Of a stretch of 64,000 bases of DNA, positions 1-64,000 are shown piece by piece (positions within the stretch are counted from its first letter, which is position 1; the number at the start of each line of letters is the position of its first letter). The stretch comes from Acidisarcina polymorpha. Lineage in GTDB: Bacteria > Acidobacteriota > Terriglobia > Terriglobales > Acidobacteriaceae. The notes below the pieces were generated by a model. The model did not search any database. It saw nothing but the letters and a program-made list of their open reading frames with translations, and was not told where the DNA came from. The stretch covers positions 1,550,001-1,614,000 of the forward strand of contig NZ_CP030840.1 in the NCBI RefSeq assembly GCF_003330725.1, written 5' to 3'. The translations under genes and the position numbers were made by a program.

Positions 1-111
1 ATCGGGAATAGCGGTCTCGTTCAAGCGAGTCCTTGCATCTTGCCGTGCGGTAAAACCACCGACAGATTTATTTTTGCTATCGCCCCGCATTGGAAATGAA
101 AGGCGAGTAGA

Positions 112-1614
112 ATGCTCCTAACAACCGTTTCTGACAATTTAATTATGCCAACTTTTGCCCGACCGGCCGAAAAGTTAGGCGGCATGTATATCCTCATCGT
201 CGATGAGGACCTCGCCGTCCGCACAGCTTGCTGTGAAATAGCCAACCACCTCGGTTATGTATCGCACGGGGTTAGCGGAACGGCGGAAGCTCGCGCCATT
301 CTGCATAACAACAGCGTCGACATTTTGTTGCTTGACCTGAAGGGGCCCAGCGAAGAGGGTCTGTCTCTCATGGAAGAGGTCAAGGCAATGCACCCTGAAA
401 CCGCTGTCGTCGTGATGACTGCGTTTGCGACTGTCCCATCTGCAGTTGAAGCCATGCGGACGGGCGCAAACGACTTACTTACCAAGCCGTTTGCCTCGGA
501 TGAACTGGGGACGGTGCTCGAACGTGCCGCAGAACGCCGTACCCTGGATCTCGCCAGCCGCGGGCTTCGAGAGCGGCTGCGAACTCAACAGGGGCTGGGT
601 AATATCATCGGCCGTTCTTCGGAGATGGAAAAACTCTACCGTATCCTCGCGAAGGTCGCCCAGAGTACGCATCCGGCGCTGATCCTCGGGGAAAGTGGTA
701 CCGGTAAGGAGTTAGTCGCGCGCGCTATCCACGCCAACGGACCCAATGCGGCGAAGCCGTTCATTCCTGTGGACTGCGGATCGCTCGTCCCTACTCTTAT
801 TGAGAGCGAACTTTTTGGTCACGTGAAAGGGGCATTCACAGGAGCCAATCGGTCGAAGGAAGGATTGCTTGCCTCGGCAGGCGACGGCACCGTATTCCTG
901 GATGAAATCGGCGAACTTCCCCTTGACCTGCAAGCGCGGCTCCTGCGCGCCCTGCAGGAGAAGGAAGTCCGACCAGTAGGCGCAACTCACGGGATCCCCA
1001 TACACGCCCGGGTGCTCGCAGCCACCAACCGTGACCTGTCGCAAATGGTCGAGCAAGGCCGTTTTCGCAAAGACCTATATTACCGGCTGAATGTCGTGAA
1101 TCTTCGGGTTCCGCCGCTGCGCGAGCGGCGCGCCGACATACCACTGCTCGCGGCCCACTTCCTGGACCGCCTGGGACGCGAGAACGGGGTCACGTACACC
1201 CTCAGCGACGAGGCGCTTCGCATGATGGTGGAGTATCAGTGGCCCGGGAATGTTCGCGAACTCGAGCACGCCATTCAACGCGGGGCGACCGTCTCCTCGG
1301 GTCCGCTGCTTCAACTTGGCGACCTGTCCACCCGGCTGGTCGAGTTCTCTTTGAACCTGCGAAGAACGATCCAACCAAGCAGCCGGTCCCTCTTCCGAAG
1401 CAGCGGTAATGCCGCTGGCATTGAGGAACGCAGCTCCGGCAGCGCCGGGCAAATCGTGCCCTTGGCGATCCAGGAGAGACAGGCGATCCTCAGCACTCTG
1501 GACACCCTGAAGGGAGATAAGCTCATGGCGGCCAAAGTTCTGGGAATTGGCAAGACTACGCTCTACAGGAAACTCAAGGAGTACGGCATTAGCGAACAAC
1601 CGGCGATGCCGTGA
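112..1614 (+). CDS. Sigma54-dependent response regulator (NtrC family)
   Basis: This is a DNA-binding activator that uses ATP hydrolysis to remodel sigma54-RNA polymerase. The receiver domain (about residues 26-145) has the acidic pocket VDED, the phospho-acceptor Asp in LLLDLKG and the conserved Lys in LTKPF. An AAA+ domain follows, with Walker A GESGTGKE (about 193-200) and an intact GAFTGA loop (about 240-245), so contact with sigma54 is expected. A Fis-type helix-turn-helix closes the protein (about 471-495, AAKVLGIGKTTLYRKL). The ATG at 112 has a weak AGGCGAG ahead of it. An internal ATG at 184 starts exactly at the receiver (MYILIVDED) and is a credible alternative, as residues 1-24 have no domain. 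No partner kinase lies next to it in this window, so the signal is unknown. Confidence 0.93.
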   Translation: MLLTTVSDNLIMPTFARPAEKLGGMYILIVDEDLAVRTACCEIANHLGYVSHGVSGTAEARAILHNNSVDILLLDLKGPSEEGLSLMEEVKAMHPETAVVVMTAFATVPSAVEAMRTGANDLLTKPFASDELGTVLERAAERRTLDLASRGLRERLRTQQGLGNIIGRSSEMEKLYRILAKVAQSTHPALILGESGTGKELVARAIHANGPNAAKPFIPVDCGSLVPTLIESELFGHVKGAFTGANRSKEGLLASAGDGTVFLDEIGELPLDLQARLLRALQEKEVRPVGATHGIPIHARVLAATNRDLSQMVEQGRFRKDLYYRLNVVNLRVPPLRERRADIPLLAAHFLDRLGRENGVTYTLSDEALRMMVEYQWPGNVRELEHAIQRGATVSSGPLLQLGDLSTRLVEFSLNLRRTIQPSSRSLFRSSGNAAGIEERSSGSAGQIVPLAIQERQAILSTLDTLKGDKLMAAKVLGIGKTTLYRKLKEYGISEQPAMP

Positions 1615-1730
1615 ACCTGAGCACCGGGGAGTTTCGAGTTCTTATCGCAATTCCGTGGATGCGGGTCACCAAGAGGGCATCCGCCTGAATCAGCTGAGAA
1701 GGTGCTCCATTTTTCGCAGAAGATGTCCAG

Positions 1731-1780
1731 GGTGATTGTGAAATTCATCTTGCGGTGATCGTGAAATTCATCTGCGGTGA
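1731..1780. repeat. Two tandem copies of a 22-23 bp direct repeat
   Basis: Two adjacent near-identical copies (1731-1753 and 1754-1775) share the core GTGAAATTCATCT and are followed by the start of a third copy (GGTGACCCC). They lie 117 bases after the response regulator stop, in a 522-base stretch without a gene. Multiple direct repeats of this length are typical of the ends of some insertion sequences, so this may be a leftover terminus. No transposase is visible nearby, so that origin is a guess. Confidence 0.6.
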
Positions 1781-1991
1781 CCCCTCCTGCGGTTGGACAA
1801 GTTGTCTCTACTTGCGGTTTGTTACCTACCGATCTGCAAATTACTGATCTTTGCGCTTGATAAGGAGCTCTAGAGCGAAATTCAATGCATGTACCGCCAA
1901 AAGAGCGTAGTCAAGTCTTTTCGGCCGCCCTTCTCGTGCGAGAACGAAGGTCGCTCTCATGCTTTTTTGGCCTTTTACCCTTAAGTCTGCC

Positions 1992-2120
1992 TAAGTTCTA
2001 CCTTGCCTTTGCACTTCAATCTTGCCGTTACACTTCGACTCTGCCTTCGCACTTCAACTTGCCGTCGCACTTTGACTCTGTCTTAGCACTTCGATCTTGC
2101 TTCGCACTTCTACCTTGTTC
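1992..2120. repeat. Degenerate 19-bp tandem repeat array, about 7 units
   Basis: Seven head-to-tail units of 19, 19, 19, 18, 19, 18 and 17 bases approximate GCACTTCRAYCTTGCCTTC. Unit starts are 1992, 2011, 2030, 2049, 2067, 2086 and 2104. The array is pyrimidine-rich on the plus strand and ends 16 bases before the ATG at 2137, so it lies in or next to the leader of that gene. There are no spacers between units, so it is not a CRISPR. A related three-unit array with the same period lies at 53470-53526. The remainder of the gap 1615-2136 shows only the 23-bp repeat pair. Confidence 0.85.
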
Positions 2121-2136
2121 GACTTGAGGAGAATCA

Positions 2137-2649
2137 ATGAATCTGCCAATGTCTCAAACCCTTTTGATGATCACCGGAATCGCCGGAGCGGAGAGTTGCG
2201 CTTCGAACCTTGTCCGCAACCTTGGCATTCCGGTTGAGATTGCCGCTAACCGCAAGCTGGGACTTGCCGCCCTGCGCCGCCGTGAATACGCTGCGGTGAT
2301 TGTCGATGAATCGATCATTGAGTCCGATCCAGCGGGCGCAGAGCTGCTGTGGAAGCACTCCGCGCTCGCAGTACCGATTCAAATCAATTTCGCTCTTCTC
2401 GGATGTGCTCGTCTCGGTCGTGAGGTAAAGGCCGCGCTTGCGAGACGGGAGCAGGAGCAGTTACTGGCGATGCGTGCCGCAACGTCTTCGCTAGAGAACG
2501 AACTCAAGTCGACGGTGACTGGTTTGCTGTTGCAGTCGGAGTTGGCACTGGCGGAGCCATCTGTCCCTCCACACCTCGCCGCCAAGCTCAAATTAATGGT
2601 CGAGCTTGCTGGCACGCTAAGAAGGCAGCTCGAGCAGCCCCGGATCTAA
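2137..2649 (+). CDS. Small receiver-like / histidine-kinase DHp-like protein
   Basis: I do not recognise a named family. The first ~110 residues read like a degenerate response-regulator receiver: alternating hydrophobic strands, then AAVIVDESIIESDPAG where the phospho-acceptor strand would be. No convincing TKPF-type lysine segment is present. Residues ~120-170 form an amphipathic helix pair (SLENELKSTVTGLLLQSELA) resembling the dimerisation helices of histidine kinases, but without a clear phospho-His and without an ATPase domain. A good ribosome site (GAGGAGAATCA) sets the ATG at 2137, directly after the 19-bp repeat array. It may be a signalling adaptor or pseudo-receiver; function unknown. 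Confidence 0.72.
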   Translation: MNLPMSQTLLMITGIAGAESCASNLVRNLGIPVEIAANRKLGLAALRRREYAAVIVDESIIESDPAGAELLWKHSALAVPIQINFALLGCARLGREVKAALARREQEQLLAMRAATSSLENELKSTVTGLLLQSELALAEPSVPPHLAAKLKLMVELAGTLRRQLEQPRI

Positions 2650-2798
2650 CTTCTAACACCTGACTTCCACTTGCGTGAAGGACGCGCTCGTAAAGGGCAA
2701 TTCCAGCGGCATGCCGCAGGTCGCGTTTGTGACGAGGTGGGTACTCAAGCTCGTTTAGCGAACTATGCCGATGGCACCATAGCCTATCTTGCAGTGGC

Positions 2799-3341
2799 CT
2801 ATCGCACGGTAAAGGAGAGACAAGCGACCATCACTCCTGCTGCTCCAAAAACGATCCCTAAATACCAGTAGGTCCGCAACCGGGTGAGCAGAGTGATGGA
2901 GGAGACCACCAATCCGATCTCGAGCAATGCTTCACCAAGATCGAAGCGGTCGGCGCGATGTTCGGCGAGCTTCACCTCGGCCTCGAGTGCCTGTGCTTCC
3001 TTCTGCTCCTGCTGGAGGTCCTCGGTCCACTTTTGTTCGTGCGAATTGTAGCCATTGGCAAGCTTCTTGGCAGTCTCCGGATCGCGCAGCTGCACCGCGG
3101 AGAGTAAATCGGTTGCCAACTCCGTGTCAGCTTGACGGATCTTCTTTGCCTGGTAGAGATTCCACTGATCACTGGCTTTTGCCTGAAGAAGGACCGCCTC
3201 GGTGTGGGTGCGATGCCCCATCACGGTGACGATAGCGACCAGAACAGCAAGGACCGCCATGGTGAAACTCACCGGCTTGAGATTATTCTCAAGGGCCTTT
3301 TCCTGCTGCTCCTCTAGTTCCCGGGCTTCATTGACTTCCAT
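2799..3341 (-). CDS. DUF4337-type membrane protein
   Basis: A 180-residue membrane protein with the DUF4337 layout. A short charged N-terminus is followed by a transmembrane helix at about residues 26-43 (FTMAVLAVLVAIVTVMG). A long charged, probably coiled-coil stretch (about 55-135) contains DQWNLYQAKKIR. Two C-terminal transmembrane helices follow (about 140-155 and 160-177). Family members are of unknown function and common in Acidobacteria and Proteobacteria. The gene stands alone on the minus strand, convergent with the gene ending at 2649, and ffs lies about 190 bases upstream of it on the same strand. Confidence 0.85.
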   Translation of the reverse strand: MEVNEARELEEQQEKALENNLKPVSFTMAVLAVLVAIVTVMGHRTHTEAVLLQAKASDQWNLYQAKKIRQADTELATDLLSAVQLRDPETAKKLANGYNSHEQKWTEDLQQEQKEAQALEAEVKLAEHRADRFDLGEALLEIGLVVSSITLLTRLRTYWYLGIVFGAAGVMVACLSFTVR

Positions 3342-3534
3342 AACTTAATTTCCACAGCGTTAGACTTCCACCAGCCTTATTACGCACCCAATATTGGCGG
3401 AAATCCTCACTTGTTTCTGCTCGCATGCGAGAATTCGACACGGAAAACATGCACCCTGGAGCCACATTCGCTGGCTAGCGAAGTCCACGTGGTGGAACTC
3501 ACTTCGATGCTTAGAGGAGGATTGCCGAACTTTG

Positions 3535-3629
3535 TACCGGGGAACCTACTGCGCACACACTGGCCCGTTGCCGTTGCTTCCTTCCGGACCTGGCGGGGTT
3601 GGCGGGATTGCGTCGCGTAGGACCCGGCA
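3535..3629 (-). ncRNA. ffs: Signal recognition particle RNA, small bacterial type
   Basis: On the minus strand the segment carries the invariant SRP RNA apical motif CAGGTCCGGAAGGAAGCA (around 3573-3592), with the GGAA tetraloop and the asymmetric loop that binds Ffh. The flanks pair into one long hairpin: 5' CCGGG and CCTACGCG near 3628-3610 pair with 3' GCGCAGTAGG and CCCCGG near 3556-3537. That gives a ~95-nt 4.5S-like RNA without an Alu domain. It works with Ffh/FtsY in co-translational membrane targeting. The ends are estimated from the pairing. The gene is isolated, with no neighbouring dnaX or other usual partner. Confidence 0.92.
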
Positions 3630-3693
3630 CTCATCAAGAATATCACTGCCAGCCTTCTGTCGTTGCCGAGCGCTGCTGCAGCTTGGGGGAGTA

Positions 3694-3731
3694 ATAAAAC
3701 AGGGAACGCCCTCGGCTGTCCGAGGGCGTTT
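3694..3731 (-). terminator. Rho-independent terminator after the ferritin-like gene
   Basis: A perfect 11-bp stem (AACGCCCTCGG at 3705-3715 pairing with CCGAGGGCGTT at 3720-3730) has a 4-base loop. On the minus strand it is followed within a few bases by TGTTTTATT. It sits 32 bases past the stop of the DUF892 gene (3763), as expected for its terminator. The stem is flanked by A-rich sequence on the other side, so it may also act on plus-strand transcripts. Confidence 0.85.
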
Positions 3732-3762
3732 AAAACTAGTGCATATCCTGCCGTTTCTCTAT

Positions 3763-4344
3763 TCAGCGTTTTGCGGTTGCAGCTTTCTTCTTTGCCTTTG
3801 GAGCGGCCACTACTTCGACATCTTCCTCTTCGTCGTCCAGTTCCTCGTCATCCTCTTCCTCTTCATCGGCGCTGGCTTCTTCGAAGAGGGGTTCAGCCTG
3901 ACTTAAGACTTTCTCGCTGGCCTGTTGTTCTTCGTTCAGTGTTTCGGTGAGCAGGCTGACGACCTCGTCTTCGCCAAGCTGCCGGGCAATGGCGATCGCC
4001 GCGGTATAGCCGGCAATCTCGTAGTGCTCCACCCGCAGAGCGGCACCGAGAATCGCCACATCCTTGAGTGCGCCCTCGTCGTCATTTTCCAACTGTTCTT
4101 GACCTTCGGCAACCAGGCCTTCCATGCCCTTGCAGAATTCACCGGTCGGCTTCTCTTCGAGTTGCTGAAAAATCTGCTTCAACCGTTCAACCTGTCCTTT
4201 AGTCTCCTCCAGGTGGGTGGTGAAAATGGTCTTCAAATCCGGGCTGCTGGAGCCCTTGGCCATTTTCGGTAATGCCTTGACTAGCTGATTCTCGGCACTA
4301 TAGAGATCCCTTAATTCATCGACTAAAACATCTCGCAAACTCAT
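3763..4344 (-). CDS. Ferritin-like DUF892 stress protein (YciE/YciF family)
   Basis: Residues 1-160 are the all-helical DUF892 ferritin-like fold: MSLRDVLVDELRDLYSAEN, HLEETKGQVERL, RVEHYEIAGY, LNEEQQASEK. The Glu/His residues (E17, the ExxxH and HYE motifs) match the putative di-metal site of this family, known from osmotic or oxidative stress regulons. The last ~35 residues are unusual: a run of Glu/Asp (EEEEDDEELDDEEE) then a Lys/Ala-rich basic end (KAKKKAATAKR). That tail suggests binding to nucleic acid or another polymer. Single gene, with its own terminator at 3694-3731; the ATG follows a clear GAGGAGAA site. Confidence 0.9.
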   Translation of the reverse strand: MSLRDVLVDELRDLYSAENQLVKALPKMAKGSSSPDLKTIFTTHLEETKGQVERLKQIFQQLEEKPTGEFCKGMEGLVAEGQEQLENDDEGALKDVAILGAALRVEHYEIAGYTAAIAIARQLGEDEVVSLLTETLNEEQQASEKVLSQAEPLFEEASADEEEEDDEELDDEEEDVEVVAAPKAKKKAATAKR

Positions 4345-4526
4345 TATTTCTCCTCAATCCTAAAAATCTTGAGCCGGCATTCGCGAACGCCAAGCACTGT
4401 CGAGATAGATGCCAAAGTCAGGCAAGAGGGCAAAGCGCCGTTCATCGTTTCTCCAGAATTCCACGACCGGGCGGCAGGGTTGCCCAGCAAAGCACGATAT
4501 GGCCGGAAGCCTGTAAAATAAAGCTT

Positions 4527-6146
4527 GTGTCTTATGCACTGCCTCAAAATACGTCTCCAGCGCTCGATCGCCGGGAGGAGAACCGCGAAGATCCCCTTCC
4601 ATTGCTGGGAGAGGTCACACCGCTGCGCATCGGTTTTGTCAGCCTCGGCTGCCCCAAGAATCTGGTCGACAGCGAAGTGATGATGGGCCTGCTCGATCAC
4701 GCCGGAGCGCAGATCGTCAGCGATCCGGAAACTGCCGATGTTCTCGTCGTCAACACCTGCTCTTTTATCGATTCCGCGAAGCAGGAGTCGGTCGACACCA
4801 TCCTGGAGATGGCCCGCCATAAGGCTTCCTTTGGAGCGGGAGGAAAGGCACAAAAGCTTATTGTTGCCGGCTGCCTGGTCGAACGGTACCGTGACGAGAT
4901 TCAAAAGAATATTCCTGAAGTCGATGCCGTTCTCGGCACCGGCGAGTTGGAAGGCATCCTGTCGGCCGCGGGAATCCGTCCAAGGACGAAACCCGAACAA
5001 GCTTCGCCGTTTACCATCCTGACGACAGTCGTCGCCACCGGGGCCCATCCGACCGCGGTCACACCATCTCTCGCAGCGCCTGCGGTGATCACCTCCCGCT
5101 CCGAAGGGGATTTCCGCGAGTCACAGGGACGCTTTTCCCGCCAGGATTGGGATGGCGCGCAGCCGGCGCTCCCGCAGTATCTGTACAACGAACACACGCC
5201 TCGCCTTCGGGCCACGGCTGGAGCCTCGGCTTACATCAAGATTGCAGAGGGATGCGACCATCCGTGCAGTTTTTGCGTCATCCCGAACTTGCGAGGCAAG
5301 TTTCGCTCCCGCCAATTTGAATCAGTAATAGCAGAGGCCCGTCAGTTGGTGGACCAGGGCGTCGAGGAGATTACGCTTATCGGGCAGGACACCACCTGCT
5401 ACGGCGAAGATCTCGAGATCGATGGCGTCCGCGGGAGAGACGGGCTGGCCCGACTGCTGGATGCGCTGGCTAGAGTCGACGGCGTCCGCTGGCTCCGCTT
5501 CCTCTACGCTTACCCCAACAAGATCACCAGCCGCCTGCTCGATACCATCGCGCGCCATGACAACATCTGCAAATATCTCGATGTCCCGCTACAACACGCC
5601 TCCGGGAATGTCCTGAAGCGGATGAAGCGCGGAGGCAACGCCGACATCTTCCTCAAGACTCTCGAAAACGTCCGCGCCACCCTTCCGGGCATTGCTCTGA
5701 GAACCTCATTCATCGTTGGATTTCCGGGAGAGACCGAGCAGGACTTTGAAGAGCTGACGCAGTTCGTCAAAGAAGCCAGGTTCGACTGGATGGGGGCCTT
5801 CGGCTACTCCGATGAAGACGGTTCACAGTCTTTCGGACTTGGGGAAAAAGTCGCACCAAAACTGATCGAATCGCGGAAGCGTTCGCTGATGCGAACTCAG
5901 CGAGCAATCAGCAGGAAGGCCAAGCAGAAGTGGGTCGGTCAAAGGTTCGATCTACTGGTAGAAAACGAGTCCGACGAGACGCCGCTTCTCTGGGAAGGCC
6001 GGACACAGTTTCACGCGCCGGAGATCGACGGCAATGTCTATATCAATGACTTTGGTCCATTCGCAGAGCTGAAGCCGGGAAGCTTTCACAGGTGCGAAGT
6101 TACGGAAGCTCACGAGTATGATGTCGTTGCCCGGATCGTCGGATAA
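4527..6146 (+). CDS. rimO: Ribosomal protein S12 methylthiotransferase RimO
   Basis: A radical-SAM enzyme that adds a methylthio group to the conserved Asp of ribosomal protein S12. Domains in order: UPF0004 (about 37-145, GFVSLGCPKNLVDSE); a ~60-residue Pro/Ala-rich spacer (about 155-225) longer than in E. coli RimO; the radical-SAM core with C243xxxC247xxC250 in EGCDHPCSFC; and a C-terminal TRAM domain ending at the stop. Total length is 539 versus about 440 usual, through the spacer and a ~35-residue N-terminal extension. The start is a GTG at 4527 with no clear Shine-Dalgarno, and a TTG near 4600 is possible, so the extension is uncertain. Monocistronic. Confidence 0.95.
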   Translation: MSYALPQNTSPALDRREENREDPLPLLGEVTPLRIGFVSLGCPKNLVDSEVMMGLLDHAGAQIVSDPETADVLVVNTCSFIDSAKQESVDTILEMARHKASFGAGGKAQKLIVAGCLVERYRDEIQKNIPEVDAVLGTGELEGILSAAGIRPRTKPEQASPFTILTTVVATGAHPTAVTPSLAAPAVITSRSEGDFRESQGRFSRQDWDGAQPALPQYLYNEHTPRLRATAGASAYIKIAEGCDHPCSFCVIPNLRGKFRSRQFESVIAEARQLVDQGVEEITLIGQDTTCYGEDLEIDGVRGRDGLARLLDALARVDGVRWLRFLYAYPNKITSRLLDTIARHDNICKYLDVPLQHASGNVLKRMKRGGNADIFLKTLENVRATLPGIALRTSFIVGFPGETEQDFEELTQFVKEARFDWMGAFGYSDEDGSQSFGLGEKVAPKLIESRKRSLMRTQRAISRKAKQKWVGQRFDLLVENESDETPLLWEGRTQFHAPEIDGNVYINDFGPFAELKPGSFHRCEVTEAHEYDVVARIVG

Positions 6147-6682
6147 AGCGAGAGCGCGATGGCTGTTCGTTTATCTCCTCTGCGATCGAGCTTCTGGCTA
6201 CTGTAACCAATTTTGACTGCTCAGTAACGTTGCATTGCTGACGTAAATCCTCTGGTTTCCATTTTGGGATGGAACTGACGGATACGTTGACGACGGGTTC
6301 TCCAGTTCGCCTATCCCCTCTTCGAGCAGCCTAGGCGTCCGTAAGCCCGCAATCGTGAGCTCGTTCACTCGCACACGAGATTTAAAACTCCTTGCCCACT
6401 TGCGAAACTCCTTCAAAGGCGTCGTCTCCACCTTTTCCAGGCGCTCCAAGCTCCCAAGCTTGGCCACTGTCAAGTCCGCTGGTCGCAAGGTCGCTTTCCA
6501 CCGATATCCTCTTTCCTCAGCCGTCGACTTCAACCGTTGAGAAACTTCCTTCGGGCGGCGCCGAAAGAACCGCCATACTGTCTCGGGGATAGTCCCGGTT
6601 GGCAAAAGGTCGCCGGGAAGTTAGCGGGTGGAACGGGGGCCGAGTCCGGCGATATCATGGGTGAAAGGATTGCACAGCACCA
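6147..6682. other. 536-base gap between rimO and yacG
   Basis: No recognisable gene. A 135-codon open frame on the minus strand (6198-6605) starts with a run of basic residues (FFRRRPKEVSQRLKS) and has no family resemblance I can name. An overlapping plus-strand frame is equally long-lived, so the openness is probably due to base composition. The promoter of yacG-pgpA should lie at the right end of this gap. No repeats or strong hairpins were seen. Confidence 0.4.
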
Positions 6683-6901
6683 ATGAGTCCCAAGAAGAAA
6701 ACCATTGTCCTCCGTTGCCCGACCTGCAAAACCATTGTCACCGCGGCTGACGAAGACTTCCCTTTCTGCAGTGACCGATGCCGGAAGATCGATCTTGGCA
6801 AGTGGGCGAGTGGAGCTTACAAGATCTCGTCGCCAATTCTCGACCCTGATGTTCTCGAGGATCTCGAATCTGAACGACGCCCGTCCTCCGATGAGGACTG
6901 A
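6683..6901 (+). CDS. yacG: Zinc-binding DNA gyrase inhibitor YacG
   Basis: A 72-residue protein of the YacG (DUF329) family. Four zinc-binding cysteines are visible as C12PTC15 and C29SDRC33, followed by the family signature RKIDLGKWASG. The C-terminus is acidic, as usual. In E. coli YacG binds GyrB and blocks DNA binding by gyrase. Its stop codon lies inside the start of pgpA (11-base overlap, ATGAGGACTGA), so the two genes are probably translationally coupled. The pairing with pgpA is not functionally obvious. Confidence 0.92.
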   Translation: MSPKKKTIVLRCPTCKTIVTAADEDFPFCSDRCRKIDLGKWASGAYKISSPILDPDVLEDLESERRPSSDED

Positions 6902-7442
6902 ACCGCGCGAGAAGGACAAGAAGGTCCATGCCGTTGAGGCTACCGGCAAGAGAACGCTTTGGGCGTGGATGATCGCTACCTTCTTCGGCGCGGGCTTCTG
7001 GAAGCCGGGACCGGGGACGGCAGGTTCGATTGTTGCTGCGGCGGTCTGGTGGATCTTCGGCCAGTTTGCCATTCATTTCCACGGAAGCACCGCCGCGCTC
7101 GCGACTTATCAAGGCTGGGTTACGGCTGTCGCCGCGCTCCTTCTGCTCATGATCGCGATCCCGGCGGCGACGATCGTCGCGAAGCAGAGCGGCCGTAAAG
7201 ATCCGCAGATCGTGGTGGCGGACGAGGTGGTCGGTCAATGGATCACTTTAATTGCGGCGCCAGTGAATTGGCAGTTCGCCCTGGTCGGCCTCTTGCTGTT
7301 TCGGCTCTTCGATATCACCAAACCTCCACCTATCCGGCGAATCGAATTCCTGCCAGGTGGCTGGGGCATTATGCTGGACGACGTCGGGGCTGGCATTTAC
7401 GCCTTAATCTGCGTTCAAATTCTCCATCATCTTCTGAAATAG
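6891..7442 (+). CDS. pgpA: Phosphatidylglycerophosphatase A
   Basis: This inner-membrane phosphatase removes the phosphate from phosphatidylglycerol-phosphate to make phosphatidylglycerol. The family signature is clear: GFWKPGPGTAGS near the N-terminus, ADEVVGQW with the catalytic acidic pair, and DITKPPPIRRIEFLPGGWGIMLDDVGAG at the C-terminal half. Four hydrophobic segments are visible. The reading frame is open further upstream inside yacG, but the ATG at 6891 gives the normal length (183 residues) and overlaps the yacG stop, so I take that start. Confidence 0.93.
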   Translation: MRTEPREKDKKVHAVEATGKRTLWAWMIATFFGAGFWKPGPGTAGSIVAAAVWWIFGQFAIHFHGSTAALATYQGWVTAVAALLLLMIAIPAATIVAKQSGRKDPQIVVADEVVGQWITLIAAPVNWQFALVGLLLFRLFDITKPPPIRRIEFLPGGWGIMLDDVGAGIYALICVQILHHLLK

Positions 7443-7546
7443 CGGGTGAGAATCCTGCGAGAACAAATCAATCGGCTCGCGGAAGAGTTCTCGCCGGGAA
7501 AGGGAATCGGGGAAAGCGGTAGAGTAGAGAGAGACGTCTAAGGTTT

Positions 7547-8590
7547 ATGGTGAGAATTCTGAAATCAGACCTGTCGAGCAATCCCCGGATTGAAGCGGTG
7601 CTGCCGGACGCAGCGCTGCCTGGCGGAGAAATCGAGATTCGAGGCACGAATCTGGGGGCGACCGGCTACGAGCGTCCACTTTCCGCGATTGGCGGGTCGA
7701 CTGCTGCAGTCCTGTTGAGCCGCAGTACGCGGCTGCTGGTGCGTGTGCCCGAATCCTCCTCCATGTCGCCGAAGCTCGAGGTTTTCCGCAACGGTACGCG
7801 CAGCAATCAGGTCGAAGTTCACGTCGCTCGGCTGCTTGCCGAAAACATTCATGCTGTTGCCAGTCCGGCAGTGAATGCCAATGGTGAGGTTTTCGTCACT
7901 TTTTCTGGACCACGTGGACAGCAGACGCCGGTGTCCGTCTTCAAGATCAATCCAGATGGCGAGATGCGTGTGCTTCTCTCCGGTCTAGTGAATGCTACTG
8001 GTCTGGCGCTCGATGCCTATGGCTATCTCTACGTCTCTTCGCGCCATGAGGGTACAGTCCACCGCGTCTCCCCAGAGGGAGCAGCTGCGATCTATGCCGA
8101 AGGCATGGGGGTCGCCACTGGTGTCGCGTTTGACGGCGACCAGAATCTCTATGTCGGCGATCGCAGCGGCACGATCTTCAAGATCGCCCGCGACCGTCAG
8201 ACCTTCGTCTTTGCCACCCTTGAGCCCAGCGTCGCTGCTTATCACATGGCCTTTGGCCCAGATGGAGGGCTCTTCGTCACCGGTCCAACCACCTCAAGCT
8301 ACGATAGCGTCCACCGCATCGACCCGGATGGCAGCACTTCAGTCTATTTCCGCGGGCTGGGGCGGCCGCAGGGGATCGCCGTCGATATTGCAGGAAACCT
8401 TTATGTCGCGGCCTCGCTGCGAGGCAGGCGTGGAATTGTGCGTGTATCCCCTGACCAGAAGGCGGAACTGGTGCTCGCGGGTTCTGGAATCATTGGGCTG
8501 GCGTTTGCCCCCGGAGGTAATGCCATCCTGACGACCAGTACCGCGGTTTACCATGTCGATCTGCGCGTCGAGGGCTTCCAGTTTTCTTAG
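7547..8590 (+). CDS. IPT/TIG domain plus NHL/SMP-30-like beta-propeller protein
   Basis: The first ~95 residues look like an IPT/TIG immunoglobulin-like domain (LPDAALPGGEIEIRGTNLG). The remaining ~250 residues are repeated propeller blades with NHL/gluconolactonase-type motifs: GLALDAYGYLYVSS, GVAFDGDQNLYVGDRS, MAFGPDGGLFVTG, GIAVDIAGNLYVAA, LAFAPGGNAI. No signal peptide or transmembrane helix is evident, so it may be cytoplasmic. A substrate cannot be named; such propellers serve as lactonases or as protein- or sugar-binding scaffolds. It precedes cinA by 50 bases on the same strand and could be co-transcribed. Confidence 0.8.
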   Translation: MVRILKSDLSSNPRIEAVLPDAALPGGEIEIRGTNLGATGYERPLSAIGGSTAAVLLSRSTRLLVRVPESSSMSPKLEVFRNGTRSNQVEVHVARLLAENIHAVASPAVNANGEVFVTFSGPRGQQTPVSVFKINPDGEMRVLLSGLVNATGLALDAYGYLYVSSRHEGTVHRVSPEGAAAIYAEGMGVATGVAFDGDQNLYVGDRSGTIFKIARDRQTFVFATLEPSVAAYHMAFGPDGGLFVTGPTTSSYDSVHRIDPDGSTSVYFRGLGRPQGIAVDIAGNLYVAASLRGRRGIVRVSPDQKAELVLAGSGIIGLAFAPGGNAILTTSTAVYHVDLRVEGFQFS

Positions 8591-8640
8591 AACTCAGCGC
8601 GAATGCAGCCCCAAGGAGTATCAGCAGACCGGTCCCGACC

Positions 8641-9885
8641 ATGAACTGTGAAATCATCGCCATTGGCTCCGAGCTGCTCACCCCGTTCCGCTCCGACACC
8701 AACTCCCTCTTCTTGACCGAACGCCTCAACAAACTGGGCGTGCAGGTTGCCTTCAAAACTATCGTTGGCGACCGCCAACAGGACCTTGTCGATCAGGTTC
8801 GCATCGCCCTGAACCGCGCCGACATTGTCATTACCATGGGTGGGCTTGGACCCACCGTGGACGATCTCACCCGGGAGGCGGTCGCCGAGGCGCTCGGCTT
8901 CCGCCTGAAACGCGACCAGGCTATCGTCGGCGCGCTCTATGCCCGGTTCGCTGCGCGGCGGATTCAGATGACGGACAACAATTCTCGCCAAGCCGATGTC
9001 ATCGATGGCGCGATCATCCTAGAGAATCCGAATGGGACCGCCCCAGGACAGTGGCTGGATATCGTTTACAACACCCATCGCAAGCTGGTTCTACTTCTAC
9101 CCGGGCCTCCGCATGAGTTGAAGTCCCTCTTTGACGCCCAATGCCTTCCGCGTCTCACGGAGACTCTTCCCAAGCGCCATATCGCCACTCGTACGCTGAA
9201 GGCGACGATGATCGGAGAGTCGGTCGCGGACGCTCGCATCGCCCCGATCTATAACCAGTACAAAGACGTTGAAACCACGATCCTGGCCCATATGGGAGAC
9301 ATCCAGCTGAACCTGATCTGTGGCAAGCCGCTGATTGAACTGGCGCAGGCGCGGGTCGATGAGCTCGCTGGCCGGATTGAAGACGAACTCGGCGATCTGA
9401 TCTATTCGTCGCAAGGCGAATCGCTCGAGCAGATTGTCCTCTATTACCTGGAGATGCGCGGCGCGACCCTGGCTACCGCGGAGAGCTGCACCGGCGGCAT
9501 GATGGCGCAGCGCCTGACCAGCATCAGCGGCAGTTCCCGGTCCTACCTAGGTGGAGCGGTGGTGTATTCCAACGAATTGAAGACCGCTTTTGCTGGGGTG
9601 CCGACCGAGACACTTGCCCTCTACGGGGCCGTCAGCCGCGAGGTCGCGACGGCGTTGGCAGAAGGCATCCGCCAGCGCAGCAACGCGAGTATCGGCGTCG
9701 GCATCACCGGCATTGCCGGGCCTAATGGGGGCACTGAAGAAAAACCCGTGGGGCTGGTGTACATCGCCGTCGCGGACGATCAGCAGACCGAAGTCGTCGA
9801 GAAACGGTTTGGCGGCGATCGGGAACGGATTCGTCAGTGGTCCACTCAACAAGCTCTGGATCTGGTGCGGCGCCGACTGATGTAG
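8641..9885 (+). CDS. cinA: CinA: competence/damage-inducible protein, NMN deamidase
   Basis: Two-domain CinA. The N-terminal molybdopterin-binding-like domain (about 1-170) contains AIGSELLTPFRSDTNS and TMGGLGPTVDDLTREA. The C-terminal CinA/PncC domain (about 255-410) contains TAESCTGGMMAQRLT, GGAVVYSNELK and GITGIAGPNGGTEEKPVGLVY, which in characterised proteins deamidates nicotinamide mononucleotide. Length 414 is standard. The ATG at 8641 directly precedes the conserved NCEIIAIGSELL start. Role: pyridine-nucleotide recycling; historically linked to recA and competence. Confidence 0.95.
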   Translation: MNCEIIAIGSELLTPFRSDTNSLFLTERLNKLGVQVAFKTIVGDRQQDLVDQVRIALNRADIVITMGGLGPTVDDLTREAVAEALGFRLKRDQAIVGALYARFAARRIQMTDNNSRQADVIDGAIILENPNGTAPGQWLDIVYNTHRKLVLLLPGPPHELKSLFDAQCLPRLTETLPKRHIATRTLKATMIGESVADARIAPIYNQYKDVETTILAHMGDIQLNLICGKPLIELAQARVDELAGRIEDELGDLIYSSQGESLEQIVLYYLEMRGATLATAESCTGGMMAQRLTSISGSSRSYLGGAVVYSNELKTAFAGVPTETLALYGAVSREVATALAEGIRQRSNASIGVGITGIAGPNGGTEEKPVGLVYIAVADDQQTEVVEKRFGGDRERIRQWSTQQALDLVRRRLM

Positions 9886-10123
9886 CTGCTCTCGGATTCA
9901 CCGCTTCGTGGGGGCCTCAGTTCAAAGGTGGTCTCGGAGGAGGGTCCTCCGGCGTCGACTAAGAACAGCGCCGGGATGGAGAAGTTGCGCGGCTAACCTT
10001 GAAGTCAGGACACAGGAGACCAAGGGCATCCCGATCAGGCAATGCGGAAGAGGAGTCAGCATCCATAGCCAGAAGCCAGCTAACAGGCTTGGCATGGATT
10101 CGGCCCTCGAACGCGACCAGATC

Positions 10124-12490
10124 TCAGCGCCCGACCACTTCGACAATACTGGGATCGGACCAGGCAGGTGCGCCTGTCTGGGTCAACCCCGCCTTGGTGT
10201 CATCCCAGTGCAAGTGAGTGACTTTGCTCTTCCCGTTTTCGTAGGCATACGTCTGGCCATCGTCATCGTAGAGAGTGAAATCGGCATCGGCGCCGGGATA
10301 GACCCGAACTTTGGCAATCGCCTGGGTTTCTTCCGTGCTCTCAACCGGTGCACCCAACGGCAGAATGGAGCCCGCACGGACAAACAGAGGAAGCTTGTCG
10401 ATAGGGGCATCCACGGTAATCGTCTGGCCGCCCTTCAGCCGCTCATTGGTCCAGTAGTTATACCAGTCCGCTCCAGCCGGTAGATAGACCTTGCGAGTCG
10501 TTACACCCTGCTCGCTTACCGGGGCCACAAGGAATGAAGGTCCCAGCATGTACTCGTCACGCAGGTCGGTGACGTTGGGGTCTTCGGGAAAGTCCATGAA
10601 GAGGGCCCGCATGGACGGAGCTCCCGACTCGTAAGTGTGATAACTCAAGGAATAGATGTAAGGCAGTAACTCGTAGCGTAGCTTGAGATACTTTTCGAGG
10701 ATAGGCTCGGCCTGGTGTCCGTACGACCATACTTCGTTGTAAGTCCGGCTGCCGTGCGTGCGGAAGATCGGCAAAAAGGTTGCATATTCGAACCACCGGG
10801 TATAGAGCTCCGGATAGTCGTCGTATCCTCCAACGGTGTCACGCGCATCGGAAGGATCGAGTAAGGGAGGATGTTCGGGATGATGTTCCGAGGGAAGATA
10901 CTGCCATCCGCCAGTGTCGTTGCTCCAGTTGGCGATGCCGGAGGCGGTGAAGTCCAGGCCAGTCGGGATCTGGCGCTTGAACGTATCCCAGGTGGGATAG
11001 ATATCCGACGACCACACGATCACTCCATTACGTTGGATGCCGAGGTACGCGTCGCGGGAGAGGGTCAGGGCACGATGCGGAGTATCGCGGCGGAAGCCGT
11101 CATAGAGCGCTCCGGTATGGAAGAGCGGATAGGTGTTGTAGTAGCGAGTTCCGGGTCCGATGTGAAAGTAGCTGCCTTGCGGGGGAAGGTCGGGCTCGGT
11201 CTCATCGGCCCAGATCGAATCGAAACCCTTGCTTAGAACATTGTCTCGAATGACGCCCCAGTACCACTTGGCTGCATCCGGGTTGGTTGTGTCGATATCG
11301 GAGCCGGCTCGGTCATAGGGCAATCCGTTGGTGGGAGTCCCATCCGCGAGCTGCTCGAACCAGCCGTTTTTTAAGACGAGATCGTAATAGCGAGAACCGG
11401 GAACAAACCTCGGCCAGACGCTGATCATGGTGTGGATACCCATCTTGTGCAACTCGGCGTTCATCGCCGATGGGTCAGGCCACTTCACTGGATCGAGGTC
11501 CATTTGCCCCATCTTCGTGTAATAGAACCAGTCGACGACGATCGTATCGAGCGGCAGATGACGTTCGCGATAGCCCTTCGCCACAGAGAGCACTTCGTCC
11601 TGAGTGGTGTACTTCTGCTTGCACTGGATGAATCCATAGGCTGACTTGGGCAGCAGCGGAGTCGCTCCTGTAAGTTGGCGGTATCCGGCATAGATCTCGT
11701 CCGTGGATTTGCCCGCGATCACAAAAAAGGAGACCCGATCGCCGACTTCAGAGGTCCATCGGGTCTGCTCATTGAAGCCGGGCTCGATGACCGTGCGAGA
11801 AGGATTATCCCAGATCAGTCCATAGCCTTTGTTGGTGACCAGGAACGGCACGCAAGTACTCGGCCCGGCTGGGGCAGTGTAGTTCTGGGAGCAGTCGACG
11901 GTATGACCGCGGTGATCGAGGAAGCCCTCTTGATTCTGACCGAGGCCGTAATAATGCTCGTCATCCGGGGATGCGAAGGTCGCGCCGACCTGATAGAACT
12001 GCGGATCGGAAGGGCGCTTATCGTTCAAAACCCCGGCGTTGCCGTCTTTACGATTCGGGACCGATTGAGACCAACCCTCCAGGTGTAGAAGTGTCTTTCC
12101 TTCGGGCGTGCTGAAAGTAATGTTGGCTCCCGGGGTCGAGCCATTGAAGAACTTCCCAATGTCAACTTGCGACGGCACCGGCCTCCCGCTGCCGCGAGGA
12201 ATATTCACACTGACTATCATGCGCGAGGAGCTATAGACATCGGCGTCGGCGCTCTGGTTGTACTTCCATCCTGCGCGTGCGGCCGTTCCGACAAAGCCGT
12301 AACCCGGGCCTGCGAGGGCCTGCTCTTTCAGCAGACTTAAAGTGACTCGCACGATGTTCGGCCCGTAGGGCTCAACCACGATGGTGCTGTTCCCCCGGGT
12401 AAGAACCATGTTGTCCTGCTGACCCTGAGCCAGGAGGCTCGGTAGAAGAGCAAGTGCGAACACCATGGTGAATCGAACTCTCAAACTCAT
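10124..12490 (-). CDS. Secreted GH31 alpha-glucosidase/alpha-xylosidase-type glycosidase
   Basis: Family GH31 retaining glycosidase of 788 residues. A Sec signal peptide (MSLRVRFTMVFALALLPSLLAQGQQ) indicates export to the periplasm or outside. An N-terminal beta-sandwich and a (beta/alpha)8 core follow, with the nucleophile in IWADETEPD (Asp429) and the acid/base in NWSNDTGGW (Asp525), then a C-terminal beta domain (LPLFVRAGSILPLGAPV). I chose the ATG at 12490 because a GGAGG lies 10 bases upstream; an in-frame TTG at 12514 has none. Exact specificity cannot be read from sequence. It follows murF on the same strand where mraY would be expected. Confidence 0.93.
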   Translation of the reverse strand: MSLRVRFTMVFALALLPSLLAQGQQDNMVLTRGNSTIVVEPYGPNIVRVTLSLLKEQALAGPGYGFVGTAARAGWKYNQSADADVYSSSRMIVSVNIPRGSGRPVPSQVDIGKFFNGSTPGANITFSTPEGKTLLHLEGWSQSVPNRKDGNAGVLNDKRPSDPQFYQVGATFASPDDEHYYGLGQNQEGFLDHRGHTVDCSQNYTAPAGPSTCVPFLVTNKGYGLIWDNPSRTVIEPGFNEQTRWTSEVGDRVSFFVIAGKSTDEIYAGYRQLTGATPLLPKSAYGFIQCKQKYTTQDEVLSVAKGYRERHLPLDTIVVDWFYYTKMGQMDLDPVKWPDPSAMNAELHKMGIHTMISVWPRFVPGSRYYDLVLKNGWFEQLADGTPTNGLPYDRAGSDIDTTNPDAAKWYWGVIRDNVLSKGFDSIWADETEPDLPPQGSYFHIGPGTRYYNTYPLFHTGALYDGFRRDTPHRALTLSRDAYLGIQRNGVIVWSSDIYPTWDTFKRQIPTGLDFTASGIANWSNDTGGWQYLPSEHHPEHPPLLDPSDARDTVGGYDDYPELYTRWFEYATFLPIFRTHGSRTYNEVWSYGHQAEPILEKYLKLRYELLPYIYSLSYHTYESGAPSMRALFMDFPEDPNVTDLRDEYMLGPSFLVAPVSEQGVTTRKVYLPAGADWYNYWTNERLKGGQTITVDAPIDKLPLFVRAGSILPLGAPVESTEETQAIAKVRVYPGADADFTLYDDDGQTYAYENGKSKVTHLHWDDTKAGLTQTGAPAWSDPSIVEVVGR

Positions 12491-12688
12491 CAAAGCTGGG
12501 CCTCCGGATTTCAAGCAAAGCGGTTTATATAGATCTCAAAGCAAGAGTCGTTTGCATCGATGCAAGGAACACTGATCGCCAACCATCAAGTTACTCGACC
12601 GAATGGATGTTCGGAATTCGAGCCGGAGTGTGGCGTTGACCCGCCCTTAGGCGCGAAAGACGCGGACTCCGCAAAGAACTGGCCGAAA

Positions 12689-14101
12689 CTATTCTTTATC
12701 CAACATAGCCAGATCCAGCATGGCCAGAGCCCGCTCGAGTTGAACTCCTCGGGAAGCCTTGAAGAGAATTGCGTCTCCGGGTCTGAGTTCCGACCGCAGC
12801 CACTCGCCGGCAGCCTCGGGGGTTTCAAGAAAAATCGCTTGTGCTCCGGCATCAGCGGCTCCGTCAGCAATGTGGACCGCTTTACCGCGGACGCCGAGGA
12901 CAATGTTGATTCCCTGCTTGGCAGCGAACTCCCCGCAGGCGCGATGCAGCTCCGAGGAATCGCGGCCGAGCTCCAGCATTTCGCCGGCTACTAAGATCCG
13001 GCGGCCCGCTGGTATTGAAGCCAGGGTCGCGACCATCGATTTGAGCGCCTCAGGATTCGAGTTATAGCAATCATCGATGATTGTCGCTCCGCGGATTTGC
13101 CGCACCTGGCCCCGTTTCGTCCCTGCCCGCAATGACTCGACGGCCGCGACACACTCCGCGAGGGCAATCCCTGCTTCGAGACCCACCGCAATGGCCGCCA
13201 TGGCGTTGGTTACGTTGTGCCGGCCCATCAGAGAGATCCGAACTGGCGCGGATTCTTTGCCAGCAAAGACTCGAAAGCTGCTTCCCTGCTGACCAAGCTC
13301 GATAATTTCTTCGGCATGCGGTTCGGCACACGGGCCAGAACCGAAAGAAATTGTTTTGCCGGTAAAGTTCCTTCCGAACTGGGAGACGTAGGGATCGCCG
13401 CAATTCAAAAATGCGACCCCGTTCGGCGGCAGCGCCTCGATCAACTCGTACTTCGCACGGGCGATGCCGGAGAGCCCCTCGGGAAAATTCTCGGCATGTG
13501 CCCATCCCACGTTCGTTACCACCGCCCAGTTGGGAGCGGCAATCTTCGCCAATGCGGCGATCTCGCCTGCATGGGACATGCCCATTTCGACGACTGCATA
13601 TTCGTCGTCCCGCTCCAGACGCAGCAGCTGCAACGGCAGCCCAAAGCTGTTATTTAGATTGCCTTCAGTTTTCAACACACGGAATTTCTTCGCCAAAACC
13701 GCAGCAATGGCTTCCTTGGTCGTCGTCTTGCCCGCGCTTCCAGTGATTGCCACAACCCGCTTGCCCCAGTGCAGGCGGACGGCGGCGGCGAGCTTATGCA
13801 GAGCGGCCAGAGGGTCCTCTGCGACTACCAGCAGGTTCTCCCCGCGGATCGCGGCGGGTAGACCATCAATCTTGTGTCGAGAGACAACTGCCGCGATCGC
13901 GCCCGCCGCGAGGGCAGCCTCGACAAAGTCGTGGCCATCGAAACGCTCTCCTTTGACTGCGAAGAACAGGTCGCCGGGGGCAATCGTTCGAGAGTCTATC
14001 GAATAGCCGGTCACCTGGCCAGCCTTCGGAGGCAGCATCTCCGCACCAGCGATTCGGACAGAGCCGATCCACTCTTCGACTCGCTTGAGGGGCAGCTTCA
14101 T
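12689..14101 (-). CDS. murF: UDP-MurNAc-tripeptide:D-Ala-D-Ala ligase MurF
   Basis: MurF adds D-Ala-D-Ala to the UDP-MurNAc-tripeptide, the last cytoplasmic peptide step of peptidoglycan synthesis. Three Mur-ligase domains are visible: an N-terminal uridine-binding part (SIDSRTIAPGDLFFAVKGERFDGH is the MurE/F signature region), a central ATPase with ITGSAGKTTTKE (about 117-128), and a C-terminal Rossmann-like domain (IDDCYNSNPEALKSM). The length of 470 is typical. Its start overlaps the murE stop by four bases (ATGA), so translation is coupled. It is the last dcw gene here; after a 198-base gap the next gene on this strand is a GH31 glycosidase. Confidence 0.97.
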   Translation of the reverse strand: MKLPLKRVEEWIGSVRIAGAEMLPPKAGQVTGYSIDSRTIAPGDLFFAVKGERFDGHDFVEAALAAGAIAAVVSRHKIDGLPAAIRGENLLVVAEDPLAALHKLAAAVRLHWGKRVVAITGSAGKTTTKEAIAAVLAKKFRVLKTEGNLNNSFGLPLQLLRLERDDEYAVVEMGMSHAGEIAALAKIAAPNWAVVTNVGWAHAENFPEGLSGIARAKYELIEALPPNGVAFLNCGDPYVSQFGRNFTGKTISFGSGPCAEPHAEEIIELGQQGSSFRVFAGKESAPVRISLMGRHNVTNAMAAIAVGLEAGIALAECVAAVESLRAGTKRGQVRQIRGATIIDDCYNSNPEALKSMVATLASIPAGRRILVAGEMLELGRDSSELHRACGEFAAKQGINIVLGVRGKAVHIADGAADAGAQAIFLETPEAAGEWLRSELRPGDAILFKASRGVQLERALAMLDLAMLDKE

Positions 14102-15621
14102 CGAGTCGCCTCGCTCACAAGATTGAAGCCTAGAGCGGCGAGGGCGCGCTGAGCCACCTGAACGTCGTCGAACGGAATTGTGCGGTCTTTCAGCACCTGC
14201 ATTTTTTCATGACCTTTACCGGCAAGCAAAACTATATCTCCTGACCTGGCAGCTTGTATTGCAGCAGCGATTGCAGCACCCCGATCGGGCTCCACCTGGA
14301 AGCCGGTGCAGGTCGGCTCCAAGCCTTCGAGCACGTCGCTAATAATTGCCAACGGGTCTTCGCTGCGGGGATTGTCTGAAGTCAGCACTACCAGATCACT
14401 TCCCTTTCCAGCAACGCGGCCCATCTCGGACCGCTTCGTCCGGTCGCGGTCACCTCCACAGCCAAACAAGGTGATGACGCGACCATCATGCGTCGCAACC
14501 AACTCACGAGCGAGGGCGATCAGGTTCTTCAAGGCGTCGTCCGTATGAGCGTAATCGACAACTACGGCAAACGGCTGTTGGGCATCCACGGTCTGGAAGC
14601 GCCCGGGTACATGGTCGAGAACGGCCGCACCGGCAACGACTTCGTTTAAAGATAGGCCGCGTGCGATGGCCGCCGCCGAGGCCGCGAGCAAGTTATAAAC
14701 ATTAACCTTGCCGGTGAGCCGGGTTGAGATAGACGCCTCTCCGAGAGGAGTCCTCAAGGTGAAGCGCATCCCTTGCGCAGTCATCTGGACATTCCCCGCA
14801 CGGAAGGTACCGCTATTCAGACCGTAGCCGTAAATCTCGACGCCCGCCATTGCAGCGGCCCTGGCGATCTCGCGGCCGGACTCATCGTCTAAATTGATCA
14901 CTGCGACACGCGGCGGCGTGCCGTTCCGGCCATCGAACAAGCTTTGCTTTGCCGCTCGGTACTTCTCCATCGTGCCGTGAAAATCGAGGTGATCGCGAGT
15001 GAGATTCGTGAAGATGGCGACATCGTACTTCAGTCCCCAAACCCGGCCCTGCTCCAATGCGTGGGAGGAGACCTCCATCACCGCCTCGGTAGCGCCCTTG
15101 GTCACGCCTTCCCGGAAGAGTTCGAAAAGATCCCGCGACTCAGGAGTCGTATGCGGTGAAGGGCGTATTCGCCCGGCAACATGATATTCAATAGTCCCAA
15201 CCAGAACCGTCTTGCGCGCCACGTGATTGAGCATCGCATCGAGCAGGAACGCGGTCGTGGTTTTGCCATTAGTGCCAGTGACGCCACTCAAGCCGAGCTG
15301 GTCCTGGGGATGAGCGAAGAAGTTTGACGCCAGACCGGCCAGGGCCTTGCGACCGTGGGTGACCTCAATCAACGCAAGCTGCGGAAGGTTGCGCGCTGCG
15401 TCATCAAAGGCAGCCGTCGAGTCAGTCACGACGGCGACGGCACCCTGTTTTGCGGCGAGAGAAATATACCGGTTTCCATCGGTTGAGCCGCCATGCATCG
15501 CCACAAAGAGCGAACCCGGCAGGACCCGTCGTGAATCGTATTCCACGCCGCCGACCTCAGGATCAGACGCTTTTCGTCTGACAAAGGAGACGCCGGCCAG
15601 CAACTGGCTGAGTTTCATCAT
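14098..15621 (-). CDS. murE: UDP-MurNAc-L-Ala-D-Glu:meso-diaminopimelate ligase MurE
   Basis: ATP-dependent ligase adding the third residue of the peptidoglycan stem peptide. The P-loop SGVTGTNGKTTTAF lies near residues 108-121. The DNPRSEDP motif near residue 411 is the recognised determinant for meso-diaminopimelate over lysine, so the wall should be meso-DAP type. The substrate carbamate region and GKGHE (LLAGKGHEKMQ) are intact, and the length of 507 is normal. It starts ATG ATG and follows ftsI by 72 bases on the same strand. Confidence 0.97.
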   Translation of the reverse strand: MMKLSQLLAGVSFVRRKASDPEVGGVEYDSRRVLPGSLFVAMHGGSTDGNRYISLAAKQGAVAVVTDSTAAFDDAARNLPQLALIEVTHGRKALAGLASNFFAHPQDQLGLSGVTGTNGKTTTAFLLDAMLNHVARKTVLVGTIEYHVAGRIRPSPHTTPESRDLFELFREGVTKGATEAVMEVSSHALEQGRVWGLKYDVAIFTNLTRDHLDFHGTMEKYRAAKQSLFDGRNGTPPRVAVINLDDESGREIARAAAMAGVEIYGYGLNSGTFRAGNVQMTAQGMRFTLRTPLGEASISTRLTGKVNVYNLLAASAAAIARGLSLNEVVAGAAVLDHVPGRFQTVDAQQPFAVVVDYAHTDDALKNLIALARELVATHDGRVITLFGCGGDRDRTKRSEMGRVAGKGSDLVVLTSDNPRSEDPLAIISDVLEGLEPTCTGFQVEPDRGAAIAAAIQAARSGDIVLLAGKGHEKMQVLKDRTIPFDDVQVAQRALAALGFNLVSEATR

Positions 15622-15693
15622 GCTATGAGGATTTTATGCGGAGAGGCCGCGAACGGCATCCATGAGGGCAAGAGGCTCTGCTCAAGGGCAAGA

Positions 15694-18099
15694 CTACTGC
15701 CTCGTGAAACGCACTACCACTTCAGTTCCTGCGGGAACCATTGTCCCTGGCGGCGGCGCCTGCTCGCGCGCCATGCCGTTACCGACCACTTCTACGGCGA
15801 GCCCTGAGATTCCGGCCTGTTCGATCACATGTCGCACCGGCTCGCCCAAGAACGAGGGCACGGCCACTCGCCGGGTGGAGTCGACAACCACTGCGCCATC
15901 CGCCGGCGAATTCACCGGATGAGGCGACGGAGCAGGAGTAACACCCTCCGGAGGCGCGGGAGCTGCAAGGACAGGTTGAGCTGCGGGGACGGGTTGATAG
16001 GTGTAGGCGGGATTCACATCTGGATTCATCACCCGGTTCGATGACACCTGATCGCTCACCGGTTGAGCCTCAACCGGCTTCGGCAAGCGAAGAGGATCGT
16101 CCGCTGGCAGATCGTTAACTTCTGCGAATAAGCTGTCCACGCTTTCATTGGCCTCGGGCGCATGTTCTTGAGGGCCTTGGCTGGCCAGGGCTTTTGCCAT
16201 ATCCGGCGCGGACTTCACCTCAATATCATGGGGAACACCGAGATATTCGAGCACCTCCTGCGCGAGCTCGTGAAAGACTGGCGCACTCGCCTGCGCTCCA
16301 TGATGACCGCCGTCGGAGGGCGAGTCCATGATGACGGCCACGGTGATCGCCGGGTTGTTGACCGGAGCGAAGCCGACAAACGAGGCGATATACTTCGACT
16401 TCGAGTAAGTGTGGGTCGCTATATCGATCTTCTGCGCTGTTCCTGTCTTGCCGGCCGAGCTGTAACCATTGAGTTGAGCATTCTTGCCGGTGCCGAAGAG
16501 CACCACCCCCTCCATCATCTTGCGCATCTGCGCTGCAGTAAGAGTCGAGATCACGCGATGAGCACCATCGGGGAGCGGATCGGGTAAGTCATCTCCAGGA
16601 TGAAAGGCGGACGGCTTCAACTTCGGGCTGCCCTTCACCTCATCGGTGCTGGCGAGCAGGATGTGGGGCGGCAGGTACATACCCCCATTTGCAATCGTGG
16701 AGGCCATGGTGATCAACTGCACCGGGGTGACGGCGATCTCCTGGCCCATCGGAATCGAACCAATGGTGGTCGGGTTCCAGCGCCGGACCGGCTTTAACAG
16801 GCCGCGGGTCTCACCGGGAACTTCGATCCCGCTTCGCTCACCAAATCCGTAGGACCGGATGTATTTGTAGAACGTATTGGGTCCCATCCTCTGGGCCAGC
16901 TGGATGGCCGCGACATCGCTCGATTCCCACAACGCCTGGCTTGTGGAGAGGACGCCATTGTAGTGGTCGTCATGGACGATGCGGCCGGCGACGTTCATCT
17001 GGCCACCGTGGCAATCAATGAGCTTGTCGGGGTCGGTGACCTTTTCTTCAAGCGCCGCCGAATAGGTCACCAGTTTGAATGTCGATCCAGGCTCGTAAAC
17101 ATCGCTGACCGCGTGGTTGCGCCGCAGATCTCCGGTGGCGTGGCGAAAGTCATTCGGGTTAAAGGTGGGCCGGATCGCGAGCGCAAGAATCTGCCCGGTA
17201 TGCGGGTCCTGCACTACGACGGTGCCGTTGATCGACCTGGTTCGTTCCATGGCATGATCGAGCGCCTGCTCGGCCATGAACTGGATATTTTCATCCAGCG
17301 TGAGCACAAGGTTTTCGCCGGGAACCGGTTCGCTCTGCTGGCTGCCAAGCATATGGCGTTTGGCGTCGAAAGCAGCGTTGGTGCGGCCGGGCGTTCCATG
17401 CAGCTCATCTTCGAAATTTTGTTCCAACCCGCCAAGTCCGGTCGCATCTGTGCCTACGTAGCCCAGCACCTGCGCCGCGATTCGATTGTCAGGATAGAAG
17501 CGTTTAAATTCTTTCTGAATGTGGACGCCCTTCAGATTGAGCGCCTTGACTTGTGCAATCACCGACGGGTCGAGACCACGCGCGACCCAGGCATAATCGC
17601 GCGATGCGAGCAGTCGCGCATCGATGCGTTCGGCGGAGGTAAAGCTGTCATCGGGATCGGTATGAACTACTTTGGCCAGGGCACTGGCGGTCGCGAGCTT
17701 TGCTTTCGCGATCTGCTGAGGATCCTTACTGTCGGTGATCTCATAGGGAACCACAAAGACCGAGTCGGCAAGCACACTCACCGCCATCTCGTGGAGATTG
17801 CGATCGTAGAGAATCCCGCGCCTGGGCAATACCTCGAAAGTGCGCTGCTGTTGACGATTCGCTTTGTCGATGTAAACCGGCCGCAACACCACCTGCAACC
17901 AGACAAGGCGGAGACAAATGATAGTCGTCCACAAGACGAAGAAGCCGAGAATGTAAAGAAAGCGCGGACGCCGCGCAACCACTCTGGGCGCCGGTTGGGC
18001 GCGGTCGCCAGATTGGGGGCTTTGCGGGAAGAGCGTATTTCCAGGGAAGAACGAGGTCAAATTCACAGCGACAGAAATCCTCCCAGGAAACCCCTGCAC
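15694..18099 (-). CDS. ftsI: Septal peptidoglycan transpeptidase FtsI (PBP3) with C-terminal PASTA domain
   Basis: A class B penicillin-binding protein that cross-links septal peptidoglycan. A transmembrane anchor lies near residues 45-65 (FLYILGFFVLWTTIICLRLVW). The dimerisation domain and transpeptidase follow: Ser339 in GSTFK (SxxK), SSD as the SxN-like motif, and Lys551 in SAGKTGTAQ (KTG). The C-terminal ~65 residues form one PASTA repeat (VPSFLGEPVRHVIEQAG ... PPPGTMVPAGTEVVV) behind a Pro/Ala-rich linker, as in SpoVD/PBP2x-type proteins but not E. coli FtsI. Length 801 is long for that reason. The start is uncertain: GTG at 18099 has no good ribosome site, and a GTG at 18066 lies behind GGGAGG. 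Confidence 0.95.
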   Translation of the reverse strand: MQGFPGRISVAVNLTSFFPGNTLFPQSPQSGDRAQPAPRVVARRPRFLYILGFFVLWTTIICLRLVWLQVVLRPVYIDKANRQQQRTFEVLPRRGILYDRNLHEMAVSVLADSVFVVPYEITDSKDPQQIAKAKLATASALAKVVHTDPDDSFTSAERIDARLLASRDYAWVARGLDPSVIAQVKALNLKGVHIQKEFKRFYPDNRIAAQVLGYVGTDATGLGGLEQNFEDELHGTPGRTNAAFDAKRHMLGSQQSEPVPGENLVLTLDENIQFMAEQALDHAMERTRSINGTVVVQDPHTGQILALAIRPTFNPNDFRHATGDLRRNHAVSDVYEPGSTFKLVTYSAALEEKVTDPDKLIDCHGGQMNVAGRIVHDDHYNGVLSTSQALWESSDVAAIQLAQRMGPNTFYKYIRSYGFGERSGIEVPGETRGLLKPVRRWNPTTIGSIPMGQEIAVTPVQLITMASTIANGGMYLPPHILLASTDEVKGSPKLKPSAFHPGDDLPDPLPDGAHRVISTLTAAQMRKMMEGVVLFGTGKNAQLNGYSSAGKTGTAQKIDIATHTYSKSKYIASFVGFAPVNNPAITVAVIMDSPSDGGHHGAQASAPVFHELAQEVLEYLGVPHDIEVKSAPDMAKALASQGPQEHAPEANESVDSLFAEVNDLPADDPLRLPKPVEAQPVSDQVSSNRVMNPDVNPAYTYQPVPAAQPVLAAPAPPEGVTPAPSPHPVNSPADGAVVVDSTRRVAVPSFLGEPVRHVIEQAGISGLAVEVVGNGMAREQAPPPGTMVPAGTEVVVRFTRQ

Positions 18100-18218
18100 G
18101 GAAACGCTAGAGCCAATCGGGAGTAGGTGGCATTTGAAGTCACTATGCCGAACATGCGCTTCTCCTGCAGGAAAGGACTACATGTCCCAAGTGTCCGATT
18201 AAAAAATTGTGCGTCGCG

Positions 18219-18746
18219 CTAGCGCCGGTTGTCCGCCGTCAGCATGGGCGTGATTGGCGAAGCCTGAGCGAGTACTGGAGCGCCCGCGTCGGGAGTGTTC
18301 TCGGGTCGAACCACTTGTCCAGGTGCCGGAGCATTCAATCCAAGCTGTCTGGCCATGATGTCGATGCGCGCCGGCGCGCCGAGCTGAGCCTCGGTCAGCC
18401 GCAGTTGGCGGTTTTGCTCGTTCAGCTGCTCCATCTGCTGCTTCTCCGCCTCGATCCGGTAACCGTACTCGATGGCGCTGAAGTGTTGCCATCCATACAC
18501 CATGATGAGCGCAAACAAAACTGCCATCGCGGTGGCAAAGCTTCGCATCTCCCGGGCGCGCTGCGGGTCATCGGCAGTCACCAGGCGCGAGTTGTCAATC
18601 CTCTTAGTGAAGAAGACCTCAGGCGTCGGCCCCCGCCGCATACGCTGCTGCGCCGCGAGCAGCGACAGGTTGCGATCGCGAATTGTGTCGGCATCGTACC
18701 GCCGGTTGTACATGGGTGCCTGGGTCGCGATTACTTGGGTCGCCAT
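18219..18746 (-). CDS. ftsL: Cell division protein FtsL-like
   Basis: A small bitopic membrane protein in the usual ftsL position between rsmH and ftsI. After a ~65-residue cytoplasmic part there is one transmembrane helix (FATAMAVLFALIMVYGWQHF) followed by a coiled-coil/leucine-zipper segment (AEKQQMEQLNEQNRQLRLTEAQL) and a Pro/Ala-rich tail. FtsL forms the FtsQLB complex at the septum. I place the start at 18746 (MATQVIATQ), since GGAGAAGAG precedes that ATG; the frame is open further upstream to 18824. Sequence identity in FtsL is always weak, so the call leans on position and topology. Confidence 0.88.
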   Translation of the reverse strand: MATQVIATQAPMYNRRYDADTIRDRNLSLLAAQQRMRRGPTPEVFFTKRIDNSRLVTADDPQRAREMRSFATAMAVLFALIMVYGWQHFSAIEYGYRIEAEKQQMEQLNEQNRQLRLTEAQLGAPARIDIMARQLGLNAPAPGQVVRPENTPDAGAPVLAQASPITPMLTADNRR

Positions 18747-18884
18747 CGTCTCTTCTCCAAAATGTACTGATTGCGCACCCCAGATTCGCGAAGCAAACCC
18801 AAGGCTCATCTCGTCTTCTTCCATTCCTCACGACCGGGCCCGGGTCGCTAATAGAGAGGAGTGGTCTTGCGTGGTTGAATCGTC

Positions 18885-19859
18885 TTACTTTCGCCGTTGT
18901 ATTGCGGTAGGACGACCCGGCCCGATCTTGTTCTTCTCAAATCCTGATATCCCTAACTTTTCCGCCGCTCTCAGCTTCGCGCTGCGCGATCTGGGATTGC
19001 GGTCCATTTCTTCCTGCTCCGCGGTCAGCGGCTTCCGGGTCAGCACTTCATAAATCCCGGCCTGCGCGCCTTCGCGAAAAGCATCCTTCACTAGCCGGTC
19101 CTCGAGAGAGTGGAAGCTGATCACTGCCAGCCTTCCGCCCGGCCTCAACAACCTCGGCGCAGCATCGAGCAGCGCCTTCAACTCGTCCAGTTCCCCATTT
19201 ACATAAATCCGGAGCGCCTGAAAGGTCCTGGTCGCCGGATGAATCACGTGCTTGCCTCGCTCCCGTTTCATTGGCGGGGCGCATCCGGAAACGACTTTGG
19301 CCAATTCCGCCGTCGTCGTTATCGGCCGCGCCCTGACAATGGCTCTGGCGATTCTCCGCGACCTCCTTTCTTCTCCGAATTCGTAAATCAGATCGGCGAG
19401 TTCTTTTTCACCGAACTGATTTACCACTTGTTCGGCGGTGACGCCCTGGCGCGGATTCATCCGCATATCCAGGTTCCCATCCGCCTGAAAGCTGAAACCC
19501 CGACGGGCTTCGTCAAGTTGCATCGAACTGACGCCAACATCGGCGAGCAAACCATCAATGCTGCCTGCTTCGAGCCGGTCTGCCGCCAGCGAAAACTCCA
19601 CATCATGCAGCACGATCTCCGGCATGGCCTCGCCCAACTCTTCCCGCAGCGTTTCTAACCTCGCCTTGGCAAAGGCAAAAGCCTCCGGATCGCGGTCAAA
19701 GCCGATTAGCTTTCCTTTCGGCCCCAGTGCTTTTGCAATCGCACTGGCGTGACCCGCAAAACCGAGCGTTGCATCGACATAGGTGCCGCCGGTGCGCACA
19801 TTAAGAATTCGAACCGCAACCTCTAAAAGAACTGGCACATGTCTCGGATTTTCAGCCAT
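18885..19859 (-). CDS. rsmH: 16S rRNA (cytosine1402-N4)-methyltransferase RsmH
   Basis: SAM-dependent methyltransferase (former MraW) acting on C1402 in the ribosomal P site. The N-terminal signature HVPVLLEVAVRIL and SAM-binding VDATLGFAGHASAI are present. DVGVSSMQLDEARRGFSFQADGNLDMRM is interpreted as the target-binding/catalytic region, and ISFHSLEDRLVKDAFR lies near the C-terminus. The length of 324 is typical. It is the second gene of the dcw operon, 54 bases after mraZ. Confidence 0.97.
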   Translation of the reverse strand: MAENPRHVPVLLEVAVRILNVRTGGTYVDATLGFAGHASAIAKALGPKGKLIGFDRDPEAFAFAKARLETLREELGEAMPEIVLHDVEFSLAADRLEAGSIDGLLADVGVSSMQLDEARRGFSFQADGNLDMRMNPRQGVTAEQVVNQFGEKELADLIYEFGEERRSRRIARAIVRARPITTTAELAKVVSGCAPPMKRERGKHVIHPATRTFQALRIYVNGELDELKALLDAAPRLLRPGGRLAVISFHSLEDRLVKDAFREGAQAGIYEVLTRKPLTAEQEEMDRNPRSRSAKLRAAEKLGISGFEKNKIGPGRPTAIQRRK

Positions 19860-19913
19860 GTGCTCCCCCTTGGGGGTCTTCTATCCCTTGACCATCGGTA
19901 CTACCAGCCGTCA

Positions 19914-20354
19914 CTACAATCCGAACTCTGCAAGCGACTTCTCGTCTTCTTCGGTGAGCGGCTCGGCATCCATCTTGCGCTTGAACTCTTCGCGGTTCGC
20001 AATCTCGAAGTAGGTCTGCATTCCAAACACATTGACATCGCCGGTCACATTCAATTCCTCTCGCATCAACTGCGGAATCAATAAGCGCCCTTGGGTATCC
20101 ATCTCCGTCGAGTGGCCGAAATAGTTGATCCGCTCCATAAGCTTTCGCTTGGCGGGATTGAAGTTCGGGATTGCCGCCAGCTTGGCTTCAAACTTCTCCC
20201 ACTCCTGCATCGGGTAGATCTCTGCCCGCTTGCCGTCGCGGCTCGTAATGAAGAACTGGGTGCCATACCCCTCGTCGATCTGGCGCTTGAAGTCCGCCGG
20301 CAGCTTGAGGCGGCCCTTGTCGTCGATCCGAGTTGGGTTATTCCCCCGAAACAC
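19914..20354 (-). CDS. mraZ: Transcriptional regulator MraZ
   Basis: First gene of the dcw operon. It has two SpoVT/AbrB-like swapped-hairpin repeats with the DxxGR signature: DDKGRLKLPADFK near the N-terminus and DTQGRLLIPQLMR in the middle. MraZ forms a ring-shaped oligomer and represses its own operon by binding repeated TGG-type boxes; such boxes lie 94-130 bases upstream here. The start is a GTG at 20354, with GGAAAGG ahead of it, giving 146 residues (E. coli MraZ 152). Confidence 0.96.
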   Translation of the reverse strand: MFRGNNPTRIDDKGRLKLPADFKRQIDEGYGTQFFITSRDGKRAEIYPMQEWEKFEAKLAAIPNFNPAKRKLMERINYFGHSTEMDTQGRLLIPQLMREELNVTGDVNVFGMQTYFEIANREEFKRKMDAEPLTEEDEKSLAEFGL

Positions 20355-20444
20355 CGTGCCTGGACCTTTCCCTTGCTGGTTGCCGACTGCGGATCGAACC
20401 TTCTGGCGTGGATCATTGCTTGTGAGCCGTGCTAATCACGATTT

Positions 20445-20484
20445 CTTTCCAATTATGGCCACTTTGCTCCATTCCTGTCCACCG
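20445..20484 (-). promoter_or_regulatory. MraZ operator with embedded mraZ promoter
   Basis: Read on the minus strand, TGG occurs four times at an exact 10-base period: 20481, 20471, 20461 and 20451. The sequence around them is GTGGACAGG, ATGGAGC, GTGGCC and TTGGAAAG. Spaced TGG boxes are the known MraZ binding pattern. A sigma70-type promoter fits inside: -35 TGGACA (20481-20476), 18-base spacer, -10 CATAAT (20457-20452), so bound MraZ would block it. The predicted leader is about 90 bases. The rest of the gap 20355-20676 shows nothing else I can support. Confidence 0.82.
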
Positions 20485-20676
20485 ATACTTTCCGCGACGT
20501 TTTCTAATTGGTTGCAAAACCTGTGAATTTTTCTCGGGATCTGTGGAATTCGGGTGGAGAGCGCTACGCCCCTCATTAAACGCCAGATAGATCAGGCTGC
20601 AGCTAATTTTTGTTGAATGCTAGTAACCAGCTTGGTTCCCGGTTCTGCTTTGACCCTTGCGCAGCGTTCAGAAGGC

Positions 20677-21201
20677 CTATTGCACACCCTCAGGCCGGGA
20701 GTTTTGCTCAGCCCGTGCCCGGATCCGGCCCTGAACGTGGAAGACCAGGTAAATGACGACAACGGTGTTCAGAATCAGCAGAATGACCTTGAGCCAGGTG
20801 ACGTGGCGAATGATCTCAAACAATTCCCAGGGAAGAAAGGAAGCTGTGATGATGAGCGTCAGGTATTCAGCCCAGGTCTTTTCGAGCGCCAGTCCAGTCC
20901 CCTCGATGATGTCTAATCCGGCGTAGCAGAAGATCGCGATGCTGATCTCACGCAGGCGGTGAGGACTGATCAGAGCTACTTTTTCGAGCACCAGGTTAAC
21001 GAAATGGTTTTCCGGATCGAAACGCAATGCGACGATCAAGTGAGCGAGCAGATCCACCAGGTCCTTGTGCAGCAAATGCAGAGCGCCGACCCCGAGCATA
21101 ATGAACAGCAGGGCTTTGAGCAGCTTGAGCACGCCGATCAAGACAAGCCAGCGGCTATGGTCTGGGTTGGCGTTATGCGTCAACGGTGCGCATCTCTCCA
21201 A
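20677..21201 (-). CDS. DUF2127 membrane protein
   Basis: A 174-residue integral membrane protein with the DUF2127 layout. Helices lie near residues 19-45 (LVLIGVLKLLKALLFIMLGVGALHLL), 85-100 (IAIFCYAGLDIIEGTGLAL), 110-128 (YLTLIITASFLPWELFEI) and 136-156 (VILLILNTVVVIYLVFHV). The motif LLKALLFIMLG, the GLDIIEGTGL helix and PWELFEI are characteristic. Function unknown. It sits upstream of mraZ on the same strand but 322 bases away, and the MraZ promoter between them makes co-transcription with the dcw genes unlikely. Confidence 0.85.
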   Translation of the reverse strand: MERCAPLTHNANPDHSRWLVLIGVLKLLKALLFIMLGVGALHLLHKDLVDLLAHLIVALRFDPENHFVNLVLEKVALISPHRLREISIAIFCYAGLDIIEGTGLALEKTWAEYLTLIITASFLPWELFEIIRHVTWLKVILLILNTVVVIYLVFHVQGRIRARAEQNSRPEGVQ

Positions 21202-21586
21202 TCCCCTGAATTCGGCTTCGCGTCACGTCTCGCCGCACCTGCTGCTCGCTTCTGATTTCCGTCCCGTTCCAGCATCGCTGACGGACTCGACTCTTCCAGC
21301 ATATCGTGTTCGCTTTCGCAAGGGACGCTTTTGGATGGACTTCGGGGGTTGCCGTTTTTCGGAACGAGTCAGCCCGTTCAGCATGTTTGCCGGTCTAAAG
21401 GAACTTTGTTCATCCCATTGACAATCCGGGGACAGACTTTGCTTCCCGGAAATAGCGTGCCTTGTTCAAGAGGCCACTCGAGCGCTTCCAACCGTACAGT
21501 TGGCAGGTGAAACATCGATCAGTTGCGATCATCAAACCGTATGTCAGTGTAGTCACGAGCTGTGCATTGAAACGAAAGGAAAGACC
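21202..21586. other. Divergent intergenic region
   Basis: This stretch separates the DUF2127 gene (minus strand) from the fasciclin gene (plus strand). Short open frames cross it on both strands, but none has a ribosome site or recognisable sequence. It presumably holds the two divergent promoters. I could not pick out convincing -35/-10 pairs, repeats or hairpins. Confidence 0.4.
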
Positions 21587-22150
21587 ATGAAGAAGACCTT
21601 GGTAACGGCGTTCATTGTCATCGCTCTCGGATATACCGTTAGTTACGCTTATTCCCAAACGGGGAAAAAGGAATCAATGGTGGGCGGGTCCGCCATGTAT
21701 CCGAGCAAGAACATCATCCAGAATGCGGCTAATTCGAAAGATCACACTACCTTGGTTGCGGCAGTAAAGGCTGCAGGATTGGTGGACACGCTGAGTGGCC
21801 CCGGACCTTTCACTGTCTTCGCGCCCACAAATGAGGCTTTCGAGAAGCTTCCCAGCGGTACGGTCGATATCCTGCTCAAGCCCGAGAATAAGGACACTCT
21901 GGTCAAGGTCCTCACCTATCATGTCGTGGCGGGGCGGGTGACGTCGAAAGACCTCCGGAAGATGATTAAGGGAGGCAGAGGTAGAGCCGCCATCAAGACA
22001 GTACAGGGGGAAGATCTTACCGCCTCCATCGGCGATGGGAAGGTCATGCTGACGGATGCGAAGGGTGGCATATCGACGGTCACGATCGCGGATGTCTTTC
22101 AGTCGAACGGCGTCATTCATGTTGTCGACGCTGTCCTGATGCCTAACTGA
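21587..22150 (+). CDS. Secreted fasciclin (FAS1) domain protein
   Basis: A Sec signal peptide or N-terminal anchor (MKKTLVTAFIVIALGYTVSYAYSQ) precedes one FAS1 domain: H1 motif GPFTVFAPTNEAFEKLP, then TYHVVAGRVTSKDL, and H2-like VFQSNGVIHVVDAVLMP at the end. Bacterial single-FAS1 proteins are exported and thought to mediate adhesion or matrix interaction. The ATG at 21587 has GAAAGGAAAG at the right distance, so I prefer it to the longer open frame. Length 187 residues is normal for a one-domain protein. Monocistronic, with a likely terminator just downstream. Confidence 0.92.
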   Translation: MKKTLVTAFIVIALGYTVSYAYSQTGKKESMVGGSAMYPSKNIIQNAANSKDHTTLVAAVKAAGLVDTLSGPGPFTVFAPTNEAFEKLPSGTVDILLKPENKDTLVKVLTYHVVAGRVTSKDLRKMIKGGRGRAAIKTVQGEDLTASIGDGKVMLTDAKGGISTVTIADVFQSNGVIHVVDAVLMPN

Positions 22151-22169
22151 GCTGTTGATCCTGGGCAAG

Positions 22170-22202
22170 AAGCTTCCGATTCCAGGAAGCGTTTAGTTTC
22201 TT
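22170..22202 (+). terminator. Probable terminator of the fasciclin gene
   Basis: GCTTCC (22172-22177) pairs with GGAAGC (22185-22190) across a 7-base loop. It is followed by GTTTAGTTTCTT, a T-rich but interrupted tract. It starts 20 bases after the stop codon. Confidence 0.55.
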
Positions 22203-22410
22203 AGAAAGGCTAGGGCGTTGGTGGTCCGCTGCACTTACTTTCATCGGTGAAAGCAAATAGGTGGGGGCGCCACTCTGCCCTGGTCGCCAGAATGGGAACG
22301 GATTATGGAGCGCCATCCTTCGTGGCTACCAGATCGTACCGAAAAGCGAGCCAGTCGTTTATAGTCGTGACGACCATGGTGCTGCTGGTGGAGCGAGCTG
22401 GACAACTTTG

Positions 22411-22932
22411 ATGCGCCATACATTCAAGACCGAGCAGTGGGTTCCCTATCCCATCCAGAGGGTCTTCTTATTCTTCGCAGATCCAGACAATCTTCCGAAG
22501 CTCATGCCGGCCTGGCAAAAGGCGCGCATTGAGGAAGCGAGACTGATCGCACCTTCTCCCCCATCATCTGGTGATCCGCAGCCTGCTGCCGTCAGGGTCG
22601 CAGGAGCCGGGTCCAAGATGAATATCAGCTTCCGCCCGCTGCCGCTCTTCCCTGTCCGAACAACTTGGGAAGCCTCGATTGTCGAGTTCGAGTGGAACCA
22701 CCACTTCTGCGACGAACAGCCGAAAGGCCCATTTGCCTATTGGCGGCATTGTCATCGCGTCTTCGACGAAAAGCGCGCCGAGGTGGAGGGCACCAAGGTC
22801 GTTGATGATCTAGTCTATGAATTACCGCTCGGAATGCTCGCGGAACCCGCTCATTTTCTCTTTGTGCGGAGGCAGATCAAAGGTATTTTTGCTTATCGCC
22901 AGAAAAAACTGCTTGAACTACTGAAGCAGTAG
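22411..22932 (+). CDS. SRPBCC / START-like ligand-binding protein
   Basis: A 173-residue protein opening with HTFKTEQWVPYPIQRVFLFFADPDNLPKLMP, the usual start of cell-division-inhibitor-like SRPBCC proteins (polyketide cyclase/START fold). Later strands include TTWEASIVEFEWNHHFCDEQPKGPFAYWRHCHRVF and the C-terminal helix LFVRRQIKGIFAYRQKKLLELL. The family binds hydrophobic ligands; no ligand can be named. The frame is open 50 codons further upstream, but the ATG at 22411 coincides with the start of the domain. Single gene, convergent with dxs. Confidence 0.85.
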   Translation: MRHTFKTEQWVPYPIQRVFLFFADPDNLPKLMPAWQKARIEEARLIAPSPPSSGDPQPAAVRVAGAGSKMNISFRPLPLFPVRTTWEASIVEFEWNHHFCDEQPKGPFAYWRHCHRVFDEKRAEVEGTKVVDDLVYELPLGMLAEPAHFLFVRRQIKGIFAYRQKKLLELLKQ

Positions 22933-23000
22933 CTTTTCTAGAGAGTTATCGTGACGCCCGCAAGTTTCTCTTCGTAGCCCCGTCTTGAAAACGGCCAAGG

Positions 23001-24890
23001 TCATCTGGCGACTAGCTTCACGCGCTTGCTGCGCTTCAAATATGGCGTCAGCTTCTCCATTGCGGCTTCCACGCTGATGCCGTAGCGGGCGCGGAGCTGT
23101 TCGACCTTGCCGTGCTCGATGAACCTGTCCGGCCAGCCTATGCGGATGACAGGCACATTCAACCCCAGTTCGCTGAGCGCTTCCATGACAGCGCTGCCAA
23201 AGCCGCCCATCAGCACATGATCTTCAAATGTAACAATAGCGGATACTCTTTTGCCGTAGGCATCGAGGAGCTCGCGATCGATCGGCTTGACAAAGCGGGG
23301 ATTGATAATCGCTGCCGAATAACCCTGCCGATCGAGCGTCTCGCCTAGCTCCTCAGCGAGGGGCAGCAGGGCGCCAAGACCGAAGATCGCAATATCGTCC
23401 CCATCTTCGATAACTTCCCCTTTGCCGATGGAGAGGGCGACAGGCTTCGCCTTCACCGTCGCGCCTGGTCCGGTTCCGCGCGGATAGCGGATCGCCGCAG
23501 GACCGTCGTGAAGCATGGCCGTATACATCATATCGGCCAGCTCATCCTCATCTTTGGGGACCATGTGCACGATATTGGGAATGCCGCGAAGATAGCTGAT
23601 GTCGAAGAGTCCATGATGGGTCGCTCCATCATCGCCACTCAGACCGCCGCGATCCATGCAGAAGACGACCGGCAGTTTCTGCAGGCACACATCATGCACA
23701 ATCGGGTCGAAGGCCCGCTGCAGGAAGGTCGAGTAGATGGCGCAAAAAGGTCTGAAGCCCTGAGTTGCCATACCCGCGGCGAAGATGACAGCGTGCTCTT
23801 CTGCAATACCTACGTCGAAGTATCTCTTGGGATGATGGGGCTTGAATAGATCCAATGCCGTGCCGTTGGGCATAGCCGCGGTGATTCCGACTACCTTCTC
23901 GTTCTCATCAGCCAGCTTCACCAGCGTGTCTGCGAAGACTTCGGAGTACGTCTTCTGGCCAACTGGTTTGGTCTCGCCGGTCTCGGCGTCATATGGACCC
24001 AAACCATGGAATTTTTTCTGTTTATCGAGCGCCGGCTGGAAACCGCGCCCCTTCTGCGTAATCGCATGAAGGACGACCGGCTTCTCCTGCGTCTTGAGGA
24101 ACTTGAAAGTTTCGATCAGTTCGCTCAGATTATGACCATCCAGCGGACCATAGTAGGTCAGCCCAAATTCCTCGAAGAACACCGAAGGCCACAACATGCC
24201 CTTGGCGGCCTCTTCTGCCCGGCGGACCAGTCCTACAGCCGTCTTGCCGCCCAAGCGCTCGAGCAAGCGCGCTGCGCTGCCGTGCAGGTGGCTCACATGT
24301 TCGTTGGTGACGATCTTATGCAGGTACCTGGCAATCGCTCCGACGTTCCGATCGATCGACCATTCATTGTCATTGAGGACTACGATGAGGCGATTCGTCT
24401 GATCGGTGATGTTGTTGAGCGCCTCGAAGGAAATGCCATTGGTAAAGGCGGCGTCCCCGGCTAGTGCCACGACGTGTTCCCTGCTGCCACGCAGGTCTCT
24501 GGCAACCGCCATGCCCAGAGCCGCCGAGAGCGCAGTGCCCGCATGCCCTGCCCCATAGGCATCATGTTCGCTTTCGGTGCGGAGCATGAACCCATTCAAC
24601 CCACCAGGCTGTCGTATCGTGTCGAAACGGTCAACTCTTCCGGTCAGCAATTTGTGGATATAGGCTTGATGACTGACGTCAAAAACGAATTTGTCGGCAG
24701 GAGTGTCGAAGACGTAGTGCATGGCCAGCGTTAACTCGACCACCCCCAGATTCGGCCCCAAATGGCCGCCGGTTCGTGAGAGTGTCTGGATCAGCTTTTC
24801 ACGGATCTCGCCGGCCAAAGCTTCCAGTTGAGTGAGCGAATATCCCTTAATGTCCGCTGGTGATTGGATCTCTTCGAGTAGATTCCCCAT
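23001..24890 (-). CDS. dxs: 1-deoxy-D-xylulose-5-phosphate synthase
   Basis: A thiamine-diphosphate enzyme joining pyruvate and glyceraldehyde-3-phosphate in the first step of the MEP isoprenoid pathway. The transketolase-like layout is complete: FDVSHQAYIHKLLTGR, the TPP motif ALAGDAAFTNG ... VVLNDNEWSID, the pyrimidine-binding domain (DVGIAEEHAVIFAAGMA, with the catalytic Glu), MDRGGLSGDDGATHHG, and a C-terminal domain (FEDHVLMGGFGSAVMEAL). Two deviations from E. coli-type Dxs are visible: GDA instead of GDG in the TPP motif, and AGHAGTALSAALG instead of GHSSTSIS. These suggest a divergent Dxs clade. Length 629 is normal. Stands alone. Confidence 0.95.
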   Translation of the reverse strand: MGNLLEEIQSPADIKGYSLTQLEALAGEIREKLIQTLSRTGGHLGPNLGVVELTLAMHYVFDTPADKFVFDVSHQAYIHKLLTGRVDRFDTIRQPGGLNGFMLRTESEHDAYGAGHAGTALSAALGMAVARDLRGSREHVVALAGDAAFTNGISFEALNNITDQTNRLIVVLNDNEWSIDRNVGAIARYLHKIVTNEHVSHLHGSAARLLERLGGKTAVGLVRRAEEAAKGMLWPSVFFEEFGLTYYGPLDGHNLSELIETFKFLKTQEKPVVLHAITQKGRGFQPALDKQKKFHGLGPYDAETGETKPVGQKTYSEVFADTLVKLADENEKVVGITAAMPNGTALDLFKPHHPKRYFDVGIAEEHAVIFAAGMATQGFRPFCAIYSTFLQRAFDPIVHDVCLQKLPVVFCMDRGGLSGDDGATHHGLFDISYLRGIPNIVHMVPKDEDELADMMYTAMLHDGPAAIRYPRGTGPGATVKAKPVALSIGKGEVIEDGDDIAIFGLGALLPLAEELGETLDRQGYSAAIINPRFVKPIDRELLDAYGKRVSAIVTFEDHVLMGGFGSAVMEALSELGLNVPVIRIGWPDRFIEHGKVEQLRARYGISVEAAMEKLTPYLKRSKRVKLVAR

Positions 24891-25050
24891 TCATTCTTCC
24901 GTCGGCCGCTGTCAAAGCTCGCTTCCAGCCAGCCGTTCCGGGCGTTCTCAGCGCCCGCGTGGACCGCTTCTACAGCTAGATCTCACGCCAAAAACCCTAG
25001 ACTTTCAAGTATAACGTCCAGAGGCATTTCTGTCGGACGTTCGTGAACTT

Positions 25051-25091
25051 CACCCTTCAGTCCCTGAACACCCCCTTCAGTGCCTGGACAC
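25051..25091. repeat. Two-copy 20-bp tandem repeat
   Basis: Two adjacent 20-base copies (25051-25070 and 25071-25090) share CCTTCAGT and CCTG-ACA blocks. They lie about 65 bases upstream of the DUF4440-like gene at 25156. Period and pyrimidine bias resemble the 19-bp arrays elsewhere in the window, but with only two copies chance cannot be excluded. Confidence 0.4.
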
Positions 25092-25155
25092 TTTCGTGGC
25101 TTCATTTCTTTCTCATCTCCCGCTGATACCATGAGAGCGTCACGAATACCGGGAA

Positions 25156-25716
25156 ATGAATCGGATGAGACGAGTAAGACATTCCCTGAGGCTTGTGGTC
25201 GCGGTTGCTTCGACCCTGGTCACCGCTGGCGGAGCGACTCACGCTCAGACGGCACTCAATCCTTTGGCGAAACCACAGGCAAATCCCCTTACCAACCCCA
25301 CTCTGTCCCCTGGAACTGCCTTTCTCTTCGGCCTGGAGGCAAAATTCGCCCAGGATACAGCGACGGGAGGCGGTAAGGCCTTCGCTTCCTGGTTCGCCGA
25401 CGATGCGGTCACTCTCGGAACCGGGAAAGCAGCGGTGATCGGCAAGACGGCCATCGCAGCCGGCGCCAACTGGGATCCGGCGAAGTATCAACTGACATGG
25501 ACGCCCGAGGGAGGTCAGTTGTCCACGAACGGGGATATGGGCTTTACCTGGGGTCACTACGAAGGCACATCCAAGGACAAGAACGGAAATCCGGTCAAGT
25601 CGACTGGCCGCTATATGACCATCTGGAAGAAGCTTCCCGATGGTAGCTGGAAGGTGGCGCTCGACTCGAGCAACGACGAGCCCGCAGCCGCCGGAGACTG
25701 CTGCAAACTGCCCTGA
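25156..25716 (+). CDS. Exported DUF4440/SnoaL-like (NTF2-fold) protein
   Basis: A signal peptide (RLVVAVASTLVTAGGATHAQT) is followed by a repetitive linker (NPLAKPQANPLTNPTLSPG) and an NTF2-like domain of about 125 residues: FGLEAKFAQDTATGGGKAFASWFADDAV, IGKTAIAAG, GDMGFTWGHYEG, GRYMTIWKKLPDGSWKVALD. This is the DUF4440 pattern. The family includes steroid-isomerase-like and unknown exported proteins, so no reaction can be assigned. The end (AAAGDCCKLP) carries two adjacent cysteines. It is alone on this strand, 209 bases before the next gene. Confidence 0.85.
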   Translation: MNRMRRVRHSLRLVVAVASTLVTAGGATHAQTALNPLAKPQANPLTNPTLSPGTAFLFGLEAKFAQDTATGGGKAFASWFADDAVTLGTGKAAVIGKTAIAAGANWDPAKYQLTWTPEGGQLSTNGDMGFTWGHYEGTSKDKNGNPVKSTGRYMTIWKKLPDGSWKVALDSSNDEPAAAGDCCKLP

Positions 25717-25933
25717 TCAAATTTGGTGCTTCTCGAGCAACGTACGCGCCGCAATCGTCAATCCTGTCGGCAAAATATCTTCAGGTCTTCGAGAGAATGA
25801 CTGTCCGGCCCCGGCGAATCCGGGCATTGAGATTCATTTATGCGGATCCTCCGTCAACGGATCGCCGGGTTGGTCCGCCGATAGCCACCCTCGAAGCTCG
25901 ACTCAGGTAGTCTAAGCATCGAGAGTGTCCCCC

Positions 25934-27220
25934 ATGGCCGTAATTCTCCGCCATCTTCGTCTCTTGCTTCTCGTGGCCTTCTCTGCCTGCTTGGTGCACG
26001 CGCAGCAGATTGGACCCGTCCTTACTGGAAACAATCCTTCCAATTCTCTTGCCAGCCAGGCGAAACATTACGTCGTCATGGTCTCGCTGGATGGCTTTCG
26101 CTACGACTATGCAAAGAAATATGGCGCAAAGCACCTGCTGGCGCTCGCCGCCGAAGGAGCGTCGGCCCCGGAAGGAATGGTCCCGGCTTACCCCTCTATT
26201 ACGTTTCCGAATCACTACACGCTGGTGACTGGTCTCTATCCTGAACATCATGGGATCGTTGCGAACAGCTTCTACGACCCAGGACGAAAGCAGCGATACT
26301 CGTACACCGACCCCGCCGCCGTAACCGATGGATCCTGGTATGGAGGCACTCCCTTGTGGGTGCTCGCCGAGCAACAGGGAATGCGCTCGGCCTGCTTCTT
26401 CTGGCCTGGATCGGAGGCGGCGATTCAAGGGGTGCGCCCGAGCTATTACCTCAAATACGACGATAGATTTCCGGATGAGAAGCGGATTGACCAGGTGCTC
26501 GCCTGGCTGCGGCTCCCACCCGAACAGCGCCCGCACTTCATCACCCTGTATTACGCGAATACAGACCATGCCGGCCACAGCTTCGGGCCTGACAGTCTGG
26601 AGACCAGGGAAGCGGTGCACCAAATGGACGATCTCATGGGCAGGCTCAAGGCAGCACTGGATGCGCTGCACCTGCCGATCGACTTGATCGTGGTCGCTGA
26701 CCACGGTATGGAGAAGGTGGAGAGTGGCTGGATTGACCTGGACAAGTACACGGATCTGACCCACTTCCAGGTCGACGGCTCCTTGCTTTATCCCGACTCC
26801 GAAGCCGAAGCTCAGAAGGCCTACGATCAGCTCAAGAAGGCCGACAGCCGCTTCATGGTCTACCGTCTGGCCAAGGTTCCCGCCGGGCTTCACTTCAATG
26901 AAAACCCGCGCGAGGGCGACCCGGTCATCGTGCCCACGGGTCCTTACCTCATTCGCGCCCATGCGCCTGACTCCTCGAAGGGCGAGCGGCCGCCGCCGAT
27001 TGGCATGCACGGCTATGACCCCGCCCAGATGAAGAGCATGCGCGCGATCTTCTACGCGACTGGCCCTGATATTCGTGCGGGTTCGACGGTCAAGCCGTTC
27101 GAGAATGTGAACGTCTACCCGTTTGTCGCCCACATCCTGGGGCTCGATCCGCCAAAGGTGGACGGCAGCTTGAATGTGCTATCGGGGATCTTGGCGGAAG
27201 GTGTCGATGCCGCACCTTGA
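25934..27220 (+). CDS. Exported type I phosphodiesterase / nucleotide pyrophosphatase
   Basis: Alkaline-phosphatase-superfamily enzyme of the NPP type. A signal peptide (LLLLVAFSACLVHAQQ) is followed by the metal-binding VVMVSLDGFRYDY. The catalytic Thr lies in YPSITFPNHYTLVTGLYPEHHGI, further metal ligands in YANTDHAGHSFGP and VVADHGME, and the last His in GMHGYDP. Such enzymes hydrolyse nucleotide or other phosphodiesters outside the cytoplasm. The ATG at 25934 sits 8 bases after GAGAG; an in-frame GTG at 25925 is also possible. The antisense open frame of equal length is a shadow. The gene converges on the mazEF pair. Confidence 0.92.
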   Translation: MAVILRHLRLLLLVAFSACLVHAQQIGPVLTGNNPSNSLASQAKHYVVMVSLDGFRYDYAKKYGAKHLLALAAEGASAPEGMVPAYPSITFPNHYTLVTGLYPEHHGIVANSFYDPGRKQRYSYTDPAAVTDGSWYGGTPLWVLAEQQGMRSACFFWPGSEAAIQGVRPSYYLKYDDRFPDEKRIDQVLAWLRLPPEQRPHFITLYYANTDHAGHSFGPDSLETREAVHQMDDLMGRLKAALDALHLPIDLIVVADHGMEKVESGWIDLDKYTDLTHFQVDGSLLYPDSEAEAQKAYDQLKKADSRFMVYRLAKVPAGLHFNENPREGDPVIVPTGPYLIRAHAPDSSKGERPPPIGMHGYDPAQMKSMRAIFYATGPDIRAGSTVKPFENVNVYPFVAHILGLDPPKVDGSLNVLSGILAEGVDAAP

Positions 27221-27266
27221 TTCGGCGCTGGCAGGCCCTCTACCGAAAGAGCACGGCTGACATACC

Positions 27267-27592
27267 TCAGTGAAAGAGAGCGGCGGTAATTGCCAGCACC
27301 TCATCGAGAATCGCCGCCGGCAAGGACTCCACTCGCCTGCCACCTCGCGCCACGATTCCAGCACCCGAGCCTGGTCGCATCGCACCACTCCGCTCGTCCG
27401 GATGTCCGTAATCGGTACGGCGAAACGGATCTTGCGAGCAAATTCGCCACCGTTCGTGATAGGCAAGACAACCGGCAATCGGATCGCCTGGTTGAAGGCT
27501 GCCGGCGATATCACCAAAACCGCCCGAAATCCTTGCTGTTCACGTCCTATCGTGGGTTCAAGCGACACGAGGTAAATGTCGCCCCGATTCAC
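27267..27592 (-). pseudogene. mazF: MazF/PemK-type toxin with a C-terminal frameshift
   Basis: The first ~75 residues are a normal PemK/MazF endoribonuclease: MNRGDIYLVSLEPTIG, GFRAVLVISPAAFNQ, RLPVVLPITNGGEFARK, SGVVRCDQARVLE. After VLE (about 27360) the frame continues as unrelated sequence to a stop at 27179. A one-base shift restores the expected family ending: VARGGRRVESLPAAILDEVL, then a short hydrophobic tail and a stop at 27267. One base is therefore missing around 27354-27362. The GTG start overlaps the mazE stop (GTGA), the usual coupled antitoxin-toxin order. The toxin is probably inactive or altered, unless the shift is a sequence error. Confidence 0.85.
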
Positions 27593-27846
27593 AGAATCTC
27601 ACCGCCGACGGCCGGAGCGTCAACCCATTCGCGCTTCTCGAATGGTGGTGATTGCGAATAATCGGAGGCCGCAAGCAGTTCCTCAAGAGTGTACTTAGGC
27701 CTAGGCCGCGGTTCGACGATCAAGCGCCCGTCCTTCACATCTACTCCTATCGTCGCACCGGCCTCTAATTGCAGAATGTTCAGTAGAACTGGAGGAACCG
27801 CGAGCATGACGGAGCCTCCGACCTTGCGTAGGTTCGTAGTGTGCAT
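27589..27846 (-). CDS. mazE: MazE/AbrB-type antitoxin
   Basis: An 85-residue antitoxin. The N-terminal AbrB-type DNA-binding hairpin (TTNLRKVGGSVMLAVPPVLL ... GATIGVDVKDGRLIVEP) would dimerise on its own promoter. The acidic C-terminal tail (YTLEELLAASD ... REWVDAPAVGGE) resembles the toxin-binding region of the ChpS/PemI group. The ATG at 27846 has AGAGGTC ahead of it, so I prefer it to an upstream start. It is intact although its toxin partner is frameshifted. A TATAAC box lies 15-20 bases before the start codon, consistent with a short leader. Confidence 0.88.
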   Translation of the reverse strand: MHTTNLRKVGGSVMLAVPPVLLNILQLEAGATIGVDVKDGRLIVEPRPRPKYTLEELLAASDYSQSPPFEKREWVDAPAVGGEIL

Positions 27847-27919
27847 TTTCCAGACCTCTAAGTTATATGGAAGTATCACATTGAATTGAACGAAGCCTTC
27901 GATGTAAAGGAATGTGGAT

Positions 27920-28363
27920 CTACCCCCGCGCCACCAGCCAAACTCCAGCCGCCAGCAGGCAACACCCTACCAGCCTCCCTGGCGAAGCCGCATGTTGCCG
28001 GAAGCCCATCCACCCAAACTGGTCGAGCGTTACCGACATAATCAGGGAGGCGGTAATACTGCATCCGGTAAAAGCGACCGAACCCAGCTTCTGCGCCAGC
28101 ATCAATCCCGCCATCGTCGAGCCGATCGAGATCAGACCTCCTAGCCACGCCCACCAGTTCACGCTCGCGATTTGGGGCTGAGATGGGGAGGCTGAATGGC
28201 GTGCCAACAGAACCAGCAGCAGGCCAGCGAGTCCGGTAGCATACACCACCACCCCAGCCAGCACTGGATGCCCGAGCTGCTTGTTTAACTGAGCATTTGC
28301 GCCGGCCTGAAAGGGATTTGCCGCACCAGCCAGAAGCGCCAGCAAAATAAAGAGCCAGGACAT
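27920..28363 (-). CDS. DUF606/YdcZ-type DMT-superfamily membrane protein
   Basis: A 147-residue protein with four to five transmembrane helices: WLFILLALLAGAANPFQAGANAQL, LAGVVVYATGLAGLLLVLLA, WWAWLGGLISIGSTMAGLMLAQKLG, and a C-terminal VGCCLLAAGVWLVARG. The opening GAANPFQAGANAQLNKQLGHPV and the GAxxF(T)-type central helix fit DUF606, half-size relatives of drug/metabolite transporters that probably work as dimers. The substrate is unknown. It is upstream of mazE on the same strand, 74 bases away, and may or may not share a transcript. Confidence 0.87.
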   Translation of the reverse strand: MSWLFILLALLAGAANPFQAGANAQLNKQLGHPVLAGVVVYATGLAGLLLVLLARHSASPSQPQIASVNWWAWLGGLISIGSTMAGLMLAQKLGSVAFTGCSITASLIMSVTLDQFGWMGFRQHAASPGRLVGCCLLAAGVWLVARG

Positions 28364-28502
28364 AGAAGACCCCCGTCACTGGGATGCAAGCGACTTGGGG
28401 GCGCCTCATTGAAGGCTCGCTTGGCTTGGATTCCACCGAATTTCGTTGAGGATTGAGTCTTTGCGTACAAAATCGGAAGGGGCCTCTCGCGGCTTTTCGC
28501 GG

Positions 28503-29675
28503 TTATTTGGCACGACGCCCGTCGAGCACCGACTCCCGTAAGACACCGCCCTCGCCCAAGACAACAAAGTCTGCCCGGCGACCGACTTCCAGCGAACCAA
28601 ACCGGTCCTCCAGGCCCAGCATTCGCGCTGGATTCCGCCCTGCCAGCCCGGCCACCTCAGCCAACGGCGCTCCGGTGAACTCGTGGAAGTTCGACACTGC
28701 GCGGTCCATCGTCAGAGTGCTGCCGGCGATCGAGCCGCCCGAGGTGCACTGGCCGTCTTTCACCACCACGTCCAAATTCCCGAGCTTGTAGAGACCATCC
28801 GGCATGCCGCTGGCGCTGATGCCGTCGGTGATCAGGATGGCTCGCCCGGCACCCTTCGCCTTCCAGAAAAGCCGCACCACCATCGGCATCACGTGATGCC
28901 CGTCGCAGATAATTTCCGCGAACAACGCTCCATCGTCGAGAACCACACCCAGAATGCCGGGATCCCGATGCTCCAGCTGTCGCATGGCATTGAAAGTATG
29001 GGTTGCCGATACGGCTCCCGCGGCGATGGCCGCCTGTGCAAATTCGGCGGTGGCATTGCTGTGGCCTATGCTGACGCGAACTCCACGGGCCGTGGCATGG
29101 GCGATCACTTCGGCTGCGTTCGGCAGCTCGGGAGCGATGGTGATCAGCCGAATACGGCCCTCCGCTGCCTGCCAGAAGCGGTCGAACAGGGCAACAGTGG
29201 GGGTCAGCAGGAGTTCCGGCGAATGAACGCCCCGCTTCTCATGAGAGAGGAATGGTCCCTCGAGGTGAATACCAACCGGGAGCGCCGTGGCGGCTCCAGG
29301 ATCGACGCGGTCTTGTGCTGCTTCAATCAATCGGGCTAATCCGCTCAGCGACTTTAGCGTCGCGTCCATCGAAGCGGTGACCGTTGTCGCAAGGTATCCG
29401 GCTACTCCGTGGCGGCCCAGAAAACGGCTGACTCCGACGAGCGCCTCTTCGGTCGCCTCCATGACATCGAAGCCGCCACTACCGTGAACATGCTGATCGA
29501 AGTAAGCAGGAGCGATGACTCCGTCTTGAAAGTCGATGATCTCAGCGTCCGCGGGAAGATCCCTCTCCGCTTGCGAGCTGAGTGAAGTAATCATGCCATC
29601 TTCGACAACCACAACCGCTTGCTCTAGCGTTTCGAGCGGACTGAACAACTTTCGGGCCTTAAAAACTGTTTTCAC
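28503..29675 (-). CDS. nagA: N-acetylglucosamine-6-phosphate deacetylase
   Basis: Amidohydrolase-superfamily enzyme that removes acetate from GlcNAc-6-P in amino-sugar and cell-wall recycling. Visible motifs are the metal-binding HVHGSGGFD, HLEGPFLSHEKRGVH, SIGHSNATAEFAQ, ATHTFNAM and the catalytic Asp in LITDGISASG. The length of 390 matches the family if translation starts at the GTG at 29675 (VKTVFKARKLF), which has GAAAGAG upstream. The longer open frame toward 29825 adds non-homologous residues. No nagB or PTS gene is adjacent. Divergent from nfo, starts only 25 bases apart, so the promoters must overlap. Confidence 0.95.
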   Translation of the reverse strand: MKTVFKARKLFSPLETLEQAVVVVEDGMITSLSSQAERDLPADAEIIDFQDGVIAPAYFDQHVHGSGGFDVMEATEEALVGVSRFLGRHGVAGYLATTVTASMDATLKSLSGLARLIEAAQDRVDPGAATALPVGIHLEGPFLSHEKRGVHSPELLLTPTVALFDRFWQAAEGRIRLITIAPELPNAAEVIAHATARGVRVSIGHSNATAEFAQAAIAAGAVSATHTFNAMRQLEHRDPGILGVVLDDGALFAEIICDGHHVMPMVVRLFWKAKGAGRAILITDGISASGMPDGLYKLGNLDVVVKDGQCTSGGSIAGSTLTMDRAVSNFHEFTGAPLAEVAGLAGRNPARMLGLEDRFGSLEVGRRADFVVLGEGGVLRESVLDGRRAK

Positions 29676-29700
29676 GCAAACTCTTTCGTAGTGTTTTTCG

Positions 29701-30621
29701 ATGAGCAACCATCGCGAGTCTACCATCGAGAATATGTCTCTCCAGGAAGAAAAGCCGAAACGCATCGGCATGCATCTCTCGACCGCCGGAGGCGTCTTCA
29801 CCGCTGCCGGACGCGCCCAGGCCATGGGGGCGAATACCTTTCAGATCTTCTCCTCCAGCCCGCGCATGTGGCGCCCGGCTAAGCTTTCCGCCGATCATTG
29901 CGATCAGATGAAAAAACTTCGGGTCGAATACGACTGCGAGCCGCTCGTCATTCACGCCAGCTACCTGATCAACCTTTGCAGCCAGTCTGAAGACGTTCGC
30001 CGCAACTCGATTGCAGCCTTTCGCGGTGAGGTCGAACGAGCCCTTGCTCTTGGCGCGGAATACCTCGTCCTCCATCCGGGTTCGTGGAAGGGTCTAAGCC
30101 GCGAGCAGGGACTCGAGCTGGCAGCCGAGTCCATCCAAGGCGCCATCGCGCGTGTGCCGTGGCAGAGCTGCAATTTTCGCATTTTGATCGAAAACACGGC
30201 TGGTGCTGAATTTTCTTTAGGAGGCTCCTTCGACCAGGTGGGCGAACTCATCCTCCGGCTTGAAAGCGTGGCGCCGGTCGGAGTGTGCCTGGACACATGC
30301 CACACTCATGTCGCCGGGTATGACCTGGTTTCGGCCGAAGGGTATGAACCGACGATCGCCCAGATTGCGGCGGTGATCGGCCTTGACAATATCAAGGTCT
30401 GGCACATGAATGACGCCAAAGCGCCGCGGGGTTCGAAACTCGACAGGCACGAACATATCGGCGAAGGCACGATCGGCCTGGAGCCGTTTCGACGGATCTT
30501 GAACGACGACCGTTTCAGCCACTGCGCCTTTATCGCCGAGACCCCGGTTGACGAAGAGGGCGATCAGGAACGCGACTTGCTTGCCCTGAAGTCGCTCGCC
30601 GCGCGAAAGGTTCCGGTTTAG
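29701..30621 (+). CDS. nfo: Endonuclease IV (AP endonuclease)
   Basis: A zinc-dependent AP endonuclease for base-excision repair. Metal-site motifs of the TIM barrel are present: GMHLSTAGG, VIHASYLINL, LHPGSW, ILIENTAGAE, CLDTCHTHVAGYD, VWHMNDAK and RHEHIGEGTIG. The length of 306 is slightly above average because of ~20 N-terminal residues. A second ATG at 29734 starts closer to the conserved region and may be the true start, as neither has a strong ribosome site. Divergently paired with nagA with an unusually short 25-base interval. Confidence 0.95.
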   Translation: MSNHRESTIENMSLQEEKPKRIGMHLSTAGGVFTAAGRAQAMGANTFQIFSSSPRMWRPAKLSADHCDQMKKLRVEYDCEPLVIHASYLINLCSQSEDVRRNSIAAFRGEVERALALGAEYLVLHPGSWKGLSREQGLELAAESIQGAIARVPWQSCNFRILIENTAGAEFSLGGSFDQVGELILRLESVAPVGVCLDTCHTHVAGYDLVSAEGYEPTIAQIAAVIGLDNIKVWHMNDAKAPRGSKLDRHEHIGEGTIGLEPFRRILNDDRFSHCAFIAETPVDEEGDQERDLLALKSLAARKVPV

Positions 30622-30658
30622 CGGCTGCTGCAGAGGAGCGAGCTCGAGTGAAGGCGCT

Positions 30659-31321
30659 CTAATTGTCTGCCGGAGCAAAGCCGTCGCCGGCAAACTTCGG
30701 AATACCGAAATGCCCGCGCAAGTGGAGCAAATCCAGCGGGCTCAGGTCGCCGTTTATCGCCACTACGTTCAGATTGCGCGCACTTGTTTGCACTACGACC
30801 ATGCCGGTCACGTCGGTCCCTTCAAACTTGATATACAAGTCGGTCTTTCCTTGCGCGTCAATCGCGTATGGAGCCGGCGCGGTGGGAGGGGGAGGAGGAG
30901 TGACTGCTCCCGGAGGCACACCTGCCGGCGGCGGAACGTGGCTCTGGGTACTGACCAGGTGTTTCCACCCTGCGTCTTTATACTGCTGCCGAATCGCATC
31001 CAACTGCCGCGGGTCGTACATGCCCGGTTGTGCGTAGCGATACAGGTGGACGGTTACGCCATTCAACTTGGCGATCGCCTTGCGAGTATCGGCATCGCCG
31101 CCGTCGAGCAGGCCACTGGCCATCTGCAACATCGTCCGGTCAAAGGTAAAGTCGGTGTGAAAAGCGGCTGTTCGGCCAAGCTGCTCAACGCCGGATGGGA
31201 GCCAATCGGGCTGCTGATCGGGCGTTGAGGCAGCGAACCCAAACGGGGATACCCATAATGCGAGGGCTACCATTCCGATCTGCAACGAACGGCATTTCCA
31301 GGTCCCTAGTTGAAGAAGCAT
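30659..31321 (-). CDS. Exported DUF4252-like protein
   Basis: A signal peptide (VALALWVSPFGFAAS) is followed by a domain that fits DUF4252. It has FTFDRTMLQMASGLLDGGDADTRKAIAKLNGVTVHLYRYA, then the C-terminal TDLYIKFEGTDVTGMVVVQTSARNLNVVAINGDLSPLDLLHLRGHFGIP. A Pro-rich loop (GVPPGAVTPPPPPTAPAP) is inserted between the halves. Function is unknown; the family is often found next to ECF sigma factors, but not here. Monocistronic, convergent with nfo. Confidence 0.82.
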   Translation of the reverse strand: MLLQLGTWKCRSLQIGMVALALWVSPFGFAASTPDQQPDWLPSGVEQLGRTAAFHTDFTFDRTMLQMASGLLDGGDADTRKAIAKLNGVTVHLYRYAQPGMYDPRQLDAIRQQYKDAGWKHLVSTQSHVPPPAGVPPGAVTPPPPPTAPAPYAIDAQGKTDLYIKFEGTDVTGMVVVQTSARNLNVVAINGDLSPLDLLHLRGHFGIPKFAGDGFAPADN

Positions 31322-31448
31322 AAAACTACCTCAATTCCCAAGATTAGACCCCGAGTGCCACAAAAAGACGTTCACCTGGGAAGGAAATAGCCAGCTCGGG
31401 GAACGGCGTAAAATCGGCGCATCGGATCGACAGAGATCCACTTGCGAC

Positions 31449-31745
31449 ATGCCCATCGCCTCGCTCACTCTCGAACTGCGCATCGAACACGCACAATCGC
31501 TCAAGGACCGACGGCAGGTGGTTCGCAGCCTCAAAGAAAAGCTGGCGCACGGCTTCAACATTTCCGTCGCCGAACTCGATGAATCGGTCACTTGGCAGTC
31601 CGCGACTCTGGGAGTCGCCGCCATCTCCGGGTCACGCGATTACCTGACCGGACTGATGCGCCAGGTCGAAGATGCAGCTACCCGAATCGCTAATGACCTT
31701 GGCGCCACGATCTCTGACTCCTGGTGGCAATTCCTTGAGGAGTAG
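31449..31745 (+). CDS. YlxP-like DUF503 protein
   Basis: A 98-residue protein with the DUF503 signature: ASLTLELRIEHAQSLKDRRQVVRSLKEKLAHGFNISVAELD, followed by WQSATLGVAAISG. In Bacillus the homologue ylxP sits in the nusA-infB-rbfA-truB operon and is thought to work near ribosome maturation. Here it is detached from those genes. The ATG at 31449 is preceded by CGACAG, a weak site. Function not established. Confidence 0.88.
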   Translation: MPIASLTLELRIEHAQSLKDRRQVVRSLKEKLAHGFNISVAELDESVTWQSATLGVAAISGSRDYLTGLMRQVEDAATRIANDLGATISDSWWQFLEE

Positions 31746-31779
31746 GAAAAGAGGAATGCCAACCCAGGTCATTTTCTCG

Positions 31780-31812
31780 CGGGCGAAAAAAATTAGTGGG
31801 ACTCGCGAGTCA
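31780..31812 (-). terminator. Terminator overlapping the end of the dehydratase gene
   Basis: On the minus strand, GACT-CGCG-AGTC forms a short hairpin within the last codons. It is extended by GTG/CAC pairs with a two-base bulge. It is directly followed by the stop codon and a run of seven T (TAATTTTTTTCG). The short stem makes this only moderately convincing. Confidence 0.5.
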
Positions 31813-33523
31813 CCGTCGCTCCCCGGCAGCCGACGAGGAAATCCAGATCCGCGCCCTCGGACGCCTGCATCACGTGCTCAACGTACAGTTGCTGATAGCC
31901 GCCCTTCATCGTCGGCAGGGAGGGCTTCCACGATGCGCGACGGCGCTCTAATTCTTCCGCCGGCACATCAAGATGGAGGCGTCTCGCCTCGACATCGAGT
32001 TCGATCATGTCGCCCTCCTCGACGAGGGCAAGCGGGCCGCCTACCGCAGCCTCCGGGCACACATGTAAGACGACGGTGCCATAGGCGGTGCCGCTCATGC
32101 GCGCATCCGAGATGCGCACGATATCGGTGATGCCGCGCTCGAGCAGCTTGGGCGGCAAGCCCATGTTCCCGACTTCCGCCATTCCCGGATAGCCTTTTGG
32201 CCCGCAGTTCTTCAGCACCAGGATCGAGTTCTCATCGACCACGAGGTCGGGATCGAGGATCCGTTCGTGATAGTGCTCGATGGTCTCGAAGACGACGGCA
32301 GGCCCGCGATGCCGCATGAGGTGGGGGGAAGCGGCCGACGGCTTCAGAACGGCTCCATCGGGCGCCAGGCTCCCTCGTAAAACGGCGACTCCGCCATGCG
32401 CGACCAGGGGGTTCTCGAAATCGCGAATCACCTCACGGTTCCAGTTGGGGGCCTCCTTGCAGTTCTCCCAAATGGTCTTGCCATTCACGGTAAGGGCGTC
32501 TTTGTGCAGCAAATCGTGTTCCCCGAGCGCCCGGATTGCCGCCGGAAGACCTCCGGCATAGTAGAAGTCCTCCATGAGAAAGCGTCCTGACGGCATCAGG
32601 TCGATCAGCGTAGGAACATCGCGGCCAAGCCGGTCCCAGTCGTCCAGGGTCAAAGGAATTCCAACCCGGCCGGCAAAGGCAAGCAGGTGGATGACAGCGT
32701 TGGTCGAGCCGCCAATGACGCCATTGACTCGAATCGCGTTCTCGAACGCTTCCTTCTTCAGAATCTTCGAAATACGCAGGTCTTCCTTCACCATTTCGAC
32801 GATGCGGCGTCCCGCCAAGTGGGCGAGCACCGACCGCCGGGAGTCGACCGCGGGAATCGTCGAGTTAAATGGAAGCGCCAATCCCAGCGACTCGGCCATC
32901 GACCCCATGGTCGAGGCGGTGCCCATGGTCATGCAGTGGCCGGCGGAGCGATGCATACAGGACTCTGCTTCGGTGAACTCCAGCTGCGTCATCTTGCCCG
33001 TCTTCAGGTCCTCGCTGAAGCGCCACACGTCAGTACCGGAGCCAATGTCCCTGCCCCGGAACTTGCCATTCAACATGGGGCCGCCAGAGACGACGATCGC
33101 CGGAACATCGCAACTTGCCGCGCCCATGATGAGCGAGGGCGTCGTCTTATCGCAGCCGCACATCAACACCACCCCGTCGATGGGATTGGCGCGGATGCTC
33201 TCCTCCACATCCATGCTGACCAGGTTGCGGAACAGCATGGCGGTCGGACGCATGTTCGTCTCGCCGGTCGACATTACCGGGAACTCCAATGGCAGTCCAC
33301 CCGCCTCCCAGACACCGCGTTTCACTCTTTCCGCTAAAGCGCGTAGATGAGCGTTGCAAGGGGTCAGTTCCGACCAGGTGTTGCATATACCGATGACCGG
33401 GCGGCCGTCGAAGACATCGTCGGGAAAACCCTGGTTGCGCATCCAGCTGCGGTGGAGAAATCCATCTTTATCAGTCCTTCCGAACCAGGATGCGGAACGG
33501 AACTTCTTCTTATCTTCGGGCAT
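31793..33523 (-). CDS. IlvD/Edd-family sugar-acid dehydratase (L-arabinonate dehydratase-like)
   Basis: An iron-sulfur dehydratase of 576 residues. Cluster and active-site motifs are present: CNTWSELTPCNAHL, MCGCDKTTPSLIMGAAS, SAGHCMTMGTASTMGSMAESLG, GGSTNAVIHLLAFA and the C-terminal DARMSGTAYGTVVLHVCPEAAVGGPLA. The N-terminal SWFGRTDKDGFLHRSWMRNQGFPDDVFDGRPVIG is typical of the arabinonate/sugar-acid branch rather than of IlvD proper (dihydroxyacid dehydratase). Likely product: 2-keto-3-deoxy sugar acid. I use the ATG at 33523, behind AAGCGAG; a TTG at 33538 is possible. The substrate is inferred. Confidence 0.9.
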   Translation of the reverse strand: MPEDKKKFRSASWFGRTDKDGFLHRSWMRNQGFPDDVFDGRPVIGICNTWSELTPCNAHLRALAERVKRGVWEAGGLPLEFPVMSTGETNMRPTAMLFRNLVSMDVEESIRANPIDGVVLMCGCDKTTPSLIMGAASCDVPAIVVSGGPMLNGKFRGRDIGSGTDVWRFSEDLKTGKMTQLEFTEAESCMHRSAGHCMTMGTASTMGSMAESLGLALPFNSTIPAVDSRRSVLAHLAGRRIVEMVKEDLRISKILKKEAFENAIRVNGVIGGSTNAVIHLLAFAGRVGIPLTLDDWDRLGRDVPTLIDLMPSGRFLMEDFYYAGGLPAAIRALGEHDLLHKDALTVNGKTIWENCKEAPNWNREVIRDFENPLVAHGGVAVLRGSLAPDGAVLKPSAASPHLMRHRGPAVVFETIEHYHERILDPDLVVDENSILVLKNCGPKGYPGMAEVGNMGLPPKLLERGITDIVRISDARMSGTAYGTVVLHVCPEAAVGGPLALVEEGDMIELDVEARRLHLDVPAEELERRRASWKPSLPTMKGGYQQLYVEHVMQASEGADLDFLVGCRGATVTRESH

Positions 33524-33648
33524 GTGACTCGCTTTCAAGAATCGATGCTACTTTCGTCTCGGTTTGTCATTGTCTGAAAGTCGCTCGATTGTCTAGTCTG
33601 AGGGGTAGCACGGAGAAGATCAAGCAGGACAGCTTTCAGGAGAATTCC

Positions 33649-33939
33649 ATGATCCGACATACCGTTCAATTCAAGTTGAAACACGAGCGTGGATCGCAGC
33701 TTGAACAGGATTTTCTCGCCACGGCACAGCACCTGGCGTCCATCCCCGGCGTGACCGAGTTCCTGATCGAGCGCCAGGTAAACGCAAAAAGTCCATATAC
33801 CTTCGGTATCTCCATGGAGTTCGCCGATCAGACTGCTTACGACGTCTACAATTCCCATCCTGACCATACCGGATTTGTTCAGAATCGATGGCTTCCGGAG
33901 GTCGAATCCTTTCTCGAGGGCGACTTTGTTCCGCTCTAG
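33649..33939 (+). CDS. Dabb-family (stress-responsive A/B barrel) protein
   Basis: A 96-residue ferredoxin-like barrel protein. The family pattern is clear: MIRHTVQFKLKHERGS at the start, IPGVTEFLIERQVNAKSPYTFGISMEFADQTAYDVYNSHPDHTGFVQNRWLP in the middle. Dabb proteins are small dimers of mostly unknown function, some acting in stress or as small-molecule enzymes. The ATG at 33649 has an excellent CAGGAGAATTCC leader, so the longer open frame is not used. Divergent from the sugar-acid dehydratase, 125 bases apart. Confidence 0.9.
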   Translation: MIRHTVQFKLKHERGSQLEQDFLATAQHLASIPGVTEFLIERQVNAKSPYTFGISMEFADQTAYDVYNSHPDHTGFVQNRWLPEVESFLEGDFVPL

Positions 33940-34077
33940 AACTGCTTCGCTGGCAGAGGGGCCGTACACCTTAGTTCAATAGGTAATTTTTATCTGTTTG
34001 ACTTGGTCTTCCTGCTCCACTATCGTCCCTAAACGACTCGCTACAGGTCATTTCCGGGCCGAATAGGAGGACTTGGT

Positions 34078-37000
34078 TTGCCAAGCGTACTGAGAAGAAT
34101 CGCCGGTTTTGTTGTGTTTTGCCTTGTTGGGGGATTCCCTTTCCTGGACTGCGCCGCCGCTGCTGTTACGGGTAGACCGACGCGGCTCACCTGCGACTCG
34201 ATGGAGCAGCCTCTGGGCATTGATACCCAACGGCCGCTCCTTTCGTGGCAGTTGCAGGATGCTGCCTTCGGCGCGAAGCAGACGGCTTACCGGATTCAGG
34301 TCGCTACCGCGCCACCCTTGTTGACGCAGGGAAAAGCGAACGTATGGGACAGCGGCAGAGTCGTCTCCGACCGCTCGGTGAACGTCGCGTACACGGGACC
34401 GGCTTTGGTCGCGGCGAAGCGCTACTACTGGCGTGTCCAGGTCTGGGACAAAGATGGCCGACCCTATCCAGAGAGCGCTGTGAGCTGGTGGGAAACCGGG
34501 CTGATGGACGCTCAGAACTGGCGAGCCAAATGGGTCGGCTTTGAGCAGGAGGAAGAGCGGAGAATCCGCGAATCCGGCGCGGCCTGGATCACCAATTCTG
34601 GGGCTGAAAACTACCATGGGAATGGCATCACCAAGCACGACTTCCGCTATGGCTTCAACCTCTCGAAGCCCGTTAAACGCGCAGTCCTTTATGTCACCGG
34701 CAGAGACACGGCAGCGGCATGGGTGAACGGAAAGCAAGTGGTCCAGCCAATGGCGATGCCCGCATGGAAGCAGTTTCCGTGGCAGACCTACACCACCCAA
34801 GACGTCACGAGTTCCCTGCACGCGGGACGCAACCTGCTTGCGGTCGAGGTCACCCTGTATGCCGCCAATCCGGATGGCATGGCTGCTCCGACCGACAGCC
34901 GCACCCCGATGAGCGCTTGCCTCTATATCGAAATGGAGGATGGTTCGGTCGACTTATTCAAGAGCGGAGAGGGTTGGAAAGGGGGGCTGAACGTCGAAGG
35001 CTCCTGGCAATCCGCTGATTATGACGACACAAAGTGGCAGGCGGCCGTCGCTTACGTTCCCCCCGCTTCGGCAAATGGAAATGCAGCGCCCGGTCCTCCG
35101 TGGCCGACGGAATCGGTCAAATTGCTGCGCAAAACATTCGATGTGAGTAGCCCCATTACTTCAGCGCGTCTTTATGTGACCGCCCTGGGCGCATACCAAA
35201 TGCACATCAATGGCCGCCGTGTCGGCGACCAAGTGCTTGCGCCGGGTTGGATGGACTTTCGTGAGCATGTCCCATACCAGGCCTATGACGTGACCGCCTT
35301 GCTCAAGACGGGAGCGAACGTCCTGGGGGCCTACCTCGCTCCAGGATGGTATACGACGCCGCTGATGTGGTTCCGGCAGGGGTACAACTACGGCAGCACG
35401 CCGCCCGCCCTCAAGGCGCAAATGCGTCTCGAACACGCTGACGGAAGCGTCCAGTGGGTCGCCACCGATGAAAGCTGGAAGGCCGATTCCTCCCCCGTTC
35501 TCAAGGCGGAGATCTACGACGGCGAGACTTACGATGCTCGGCGTACTCAACCAGGGTGGGACACGGCCAGCTTTCCAGGCGATTCCTGGAAGCCCGTCGC
35601 GTTGATTGAGCCAGTTGAGCCGGCCATCGTGGCCCAATATTTTCCACCCGTGCGCGTCGAGAAAATACTGAAGGCGAAGGCTGTCACCAGTCCCAGCCCC
35701 AGCGTCTATATCTACGACTTCGCGCAGAACCTCGCCGGAGTCGCCAGCCTGCGCGCGCAGGGCCCTGCGGGAACCGATGTCCGGCTGCGCTTTGCCGAAG
35801 TCTTGAACCCGGACGGCACCATCTACACTGAGAATCTCCGCACCGCCAAAGCAACCGACCACTTCATTCTCAGCGGGAAAGGCGTCGAGAGCTATCAACC
35901 CACCTTTACGTTCCATGGATTTCGATATGTTGAGGTTTCGGGTTTGCCGGCCAAACCGGCAGCGGATGCGGTAGAGGCGGTGGTCTTCCATAGCGATGCG
36001 CCGTTCACTGCTCAGCTGCACACCGGCAGCGCGATGATCAATCAGCTCTGGGAGAACATTCTCTGGGGACAACGCTCGAACTTCATCAGTGTGCCGACCG
36101 ACTGTCCGCAGCGGGATGAGCGGCTCGGATGGACGGCGGACGCGCAAGTCTTCTGGCGCACTGCCTCCTACAACATGGACCTAACCCAGTTTTCGAAGAA
36201 GTTCGCCGCGGATGTGCGCGGGACCCAGGTCGGCACAACGAAATACGGTATCTTCGCGCCAGGCACCATTACTCCGAATCCGGGATACGCCGCGGGTTGG
36301 AGCGATGCCGGCGTGATCATTCCCTGGACCGCGTGGCTGCAGTCGGGAGATACCCGGGTGATCGAAGAGAACTGGGAGGCCATGGAGAAATACCTGGACG
36401 CGATCCAGGCGGACAATCCCGATTTTCTGTGGTCGAAGAACTATGGAACGCCTTATGGCGACTGGCTTTCGCCGGAGGGTCCGACTCGCGAAACCTTGGT
36501 TGCCACCGCTTATTGGGCTTACGATGTGACGCTAATGCGGCAGATGGCGCATGCGCTCGGCAAGGCTGACGCGGAGGCCAAGTATGGGGACCTCTTCCAT
36601 AACATCCAGGCCGCCTTTGTGAAGGAGTTTGTCAGTCAGGATGGCTTTGTGAAGAGCGCCGACAAGGGGCCCTCCCCCTTTGGACAGATCAACAATCCAA
36701 ACGCTAAAGCTAAAGGTGACGACACCCAAGCGGGTTATGTGCTCGCGTTGCAGATGAATCTGCTGCCCGATTCCCTGCGCGGCCCGGCAGCCGACAAGCT
36801 GGTGGGCAAAATTGCGGCCAATGGATGGAAGCTTGGCACCGGCTTTCTAGGCACTCCCTACCTGCTCGCCGTCCTCGTCGATACCGGGCACGCCGACGTC
36901 GCTTACCGTCTTTTGTTGAATACCGAGTATCCCTCCTGGGGTTACCTGGTTGGCCACGGCGCGACGACGATGTGGGAGCGCTGGAACGGCGACCAGATGC

Positions 37001-37416
37001 GCAACGACCCAAGCATGAACTCCTACAACCATTACGCCTATGGAGCGGTAGCGGACTGGATCTACCGGTACGCCGCCGGGATCGACGCGCTCCCAATCGA
37101 CTCCGGGTTCCACACCGTTTTTCTGCACCCCAACTTCGATGCTCGGCTCGGGAGCCTGGACTTCTCCTATCAGTCTCTCTACGGAGAGATCAAATCATCC
37201 TGGTCGATACAGGGAAAGCATGTTCAATGGAAAGTGACGATCCCTCCAAACACGACTGCGCAGCTGCCGCTCTCTGCGGACCAGGCGAGTTCCTTCACCC
37301 TGGATGGGATTGGACTCGATCGGAGCAAGAAGGTGAAGCTACTGAAGACCGAAGGAAACACCCAGACCTATGAGTTCGCGGCGGGTAGTTATTCGCTGGA
37401 GGTTGTCCGGCCCTAA
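34078..37416 (+). CDS. Exported GH78 alpha-L-rhamnosidase
   Basis: A 1112-residue family GH78 inverting rhamnosidase, likely acting on plant or exudate glycosides outside the cytoplasm (signal peptide RRIAGFVVFCLVGGFPFLDCAAAA). Several N-terminal beta-sandwich modules (FN3-like about 35-150, bacterial alpha-L-rhamnosidase N-domains to about 600) precede the (alpha/alpha)6 catalytic domain. The acid motif is D675CPQRDE681R and the base motif TTMWE967RW, as in characterised GH78 enzymes. The start is a TTG at 34078 placed 7 bases after a perfect AGGAGG, which supports this unusual start codon. No dedicated transporter is adjacent. Confidence 0.95.
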   Translation: MPSVLRRIAGFVVFCLVGGFPFLDCAAAAVTGRPTRLTCDSMEQPLGIDTQRPLLSWQLQDAAFGAKQTAYRIQVATAPPLLTQGKANVWDSGRVVSDRSVNVAYTGPALVAAKRYYWRVQVWDKDGRPYPESAVSWWETGLMDAQNWRAKWVGFEQEEERRIRESGAAWITNSGAENYHGNGITKHDFRYGFNLSKPVKRAVLYVTGRDTAAAWVNGKQVVQPMAMPAWKQFPWQTYTTQDVTSSLHAGRNLLAVEVTLYAANPDGMAAPTDSRTPMSACLYIEMEDGSVDLFKSGEGWKGGLNVEGSWQSADYDDTKWQAAVAYVPPASANGNAAPGPPWPTESVKLLRKTFDVSSPITSARLYVTALGAYQMHINGRRVGDQVLAPGWMDFREHVPYQAYDVTALLKTGANVLGAYLAPGWYTTPLMWFRQGYNYGSTPPALKAQMRLEHADGSVQWVATDESWKADSSPVLKAEIYDGETYDARRTQPGWDTASFPGDSWKPVALIEPVEPAIVAQYFPPVRVEKILKAKAVTSPSPSVYIYDFAQNLAGVASLRAQGPAGTDVRLRFAEVLNPDGTIYTENLRTAKATDHFILSGKGVESYQPTFTFHGFRYVEVSGLPAKPAADAVEAVVFHSDAPFTAQLHTGSAMINQLWENILWGQRSNFISVPTDCPQRDERLGWTADAQVFWRTASYNMDLTQFSKKFAADVRGTQVGTTKYGIFAPGTITPNPGYAAGWSDAGVIIPWTAWLQSGDTRVIEENWEAMEKYLDAIQADNPDFLWSKNYGTPYGDWLSPEGPTRETLVATAYWAYDVTLMRQMAHALGKADAEAKYGDLFHNIQAAFVKEFVSQDGFVKSADKGPSPFGQINNPNAKAKGDDTQAGYVLALQMNLLPDSLRGPAADKLVGKIAANGWKLGTGFLGTPYLLAVLVDTGHADVAYRLLLNTEYPSWGYLVGHGATTMWERWNGDQMRNDPSMNSYNHYAYGAVADWIYRYAAGIDALPIDSGFHTVFLHPNFDARLGSLDFSYQSLYGEIKSSWSIQGKHVQWKVTIPPNTTAQLPLSADQASSFTLDGIGLDRSKKVKLLKTEGNTQTYEFAAGSYSLEVVRP

Positions 37417-37521
37417 TATGGATTGGGATGACGATGCCTCTACACGGCGAGAGACGCTCTTGATTGGAGGTAGTGTCCTGTGCCGGAAAGTGGCTTCATT
37501 CTAACAGGCAAAGCCTCCACA

Positions 37522-38538
37522 TCACAGTGACTCTACTTCTGCTCTGGCTAACTGTGGCTCGCGGATCAAATCGAGAAAGCGCTCTACTTCAGATCTTCCT
37601 CCTACCACGAGGGGTGTTCGCTGGTGAATGCCGCGAGGTTGCAGGTTGAGAATCGCTTCGTCTCCGTTGATTGCGAGGCCTCCGGCCTGCTCGGCGATGA
37701 GTGCGAGCGGGTTAGCTTCGTACAGCAGGCGCAGCTTGCCTTCCGGGTGCCCGGCCGTCGGCGGATAGAGGAAAACTCCGCCCTTCAGCAGGGTGCGATG
37801 AAAGTCGGCAACCAGCGAGCCGATATAGCGGGAGCTATATTCCTGGCCTGCTTTGCTGATGCGGAGATCTTCCAGATACGATCTGTAGTGTTCGGGAAAC
37901 TGCGCCGCATTCGCCTCGTTGCAGGAGTAGTACTTCCCCCTCTCCGGCATTTGCATACGATCATGGCTCAGCACGAAGGCCCCAATGGTCGGGTCGAGGG
38001 TGAAGCCGTAGACGCCTCGGCCGGCGGTGTAGACGAGCATCGTCGACGGACCGTAAAGCACATACCCGGCCGCTACCTGGCAGTTGCCCGGTTGCAGGAC
38101 CGAGTCAAGCCCGCTGGAGCGCTCGTCTTCTTTTCGTCTGTAGATCGAAAAAATTGTCCCGACATTTACGTTCACGTCGATGTTCGAGGAGCCATCGAGC
38201 GGATCGAAGACGATCACGTACTTCCCTTCGCCCGGCGGCCGGTCAAAGGTCACCGGCTCATCGTTTTCCTCCGAAACTAATGCCGCAACGCAGTCGCGGA
38301 CACCGAGGCAGTGCAGCAGGGCTTCATTGGCGAAGACATCGAGCTTCTGCTGGGTCTCTCCCTGAATATTGGTCTGCCCGGCGGTGCCAACAATATTGCA
38401 AAGTCCGGCGCAGCGAATCTTCGCCTCAATCATCTTTGCGGCGAGCGTAAGCCCGGACAGCAGCCAGGAGAAATCGCCGGAAGCGTACGGAACCTCTCTT
38501 TGCTGATGAAGAATGTGCTGCTGAAACGTGGTGATCAT
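37522..38538 (-). CDS. fbp: Class I fructose-1,6-bisphosphatase
   Basis: A gluconeogenic phosphatase of 338 residues. Metal- and substrate-binding motifs are present: VSEENDEP, VIVFDPLDGSSNIDVNVNVGTIFSIYR, the SRYIGSLVADFHRTLLKGGVFLYP segment and LRLLYEANPLALIAEQAGG. The ATG at 38538 (MITTFQQHIL) has AAGAGG upstream; additional open codons further out are not homologous. Gluconeogenic flux fits the sugar-acid and rhamnoside catabolism genes nearby, but no operon links them. A 23-bp perfect dyad lies 158 bases upstream of the start. Confidence 0.96.
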   Translation of the reverse strand: MITTFQQHILHQQREVPYASGDFSWLLSGLTLAAKMIEAKIRCAGLCNIVGTAGQTNIQGETQQKLDVFANEALLHCLGVRDCVAALVSEENDEPVTFDRPPGEGKYVIVFDPLDGSSNIDVNVNVGTIFSIYRRKEDERSSGLDSVLQPGNCQVAAGYVLYGPSTMLVYTAGRGVYGFTLDPTIGAFVLSHDRMQMPERGKYYSCNEANAAQFPEHYRSYLEDLRISKAGQEYSSRYIGSLVADFHRTLLKGGVFLYPPTAGHPEGKLRLLYEANPLALIAEQAGGLAINGDEAILNLQPRGIHQRTPLVVGGRSEVERFLDLIREPQLARAEVESL

Positions 38539-38695
38539 CGATGGACCTCTTTTCGCCCGACTTACTTCATCTGCAGCGTACGTGAAAGAAACTCGAGCTC
38601 TCCTGGCGGATGAGGCGGTCATCCGGTACTGGGACGATAGCGCCTTATGCCCCTGGTATCAACTAGAACCAGTCCAAATCGGACGGGCGAACGCA

Positions 38696-38718
38696 GTGCT
38701 TCCCGAACCGGGAAGCAC
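38696..38718. promoter_or_regulatory. Perfect 10-bp inverted repeat, possible operator
   Basis: GTGCTTCCCG (38696-38705) and CGGGAAGCAC (38709-38718) are exact inverted repeats around a 3-base centre (AAC). The dyad lies in the 278-base divergent region between fbp (start 38538) and the TPR-HTH gene (start 38817). Neither side has a T-tract, so it does not look like a terminator. It could be an operator, possibly for the adjacent HTH protein. No experimental match is known to me. Confidence 0.5.
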
Positions 38719-38816
38719 AAGAGCTTCATTGCCGGATGTTCTGGAAGGGCTGAACGCGACCGATCCAATGCGTCTGCCCGCCGGGAGGATTTCCCTGAAC
38801 AACTCGACCGATTCGG

Positions 38817-40418
38817 ATGACTCGCCTAGAATTAGAAGCCATGCCATTGACCACTCAACTGCTCGGCAAGCTGAATAAAGCCCTTGTCGACCGGAGCGTG
38901 AGGGAAGGATTTGCGCTTCTCGATCGGTCACGCAGGGATCTTGGTTCATTGACTGCCGGTAGCCCGCATGCGGTCGCCTATCTCTTGTGCATCGCGCAGT
39001 GGGTTGACCTCGGCTACCGCGATTTCGCCTACCTGGATGAGCTGTTCAGCCGCTTCGCTGATGTTCCTCGAGCTTCGATGCTGCTGGCCGATTACGTCCG
39101 GCTCCGTCTGGTGGAAGCACTCCGCGCCTTTGTCGCCGAAGATGTTGAACAGGCAATATCCATCTTCGGTTTTGTGCTGCAGGTCGAAGCGGGCATTGTC
39201 GAAGCCCACCTGGCGGTCGTCGCCCACTATTGGAAAGGACGAGCCCACCGCCGGCAGGGGCAATATGAGCTGGCCCTCCATCACATCGGGGAGGCGAAAC
39301 GACTTGCCCAGGAGATGAACGCGCCAAAACTGGTCGCCGTCACTAAAATCCATGAGAGCTGGCTGCTCTTTCAACGGGGCCAACGCCGTGACGCTTTCCG
39401 CCTGCTGGATGAGGCCGAAGCAGAGTTGAAGTCGACCGGCCACGCCTTGTCGCTGGGCAATATCGAGTCCGCCCGAGGCAGGTTCGTCCGCCGTTCCGGG
39501 GAATATACGACGGCTATCGCTCATTTCGAGCGCGCTGTCGAGATCTATGCCGGGCATGTTCCCGAACATCCGAACCTGGCCCGGGCGCTGGTCAATGCCG
39601 CCTACGTGAAGCGGCTGATTGCGTTCGATCTGCGCCATCGTTCGCGTTCCGGGCGGGCCAAGGGTCCCGACCACGCGCGTTATCTCGAGGTCTGCCAGGA
39701 GGCTCTGGAGCTTCTGCGGCGCGCTGAAGACATCTACTCCCGCCAGCATCATCAGGCAGGCACCGGATCGGTGCTGGTGAATGCGGGCCACCTTCATCTG
39801 GATAGCGGAGACCTTGATCGTGCGGAGGACGAAGCCAAGAAGGCGTTTCTGCTGGGCGAGGAGAAGCAGGACCACATTCTGATGGCCAGGGCCCGGATCT
39901 TGCAGTCAGCCATCCAAAATGAGCGCGCCGAGGAACAGCTTGGGGAGTCGACCGATACCGCGATGCATGCCCACCTGGCACGCAACTTTGCTGAAGAAGC
40001 GATTGTGCTGGCCAAGTTGACCCAGAATAGCCGACTGCTGGCTGGCGCCTACGTAGCCCGGGCTTCCGCGGCCGCAAATGAGTTCTTCCAGGATTGGGAG
40101 ACCGCGAAGCATTTCGCTGCATTGGCGGGCGAGAAGCTAGGCAAGGACGACCTCGACCATCTATCAAAGCAGCTCAGCTTATTGAAGACCCGTATTTTGA
40201 GGGCAACGGGCATTGATGAAATGCTCCGCGCCTGGTCCGAAGGCATCGTCGGCGACAAGACCTTCCAACAGGTGACCGAGGAATTCGCTGAACTGGTTAT
40301 CCCCAAGGTGTGGGCCCGAGAGGGTCGCAAGATCGCCCGGGTCGCCGAGCAGCTCTCGATTTCGCCAAAGAAGGTGAGGAGGATTCTCAATAACCTGGAT
40401 ATGCTTCGTACCCCGTAG
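38817..40418 (+). CDS. TPR-repeat protein with C-terminal helix-turn-helix
   Basis: A 533-residue soluble protein. From about residue 100 to 440 it is a run of TPR-like helical pairs (YWKGRAHRRQGQYELALHHIGEAKRLA; SARGRFVRRSGEYTTAIAHFERAVEIY; VNAGHLHLDSGDLDRAEDEAKKAFLL). The last ~30 residues (GRKIARVAEQLSISPKKVRRILNNLDML) read as a Fis-like helix-turn-helix. The layout suggests a transcription regulator whose TPR part senses a peptide or protein. I do not recognise a named family. Start ATG 38817; a second ATG at 38841 is possible. Divergent from fbp; lepB follows 129 bases later. Confidence 0.8.
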   Translation: MTRLELEAMPLTTQLLGKLNKALVDRSVREGFALLDRSRRDLGSLTAGSPHAVAYLLCIAQWVDLGYRDFAYLDELFSRFADVPRASMLLADYVRLRLVEALRAFVAEDVEQAISIFGFVLQVEAGIVEAHLAVVAHYWKGRAHRRQGQYELALHHIGEAKRLAQEMNAPKLVAVTKIHESWLLFQRGQRRDAFRLLDEAEAELKSTGHALSLGNIESARGRFVRRSGEYTTAIAHFERAVEIYAGHVPEHPNLARALVNAAYVKRLIAFDLRHRSRSGRAKGPDHARYLEVCQEALELLRRAEDIYSRQHHQAGTGSVLVNAGHLHLDSGDLDRAEDEAKKAFLLGEEKQDHILMARARILQSAIQNERAEEQLGESTDTAMHAHLARNFAEEAIVLAKLTQNSRLLAGAYVARASAAANEFFQDWETAKHFAALAGEKLGKDDLDHLSKQLSLLKTRILRATGIDEMLRAWSEGIVGDKTFQQVTEEFAELVIPKVWAREGRKIARVAEQLSISPKKVRRILNNLDMLRTP

Positions 40419-40547
40419 ATATTCGGTCCCGCCGCGGGACGGGCGGCGAAGCCATAGTTCTGCCAGAGATGAAAAATCGCGTATCGTAAGGGATGGAAGA
40501 TTTGCGCCTGCTCCAGGGCGGCAGAAATCCAACTGCGACGTGATGGC

Positions 40548-41336
40548 ATGAATCAGACGATGACCGACGAAACTCTCGAAGCTCCAGCATTGAAGAGCCC
40601 CCACGAACACGAAACACCGCTGGAAGCCTTCGCATCGATCTGCGGCGTGCTGGTCATCGGGCTCTTCGCGCTCACTTTCATCTTCCAGAATTTTGAGATT
40701 CCTTCCTCTTCGATGGAGAAGACGCTGCTCATTGGCGACCACGTCCTGGTCGATCGGATCACGCTCGCGCCAAAAACCAGTTGGGCCCCGTTCATTCCTT
40801 ATCGCAATGTCAAACGCGGCGATATCATCGTGTTTTTCAAGCCGGGCGAACCGGACCTCTACCTGGTCAAGCGGGTGGTCGGGACACCGGGCGACCATCT
40901 TCACCTGCGTAACGGGATTGTGTACCTCAACGGCCAACCGCAGAACGAACCGCTCGCCGACAAGCCCACTGATGCCAACTACTTCCCTTACCGGGATGAT
41001 TTTCCTGCGATCGCGCCAAGTGACGCCAGCGACGTAACCGCCAGTTGGTCGGTCGAACTGCCGACCCATATTGAGGGCGAGAATCTGGTGGTTCCTCCCG
41101 GGCGCTACTTCGCCATGGGCGACAACCGCACGGTGAGCCTGGATAGCCGCTATTGGGGTTTTGTGCCGCGGGAGAACATCGTAGGACGGCCGCTCTTCGT
41201 CTATTGGTCTTTCATCCAGTCAGGCGATCAGTATGAAAAGACCTCGCTGGCTGACCGCGCGAGCTTTCTGGTACACACCATCATCCACTTTTTCGATCAA
41301 ACCCGGTGGAAGCGCACAATGCATCTGGTGAAATAG
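40548..41336 (+). CDS. lepB: Signal peptidase I
   Basis: A membrane-anchored serine protease that removes Sec and Tat signal peptides. One transmembrane helix (about 29-46, ASICGVLVIGLFALTFIFQN) precedes the catalytic Ser55 in IPSSSMEKTLL. The general base is Lys108 in YLVKRVVGTPGD, followed by the structural motif MGDNRTVSLDSRYWGFV. Single-span topology is usual outside the enteric bacteria. Length 262. The following AsmA-like gene begins at or within its stop codon, so the two are translationally coupled. Confidence 0.96.
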   Translation: MNQTMTDETLEAPALKSPHEHETPLEAFASICGVLVIGLFALTFIFQNFEIPSSSMEKTLLIGDHVLVDRITLAPKTSWAPFIPYRNVKRGDIIVFFKPGEPDLYLVKRVVGTPGDHLHLRNGIVYLNGQPQNEPLADKPTDANYFPYRDDFPAIAPSDASDVTASWSVELPTHIEGENLVVPPGRYFAMGDNRTVSLDSRYWGFVPRENIVGRPLFVYWSFIQSGDQYEKTSLADRASFLVHTIIHFFDQTRWKRTMHLVK

Positions 41337-43993
41337 TGGCTGCTGTCACGGCGACCGGCACTCGGCGAAGAGTCCACCGGTGGATCCTGCCACTGGTTGC
41401 GCTGGCATTGACCTCGGTGGTCGTTTTGCCGCCATTGATCAGCCTGCGCAGCTTCCATCGGCGCATCGCGGATAGTATCAGCCAGGGAATCGGGCGGCCC
41501 GTCCGGATGGCTTCGATCAAGATGCACTTGTTGCCTCGACCGGGGTTTGAGCTGGCCGACTTCGTTGTCGAGGAAGATCCGGGCTTTGGCGCGGAGCCCA
41601 TTCTCCGATGCGCCCAGGTCAATGCCTATCTGCGGCTTTCTCCTCTGTGGCGCGGGCGGCTCGAGATCGCCCGGATCGGCTTCGAAGAACCCAGCGTCAA
41701 CCTGGTCCGCAACCACCAAGGCCGTTGGAATGTGGACTCGCTGCTTTCGCAGGCGGCGCAGGCGCCAAAGCTTCCGACTGGCGAACGCCACGCCGGAAAC
41801 CTGCCGCGCTTTCCCTACATCGACGCGAGCAATGCGAGGGTGAACTTTAAGTTCGGCAATGAGAAGATGCCGTTTTCCTTCTTTAATGCGGACCTGGCCG
41901 TCTGGCTAGAAAATCCCGGAGAGTGGAAAATCCAGTTCGCTGCTCAACCAGTCCGCACCGATCTGAGCCTCGATCTCGCCAACACCGGCATGCTGCGCAT
42001 CAGCGGCTCGCTTCATCACGCATCCACCCTCAGCCAGATGCCGGCTCAACTTCATGCGGAATGGAGCAACGCGGCGCTCGGCCAATTGAGCCGCATCCTG
42101 AGCGGCACGGACGCGAATTGGCGCGGTGAACTCGACGTCGATGCAGACATCCTCGGCACTTTGAATCAAGCAGACCTCAAACTAGTCGCAAGAGGCCAGG
42201 GCATTCATCGAGTCGAGTTCCAGCCGCGCGATCCGCTTAACATGGAGCTTACCTGCCAGGCACGCTTCACCCGCACCGAACAGATGCAAGGCGTTTCCGG
42301 AAACCATGAAATCGATCGTTCGCTGAGGGCCATCACTTGTCTCGCGCCGACAGGCGATGGCCACCTGCTGCTTACCGGTAGCGTTCACGGCCTGCCTGCC
42401 AACCTTGATCCTGCGCTTTCGCTCGAAATGAACAATGTTCCTGTCGAGACTGCCTTCGATGGCGTTCGATTGGTTCGTTCTGGTTTTGCCCCCGCCGTGC
42501 AAGCGACGGGCGCAATCAACGGAAACTTCACCTATGCAAGTTCAGCATCCTCGATTCGGCCTCTGCTGCAGGGGCAGGCTACGGTCAATACGCTGACAAT
42601 AGCCGCACCAGCGTTTGAAAAACCGCTTACCCTTCCCACAATCCACTTCACCATGAACGCCCCGTCGGCGCCGCATCTCAGCCGCCGGGGCAAACTGCCG
42701 CTTGGAGTTCAATCTCTGCCGACGGTGCAGGATTCGGTGCTACAGCTCGAGCCGTTCGCCATGGGAGTGTCCCCGGCCATTCGGATCCCGCTCAGTGTCA
42801 GCGGCACATTCACGCGCTCGAACTTCAGCGTGCATCTGAGTGGGGAGTCGCACGTCGCCCCGATGGTGGCGCTAGGCAGAGAGTTAAGGTTGCTGCGGAG
42901 TCGCAGCATTGAGTTCGAGCCGCAAGGCACTGCTGACATGGACATCACCATCCAAGGGCCGTGGCTGATGCCGGTGCCGGACTCCGAACATCCAATACCG
43001 CCAGTCAGCCTCGCCGGATCGCTGCGCCTCCACAATGCCGGACTCACTGGCGATTACCTCGCTCAACCATTGCAGATTCCCTCGGCGCAAGCGCTGCTGG
43101 AGAACGGCACAATCTCCTGGACTGCCTCATCGCTAACCTATGGTCCGGTCCACGGCGATGGTTCTCTCAGCTATCCAATCTTCTGCATGACTCTTGAATG
43201 CGGCCGGCAGTTCTCCCTTCACATCGGTTCCCTCGATGCCGCCACTGCACAGAATGCTCTGCTTGGAGCAGGACGCCGCAGAGAGCTGGTGCAAGAACTT
43301 TTAGAACGAGTCGATGTGGGCCAACATATATGGCCGACTCTTACCGGAAACGTCCAGATTGCTGAGTTTTCAATAGGAAGCTTCACGGTGCGTGACCTGA
43401 ACGCCGCGGTCAGCATAAGAGACCATGCGGTTGAGGTGAAGTCTTTAATCGGACGCGCACTTGACGGGTCCCTCCACCTAACTGGCGCCTTGCGAGTCTC
43501 GGGCGGAACACCTCACTACGAGGTCGAAGCACAGCTCGATCACTCGTCTTCCGCTGCAACTGCCGCGATGTTCAAAGAGAAGTGGGGACCCGGAATGATC
43601 AACTTGAAGACAAGGCTTCGGTTCTCCGGCTACGAACGGGAACAATTGATCTCTTCGGCCTCGGGAACGTTCCATTGGGATTGGCTGAAAGGCGGATTGC
43701 CGGTTGATTTATCCCCAGGAGATGAGGATGGGGCCCAATCAGCGCTGGCCAAATTCGACACCTGGACTGCAGATGGAACGATCGCCAAAAGTGTCTTAAC
43801 GTTAGAAAGATCGAGGGTCCTGCGCGGCGCTGAGGTGGTGCCGCTTACCGGCACCATCACGTTTAATCGCGAGATGAATCTAGCCGACCCCTCCCCTTCC
43901 AACTCACTCAAAATCACCGGTACTCTGCAGAAACCAGAAGTTCTGATTCAGCCGGAAAGGGCTATTGCTGCCCAGCCCTTGGAGGGACGCTAA
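41336..43993 (+). CDS. AsmA-family-like envelope protein
   Basis: A long protein (~885 residues) anchored by one N-terminal helix (WILPLVALALTSVVVLPPLISL) with a large periplasmic part rich in beta strands. Typical AsmA features are the GIGRPVRMASIKMHLLPRPGFELADFVVEEDPGFG start and the NLVRNHQGRWNVDSLL motif. A C-terminal region (VQIAEFSIGSFTVRDLNAAVSIRDHAVEVKSLIG ... GSLHLTGALRVSGG) resembles the AsmA C-terminal/DUF3971 fold. Members act in outer-membrane assembly or phospholipid transport. The GTG at 41336 overlaps the lepB stop; another GTG at 41306 is possible. Confidence 0.82.
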   Translation: MAAVTATGTRRRVHRWILPLVALALTSVVVLPPLISLRSFHRRIADSISQGIGRPVRMASIKMHLLPRPGFELADFVVEEDPGFGAEPILRCAQVNAYLRLSPLWRGRLEIARIGFEEPSVNLVRNHQGRWNVDSLLSQAAQAPKLPTGERHAGNLPRFPYIDASNARVNFKFGNEKMPFSFFNADLAVWLENPGEWKIQFAAQPVRTDLSLDLANTGMLRISGSLHHASTLSQMPAQLHAEWSNAALGQLSRILSGTDANWRGELDVDADILGTLNQADLKLVARGQGIHRVEFQPRDPLNMELTCQARFTRTEQMQGVSGNHEIDRSLRAITCLAPTGDGHLLLTGSVHGLPANLDPALSLEMNNVPVETAFDGVRLVRSGFAPAVQATGAINGNFTYASSASSIRPLLQGQATVNTLTIAAPAFEKPLTLPTIHFTMNAPSAPHLSRRGKLPLGVQSLPTVQDSVLQLEPFAMGVSPAIRIPLSVSGTFTRSNFSVHLSGESHVAPMVALGRELRLLRSRSIEFEPQGTADMDITIQGPWLMPVPDSEHPIPPVSLAGSLRLHNAGLTGDYLAQPLQIPSAQALLENGTISWTASSLTYGPVHGDGSLSYPIFCMTLECGRQFSLHIGSLDAATAQNALLGAGRRRELVQELLERVDVGQHIWPTLTGNVQIAEFSIGSFTVRDLNAAVSIRDHAVEVKSLIGRALDGSLHLTGALRVSGGTPHYEVEAQLDHSSSAATAAMFKEKWGPGMINLKTRLRFSGYEREQLISSASGTFHWDWLKGGLPVDLSPGDEDGAQSALAKFDTWTADGTIAKSVLTLERSRVLRGAEVVPLTGTITFNREMNLADPSPSNSLKITGTLQKPEVLIQPERAIAAQPLEGR

Positions 43994-44023
43994 AGCGCTT
44001 CGGCGCCTGCGAGCTTATTAGAG

Positions 44024-44044
44024 AAGCCATGTGAAAAATGGCTT
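44024..44044. terminator. Possible weak bidirectional terminator hairpin
   Basis: AAGCCAT (44024-44030) and ATGGCTT (44038-44044) form a 7-bp stem with an A-rich loop. It lies between the converging AsmA-like gene and the peptidase-like gene and overlaps the stop codon of the latter. No clear T-tract follows on either strand. Confidence 0.3.
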
Positions 44045-46040
44045 ACTTCGCCTCTGCCGTCAGCGTATGCAGGTGGATACTCTCCGCGACCTCGGGAACG
44101 GTGCCGTCATTCACCTGAATTTCAGTAGGCAGGCTGCCAATCAACATGCGGTGGGAGACGGTTCCCCGGGCCGGTACCCGCAGCCGCTCAGCCACAGTCG
44201 TATCCCGGGATCGCACGATCACCGGCACCTCGACCTCGGCGAAACCGTCGTTTGCAATGTCCACGGCTACCAGCCACTGGCCGGCGACAGAGGCTTTGCT
44301 GGGAAAGACCCCGGTGATCGAAAGATCGGCCAGTCCGCGATCATGATAGATCCAGGCATCGAAGAACCACTTCAAGTCCTTGCCACTTGCCTTTTCCAAC
44401 AAGCGCTCGAAGTAGTCTGAGGTGGTGTCCTGCTCGGGATGATACGAGCGGAGCGCTGCGGCGAGCGCGGCATCGCCGGCCAAGTCACGGAGCATCCACA
44501 GCACATAGACAGACTTGGTCCGATAGAAGACCGGATCGGAGGCATCCAGCAAATCCTCGCCGCCAGTCTCGCCAGGAGTTGCGGGCTCTGCGAGCGACAG
44601 CGCTCCTCGCTCCGACGCCATGGATTCGAGAGCCGTCTTCCGCCCATCAACCTGTTCAACCCACAAGCTTCCGAGAAATTGGGCTACACCCTCGTTCAGC
44701 CATGGACGGGGAGAAGCAAAGTACGCATGCGCGAGGGAGTGGACCATCGCATTATCCAGCTCGTGAGGGTCGGGAGACGCCTTGAAGCCTGCCAAAAACA
44801 CGTCGCGCTCTTCCGCGGGGGCATCGTTGGCCTCGGCGAGGCCCACTACCGTCAATAGCGCATTCGGCTTCTGCCCCAGCCACTGTTGCACCAGCGGGGT
44901 CACCTCCCTGACCGCCGTCTGCAGGCTTTGGGTGCTGGCCACATCTTCGGCCGCGGCGAATATCTGCACGCCGCTGCCTTGCACCTTGCGACGCGCAAGC
45001 AAGAACAGGCTGGGCGCCGAGAAGCCCAAAGTCGTCTCGGGAAGAGACGCAGTAATGACTCCCGCATGAGAATTCTCGGGCGCAGCCGTCTCGACCACTG
45101 GCACGACATGTCCGTTAAGAAGGGCGAGGTTTGGCGTCGCAATTTCCGCAGTGAACTCCGCGGTCACCGACATTTTCATGGTCGCCTGCTGCTGACGCTG
45201 TTTCTGCTTGCCCATTTCGGCAAAAAGCTTGGCTCCATCGCCGAGCAGCACCGGGGGGGCGCTGACCGGGTACCAGAGTACGTTTCCAAAGCCGCGCATG
45301 CCGACAAAGTCTGCGGAAATCCTGTCCCAATCCGACTTTTCCGCAGCGGCTGTGGGGGCGCCGATCCGCTCCAGCCGCTCTCCATTCAGGGAGATCTGCC
45401 CACTGTAGAGAACCTCGAGCTGCAATTCCTCTTGCGGCGCAAGCGCGCGCGGCAACGTGATCACGGCCTCATTGACCGCGCCGGTGTGGTCGGCATCGCT
45501 ATCGAGCAGGTGCTGGGCGAAGCTCACTCCTGCGCCAGCTGTGCGCATCTGCTCCCACTTGAGCGCTGAAGATAGCTGCAAGGCGATCCGCTCGAGCGGC
45601 TTGTCTCCATCATTGCGAACCCGGAGACGCGCTCGAACCGCGATGGACTCCTGACGAGGGACGAGGCGAACGTCCAGATCGTAGGCGAGGAAAGTCAGAG
45701 CATTCCGCTCCGCGTCGGTTGCTTGAAATCGGGCGACGGTAGCGGCTGACATTCCCCGTGGAGAGTTCTGCTTCTGGACTGCCTGGCCGGCGGCCGACGG
45801 TTCAGCGACCTTGTCGCCGTTCGCCTTGTCATCTTCTAGAGACCGCGAGAAGAGCACCTTGCCGCTTCCTGCCGGCGGTTGCTGGTCGTCTGGAGCCGGG
45901 CTCCCCGGGGTCGTCTGCGGCGTGGACGGCGATGTCGAAGGAGGCGAAGCTGGGGAAGATCCTCCCTGTTGTCCCCTCGAATTGTTCGCGCTCAACAAGC
46001 TTCCCAAAACTATAACTGTCGTCCACTGCCAACCACTCAT
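44043..46040 (-). CDS. Exported M1/gluzincin peptidase-like protein with degenerate zinc motif
   Basis: A signal peptide (TTVIVLGSLLSANNSRGQ) is followed by a low-complexity Pro/Ser/Thr/Gln region. An N-terminal beta-rich domain resembles the M1 aminopeptidase domain (FLAYDLDVRLVPRQESIAVRARLRVRN). The helical catalytic-like domain reads H434SLAH438AYFASPRPWLNEG451. The glutamate of HExxH is replaced by Ser435, and the second glutamate (NEG) follows at 12 residues instead of the usual ~19. The C-terminal half (SVYVLWMLRDLAG, FFDAWIYHDRGL) is also M1-like. It may be a catalytically dead scaffold or a variant subfamily. Coupled to rlmB by a four-base overlap. Confidence 0.8.
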   Translation of the reverse strand: MSGWQWTTVIVLGSLLSANNSRGQQGGSSPASPPSTSPSTPQTTPGSPAPDDQQPPAGSGKVLFSRSLEDDKANGDKVAEPSAAGQAVQKQNSPRGMSAATVARFQATDAERNALTFLAYDLDVRLVPRQESIAVRARLRVRNDGDKPLERIALQLSSALKWEQMRTAGAGVSFAQHLLDSDADHTGAVNEAVITLPRALAPQEELQLEVLYSGQISLNGERLERIGAPTAAAEKSDWDRISADFVGMRGFGNVLWYPVSAPPVLLGDGAKLFAEMGKQKQRQQQATMKMSVTAEFTAEIATPNLALLNGHVVPVVETAAPENSHAGVITASLPETTLGFSAPSLFLLARRKVQGSGVQIFAAAEDVASTQSLQTAVREVTPLVQQWLGQKPNALLTVVGLAEANDAPAEERDVFLAGFKASPDPHELDNAMVHSLAHAYFASPRPWLNEGVAQFLGSLWVEQVDGRKTALESMASERGALSLAEPATPGETGGEDLLDASDPVFYRTKSVYVLWMLRDLAGDAALAAALRSYHPEQDTTSDYFERLLEKASGKDLKWFFDAWIYHDRGLADLSITGVFPSKASVAGQWLVAVDIANDGFAEVEVPVIVRSRDTTVAERLRVPARGTVSHRMLIGSLPTEIQVNDGTVPEVAESIHLHTLTAEAK

Positions 46041-46834
46041 GAACCCAAACCCTTCCGCTTCTTTGCCGGGGCAGGGTTGGTGAGACCCGCTCCCGCCACC
46101 GATCGTGCTCTTCTTTGCCGCGCGGCCTCATACAGCACCACGGCGCCAGCAGCCGACACATTGAGGGACGACACTCCACCCAACATCGGAATCTTCAGTA
46201 AGTGGTCGCAGGTCTTCTTGACCAAGTCATGCAGACCTGCGCCTTCGCGACCGAGCACGAGGACGCAATCCCCTGTGAAGTCGAACTCGTCGTAGTCGAG
46301 CGAACCTCTCTCATCGAGGCCCACCGACCAGATATTCGCGGCCTTCATCTGCTCCAGCGCTCGCACCAGGTTGACCACCCGCGCAATGCGAATATGCTCC
46401 GAAGCACCGGCAGAGGCCTTGATGGCGACCGGACTCAGGGGCGCCGAGCGCCGCTCGGTTAGCACCACCCCATCGACACCGGCGCCATCCGCCGTCCGTA
46501 GGAGCGCGCCCAGATTCTGCGGGTCTTCGACGCCGTCGAGCGCCAGTAGAAGCCGCGCCTTACCGGAGGAGCTCGATTCCAGCAGATCCTCCAGATCCAA
46601 TACGGACGCCTCTCTCACAACCGCCACCACGCCCTGGTGTGCGGAGGTCTGGGCTATCCGCGTCAACTGTTCTCTCGGCTCGAAACGCAGCCGAACACCA
46701 GCTTCCCGGCAGGCATCAATGATCTGTTGCAGGCGCGCGTCCGTCCGTTCCTTGGCCACGCAAATGTGGTCAAAACGCCGCAACCCAGCGCGCAGAGCCT
46801 CCTGCACGGGATGGAGACCGTACAAAACTTCCAT
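46037..46834 (-). CDS. rlmB: 23S rRNA (guanosine2251-2'-O)-methyltransferase RlmB
   Basis: A SpoU/TrmH-family methyltransferase with a trefoil-knot SAM site. The N-terminal substrate-binding domain (VLYGLHPVQEALRAG ... AHQGVVAVV) is followed by the SpoU motifs: LDGVEDPQNLGALLRTADGAGVDGVV (motif 1), LVLGREGAGLHDL (motif 2) and IPMLGGVSSLNVSAAGAVVLYEA (motif 3). The YGLHPVQEAL start distinguishes RlmB from TrmH. Length 265, with a basic C-terminal extension. It is the upstream gene of a two-gene operon with the peptidase-like protein. Confidence 0.94.
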   Translation of the reverse strand: MEVLYGLHPVQEALRAGLRRFDHICVAKERTDARLQQIIDACREAGVRLRFEPREQLTRIAQTSAHQGVVAVVREASVLDLEDLLESSSSGKARLLLALDGVEDPQNLGALLRTADGAGVDGVVLTERRSAPLSPVAIKASAGASEHIRIARVVNLVRALEQMKAANIWSVGLDERGSLDYDEFDFTGDCVLVLGREGAGLHDLVKKTCDHLLKIPMLGGVSSLNVSAAGAVVLYEAARQRRARSVAGAGLTNPAPAKKRKGLGS

Positions 46835-46972
46835 CTTCTCAGTCTATCCCGATCTCGTCAGACTACTCTGGCCGCGCGGCACCTCACTCCTAGCGGTGCT
46901 GGATTTCCATGCCGGTGTCGGGCCCTGCAGAAATAAATAATCGATTCACCCTCCTCCCGCGTCTTAAAGATC

Positions 46973-47665
46973 ATGCCGACCGTCTCTGAGAAAGCCATGG
47001 GCGCCGCTACCTTCACCTTGACCGAGCAGTCGAAGGCGGAAAACGCCGTCATCGCCCAAGGTCTCAAGCGGCAAGACGCCAACCTCCTGGACGAACTGAT
47101 TGTTCGCTACCAGCATCGTTTGCTCAGGTATCTGCTGTACCTCACTGGCAATCGCGAGGTGGCTGAAGATCTTTTCCAGGAGACCTGGATGCGCGTCCTG
47201 TTGCGGGGAGCGCAGTACAACGGAAATGCGCGCTTCGATACCTGGCTTTTTACCATCGCCCGCAATCTGCTGATCGACCTCCGGCGCAAGCGCACGATGG
47301 CTTCGCTCGACGAGATGTGCGAGTCGACTGAAGATGAACGTCCTTTTGAAGTCGCGAGCGACGCACCGAATCCTTTCGATCACTACAAAACGCAGGAGGA
47401 TGGACAGCGCGTCACCGAGGCGCTTCTGACGCTGGATCCGTTGCATCGGGAGGTATTGGTGCTGCGTTTTCATGAAGATTTGGCGCTCGATGAAATTGCC
47501 GCCGTTACCCGCGCACCGCTTTCGACGGTAAAGTCTCGGCTCTATCGCGGGCTTGCCGCATTGAAGCCGCGAATCGCCGCGGTCTCCGAAGCGCCGCTCA
47601 CGGGCGGAAAAGCAGCGACGCTCTCGAGGCACTCCTTACGCGAAAGCAGAAGAGGCGCGGTATGA
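46973..47665 (+). CDS. ECF (sigma70-family group 4) RNA polymerase sigma factor
   Basis: Region 2 is clear (LIVRYQHRLLRYLLYLTGNREVAEDLFQETWMRVL, then TWLFTIARNLLIDLRRKR), as is region 4 (LDPLHREVLVLRFHEDLALDEIAAVTRAPLSTVKSRLYRGL). There is no region 3. A ~30-residue tail after region 4 is poorly conserved. The next gene starts four bases before its stop (ATGA), so a membrane-bound partner is made together with it, which suggests anti-sigma control. The ATG at 46973 is used; M9 is a possible alternative. Target promoters cannot be predicted from the window. Confidence 0.93.
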   Translation: MPTVSEKAMGAATFTLTEQSKAENAVIAQGLKRQDANLLDELIVRYQHRLLRYLLYLTGNREVAEDLFQETWMRVLLRGAQYNGNARFDTWLFTIARNLLIDLRRKRTMASLDEMCESTEDERPFEVASDAPNPFDHYKTQEDGQRVTEALLTLDPLHREVLVLRFHEDLALDEIAAVTRAPLSTVKSRLYRGLAALKPRIAAVSEAPLTGGKAATLSRHSLRESRRGAV

Positions 47666-48051
47666 ACCCCGAGCCATCCTCCAAAGAAGGGTCGGAGTTG
47701 TTCGACCCGGAGATCGTGCAAGCGCTGAATGGGCTAAGCGCCAGTGCCAGTCTCGCGGTTGCCCAGCGAACGCGGCGCGCCGTTCGAGAGGCCGCGACCA
47801 ACCTTCGCGAAGACCGGGCGAGACGCCGCCGGAATAAGGGATTCACACTACTGCTCGCGGTAAGTCTGTTGACGCTACTTACTCCCGCCTTGTGGAGCGG
47901 TGTCGATGAGATCTTTGCCGGTGAGCATTTTTCCGATCTTCCGGCAATGGTTACCTTGTTTGCTTTGACTCTCTTCTCCGCAATCATTGCTGCTCTGATT
48001 GCGAGCTGGAAAAGCCACCAACCGCTGCGCTACGGGCGAAGGAACTTTTAA
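47662..48051 (+). CDS. Small membrane protein coupled to the ECF sigma factor (putative anti-sigma partner)
   Basis: A 129-residue protein with a soluble ~55-residue N-terminus (SELFDPEIVQALNGLSASASLAVAQRTRRAVREAATNLRED), a basic patch (RARRRRNKG) and two transmembrane helices (FTLLLAVSLLTLLTPALW; AMVTLFALTLFSAIIAALIA). Overlap with the sigma factor gene and the bitopic/polytopic layout suggest an anti-sigma factor. However, no zinc-type HxxxCxxC motif or RskA domain is visible, so this rests on context alone. Confidence 0.7.
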   Translation: MNPEPSSKEGSELFDPEIVQALNGLSASASLAVAQRTRRAVREAATNLREDRARRRRNKGFTLLLAVSLLTLLTPALWSGVDEIFAGEHFSDLPAMVTLFALTLFSAIIAALIASWKSHQPLRYGRRNF

Positions 48052-48123
48052 CCTTCGTAGGCCGTCTGTTTTGCTGAGACCACATGCAAGCGTGGTTTGA
48101 TTCTATCCAGCAATCATCAAGCG

Positions 48124-48672
48124 ATGAAAGACTCCACAACTCTCCGGGACCCTGATACAGGTACGACTTTTGCCGATGAGATGCGGCTCATCCCACGGTG
48201 GTCGGTGGCAATTGCTGCCCTCGTCTTTGTCATCGTTCAGTACTTCTTTTGGATCGTGATGCCGGAGCATCGCAATCATCCACCGCCGCCGGTTGGCTTC
48301 CGTATCTATTTCGCGCTTTCGTGGAGCGCGCTGGCGGCGTTATACGTCCTGATGGTCGGCTACGTCAGCCAGGACGCCCCACGCCGCTCGATGAGTCTCC
48401 GATTCTGGATCGCGATCTGTCTCATTATGCCCGGGGGGATCGGTTCTGTGCTCTACTTCCTGCTGCGCCAGCCAATCATATCCCGCTGCCCAGCCTGTGG
48501 GACACGCACCCAGGCGGACTTCCATTTCTGTCCGCAGTGCGCCTGCCAGATCTCGGCTTGCTGCGGACAATGCTATCGCAGTGTTTCTGCGACGGACCAA
48601 TACTGCGTTCATTGCGGGCATGACCTGGCAGCGGACAACACGCCCTCTCGTTTACGAGCATTTCAGTCTTAG
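48124..48672 (+). CDS. Membrane protein with C-terminal double zinc ribbon
   Basis: Three transmembrane helices (WSVAIAALVFVIVQYFFWIVM; IYFALSWSALAALYVLMVGYV; FWIAICLIMPGGIGSVLYFLL) are followed by a cytoplasmic double zinc ribbon. The cysteine pairs are CPACGTRTQADFHFCPQC and CGQCYRSVSATDQYCVHCG. No named family, though this membrane-plus-zinc-ribbon layout recurs in Acidobacteria. It follows the sigma/anti-sigma pair by 72 bases and could be in its operon. The ATG at 48124 is one of two close candidates; neither has a strong ribosome site. Confidence 0.78.
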   Translation: MKDSTTLRDPDTGTTFADEMRLIPRWSVAIAALVFVIVQYFFWIVMPEHRNHPPPPVGFRIYFALSWSALAALYVLMVGYVSQDAPRRSMSLRFWIAICLIMPGGIGSVLYFLLRQPIISRCPACGTRTQADFHFCPQCACQISACCGQCYRSVSATDQYCVHCGHDLAADNTPSRLRAFQS

Positions 48673-48696
48673 CTGGAAACGGCAGTTGGGCGGCCC

Positions 48697-48864
48697 ATGA
48701 AAGCGACCGGCTTCGAGTTCCGCCACCCGTTGCTCATCCACGAAGTGATTGTGGACGCGGCTCTATTTACCTACCTGGTGCTCCGCGGCGATGCCTTGAA
48801 CCTGCGTTTTGGCGGCGATCCGAAGAAGACAGCGCTCCGTTGGACGAGAGCCACAAGTCTTTAA
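48697..48864 (+). CDS. Short ORF, possible truncated methyltransferase remnant
   Basis: A 55-codon frame beginning MKATGFEFRHPLLIH. That opening resembles, from memory, the N-terminus of isoprenylcysteine/phospholipid methyltransferase-type membrane proteins, but the expected transmembrane helices do not follow. It may be a gene decayed by deletion or just a random frame. It starts 25 bases after the zinc-ribbon gene and ends 29 bases before the LytTR regulator start. Confidence 0.3.
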   Translation: MKATGFEFRHPLLIHEVIVDAALFTYLVLRGDALNLRFGGDPKKTALRWTRATSL

Positions 48865-48892
48865 ATCTTCTATACTCAGGTGTCGGCTCGCA

Positions 48893-49768
48893 ATGTCTAT
48901 AACCGCACTGATCATCGACGACGAACAACTCGCCCGCGAAGAGCTCGAGTACCTGCTTCGCGACGAGGGGGACATTGACGTTCTTGCCCAGGGCCGCAAC
49001 GGGATCGAGGCCGTAGAACTTATCCAGTCGCATCATCCGGACGTCGTCTTCCTCGACGTGCAGATGCCGGGCCTTGATGGTTTTGCGGTTTTGAAGCGGC
49101 TGGTCGAACTACAAAAGAGCGAACTCAAAGACGGGTACCCTTTGCCTCAGATTATATTCGCGACCGCTTTCGATCAGTATGCTGTTCGCGCCTTTGACGT
49201 GAACGCGATCGATTATCTGCTGAAACCCTTCGATCATGCCCGTGTCCTCCAGGCGCTGGATCGGATCCGGCAACGCGTCCAGGACTCGGGCACGACAGAT
49301 ATGCACGCTTCATCAGGGGAAGACCGTGCGCAAAGCAGTGCTCCCGACAGTACCGGCACCCGGATTGAAGCATTGCTGAGACTGATGGAGCAGCAACAGG
49401 CAGGCGCGCGGCCTTCCGTTTCGAATCTCCAGTCGGGGAAGATTGTAGTTCAGGCCCAAAGCCGGCTCCTGCTTATCGACCAGAAAGATATCTGCTACGC
49501 GGCTATCGATGAGGGAACAATCTCGGTCGCCACTCCCTTGCTCGAAGGCCAATCGAAATGCCGCACGCTCGAAGAACTGCTGGACTTGCTCGACCCCGCA
49601 ATCTTCTGGAGAGCGCACCGCTCCTATGTGGTGAACATCAATCACATCAAGGAAGTCGTGCCATGGTTCAAGTCGAGTTATCAGCTCAGGATGGCGGACA
49701 AGAAGCAGACGGAGATTCCCGTCAGCCGTGCCCAGACCCGGCGCCTGCGAGAACTGTTCAAGCTTTGA
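48893..49768 (+). CDS. LytTR-type response regulator
   Basis: A two-domain regulator. The receiver (about 1-120) has IIDDEQLAREELEYLL, the phospho-acceptor Asp in VVFLDVQMPGLDGF and DYLLKPFDHARVLQALDRI. A variable linker (about 125-180) is followed by a LytTR DNA-binding domain: GKIVVQAQSRLLLIDQKDICYAAIDEGTISV, then FWRAHRSYVVNINHIKEVVPWFKSSYQLRM and IPVSRAQTRRLREL. It resembles AlgR/YehT-type regulators. The start at 48893 gives the canonical MSITALIIDDE. The sensor kinase is not in the window. etfB follows 86 bases downstream. Confidence 0.94.
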   Translation: MSITALIIDDEQLAREELEYLLRDEGDIDVLAQGRNGIEAVELIQSHHPDVVFLDVQMPGLDGFAVLKRLVELQKSELKDGYPLPQIIFATAFDQYAVRAFDVNAIDYLLKPFDHARVLQALDRIRQRVQDSGTTDMHASSGEDRAQSSAPDSTGTRIEALLRLMEQQQAGARPSVSNLQSGKIVVQAQSRLLLIDQKDICYAAIDEGTISVATPLLEGQSKCRTLEELLDLLDPAIFWRAHRSYVVNINHIKEVVPWFKSSYQLRMADKKQTEIPVSRAQTRRLRELFKL

Positions 49769-49854
49769 AGCATTGATCTGGCAAGCCAGTAGCTAAATGG
49801 AAGCAGGACCCTTCCGCTATACTGGGCGGTTGCCGCCGTTATGAATGCGAACCC

Positions 49855-50625
49855 ATGAAGATCCTCGTCTGCATCAAGCAAGTCCCCCAAAAAGACGCAC
49901 CACTCAAGCTGAACGAATCGGGCACCTGGATTCGCGATGACGTCTCCTACGAGGTGAATGAACCAGACGCTTATGCGCTCGAAGAGGCGCTGCGGCAGAG
50001 AGAGAAGCACGGCGGCGAGGTCGTGGTGATCACTGCCGGGCCCGCCCGCGCACAATCTGTGCTTCGGGAGGCGTTGGCCAAAGGCGCCGACCGCGCGATT
50101 CACCTCGACGACGATCGGTTTGTTCAGTTGGACTCGGCAAATACGGCGCGCGCGCTGGCCGCCGCCATTGAATCTGAAAGCTTCGATCTGATCGTCACCG
50201 GACTGCAGTCTGATGATTTCGGCGCGGCGCAGACGGGGATTCTGCTGGCCGAGATTCTCGGCTTGCCTCATGCGACCATTGTCATCGGGATCGAGAAGAC
50301 AGAATCGGGAGTCACGCTCAAGCGCGAACTTGAGGCAGGCCACTATCAATACATCGATCTGCCCTTGCCCGCGGTATTGATGATTCAGAGCGGTATCAAT
50401 AAGCTCCGCTATGCCACTCTCATTGGCATCAAGCAGGCCAAGATGAAGCCGGTCCGCAAGGTCAGCTTTGCGGAGATCAAAGCCAAACTGGGACGAAACC
50501 GGCAAAAAATTGAGCGGCTTTATATCCCCGCGAAGCAAAAGAAGACCGAAATGATCACTGGATCCTCTGCTGAGATCGCAAAGAAGATCGTCGAACATCT
50601 CAAGAACCACTCCCGCGTGATTTAA
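49855..50625 (+). CDS. etfB: Electron transfer flavoprotein beta subunit
   Basis: A 256-residue ETF beta subunit that holds AMP and takes electrons from acyl-CoA and other dehydrogenases. The signature includes MKILVCIKQVPQKDAPLKLNESGTWI at the start, then VNEPDAYALEEALR and SFDLIVTGLQSDDFGAAQTGILLAEILGLPHAT. The recognition-loop region LPAVLMIQSGINKLRYATLIGIKQAKMKP is intact. A TATACT box (49819-49824) lies about 30 bases before the start and may be the operon promoter, but no good -35 was seen. A small membrane protein gene separates it from etfA. Confidence 0.95.
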   Translation: MKILVCIKQVPQKDAPLKLNESGTWIRDDVSYEVNEPDAYALEEALRQREKHGGEVVVITAGPARAQSVLREALAKGADRAIHLDDDRFVQLDSANTARALAAAIESESFDLIVTGLQSDDFGAAQTGILLAEILGLPHATIVIGIEKTESGVTLKRELEAGHYQYIDLPLPAVLMIQSGINKLRYATLIGIKQAKMKPVRKVSFAEIKAKLGRNRQKIERLYIPAKQKKTEMITGSSAEIAKKIVEHLKNHSRVI

Positions 50626-50723
50626 TGTGGGGTGGGGTCGAGTTTTATTCAATTTGCAGTTTCCGCAGGAGCTGCTTTCGCAGTGGTCTTGCGGCCCCCG
50701 CTATCGAATGCAGGAGAAGATGA

Positions 50724-50999
50724 ATGGCCAACATGCTGATTCCCTTTGAGGAACGCAACCTCACCCCGAACCAGGTAGAGCATCTGGATAAGCGTCGTGC
50801 CTGGGGGTTGACTCTTCAAGTGATTGCCGGGCTTTTGGCGATCATCGGCGTCGTCCTTTGGCTCTGGGTCGGCCAGGATCTGACTTATTCTCCAGGATGG
50901 ATTCATCCGATGTTCTACTACGACGCCATTGTCTGGGTTGCTGCTGTTGTGCTGATTGGCATCGGGTCTGCGCTCCGCCGCGGGGCGCCCGAATTTTGA
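50724..50999 (+). CDS. Small two-helix membrane protein inserted between etfB and etfA
   Basis: A 91-residue protein: a polar N-terminus with PFEERNLTPNQVEHLDKRRAWGLTL, then helices VIAGLLAIIGVVLWLWVG and YDAIVWVAAVVLIGIGSAL. No family is recognised. It lies between the two ETF subunit genes on the same strand (98 bases after etfB, 81 before etfA), so it is probably co-transcribed. A role as a membrane link for the ETF pathway is conceivable but unproven. Confidence 0.75.
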   Translation: MANMLIPFEERNLTPNQVEHLDKRRAWGLTLQVIAGLLAIIGVVLWLWVGQDLTYSPGWIHPMFYYDAIVWVAAVVLIGIGSALRRGAPEF

Positions 51000-51080
51000 G
51001 ATCTCCGCTTTGTTTTTGAATGAGTTGAAGGACGGTGGCGGATCTATGTTGGTCACCTCCGTCGAGCGCCAGACAACCTC

Positions 51081-52070
51081 ATGCCAGACACCATCCTCGT
51101 AGTCGCCGAACAACGCGAAGGCAAACTGAATCGCGTCTCGTTCGAAACCATAGCAGCCGCGCAATCCATTGCCCATGAAACTGGCTGGATCGTCGAGGTA
51201 GTTCTACCCGGCCACGAGCTCAGCGCCGCCGCTGCCGAGCTTGCCACTAAAGCGGTCAAAAAAGTCTACCTGCTCGAGTCGCCCTCCCTCGAAACCTACA
51301 CCTATGACGCCTATGTTCAGGCTATGGGCCAATTTCTGAAAGAAAAGCAGCCGAAGCTGGTTCTCTTTCCACATACCTATCAGGTCAGGGATTTTGCGCC
51401 TCGACTGGCGCTGGCGCTCGATCGCACCTTGATATCCGACAGTACCGGATTCAAGTTCGAGTCGGGCCGGCTACTCTTCACCCGGCAGATGTTTCAAGGC
51501 AAATTTGCGGCGGACGTCTCGTTTGCCGGAGAAGAACCCTGGCTCGCTACCATTCAGAATGGAGCCTTTCGTGGCGACCAGGTGGAGCCCGGCTCGGCTC
51601 CTCTCGAGACGATGACGGTGGCGGAGCCGCTCGCATCCTCCCGGGTGGTTCCTCATGAAGTCTTTCAGGAAGCCAAGCAGGCAGTTGACCTGGGCCAGGC
51701 AGAGGTGATCGTCGCTGTGGGCCGCGGCATACGGGAACAGAAGAACCTGGCTATCGCCGAGGCCCTTGCCGACGCGCTGGGCGGAGATATGGCTGCCTCT
51801 CGTCCGATCTGCGACAACGGATGGCTTCCTCTGGATCGTCAAATCGGTAGCTCCGGTCAGACTGTGGCACCGAAGCTCTACATCGCCTTAGGAATCAGCG
51901 GGGCTATCCAGCACATCGTTGGCATGAAAGGCTCAGGAACCATCGTTGCCATTAATAAAGACGCGGAAGCGCCGATATTCGAGATCGCCGACGTGGGCGT
52001 CGTTGGAAACCTTTTCGATATCGTGCCAGCCTTGACGGAAGAGATCAAGAAGGTCAAAGCGGCGGGTTGA
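51081..52070 (+). CDS. etfA: Electron transfer flavoprotein alpha subunit
   Basis: A 329-residue ETF alpha subunit. The N-terminal ETF fold ([27 protein letters not shown] ... [22 protein letters not shown]) is followed by the FAD-binding C-terminal domain. That domain has [65 protein letters not shown] and [23 protein letters not shown]. With EtfB it passes electrons to the ETF:quinone oxidoreductase encoded at 53582-55348, so the electron path to quinone is complete in this region. Confidence 0.96.
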
Positions 52071-52157
52071 TCCCTGCAGGATTGAGTGCGCGCAAGCATC
52101 AACCTGTTAGCTAACGTGAAGATGATTTCCTAAGTTCGTGGGCCTCTTAAAGACAGC

Positions 52158-52183
52158 GAGGGATGAGCTTGCGCTCATCCCTC
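52158..52183. terminator. Strong hairpin between etfA and the stress gene
   Basis: GAGGGATGAGC (52158-52168) and GCTCATCCCTC (52173-52183) form a perfect 11-bp stem with a TTGC loop. It lies between the converging etfA (ends 52070) and the 17M-like gene (ends 52219). T-tracts are short on both sides (CTGGTT; CTGTCTTT on the minus strand), so it probably terminates both transcripts with modest efficiency. Confidence 0.7.
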
Positions 52184-52218
52184 TGGTTCCAGTTTCAACT
52201 CAGATATCGGGCCGCTGA

Positions 52219-52800
52219 CTAATAAGTTGTCGTATGAACCTTTTCTCCTTCGCGCACTGCGTCGGTGTCGCGTTTGCCAGCTGAACCCTCACTGGACGAA
52301 GCAATATCGTCGGCGCCCGAGCCTTTCAGCAGATTCTTGGCGCTGGTGATTTCTTCGCTGGTCTCGCAGTGCACGGAAAGAAGCACACCACCGTCCTTGA
52401 CGCGTCCCTCGTAGCGTTTCGCTTCGTACTCCGGGATGCCTGCGCCAACTAAGGCGCCGACCAGACCCCCGACTGCGCCACCGACTCCGAAGCCGGCCAG
52501 CGCGCCCATGATCGGCCCGGCAGCGATGAGTGGGCCGACCCCGGGAATTGCCAGTGCTCCCAGACCAGCCAATAATCCAACGGTGCCGCCGACTACGCCG
52601 CCAGCGGTCACACCAGCCGCGGTGCCTTCCGGGGCCTTAGTGTGTTTCTGGTGAGCGAACTGTTTGTTGCTCTCGGTGTCGGCCATCAGGACGGAGACAT
52701 CCTGCTCCGAGAATCCCTGGGCGACGAGCACATCAACGGCCTTTTCGGCGCTTTCAATATTCGGGTAAATCCCATAGACTGCCGTATTCTTACCTGCCAT
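52219..52800 (-). CDS. General stress protein 17M-like protein with glycine-zipper membrane segment
   Basis: The N-terminal ~60 residues match the general stress protein 17M/YflT-type domain (NTAVYGIYPNIESAEKAVDVLVAQGFSEQDVSVLMAD). The centre (about 60-125) is Gly/Ala-rich with repeated GxxxG spacing (GVTAGGVVGGTVGLLAGLGALA; GFGVGGAVGGLVGALVG), a glycine-zipper membrane segment. The C-terminus (VLLSVHCETSEEITSAKNLLKGSGADDI) repeats the domain's second half. Probably an envelope-associated stress protein. Transcribed away from etfQO, in the same direction as the BON gene upstream of it (84 bases). Confidence 0.85.
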   Translation of the reverse strand: MAGKNTAVYGIYPNIESAEKAVDVLVAQGFSEQDVSVLMADTESNKQFAHQKHTKAPEGTAAGVTAGGVVGGTVGLLAGLGALAIPGVGPLIAAGPIMGALAGFGVGGAVGGLVGALVGAGIPEYEAKRYEGRVKDGGVLLSVHCETSEEITSAKNLLKGSGADDIASSSEGSAGKRDTDAVREGEKVHTTTY

Positions 52801-52884
52801 AGTAGTTCTCCTTGGGCAAATCGAGACAAAGTTGTTAGGGCGTGATCGTTATCTGACGCAGCAACTTACCGGCGAAGCGGACGC

Positions 52885-53265
52885 CTACTGGGGCTGGACG
52901 GTAATTTGATTGGTCACCTTGTCCGCGCCCGCGATCTGCGCTGCCAGGTCTTGAATCTTCTGTTTTTCATCGTCGGAATGCACGGGCCCTTTGAGAGTGA
53001 CCGCGCCTTGCCTGACGATGATTTTCACGTTGTGGGCGTACATCGAAAGTTTTTTATCCGCAACCAGAGCTTTGCGGATCTTCGCAGTCATTTGGCGATC
53101 GCTGCTGGCGCTGCTTTGCTGATCAGCCGTCGTATTCTGCTGTTTGTTTTGCCCGGAGTTGTCAGGTTGATTTTGAGCGAGAGCGGGTTGAAAGACCGCC
53201 AATATCGCCATCAGAGTCAAAGACGTAAGAATGGGACCAAACAGCGTACTCTTTAAATGTTGCAT
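52885..53265 (-). CDS. Exported BON-domain protein
   Basis: A 126-residue protein with a signal peptide (GPILTSLTLMAILAVFQPALAQ), a Gln/Asn/Ser-rich linker, and one BON domain (MTAKIRKALVADKKLSMYAHNVKIIVRQGAVTLKGPVHSDDEKQKIQDLAAQIAGADKV...). BON domains bind phospholipid or other surfaces, and such proteins (OsmY, DolP relatives) are osmotic or envelope stress proteins. The ATG at 53265 is preceded by CGAGGAACGC. It pairs with the 17M-like gene downstream as a likely stress operon. Confidence 0.88.
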   Translation of the reverse strand: MQHLKSTLFGPILTSLTLMAILAVFQPALAQNQPDNSGQNKQQNTTADQQSSASSDRQMTAKIRKALVADKKLSMYAHNVKIIVRQGAVTLKGPVHSDDEKQKIQDLAAQIAGADKVTNQITVQPQ

Positions 53266-53469
53266 GCGTTCCTCGATGATGCGCTTCGACCTTCTTGTCG
53301 CCGCAGGTCGCGGCGATTTAGGGGCATTGGCCCTGACTGATTCGACGGTGAACAAACACTTGCTAAGTCCGGCTGGCATCTCCCCGGTTCGTCGAATTAG
53401 GATGTGGCATCAAACTTTGGAGTTGTCTTTTTAAGTTTCCCCAACTCCGATGCCGAAGAACTCGGACTA

Positions 53470-53526
53470 CTTGCCTTCCCTTTCCCCTCTTGGCTTTCCT
53501 TTCCCGACTTGCCTTCCCTTTGATTG
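53470..53526. repeat. Three-unit 19-bp tandem repeat array upstream of ETF:quinone oxidoreductase
   Basis: Three consecutive 19-base units start at 53470, 53489 and 53508, each beginning CTTGCCTTCC or CTTGGCTTTCC. The strand is almost all pyrimidine with scattered G. Period and the CTTGCCTT core match the array at 1992-2120. It ends 55 bases before the ATG at 53582. The remainder of the gap 53266-53581 contains the presumed divergent promoters; I see no other structure. Confidence 0.8.
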
Positions 53527-53581
53527 ATCCGCTACAAAAGAGTGCGGTCCAGCAAGGCCAGGGCAGCTGAGCAATCACCTC

Positions 53582-55348
53582 ATGAATGAGATTCATTTTC
53601 GTAAACCGATCGACAACATCGATCGTCCTCAGATGGATGCCGATGTCGTCATCGTGGGCGGAGGGCCGGCTGGACTGGCTTGTGCATTGCGCCTTTCGCA
53701 GCTGATCGACAACCATAATCTTCACGATCCTGAGGCTCCACTCAGCAAAGAAAACATCTATGTCCTGGAGAAAGCTCGAGAAGCAGGACAGCATTGTCTT
53801 TCCGGCGCGCTGCTCGATCCGCGTTCGATGCGCGAGCTTTTACCAGGCTTCGAAGCCGAAGCGCCAATGGACGCCGAGGTCACAAAGGAATCGGTTTTTT
53901 TTCTCACCAGGACAGGCCAGCACAAATTTCCGATCGTCCCTCCGCCGCTCCGTGATCATGGCAACTATGTCATCTCCATCAATAAGTTTGTGAAATGGCT
54001 GGCTGCGAAGGTGGAGGAAAGCGGCATCACCATCTTCACTGGCTTCGCGGGCGCGGAACTGCTCTTCGATCAGGGCGGAGACGTCGTGGCCGGTGTCCGC
54101 ACGGACGATAAAGGGGTGAATAAGCAGGGTGAGCGCAAAGCTAATTTTGAACCCGGCTATGACCTGCATTCCAAGGTCACGATCCTGGCCGAAGGGACTC
54201 GCGGGAACTGCGCAAAGCAGCTCATCCAGCGCCTTGATCTGGAGGACCCTGATCACGCCCAGACCTACGGCCTCGGGGTCAAAGAGCTTTGGGAGATCCC
54301 CGCGGGGCGCATAGCCAAGGGCGAGGTGATTTACACCCTGGGGTATCCGCTGACCACACGAGAATATGGGGGCGCCTGGATCTATGGAATCAGCGATACC
54401 GAGATCTCTCTGGGATACGTCACCGGCCTCGATTATCAGGATCCCCGGACTGACCCCAATCACGTCTTTCAGAGCTTCAAGAGCCACCCGTTCATTCGTC
54501 GACTGCTCGAAGGCGGCAAGATGGTCCGCTATGGCGCGAAGAGCCTGCCTTACGGGGGATGGCTCACAATGCCACGCCTCGGGGGCAACGGTTGGATGCT
54601 GCTAGGAGATAGTGCCAGCTTTCTCAACTCCCAGCGACTCAAGGGCATCCATCTCGCCATCAAGTCGGGAATGCTCGCGGCGGAAACTGCTTATGACGCG
54701 CTGATTCAGAAGAAATTCTCGAGTGCTCAACTCGGCGACTATAAGCGCCGGGTGGACGAAAGCTGGATACGAGAGGAACTCTACCCGGTGCGGAACTTCC
54801 ATCAGGGTTTTGAGCATGGCCTGATCGACGGGCTGGTTAAGGCGGGGGTGCAACAAGTGCTTCGAGGCGGCAATCTTGGACCCGATTTTACCAACCGGGC
54901 AGGGTTCGAGAATATGCGCCAGCTCGACACTCTGGGCGAGCATAGCCATGGCCGCGAAGCATTTCTGGGCAATGCGCAGGGAGACGGCAAAATTACTTTC
55001 GACCGCCTCACCGACGTCTACTACTCGGGGACCCGCCATGAGGACGACCAGCCTACTCACCTGGTAATAGCTGATCTGGACATCTGCAACACCCGCTGCG
55101 TCAAGGAGTTCGGCAACCCCTGTCAATACTTCTGTCCCGCGGCGGTTTACGAGATGGTGGAGGATTCGATCGTGAGGACAGAAGGCGATGCGGGTGGCAA
55201 TGGCACTCTAGCGAGCTCCGCCAAACGCTTACAGATTAATTTCGCAAATTGCGTTCATTGCAAGACCTGTGACATTGCCGATCCGTACCAGATCATTACC
55301 TGGGTGCCTCCAGAAGGAGGCGACGGGCCGAACTACGACGGCATGTAG
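53582..55348 (+). CDS. Electron transfer flavoprotein-ubiquinone oxidoreductase
   Basis: A membrane-associated FAD and 4Fe-4S flavoprotein that takes electrons from ETF to quinone. The N-terminal Rossmann motif ADVVIVGGGPAGLACALRL and the ETF-QO signature GQHCLSGALLDPRSMREL are followed by the quinone-binding central part (GLDYQDPRTDPNHVFQSFKSHPFIRRLLEGG). The C-terminal ferredoxin-like domain has cluster ligands in CNTRCVKEFGNPCQYFCPAAVYE and CVHCKTCDIADP. The length of 588 is normal (human ETFDH ~617). It stands near but not contiguous with etfBA, which lies 1.5 kb upstream on the same strand. Confidence 0.96.
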   Translation: MNEIHFRKPIDNIDRPQMDADVVIVGGGPAGLACALRLSQLIDNHNLHDPEAPLSKENIYVLEKAREAGQHCLSGALLDPRSMRELLPGFEAEAPMDAEVTKESVFFLTRTGQHKFPIVPPPLRDHGNYVISINKFVKWLAAKVEESGITIFTGFAGAELLFDQGGDVVAGVRTDDKGVNKQGERKANFEPGYDLHSKVTILAEGTRGNCAKQLIQRLDLEDPDHAQTYGLGVKELWEIPAGRIAKGEVIYTLGYPLTTREYGGAWIYGISDTEISLGYVTGLDYQDPRTDPNHVFQSFKSHPFIRRLLEGGKMVRYGAKSLPYGGWLTMPRLGGNGWMLLGDSASFLNSQRLKGIHLAIKSGMLAAETAYDALIQKKFSSAQLGDYKRRVDESWIREELYPVRNFHQGFEHGLIDGLVKAGVQQVLRGGNLGPDFTNRAGFENMRQLDTLGEHSHGREAFLGNAQGDGKITFDRLTDVYYSGTRHEDDQPTHLVIADLDICNTRCVKEFGNPCQYFCPAAVYEMVEDSIVRTEGDAGGNGTLASSAKRLQINFANCVHCKTCDIADPYQIITWVPPEGGDGPNYDGM

Positions 55349-55500
55349 TACCATTTAACAACATCAAACCCAAGAATGAAATTGAACGCTGGATCACGCT
55401 TGGAGAGCATGAGATCCCAGCGACTAATTTCACGGACGATCTTGGCATGCTAGGGATGGCTCGCTTGTCCAGCTTTGTGCCACTTTCAATTGCCTAGGAA

Positions 55501-56583
55501 ATGGCGCAGTCAGGATCCACAATGTCTGGGAAGCCAGTTACAGCAGCGGGCTCTATGGCAGACCTGATGGTCTTCCACGAGATCGCACGCGCGCTCACAT
55601 CGTCGCTGGATCTTGAATCCATTCTGACGACGATCATGCGGCAGATGCAGCGGTTTTTTCGTCCTGAAACCTGGGCGCTGTTATTGACCGACGAATCGCG
55701 CCGCGACCTTTACTATGCGATTGCGGACGGCCGCTACGGAAGTCAGTTGTCCGAAGTGCGGGTTCCTTACGGGCAAAGCATGGCTGGTTGGGTGGCAGAA
55801 CGGGGTGAGACGCTGATCGTCCCGGAAACCTCGAAACATCCTCTTGCTGAAATAGGAGTTGATTCCCACCTGGGCTTTGAGGTTCGTTCCGCGGTCTGCA
55901 TACCTCTGCGTTCGCGTCTGCGCACGTTAGGCGTCATCCAGCTCTTTAATTTGCCGCCCGATACATTTTCTGATTACGCAATCTCGTTCCTTCTTGTGCT
56001 CTGTGATTTTGCAGCGATCGCGATCGAAAATGCGCGAGCCTTCGAGCGAGTGCAGGAATTGACCATCCTTGATGAGTGCACTGGACTCTATAATCTTCGT
56101 CATTTCGCTGAATCGCTGCGGAACGAGATGAAACGTTCGGAGCGGCTCAACCTGCCGATGAGCCTAATCTTTATCGATCTCGATAACTTCAAGCTGGTGA
56201 ACGATCAATACGGCCACCAGATTGGCAGCCGTCTACTCGCTGCGGTAAGCGGTACGATCAGGTCTCAAGTCAGAAGCATCGATCTCGTTTTCCGCTATGG
56301 AGGAGACGAGTTCATCGTTCTACTGCCCGCTACCGGCAAGCGCAAAGCGATTCAAGTAGCGAATCGTCTGCTCTACTCGTTTCGCAATGGACCCCATGAT
56401 GTTTCGAATGATTTGCATATCGACGTGACCGCCAGTTTCGGAGTAGCCAGCTTCCCCGAGGACGGCAAGTCCGGTCATGAAATCCTTCGCGTCGCCGACG
56501 CCCGGATGTACTGGGTGAAAGGTTCGAGCCGCAACGGAATCGCCTTTGATGGAGGCGAGCAATCCCTGGAACAGCCTGCCTGA
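55501..56583 (+). CDS. GAF-GGDEF diguanylate cyclase
   Basis: A cytoplasmic cyclic-di-GMP synthase. A GAF sensor (about 20-175; FHEIARALTSSLDLESILTTIMRQMQRFF, SMAGWVAERGETLIVPE, CIPLRSRLRTLGVIQLFN) is followed by a GGDEF domain: DECTGLYNLRHFAESL, FIDLDNFKLVNDQYGH and intact RYG267GDEF271. An inhibitory I-site RxxD (R258SID261) lies exactly five residues before GGDEF, so product feedback is expected. No EAL or receiver domain is present. The GAF ligand is unknown. Single gene, convergent with the ABC permease. Confidence 0.95.
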   Translation: MAQSGSTMSGKPVTAAGSMADLMVFHEIARALTSSLDLESILTTIMRQMQRFFRPETWALLLTDESRRDLYYAIADGRYGSQLSEVRVPYGQSMAGWVAERGETLIVPETSKHPLAEIGVDSHLGFEVRSAVCIPLRSRLRTLGVIQLFNLPPDTFSDYAISFLLVLCDFAAIAIENARAFERVQELTILDECTGLYNLRHFAESLRNEMKRSERLNLPMSLIFIDLDNFKLVNDQYGHQIGSRLLAAVSGTIRSQVRSIDLVFRYGGDEFIVLLPATGKRKAIQVANRLLYSFRNGPHDVSNDLHIDVTASFGVASFPEDGKSGHEILRVADARMYWVKGSSRNGIAFDGGEQSLEQPA

Positions 56584-56612
56584 GTGAGGACCTGCTAAAC
56601 AGGGGCTCATTC

Positions 56613-58397
56613 TCAGTATCTCAGTCCTAATCTTTGGGGAAACTCTTCTTCCTCCTCGTCTACCTCGATCAGGCCGAGAAAGTCGGTCACGATTCTGCGG
56701 TGACGCCTCAACAGTTCGAAGTGTGCTCCGACGACGAGCGCGGCTACGATCAGCAGGTGTCCCAGGCCCTGTAGAAGCCAGTCTTCCAGCCCCAGAGTTA
56801 ACAAAACGAGCGGTGGAAAAAGCCCAAAGTATTGGATCAAGACAAAGGCCAGGTTTGTCGTAGAAGCAGGTCGCGCGCCAGTGAACGGAACCATCTTCAC
56901 GTTCAAAAAGAAGGCGTCGGTCAATAGAAGACAGAGGCTGATGCCGACAAATACTTGAACGCCGGTATTGCTCCAGCCGTTGAACCCGGGCGGAGCGATA
57001 GCATGGATCAATGTCACACTTCCCAAGGTGAGTATCAGCGCCCATAGAAGCACCCACCACCTGGTTGCCGTGGACTCATCCCATCCCGGTTTGCCATTGA
57101 TGACCCGGAATATCCAGTTGACCTTGCGGTCGGCCGGACCGAGAAAAGCCGCTCGTAAACCGGCAATCGTCCAGAAGGCGATGATCGGAATTGCCGCTCG
57201 CAAGCCATCAGGCGAGAAGACGAGGCTGATGTGGCCATCGCCCAGCTTTAACATCACCACTCCGGCGATAACCAATGCCATCCCGCCTCCTCCGTACATG
57301 GTCAGGTAAACGCGGTAGCGCGGGGTGCGCAGCAGCGTTTGGCTGATGAAGTGAAAGATGGCCCGGCGCTGCGGTATCCGCAACAGCGTCTTGTGAAGTA
57401 CAGAAGTGAGAGGAATGAGGATACGATTCTGCGTGTTTCGCGGGTCGGCCCCCTCAACGACGTGACGCATCCGGGAACGGTATGCGAACGGATAAAACAG
57501 GCTGGCCATTGCAATCATGAAAGCGGTCGCAATCCATCCGGTACGCGCCAGGGTCGCAAATACAGGTAAGGTCGATGAGCCCCTTAACAGGCGCTCGTAA
57601 ATGCCCAGAAACCAAAACGGCGGAAAATATTGAACCTCACGTCCGCCGGAGCTGAGCAAAGCTTCCAAAAACCTCGAGACGATAGGAAAGATCAGAAGCA
57701 TCGTCAGCAGCCCAGTGACTGAGAGTCCTTGCAGAAAGGGTGAAATCGTCCTCGAGATTCGTTCTCCGAGCAGCGTCAAGAGAGAGCCCTGGAGCGCCAG
57801 GAAAAAGGCGGCAATGAATGCACCACTCATTGTGACCGCAACCAGGTGAGCAAAGAAGTGGCGCGCCAGACTCGGCAAGTCGGCGGAGGCGGGAAAGAAT
57901 AAGCTCCCCAGTGCGTTTGCGCCGAGCAGAAAAATCCCTAAGAACAGGACCACTGCGGAGACCCGTGCCCAGAATAGCGTCTGGCGTTGGATTGAAAGAG
58001 TAGAGAGCACAAAGACATCCAACAGATCGGGGAAGAAAAAGTCCCATACAAAGATCGTGATGGCTCCGATCGCTACGAAGGAATACATCACATAAAAATA
58101 GTGGTCGCTTATCTGTAACCAGAATGGCCGGCCGCCTGGATAGTGGTATGGCGGGAAGAGATAGATCGCGACACAAAGCCCGGGAAGTGCTATCGCATAG
58201 GCAATCTGTAAGGCGCGCGCCTTGGTCTCTCCGTCCGATGAGGTCGTTTCATTGGTGAAGAAACGATCAAGAAAATGCCGCACGAGAACCTGGAATTGAC
58301 TGCGCTCTTGCGGATCGCCATCGAACAAGGCAGCTTGGACAGCGAGCGAGAGAACGGGATGCTTGGGCGGTGAGAAGAGCCGCACCCGGCTAAGCAT
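56613..58397 (-). CDS. ABC exporter permease-like membrane protein
   Basis: A 594-residue integral membrane protein with about 12 hydrophobic segments (ALPGLCVAIYLFPPYHYPGG, AVVLFLGIFLLGANALGSLF, GLSVTGLLTMLLIFPIV, VSLCLLLTDAFFLNVK and others). It lacks a recognised ABC2 signature, but the start overlaps the ATPase gene by 8 bases (58390-58397), which marks it as the partner permease. The substrate is unknown. A short cytoplasmic N-terminus and large loops differ from classic 6-helix ABC-2 permeases, so it may be a fused or atypical one. Confidence 0.82.
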   Translation of the reverse strand: MLSRVRLFSPPKHPVLSLAVQAALFDGDPQERSQFQVLVRHFLDRFFTNETTSSDGETKARALQIAYAIALPGLCVAIYLFPPYHYPGGRPFWLQISDHYFYVMYSFVAIGAITIFVWDFFFPDLLDVFVLSTLSIQRQTLFWARVSAVVLFLGIFLLGANALGSLFFPASADLPSLARHFFAHLVAVTMSGAFIAAFFLALQGSLLTLLGERISRTISPFLQGLSVTGLLTMLLIFPIVSRFLEALLSSGGREVQYFPPFWFLGIYERLLRGSSTLPVFATLARTGWIATAFMIAMASLFYPFAYRSRMRHVVEGADPRNTQNRILIPLTSVLHKTLLRIPQRRAIFHFISQTLLRTPRYRVYLTMYGGGGMALVIAGVVMLKLGDGHISLVFSPDGLRAAIPIIAFWTIAGLRAAFLGPADRKVNWIFRVINGKPGWDESTATRWWVLLWALILTLGSVTLIHAIAPPGFNGWSNTGVQVFVGISLCLLLTDAFFLNVKMVPFTGARPASTTNLAFVLIQYFGLFPPLVLLTLGLEDWLLQGLGHLLIVAALVVGAHFELLRRHRRIVTDFLGLIEVDEEEEEFPQRLGLRY

Positions 58398-59163
58398 GTT
58401 CCACCAGCATGGTTTCGACCAACTCGCGAGCTAACACCTTGGTATCCTGCTGCTGCACCAGTTGAGCGAAGGCGCTTTCAAGATTAGCAAGCTTCATCAG
58501 CCTGGTCAGCTCAGAGGGCGCGGTGTCGGCGAGGATCCTACCCTGGGCGATCACCACCACCCGATCGCAGATTTGCTCGACCACTTCGAGAACATGGGAG
58601 ATATAGAGAATCGCTTTTCCGCTCGCAGCCAGTTGCTGCAGCAAGTCCTTGAAGAGTCGCGCCGAGTCGACATCCAGCCCGGAGAGCGGTTCATCGAAAA
58701 CCAGCAGTTTGGGATCATGCATGAGCGCCGCCGCGATCAGCACCCGCTGCTTCATACCTTTCGAATATGCGGAGATCGGAGAATGCCGCCAGGATTCGAG
58801 GCCCAGCAGGCGGAGCAGCTTGTTGGCTTTGAGCTGGATGAGCGGCTCAGGCATGCCGCGTAAGCGCCCCACCAGCTGAAGATATTCCAAACCGGAGAGG
58901 TAGGTGTACACGTGCGCCTCTTCGGGAACGTATCCCAGCTTAGCCCGAAATCCAGCCAGATCGGCGCGGATGTCTACACCTTCGAACAAGACTTTTCCGT
59001 CATTCGGCTGGAGAATGCCGGTGATGATTTTGACAGTGGTGGACTTTCCCGATCCGTTGGCGCCCAAGTAGCCAACGATCTCGCCAGTTCCCACCCGGAA
59101 GTTCACATTGGCGATCGCCGGAATCCCTCGGTAACTTCTCGAAACGTTGTGCAGTTCAAGCAT
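58390..59163 (-). CDS. ABC transporter ATP-binding protein (ABC-2 exporter type)
   Basis: A complete ABC ATPase of 257 residues: Walker A GANGSGKSTTVK, Q-loop region KLGYVPEEAHVYTYLSG, signature YSKGMKQRVLIAAAL in place of LSGGQ, Walker B LLVFDEPLSGLD and the H-loop ILYISHVLE. The layout matches the drug/antibiotic or polysaccharide exporter group. I use the ATG at 59163 because GGAGG precedes it by 8 bases; an ATG at 59178 is also in frame. It diverges from a PadR gene, with a long inverted repeat between them, so PadR control is likely. Confidence 0.94.
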   Translation of the reverse strand: MLELHNVSRSYRGIPAIANVNFRVGTGEIVGYLGANGSGKSTTVKIITGILQPNDGKVLFEGVDIRADLAGFRAKLGYVPEEAHVYTYLSGLEYLQLVGRLRGMPEPLIQLKANKLLRLLGLESWRHSPISAYSKGMKQRVLIAAALMHDPKLLVFDEPLSGLDVDSARLFKDLLQQLAASGKAILYISHVLEVVEQICDRVVVIAQGRILADTAPSELTRLMKLANLESAFAQLVQQQDTKVLARELVETMLVEHA

Positions 59164-59186
59164 GATGGAAGCCTCCATTCCTGCCC

Positions 59187-59235
59187 CCTATGTAGCATAC
59201 TGTCTTAGAGCTAGTCAAATAGCATGCTACATAGG
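59187..59235. promoter_or_regulatory. Inverted-repeat operator between ABC exporter and padR-type gene
   Basis: CCTATGTAGCAT (59187-59198) and ATGCTACATAGG (59224-59235) are perfect 12-base inverted repeats 25 bases apart. They contain ATGTA...TACAT halves, the kind bound by PadR-family repressors. TTGACT (minus strand, 59217-59212) could be the -35 of the exporter promoter, and TAGAAT (59236-59241) sits 6 bases before the padR ATG, hinting at a leaderless padR transcript. Binding by the adjacent PadR is inferred, not shown. Confidence 0.75.
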
Positions 59236-59247
59236 TAGAATGCCGCC

Positions 59248-59565
59248 ATGGCCGTTGAAGCGAAGCTCTCCCATACCGCTGCCTTGATCCTCCAGGCCAT
59301 TCACGCCGGGCAGGTTTACGGCTTCAGTGTCATGGAGAGGACCGGACTGCCGAGCGGAACTGTATACACGGCTCTGCGCCGCATGGAGCGCGACGGACTC
59401 ATCCATTCAAAATGGGAACAGCAATCGATCGCCGACGCAGAGCAGCGGCCGCTGCGCAAGTACTACAAGTTGACCCAGGCCGGCGGAGAGATGCTTTCGG
59501 CACTTTATAAGCGGTATCCATTGCTGGAGAGGTTGATTCCTTCGCCGGAGGTGGAAAACGCATGA
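59248..59565 (+). CDS. PadR-family transcriptional regulator
   Basis: A 105-residue winged-helix repressor of the compact PadR group: LSHTAALILQAIHAGQVYGFSVMERTGLPSGTVYTALRRMERDGLIHSKWEQ, then RPLRKYYKLTQAGGEMLSALYKRYP. The short C-terminal helix places it in the small PadR class found before permease genes in Acidobacteria. Its stop overlaps the next gene start by 4 bases (ATGA). It diverges from the ABC exporter, and an inverted repeat of 12-base arms lies between them. The signal is unknown. Confidence 0.94.
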   Translation: MAVEAKLSHTAALILQAIHAGQVYGFSVMERTGLPSGTVYTALRRMERDGLIHSKWEQQSIADAEQRPLRKYYKLTQAGGEMLSALYKRYPLLERLIPSPEVENA

Positions 59566-61082
59566 CCAGTCGAGACCTGATCAACTCTCTGCCGGTATGC
59601 AGGATCTTGCTGCGGACGGCGGGTCATTTCGTACCCCGAGAGTACCGAACGGAATGGGCAGCCGAATGGGAAGCGGAACTCTGGCACATCCGGAGCCTGG
59701 GCGGCTCTGAATCTTCGCTCCGGGGCAGCGGCTATGGATCGCCGGCGCCCGCTGTCTTTTGTCTTGGCGCGTTCCAGGACGCACTTTGGCTAAGACGGAA
59801 TGACCCGCATTTTGCGCTGCGTGAGCTGGCCCGGCTCGGCTCTTCATCGCGATGCGTTTTGTCCCTCGCAGCCTGGCTGATCACGAGCCTTCTACTTTGT
59901 TTCTGGCTGCCGTCTGCCCGCAAGGCGATGCTGCCTTCTCCGTACCCTGGTTCCAATCAGGTAGTACTGATTTCGCCGAGCGGAAAATCTGCTTCGCAGC
60001 TTCCCACGATCCGAGTTGCCGACTATCGCGCATGGAAGACCAGCACAAGACATCTGTTTACCGAGCTCGCCTTTTACCAGATGGTCGAGAAGCGAGTTCA
60101 TCTGGCGCCTCACCAGACGGTTGACCTTTCGATCGTGCGATCGAGCACCAACCTCTTTGAATTGCTAAACTTGCCTTCGTTCTCGCTGGCGCCTGGTCAG
60201 AGGCCTGGACTGCTTCTGAGCGAGGCGGCGTGGCGAACCTATTTCAAAAGCGATGCTCGGATTGTCGGACGCCTGGTAGAAGTCGGTGGACTGCAGGTCC
60301 GCATAGTTGGCGTGCTCTCGCAGGATCTCTGGCGCTTGCCGGGCCACGCGGACGGTTGGATGATTGCCGAAGGTGATCCGCTGCAAGGCCTTCCTTCCAA
60401 CTCCAAGGGTTTCGTGCTTGCACATTTACAGCCCTCTGGATTCTCTTCAGACCAGCATCAGATGATCGTCTACCGGGAGAATGGAGACGCCGACCGTTTC
60501 GACTGTGTCTCGCTCACACAACAAGCGAGTCTGCCCTTCTCTATTTATCTCTTCACGCTGTTTGTGGCCTGCCTGGCGCTGCCCGCCACTACGCCTCTGC
60601 CCTTGGGGGAATACCCTGCCCGCTCTGAATCTCTGGCCTGGCGGATCCGGATCCGGCGATGGCTCTTCCTCGCCTTCAAACTCGCGCTCATCCTGCCGCT
60701 CGTGTATTTTTCTTCAGGTGTGCTGGCATATGGCAATTTGTTCTCCGGGATTCGCGCTGTCAACTCCGTTTCCGCGCAGTATTTGCAGCTTGGCAGTTCC
60801 TTCTTAGGTCTGCTTTTCGCCTTTCGTTGGGCGTTGCGCGACCAACGCAGCCGCTGTCCAGTGTGCTTGCGCAGGCTCACCAATCCGGCTCGGGTGGGAG
60901 AAGCATCAAGGAACTTCCTGGCATGGAATGGCACCGAATTGATCTGCTCGGGTGGACATGGGCTGCTCCATATCCCCGAGATCCCAACCAGCTGGTTCAG
61001 CACGCAACGCTGGCTCTATCTGGACTCATCCTGGAGCAGCCTCTTTTCCGACGTGTCTGTCGCCTCTGCAGGAGCGCTCTAG
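59562..61082 (+). CDS. MacB-like periplasmic-domain membrane protein with C-terminal cysteine motif
   Basis: A 506-residue protein coupled to the PadR gene. It starts with a conserved cytoplasmic piece (PREYRTEWAAEWEAELWHIR) known from Acidobacterial MacB-type permeases. One helix (VLSLAAWLITSLLLCFWL) is followed by a periplasmic stretch resembling the MacB core domain (LLNLPSFSLAPGQRPGLLLSEAAWRTYF; IVGRLVEVGGLQVRIVGVLSQDL). C-terminal helices follow (FSIYLFTLFVACLALP; LAFKLALILPLVYFSSGVLAYG; LGSSFLGLLFAFRWAL). After them comes CPVCLRRL ... LICSGGHGLLH, a zinc-ribbon-like pair of motifs (CxxC, CxGGH). It is too short for a full two-repeat permease; function unknown. Confidence 0.75.
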   Translation: MTSRDLINSLPVCRILLRTAGHFVPREYRTEWAAEWEAELWHIRSLGGSESSLRGSGYGSPAPAVFCLGAFQDALWLRRNDPHFALRELARLGSSSRCVLSLAAWLITSLLLCFWLPSARKAMLPSPYPGSNQVVLISPSGKSASQLPTIRVADYRAWKTSTRHLFTELAFYQMVEKRVHLAPHQTVDLSIVRSSTNLFELLNLPSFSLAPGQRPGLLLSEAAWRTYFKSDARIVGRLVEVGGLQVRIVGVLSQDLWRLPGHADGWMIAEGDPLQGLPSNSKGFVLAHLQPSGFSSDQHQMIVYRENGDADRFDCVSLTQQASLPFSIYLFTLFVACLALPATTPLPLGEYPARSESLAWRIRIRRWLFLAFKLALILPLVYFSSGVLAYGNLFSGIRAVNSVSAQYLQLGSSFLGLLFAFRWALRDQRSRCPVCLRRLTNPARVGEASRNFLAWNGTELICSGGHGLLHIPEIPTSWFSTQRWLYLDSSWSSLFSDVSVASAGAL

Positions 61083-61305
61083 CGTCGCAGAACGACAATA
61101 AGCGACCGCGAGCTTTGACCATCTCTCTCGACCCACTTTGACATCTATCTCGACGGTGGTGCAGAGGAGGATGCAGACTGACTGCCTTCACAGGGCGAGG
61201 TTTGACCCTCAGACTTTCACTCTGCTACCCTTGGAGGGTTAAGCAGTAGCAAGCCAATGCTCGCTCGCCTGCCATCCCCCGCCAGAAAGTTCTTGAAGGA
61301 AATTC

Positions 61306-62031
61306 GTGGACACACAGACACGTCACGCGCTTAAAGAGGATAAATTTGTTCAGGCCACGACCACTGGGCTGAGCTGGATCGAGTTGCACCGCAACACGGT
61401 GATCCGCGCCAGCATTGCGTTCGTCGTCGTGTTGGCTGCCGTCATCGGCGCCACCGCATACTATGAGCACCGCAGCGCTGAAGCATCGGTGGCCCTCGGC
61501 CAAGCGCTTGAGATCTACAACTCGCCTCTTCGCCAGCCAGGCGAGCCAGAAGACGGGAGCTACAAGACGATCGCTGATCGTGCCAAAGCGGCCAATCAAC
61601 AGTTCACGGATGTAGCCAACAAATACGGAAGCCTGGAGGCGGGCCGTACCGCACGATATTTTATTGGGCTGACCGATATCGACCTCGGGAAGCCTGGTGA
61701 AGCGGAGACCAACCTGAAGCAAGTTGCTAATTCTTACCACAAGGACTTGGCATCTCTGGCTAAGATCGCCCTGGCAGGCCTCTATGTTCAGACAGGTAAA
61801 ACGGCGCAAGCTATTGATCTTTATAAAGAAATAATCGCCAAGCCGACCGACACAGTGCCAGCCTCCGCGGCGCAACTGCAGCTTGCACAGGTATACGAAA
61901 AGACCGACCCCCAGCAAGCAAAGCAGATTTACGCGGTGCTCAAGGACAAGGATAAAGCCACCGCCGCCGGTCAGATCGCTTCCCAGAAGCTGAATCCCGC
62001 GGCCGCATCGCAGCAGCAGCCTCCCCTTTAG
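61306..62031 (+). CDS. YfgM/TPR-like bitopic membrane protein
   Basis: A 241-residue protein with an N-terminal cytoplasmic stretch, a transmembrane helix (VIRASIAFVVVLAAVIGATAYY) and a periplasmic TPR region (GRTARYFIGLTDIDLGKPGEAETNLKQVAN; LAKIALAGLYVQTGKTAQAIDLYKEIIAK; AAQLQLAQVYEKTDPQQAKQIYAVL). The layout matches the YfgM/TPR_21 family, which helps Sec-dependent export and chaperone access in E. coli. The start is a GTG at 61306 with TTGAAGGAAATTC upstream. It is not in its usual bamB/der neighbourhood. Confidence 0.85.
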   Translation: MDTQTRHALKEDKFVQATTTGLSWIELHRNTVIRASIAFVVVLAAVIGATAYYEHRSAEASVALGQALEIYNSPLRQPGEPEDGSYKTIADRAKAANQQFTDVANKYGSLEAGRTARYFIGLTDIDLGKPGEAETNLKQVANSYHKDLASLAKIALAGLYVQTGKTAQAIDLYKEIIAKPTDTVPASAAQLQLAQVYEKTDPQQAKQIYAVLKDKDKATAAGQIASQKLNPAAASQQQPPL

Positions 62032-62127
62032 AAGGAGGCTCATTCGGGAAGATGTTGTCCGGTTCGCCGCCTGACACTGTGGTTTGGGAGAAAAGGTTGC
62101 TCTACCACGCGTGCCCGAGCAACCTTG

Positions 62128-62922
62128 TCAGTCCGCGAAATCAGGCTTCTCTCGAACCGGATAACCGAGCAGATACGTGACCGGAAGAAATCCTCGGCGC
62201 TCCTCTCCCATGTGCCATTCATAGACTTTCGCCAGCGGCTCTACCAGCTCTTCTAATTCCTGGCGGGAATAGGCGCGCAGGCAGGAAACCATTCCGTCGT
62301 AGAAGAGGACGAAGGGGACCACGGGAATCACATAGGTCCAGAACAGCCGCGACCACCGGAATGGCCGGATCGACGGCGCCAGCAGCCATGAAATCGCCGG
62401 CAGGAGACAGATAGTTAACATCGTCTTGGGCGAACGGCGAGCCACTTCAAAAGTGCCGAACCCGCGGCGGCATCGCACCGCGTCCTCCAGTACCTCGCGG
62501 GCCCGATCCGGGCCAAAGTGATGGAATGACGAGAAAATTGTTCGGAAGCCGCGCAGGTCGGCTGGAATTCGAGTGGCGTCGATGGGTGTTGGTTCGTACT
62601 GAAGCATCTGTGTAGTAGCTCTTGCCTGTTCGAATGCGCCCTGATTCGGATACTTGTCAGTAAGCCTCACCAGAATCTGGGAATCTTGTTGCTGCAGATC
62701 GAGCTCACGGGCAAGCCTTGGCCAGGGACCGCCTCCGCCCGAGCAAAGATCGAGCACCTCGCGGGTACCGGCGTACTTCATGCTCTGCAGCAGCCGGGCC
62801 AGGATCGGTTCATAGGAGTTTCCGAAATTCCAAAGAGACTGCAGGGCATCCGTGACCAGGTCTCGCAGAAAGTTCGGGAACTTTGGGTGATCGTGAATTT
62901 CCTGAAGTTCTAAACGGCGCAT
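62128..62922 (-). CDS. SAM-dependent methyltransferase with hydrophobic C-terminal half
   Basis: A 264-residue class I methyltransferase. The SAM-binding motif is VLDLCSGGGGPW (about residues 57-68), with later motifs VRLTDKYPN and FRTIFSSFHHFGPDRAREVL. The C-terminal half contains two hydrophobic stretches (MLTICLLPAISWLLAPSI; FWTYVIPVVPFVLFYDGMV), unusual for soluble methyltransferases, so it may associate with the membrane or act on lipid-like substrates. The ATG at 62922 lies behind GGAAGAG; upstream codons are not homologous. The substrate cannot be predicted. Confidence 0.85.
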   Translation of the reverse strand: MRRLELQEIHDHPKFPNFLRDLVTDALQSLWNFGNSYEPILARLLQSMKYAGTREVLDLCSGGGGPWPRLARELDLQQQDSQILVRLTDKYPNQGAFEQARATTQMLQYEPTPIDATRIPADLRGFRTIFSSFHHFGPDRAREVLEDAVRCRRGFGTFEVARRSPKTMLTICLLPAISWLLAPSIRPFRWSRLFWTYVIPVVPFVLFYDGMVSCLRAYSRQELEELVEPLAKVYEWHMGEERRGFLPVTYLLGYPVREKPDFAD

Positions 62923-63039
62923 GAATACTCTTCCTTCGAAACTCAGTGTCCTCAGTGTAGATGCGGTGAATGCGGCGAACTGAGGTGCTCGTATCGGGGG
63001 CAGTGCTTGTATCGGGGCCCTGTTTTGGCGGAACATGGG

Positions 63040-63678
63040 ATGAGCGGAACCTTAGCCGAGTTCGTCTTTCTAGCAGCTATGAGTTCCTCAGAAGGACAAA
63101 TCGTTGGCTGGATGCACGTGAATCCTATGGTCGCCGCACCAGCGGACTCTCTCAACGAAGTGGATTCAGGGGAAGCGATAGCAGCGCTTGTCTCCCAATA
63201 TTCCAACACTCTTTACCGCGTTGCCTATTCGATCACCCGCAATTCTGCAGAGGCCGAGGACGCCGTGCAGGAAACATTTCTGCGGGTGCTCCGACACCGG
63301 GAGAAACTTGGGGAGATCCGCGACCACCGGGTGTGGCTGGTGCGAATCACCTGGAACGTGGTGCTTGACCGGAAACGGCGCACCAAGACTCGCCCGGAGA
63401 CAGAAGATATAGCCGATCTGGTGCGAACTCTACCCGCAAACAACCCCACTTCTGAACGAACGGCCATCTCGTCCCAGGAACACGCGCGCATTCTGGCGTT
63501 GATCGATCAGCTTCCCAAGAAGGAGAGAGAGGCGCTGCTGCTTTCCGCCGTAGAGGAGCTCTCGACCGCTCAGGCCGCCGCTGTGCTTAACACGAGCGAG
63601 TCGTCCGTACGTTCCCGAATCTTTCGCGCTCGTCATCAACTTGCCGCTCTGCTCGACAAAGAAAGGATCGCTCGATGA
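63040..63678 (+). CDS. ECF RNA polymerase sigma factor
   Basis: Region 2 (ALVSQYSNTLYRVAYSITRNSAEAEDAVQETFLRVLRHREKL, then VWLVRITWNVVLDRKRR) and region 4 (LPKKEREALLLSAVEELSTAQAAAVLNTSESSVRSRIFRARHQL) are clear, with no region 3. The next gene starts four bases before its stop (ATGA), as in the other ECF pair of this window. The start is uncertain among TTG 63007, ATG 63040 and ATG 63079; I use 63040. The 5' end overlaps no other gene, but the divergent methyltransferase begins only 118 bases away. Confidence 0.9.
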   Translation: MSGTLAEFVFLAAMSSSEGQIVGWMHVNPMVAAPADSLNEVDSGEAIAALVSQYSNTLYRVAYSITRNSAEAEDAVQETFLRVLRHREKLGEIRDHRVWLVRITWNVVLDRKRRTKTRPETEDIADLVRTLPANNPTSERTAISSQEHARILALIDQLPKKEREALLLSAVEELSTAQAAAVLNTSESSVRSRIFRARHQLAALLDKERIAR

Positions 63679-64000
63679 AAACGAGGCCATCCATACAATC
63701 TCAAAGCCCTCAATCTCAAACTTCTCCGGAGCGTTATTCAGCCGAAATCGATGCCGCTCTCCGGGTTTACGCTCACGCAGCTCCCCCGAGCGGTCTGGAG
63801 GCGAGCGTCAAAGCGAGAATCTCCGCGGCTTGCGGCGAGAGTCTGCGCGGAAAGCGAGTACCCACCATGGTTTTGCTGCGCCGTTTTTCCGTGGGTGCTC
63901 TAGCAACCGCCGCGGCCGCTCTTATGGTTGTCGGCACTCTCCAGCATTCAGAGCGCCGTCTTCCACCCCGGTTAGCGGTCCATCCTGCTCAAAGTGGAGG
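63675..64000 (+). CDS. Putative membrane anti-sigma factor, cut by window end
   Basis: A frame starting with the ATG at 63675, overlapping the ECF sigma stop by 4 bases, stays open to the last base of the window. The visible part (~108 residues) has a soluble N-terminus rich in Gln/Ser (MKTRPSIQSQSPQSQ...), then YSAEIDAALRVYAHAAPPSGLEASVKARISAACGE, then one transmembrane helix (VGALATAAAALMVVGTL). The layout and coupling suggest an anti-sigma factor or a sigma-operon membrane protein. The C-terminus is missing. Confidence 0.75.
   Translation, partial: MKTRPSIQSQSPQSQTSPERYSAEIDAALRVYAHAAPPSGLEASVKARISAACGESLRGKRVPTMVLLRRFSVGALATAAAALMVVGTLQHSERRLPPRLAVHPAQSG

Follow-up and report, generated by a model that had tools for sequence, protein, structure and literature searches.

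The window analysed, a 64,000-nucleotide stretch of the genome of the soil acidobacterium Acidisarcina polymorpha, contains four open reading frames at the positions given in the original prediction, with an ABC ATPase and a permease on the minus strand facing a PadR regulator and a 506-residue membrane protein, hereafter P506, on the plus strand (Table 1). The ATPase and permease genes overlap by eight bases at the permease start and those of PadR and P506 by four, an overlap that recurs in 57 of 64 loci when the P506 start nearest the PadR stop is picked. The ATPase matches the DrrA model at E 5e-61, below that model's cutoff. No Pfam or NCBIfam match was obtained for the permease, and its profile found no match among PDB sequences at E 1. 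Its AF2 model (mean pLDDT 71.4) resembles ABCG/NosY transmembrane domains over residues 55-311 (7r8b_B, Z 14.2, 225 residues aligned, rmsd 5.0) and PmtCD over residues 341-575 (6xjh_A, Z 10.0, 197 aligned, rmsd 4.1), scores that helical bundles can reach by chance; the best Foldseek match, to a mycobacterial efflux pump (8k1o), is weak at E 0.24. The regulator scores 44.4 bits with the winged-helix model PF03551, above its gathering score of 27, and 40.3 bits with TIGR03433 (padR_acidobact), below the cutoff of 101.8.

Table 1. Genes, predicted regulatory elements and P506 regions at the locus, in positions of the window
Feature	Position	Strand	Remarks
Permease, ~12 TM helices, apparently a fusion of two ABC-2-like halves	56613-58397	-	594 aa
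ABC ATPase, DrrA/GldA type	58390-59178	-	262 aa; ABC_tran E 5e-29
Putative operator arm, ABC side, CCTATGTAGCAT	59187-59198	.	exact 12-base inverted repeat
Putative operator arm within padR promoter, ATGCTACATAGG	59224-59235	.	exact 12-base inverted repeat
Predicted padR-P506 promoter, sigma-70-like (TAGTCA, 18, TAGAAT)	59212-59241	+	consensus match only
PadR regulator	59248-59565	+	105 aa; PF03551 E 1.7e-11
P506, PadR-coupled mosaic membrane protein	59562-61082	+	506 aa; ATGA overlap with PadR
P506 residues 1-93, N-terminal helical prefix (RxxWxxEWxxEL)	59562-59840	+	three model helices; common to ADOP N-termini
P506 residues 94-343, TM1 + MacB-like periplasmic domain + TM2	59841-60590	+	MacB_PCD, ADOP model, profile and fold matches
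P506 residues 360-495, 2TM + CxxC-CxxxH domain	60639-61046	+	column conservation; stand-alone homologues

The same divergent order of permease and ATPase against PadR and P506 is repeated across the Acidobacteriaceae. The original prediction had made its case hinge on the two sides being conserved together, and they are: ATPase and permease are also present in 57 of the 63 loci having PadR beside a P506 relative (the 63 including one with a broken PadR, L074, and the 57 three with a split or cut permease, L022, L025 and L027), while the reverse comparison by coordinates places P506 beside a close permease homologue in 40 of 45 genomes among the matches listed. Outside these module counts stand a truncated copy (L031), L034 and fragments (L093, L094, L113), and outside the 63 the long member L089, which has no PadR match and one stop codon flagged in its match; P506-family homologues were counted among the matches listed, with the weak tail outside, and one genome (G068) was compared by coordinates only. 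Three genomes (G105, G065, G045) keep the transporter without P506, and the PadR-P506 pair is kept without adjacent ABC genes at L067, L068, L091 and L092. In the genome carrying L091 (G119) that contig also bears the ATPase and permease, about 7 kb away, and one arm core of the inverted repeat is found near the ATPase. Short members of the P506 family occur in the four-gene module in 18 of 19 cases, and the ABC tree, in which L085, L075, L088 and L090 were flagged as long branches of unsure placement, needs two changes between long and short P506 forms. The four-gene unit is thus real and conserved, and the linkage of its two sides is consistent with the regulated envelope export or sensing unit that had been proposed. 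A literature search of open-licence PMC papers returned no description of such a module.

P506 itself looks like a mosaic of a helical prefix, a TM1 and periplasmic domain of the type seen in acidobacterial duplicated orphan permeases (ADOPs), and a domain combining two TM helices with a CxxC-CxxxH motif. The prefix, predicted to form three N-terminal helices, is covered by no Pfam or NCBIfam model in the proteins scanned, and elsewhere prefixes of this type lie at the N-terminus of mostly ADOP-length proteins. Residues 8-333 of P506 align to positions 11-354 of a profile of such prefix-bearing proteins at E 1.2e-33 (hhalign); the profile comprises eight proteins, two of which were scored against the ADOP model TIGR03434 and both exceeded its cutoff. 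P506 reaches 44.7 bits against that model's cutoff of 622.3, with only residues 122-276 aligned, and its ADOP profile match ends at TM2. These sequence relationships support shared ancestry with ADOPs for the prefix, TM1 and periplasmic domain. P506 is thus like an ADOP from the prefix through TM1 and the periplasmic domain to the start of TM2, but is without the second half; likewise it resembles the MacB of MacAB-TolC in its periplasmic core fold, whereas P506 shows no ABC_tran or FtsX match. The MacB_PCD model (PF12704) matches P506 at 27.9 bits against a cutoff of 27 and is found in 13 of 20 aligned family members (E up to 1), and the periplasmic fold resembles the MacB periplasmic region 3ftj with Z 11.5. 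The MacB-type periplasmic domain that had been described as isolated is therefore borne out as a domain, but not as isolated, since TM1 and an ADOP-type prefix are attached to it. The combination of domains, which the original prediction did not recognise, becomes explicable as an ADOP-type N-terminal part fused to a stand-alone 2TM-CxxC/CxxxH protein. A structural superposition of residues 1-86 on ligand-gated channels was disregarded at an rmsd of about 9-10.

The C-terminal cysteine motif noted from the start (CPVC, CSGGH) is present as C432, C435, C462 and H466, and the pattern CxxC-x20-32-CxxxH occurs in all 65 family proteins examined, of which 45 are long, 19 short and one truncated, so that the candidate ligands of a zinc ribbon or finger are conserved throughout. 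Across 44 long members, 25 of the 65 columns in residues 431-495 are at least 95% identical, versus 2 of 200 in the periplasmic domain. The latter is the most variable part of P506 and is absent from the 19 short members, as judged by protein lengths and an alignment of 12 long and short rows. The predicted structure of the C-terminal domain has a pLDDT below 50. Stand-alone homologues of about 150 residues occur in other Acidobacteriota among the matches listed, with no PadR match in the surrounding stretch examined.

Outside the module, PadR lies directly upstream of the P506-type prefix in 16 of 18 loci, and the remaining two are in clusters having an upstream PadR gene; in the 14 kb stretch around one long prefix-bearing homologue (L163) no PadR was seen. 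In the PadR tree, which included 24 of the 63 module PadRs and was flagged for few alignment columns, partners of P506-type prefixes separate from partners of perm_prefix_1 ADOPs, 40 versus 25, with support of 100/100; the perm_prefix_1 set numbered 29 after removal of L175 for a stop. The PadR lineage follows the prefix type of its neighbor, whatever comes after the prefix, and the same kind of PadR pairing recurs with the ADOPs of Acidobacteriota.

Between the two sides, the predicted 12-base inverted repeat is perfect. Its 8-base core pair, with a gap of 20-50 bases, is found at a single place in the 7.6 Mb genome (the reversed control pattern at none), and the two arms are seen together in 52 of the 57 modules with ABC genes, 51 of them exact, at spacings of 21-22, 28-32, 41-43 and 49-50 bases. 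A recognisable arm pair is missing from the other five (L035, L088, L099, L106, L112), L036 was held apart from the operator counts, and both exact arms were found in none of 12,800 upstream regions subjected to single-base shuffling. As the repeat has a single genomic place and is conserved, we rule out its having arisen by chance. The ABC-side arm is absent upstream of PadR in all six PadR loci without adjacent ABC-permease genes, five of which retain the padR-promoter arm; in two genomes (G061, G008) the ABC-permease unit is located elsewhere and retains both arms. The stretches examined in the three genomes with the transporter and without P506 contain no arms. Spacing changes by increments of roughly 10 bases (uncorrected for shared ancestry) and the ABC-side arm can be lost alone, which makes a single operator of two half-sites less likely; the arms more plausibly mark two putative PadR operators, each serving one promoter. 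Both have degenerate inner halves in the window, and one arm falls within the spacer of the predicted padR-P506 promoter, for which a consensus scan gave one match versus a mean of 0.1 in shuffles. Canonical PadR sites are described as inverted repeats of ATGT and ACAT separated by 8-10 bases (PMC3506622), and CTATGTAG-N4-CTACATAG agrees with the form given there. Furthermore, the core TATGTAG/CTACATA lies upstream of PadR at 8 of the 16 loci that bear the prefix outside the module versus 1 of 25 perm_prefix_1 loci, with PadR starts taken approximately (at fixed length in the perm_prefix_1 set) and looser core variants outside the count. The predicted binding of PadR at the repeat is supported by the footprint, by its disappearance along with the ABC genes and by its recurrence next to related PadRs.

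Among known systems, the closest in design is the HAAS-PadR dyad, described as a PadR with a membrane partner, MacB/PCD proteins being among the partners (PMC11237479). It likewise joins a separate PadR gene to an adjoining membrane protein that begins with a three-helix domain, and its members include FtsX-like TM fusions with MacB/PCD (PMC11237479). Since this pairing is already on record there, the suggestion of a new system was too strong. However, a PF22564 search at E 1 finds nothing in P506 or in the 20 family members scanned, the GxP of the third helix is not conserved by eye in a 19-member alignment, and hhalign pairs the P506 prefix with perm_prefix_1 locally over just 24 columns at the TM boundary (probability 65; 41 when forced global). 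HAAS membership of the prefix accordingly finds no backing in sequence. The module also differs in its separate PadR lineage, in the 2TM-CxxC/CxxxH part that replaces the remaining permease, and in its divergent exporter. A second comparison is offered by LftRS-LieAB of Listeria, in which the PadR LftR, its partner LftS and a repressed DrrA-type ABC transporter recall the module (PMC4517056), LftS being a DUF1048 protein placed within the HAAS superfamily (PMC11237479). There the exporter is non-adjacent, and the passages of PMC4517056 consulted mention no MacB-like or CxxC/CxxxH domain. By analogy, the best reading is that PadR-P506 would operate like a HAAS-PadR dyad without fitting the HAAS model. 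A further PadR protein, LmrR, is not known to have a membrane partner. Reported as the multidrug-binding repressor of LmrCD (PMC4235314), it is alike in being a PadR repressor of an ABC exporter and different in binding drugs itself (PMC4235314, PMC5428041).

Gene linkage, the mosaic origin of P506, prefix-PadR pairing, and operator conservation with co-loss alongside the ABC genes are computed observations. On balance we propose that the locus probably encodes a self-contained export-control module, comprising an ABC-2-type exporter, a PadR acting on two operators, and P506 as that PadR's dedicated membrane partner or sensor. The exporter would consist of the ATPase and a permease with its two halves fused, while PadR would bind CTATGTAG-N4-CTA(C) at both the padR-P506 and ABC promoters and most likely repress, rather than activate, the two divergent units. 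Through its cytoplasmic prefix P506 may contact PadR; in members that have one, the MacB-like periplasmic domain may receive an envelope-side signal, and the cytoplasmic CxxC-CxxxH domain, conceivably with bound zinc, could serve as a structural or sensing hub. A signal would then release PadR, allowing exporter and sensor to be made. The conservation pattern of P506, in which the periplasmic domain is the part that varies or is missing, is receptor-like.

The dispensability of LftS, whose deletion leaves repression of LieA by LftR unchanged (PMC4517056), means that a PadR partner may be something regulated and not what relays the signal. P506 could by extension be a co-regulated target or accessory, with PadR alone sensing a small molecule that has entered the cell, much as LmrR controls LmrCD, and repressing exporter and P506 jointly. 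We regard this as unlikely, since the PadR lineage follows the prefix type of the neighbor and PadR-P506 persists where adjacent ABC genes are missing, which suggests a pair. It is much more doubtful that P506 belongs to the transporter itself, as a MacB/FtsX-like half-permease or an adaptor joining the ATPase or exporter, with PadR regulating the whole set. Its order of TM1, periplasmic domain and TM2-4 does recall MacB (5gko_A, 261 residues aligned, Z 9.1, rmsd 6.8), but the partner permease already appears from its model to be of the fused two-half ABC-2 type, the profile match to ADOPs ends at TM2, no FtsX match was seen, and nearly all short members remain in the module without a periplasmic domain.

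Within the sensor reading, the true input might instead be the CxxC-CxxxH domain, through cytoplasmic zinc or redox/thiol sensing, with the periplasmic domain dispensable. Its invariant motif and its standing as the most conserved part of P506, together with the short members, favor this, but a purely structural zinc site would be conserved equally, and the stand-alone homologues occur without a recognized PadR nearby; we consider this version unlikely.

Returning to P506 as a PadR-coupled sensor, we tentatively raise the possibility that many ADOPs are PadR-coupled membrane receptors rather than transporters, and that the module represents one that was truncated, joined to a CxxC/CxxxH domain and linked to a dedicated exporter. 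One-step transmembrane signalling by prefix and PadR may then have a second class, of which the module is an example, marked by a PadR lineage of its own and by a separate operator code, CTATGTAG-N4-CTACATAG. Our search of open-licence PMC papers found no described function for ADOPs, and they can fill acidobacterial genomes, one MAG being reported with 102 acidobacterial orphan permeases, 80 of them transcribed (PMC10564751). Here a piece of an ADOP is tied to one repressor, a short operator and an exporter; therefore the receptor idea becomes testable at a single promoter and two genes, and the module suggests a candidate DNA target for the whole PadR lineage.

The four ORFs of the module form two divergent overlapping pairs, the permease and ABC ATPase on the minus strand and PadR and P506, the 506-residue membrane protein, on the plus strand. 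The host genome (7.6 Mb) carries full-length P506 in a single copy only, with 13 other, weaker matches in an own-genome search, 12 of them inside open frames of at least 814 aa; a scan of named genomes recovered Acidobacteriaceae, e.g. Acidipila rosea, as the nearest named carriers of related modules. We gathered P506 relatives from the named genomes and from 150 genomes of the order. Among the matches listed, a long form possessing the periplasmic domain occurs in at least 33 of the 150 and a short form lacking it, of about 260-320 aa, in at least 17. Neighbour mapping placed a PadR match next to either form at 63 loci, 57 of which also carry the ATPase and permease, arranged divergently as in the window, counting three modules whose permease is split or cut (L022, L025, L027). 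In the reverse test from the permease, 45 of the 150 genomes yielded a close homologue, scoring at least 390 bits, and by coordinate comparison it adjoins a P506 among the matches listed in at least 40. The exporter and PadR-P506 sides, which the original prediction had joined in one unit, are therefore conserved together in both directions, and the two pairs belong together. Neighbour mapping of the module loci found no counterpart of the methyltransferase-like/ECF sigma pair of the window.

PadR and P506 form a pair of their own, with a 4-base gene overlap at 57/64 loci (starts picked nearest the PadR stop), and they occur without adjacent ABC genes at L067, L068, L091, L092 and L102. At L091 (genome G119) about 7 kb of the same contig separates them from the ATPase and permease, and in G061 and G008 PadR-P506 is present but away from the close permease homologue. 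L074 is a decayed copy, with a broken PadR and a P506 lacking adjacent ABC genes; L093, L094 and L113 preserve only C-terminal P506 fragments, the rest of the module genes being missing.

The ATPase is DrrA/GldA-like, and the permease has no family match in Pfam or NCBIfam. Structure comparison indicates that both predicted permease halves resemble ABC-2 TMDs, with weak Foldseek scores, and we propose that the two proteins likely constitute an ABC-2-type exporter. Three genomes (G105, G065, G045) have a close permease homologue and neither P506 form among the matches listed. In two of them the frame beside the ATPase gene (L228, L229) is, judging by its match to the P506 profile, probably an acidobacterial duplicated orphan permease (ADOP), and in all three a different repeated element (TAGTCG) lies 5' of the ATPase; together these look like a swapped regulator.

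The candidate PadR operators, the arms CTATGTAG...CTACATAG, recur between the divergent genes in both long and short modules. The pair is present in 52 of the 57 ABC-containing modules (51 exact; 38/39 long, 14/18 short), and of the other five, three have the ABC-side core only, one the PadR-side core only and one neither exactly. The arms are spaced 21-22, 28-32, 41-43 or 49-50 bases apart. A sigma-70-like promoter of the window has the PadR-side arm in its spacer; both arms there pair a strong half with an inner half that is degenerate. Where PadR has no ABC genes beside it, the ABC-side arm is absent (6/6 loci) and the PadR-side arm mostly kept (5/6), and the separately sited transporter genes of G061 and G008 retain both, 21 bases apart. 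Neither arm was found in the stretches fetched from the three transporter genomes without P506 among the matches listed. The core heptamer also precedes PadR at 8/16 prefix-bearing loci outside the module versus 1/25 loci with perm_prefix_1, another ADOP prefix type; L149 has an almost complete dyad, CTATGTAGTTTTCTACATA, of the form ATGT-N8-ACAT, the canonical PadR site type according to PMC3506622.

Coordinates of features in the window and at other loci
Feature	Locus	Position	Remarks
Methyltransferase-like ORF, 302 aa	window	62128-63036	Methyltransf_25 under its cutoff
ECF sigma factor ORF	window	63007-63678	divergent from the preceding ORF
ATPase and permease, G119	L237	4753-7499	
Single CTACATAG core, G119	L237	7373	near ATPase start
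Frame matching P506 profile, 876 aa	L228	8754-11384	adjoins ATPase gene
Frame matching P506 profile, 807 aa	L229	2653-5076	adjoins ATPase gene
Long P506 homologue, 481 aa	L163	6860-8305	other family of the class; prefix + MacB_PCD + CxxC/CxxxH
Stand-alone 2TM-CxxC/CxxxH protein	L164	6248-6694	adjoins bifunctional transglycosylase/transpeptidase (PBP1-type) gene
Stand-alone 2TM-CxxC/CxxxH protein	L165	6263-6688	adjoins PBP1-type gene
Tandem array	L166	2095-18525	six ADOP-length frames, single PadR gene ahead; same prefix starts five of six frames as called

P506 is a mosaic of an ADOP-like N-terminal part and a 2TM-CxxC/CxxxH part. Its residues 8-333 align to positions 11-354 of a profile built from eight prefix-bearing proteins of ADOP length (prob 99.9, E 1.2e-33), the alignment ending at TM2; the two of the eight scored against the ADOP model (L167, L036) pass it with 926 and 864 bits versus a cutoff of 622. 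The AF2 model (mean pLDDT 76.8; C-terminal domain poorly modelled) begins with three helices, followed by TM1 and a periplasmic domain (134-317), for which structure comparison recovers the MacB periplasmic fold, and then by three further TM helices. The 2TM-CxxC/CxxxH part is also found by itself, as ~150 aa proteins of two further families (f2 and f3), with a PBP1-type neighbour in both f3 genomes examined (L164, L165). Across 44 long members the C-terminal motif is the most conserved region (25/65 columns at 95% or more), followed by the prefix (12/93), the periplasmic domain being the least conserved (2/200). The long and short forms require two changes on the ABC tree (57 rows), which is rooted at the midpoint only and has some deep rows as long branches of unsure place. 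Since the deep branches carry long forms and a long homologue occurs beyond the order (L163, with no PadR match in its 14 kb stretch), the simpler reading is that short forms arose when the periplasmic domain was lost, perhaps on two occasions.

Over the prefix, none of the scanned proteins gives a Pfam or NCBIfam hit, and in local mode the prefix aligns with perm_prefix_1 nowhere except the TM boundary. A phylum-wide search with a short-member profile hit the N-terminal ends of frames, most of them of ADOP length (any match in 35/297 genomes). PadR lies directly upstream at 16 of 18 prefix-bearing loci outside the module (17 from the phylum search plus L036, a locus of a Gemmatimonadetes MAG), and the remaining two (L148, L154) sit inside clusters where a PadR gene is located upstream of these two (L167, L166); in the comparison set, 25/29 perm_prefix_1 ADOP-type loci have PadR within 1.5 kb upstream. 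A PadR tree (124 columns) completely separates 40 prefix-type PadRs, 24 from modules and 16 from outside loci, from 25 of perm_prefix_1 type with support 100/100, both sets having been retrieved with one HMM of module PadRs that could miss very different ones. By these sequence comparisons the prefix marks one PadR lineage.

PMC11237479 presents HAAS-PadR pairs, of a PadR gene with a membrane partner, as an alternative to two-component systems, and includes among them fusions to FtsX/MacB-PCD proteins. The nearest studied case we found is Listeria LftRS-LieAB, in which, according to PMC4517056, exporter repression is independent of the partner gene LftS; this dispensability argues against a sensor role for P506. 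On balance we lean towards a mechanism in which a PadR repressor with P506 as its membrane partner would control the adjacent, likely ABC-2-type exporter.
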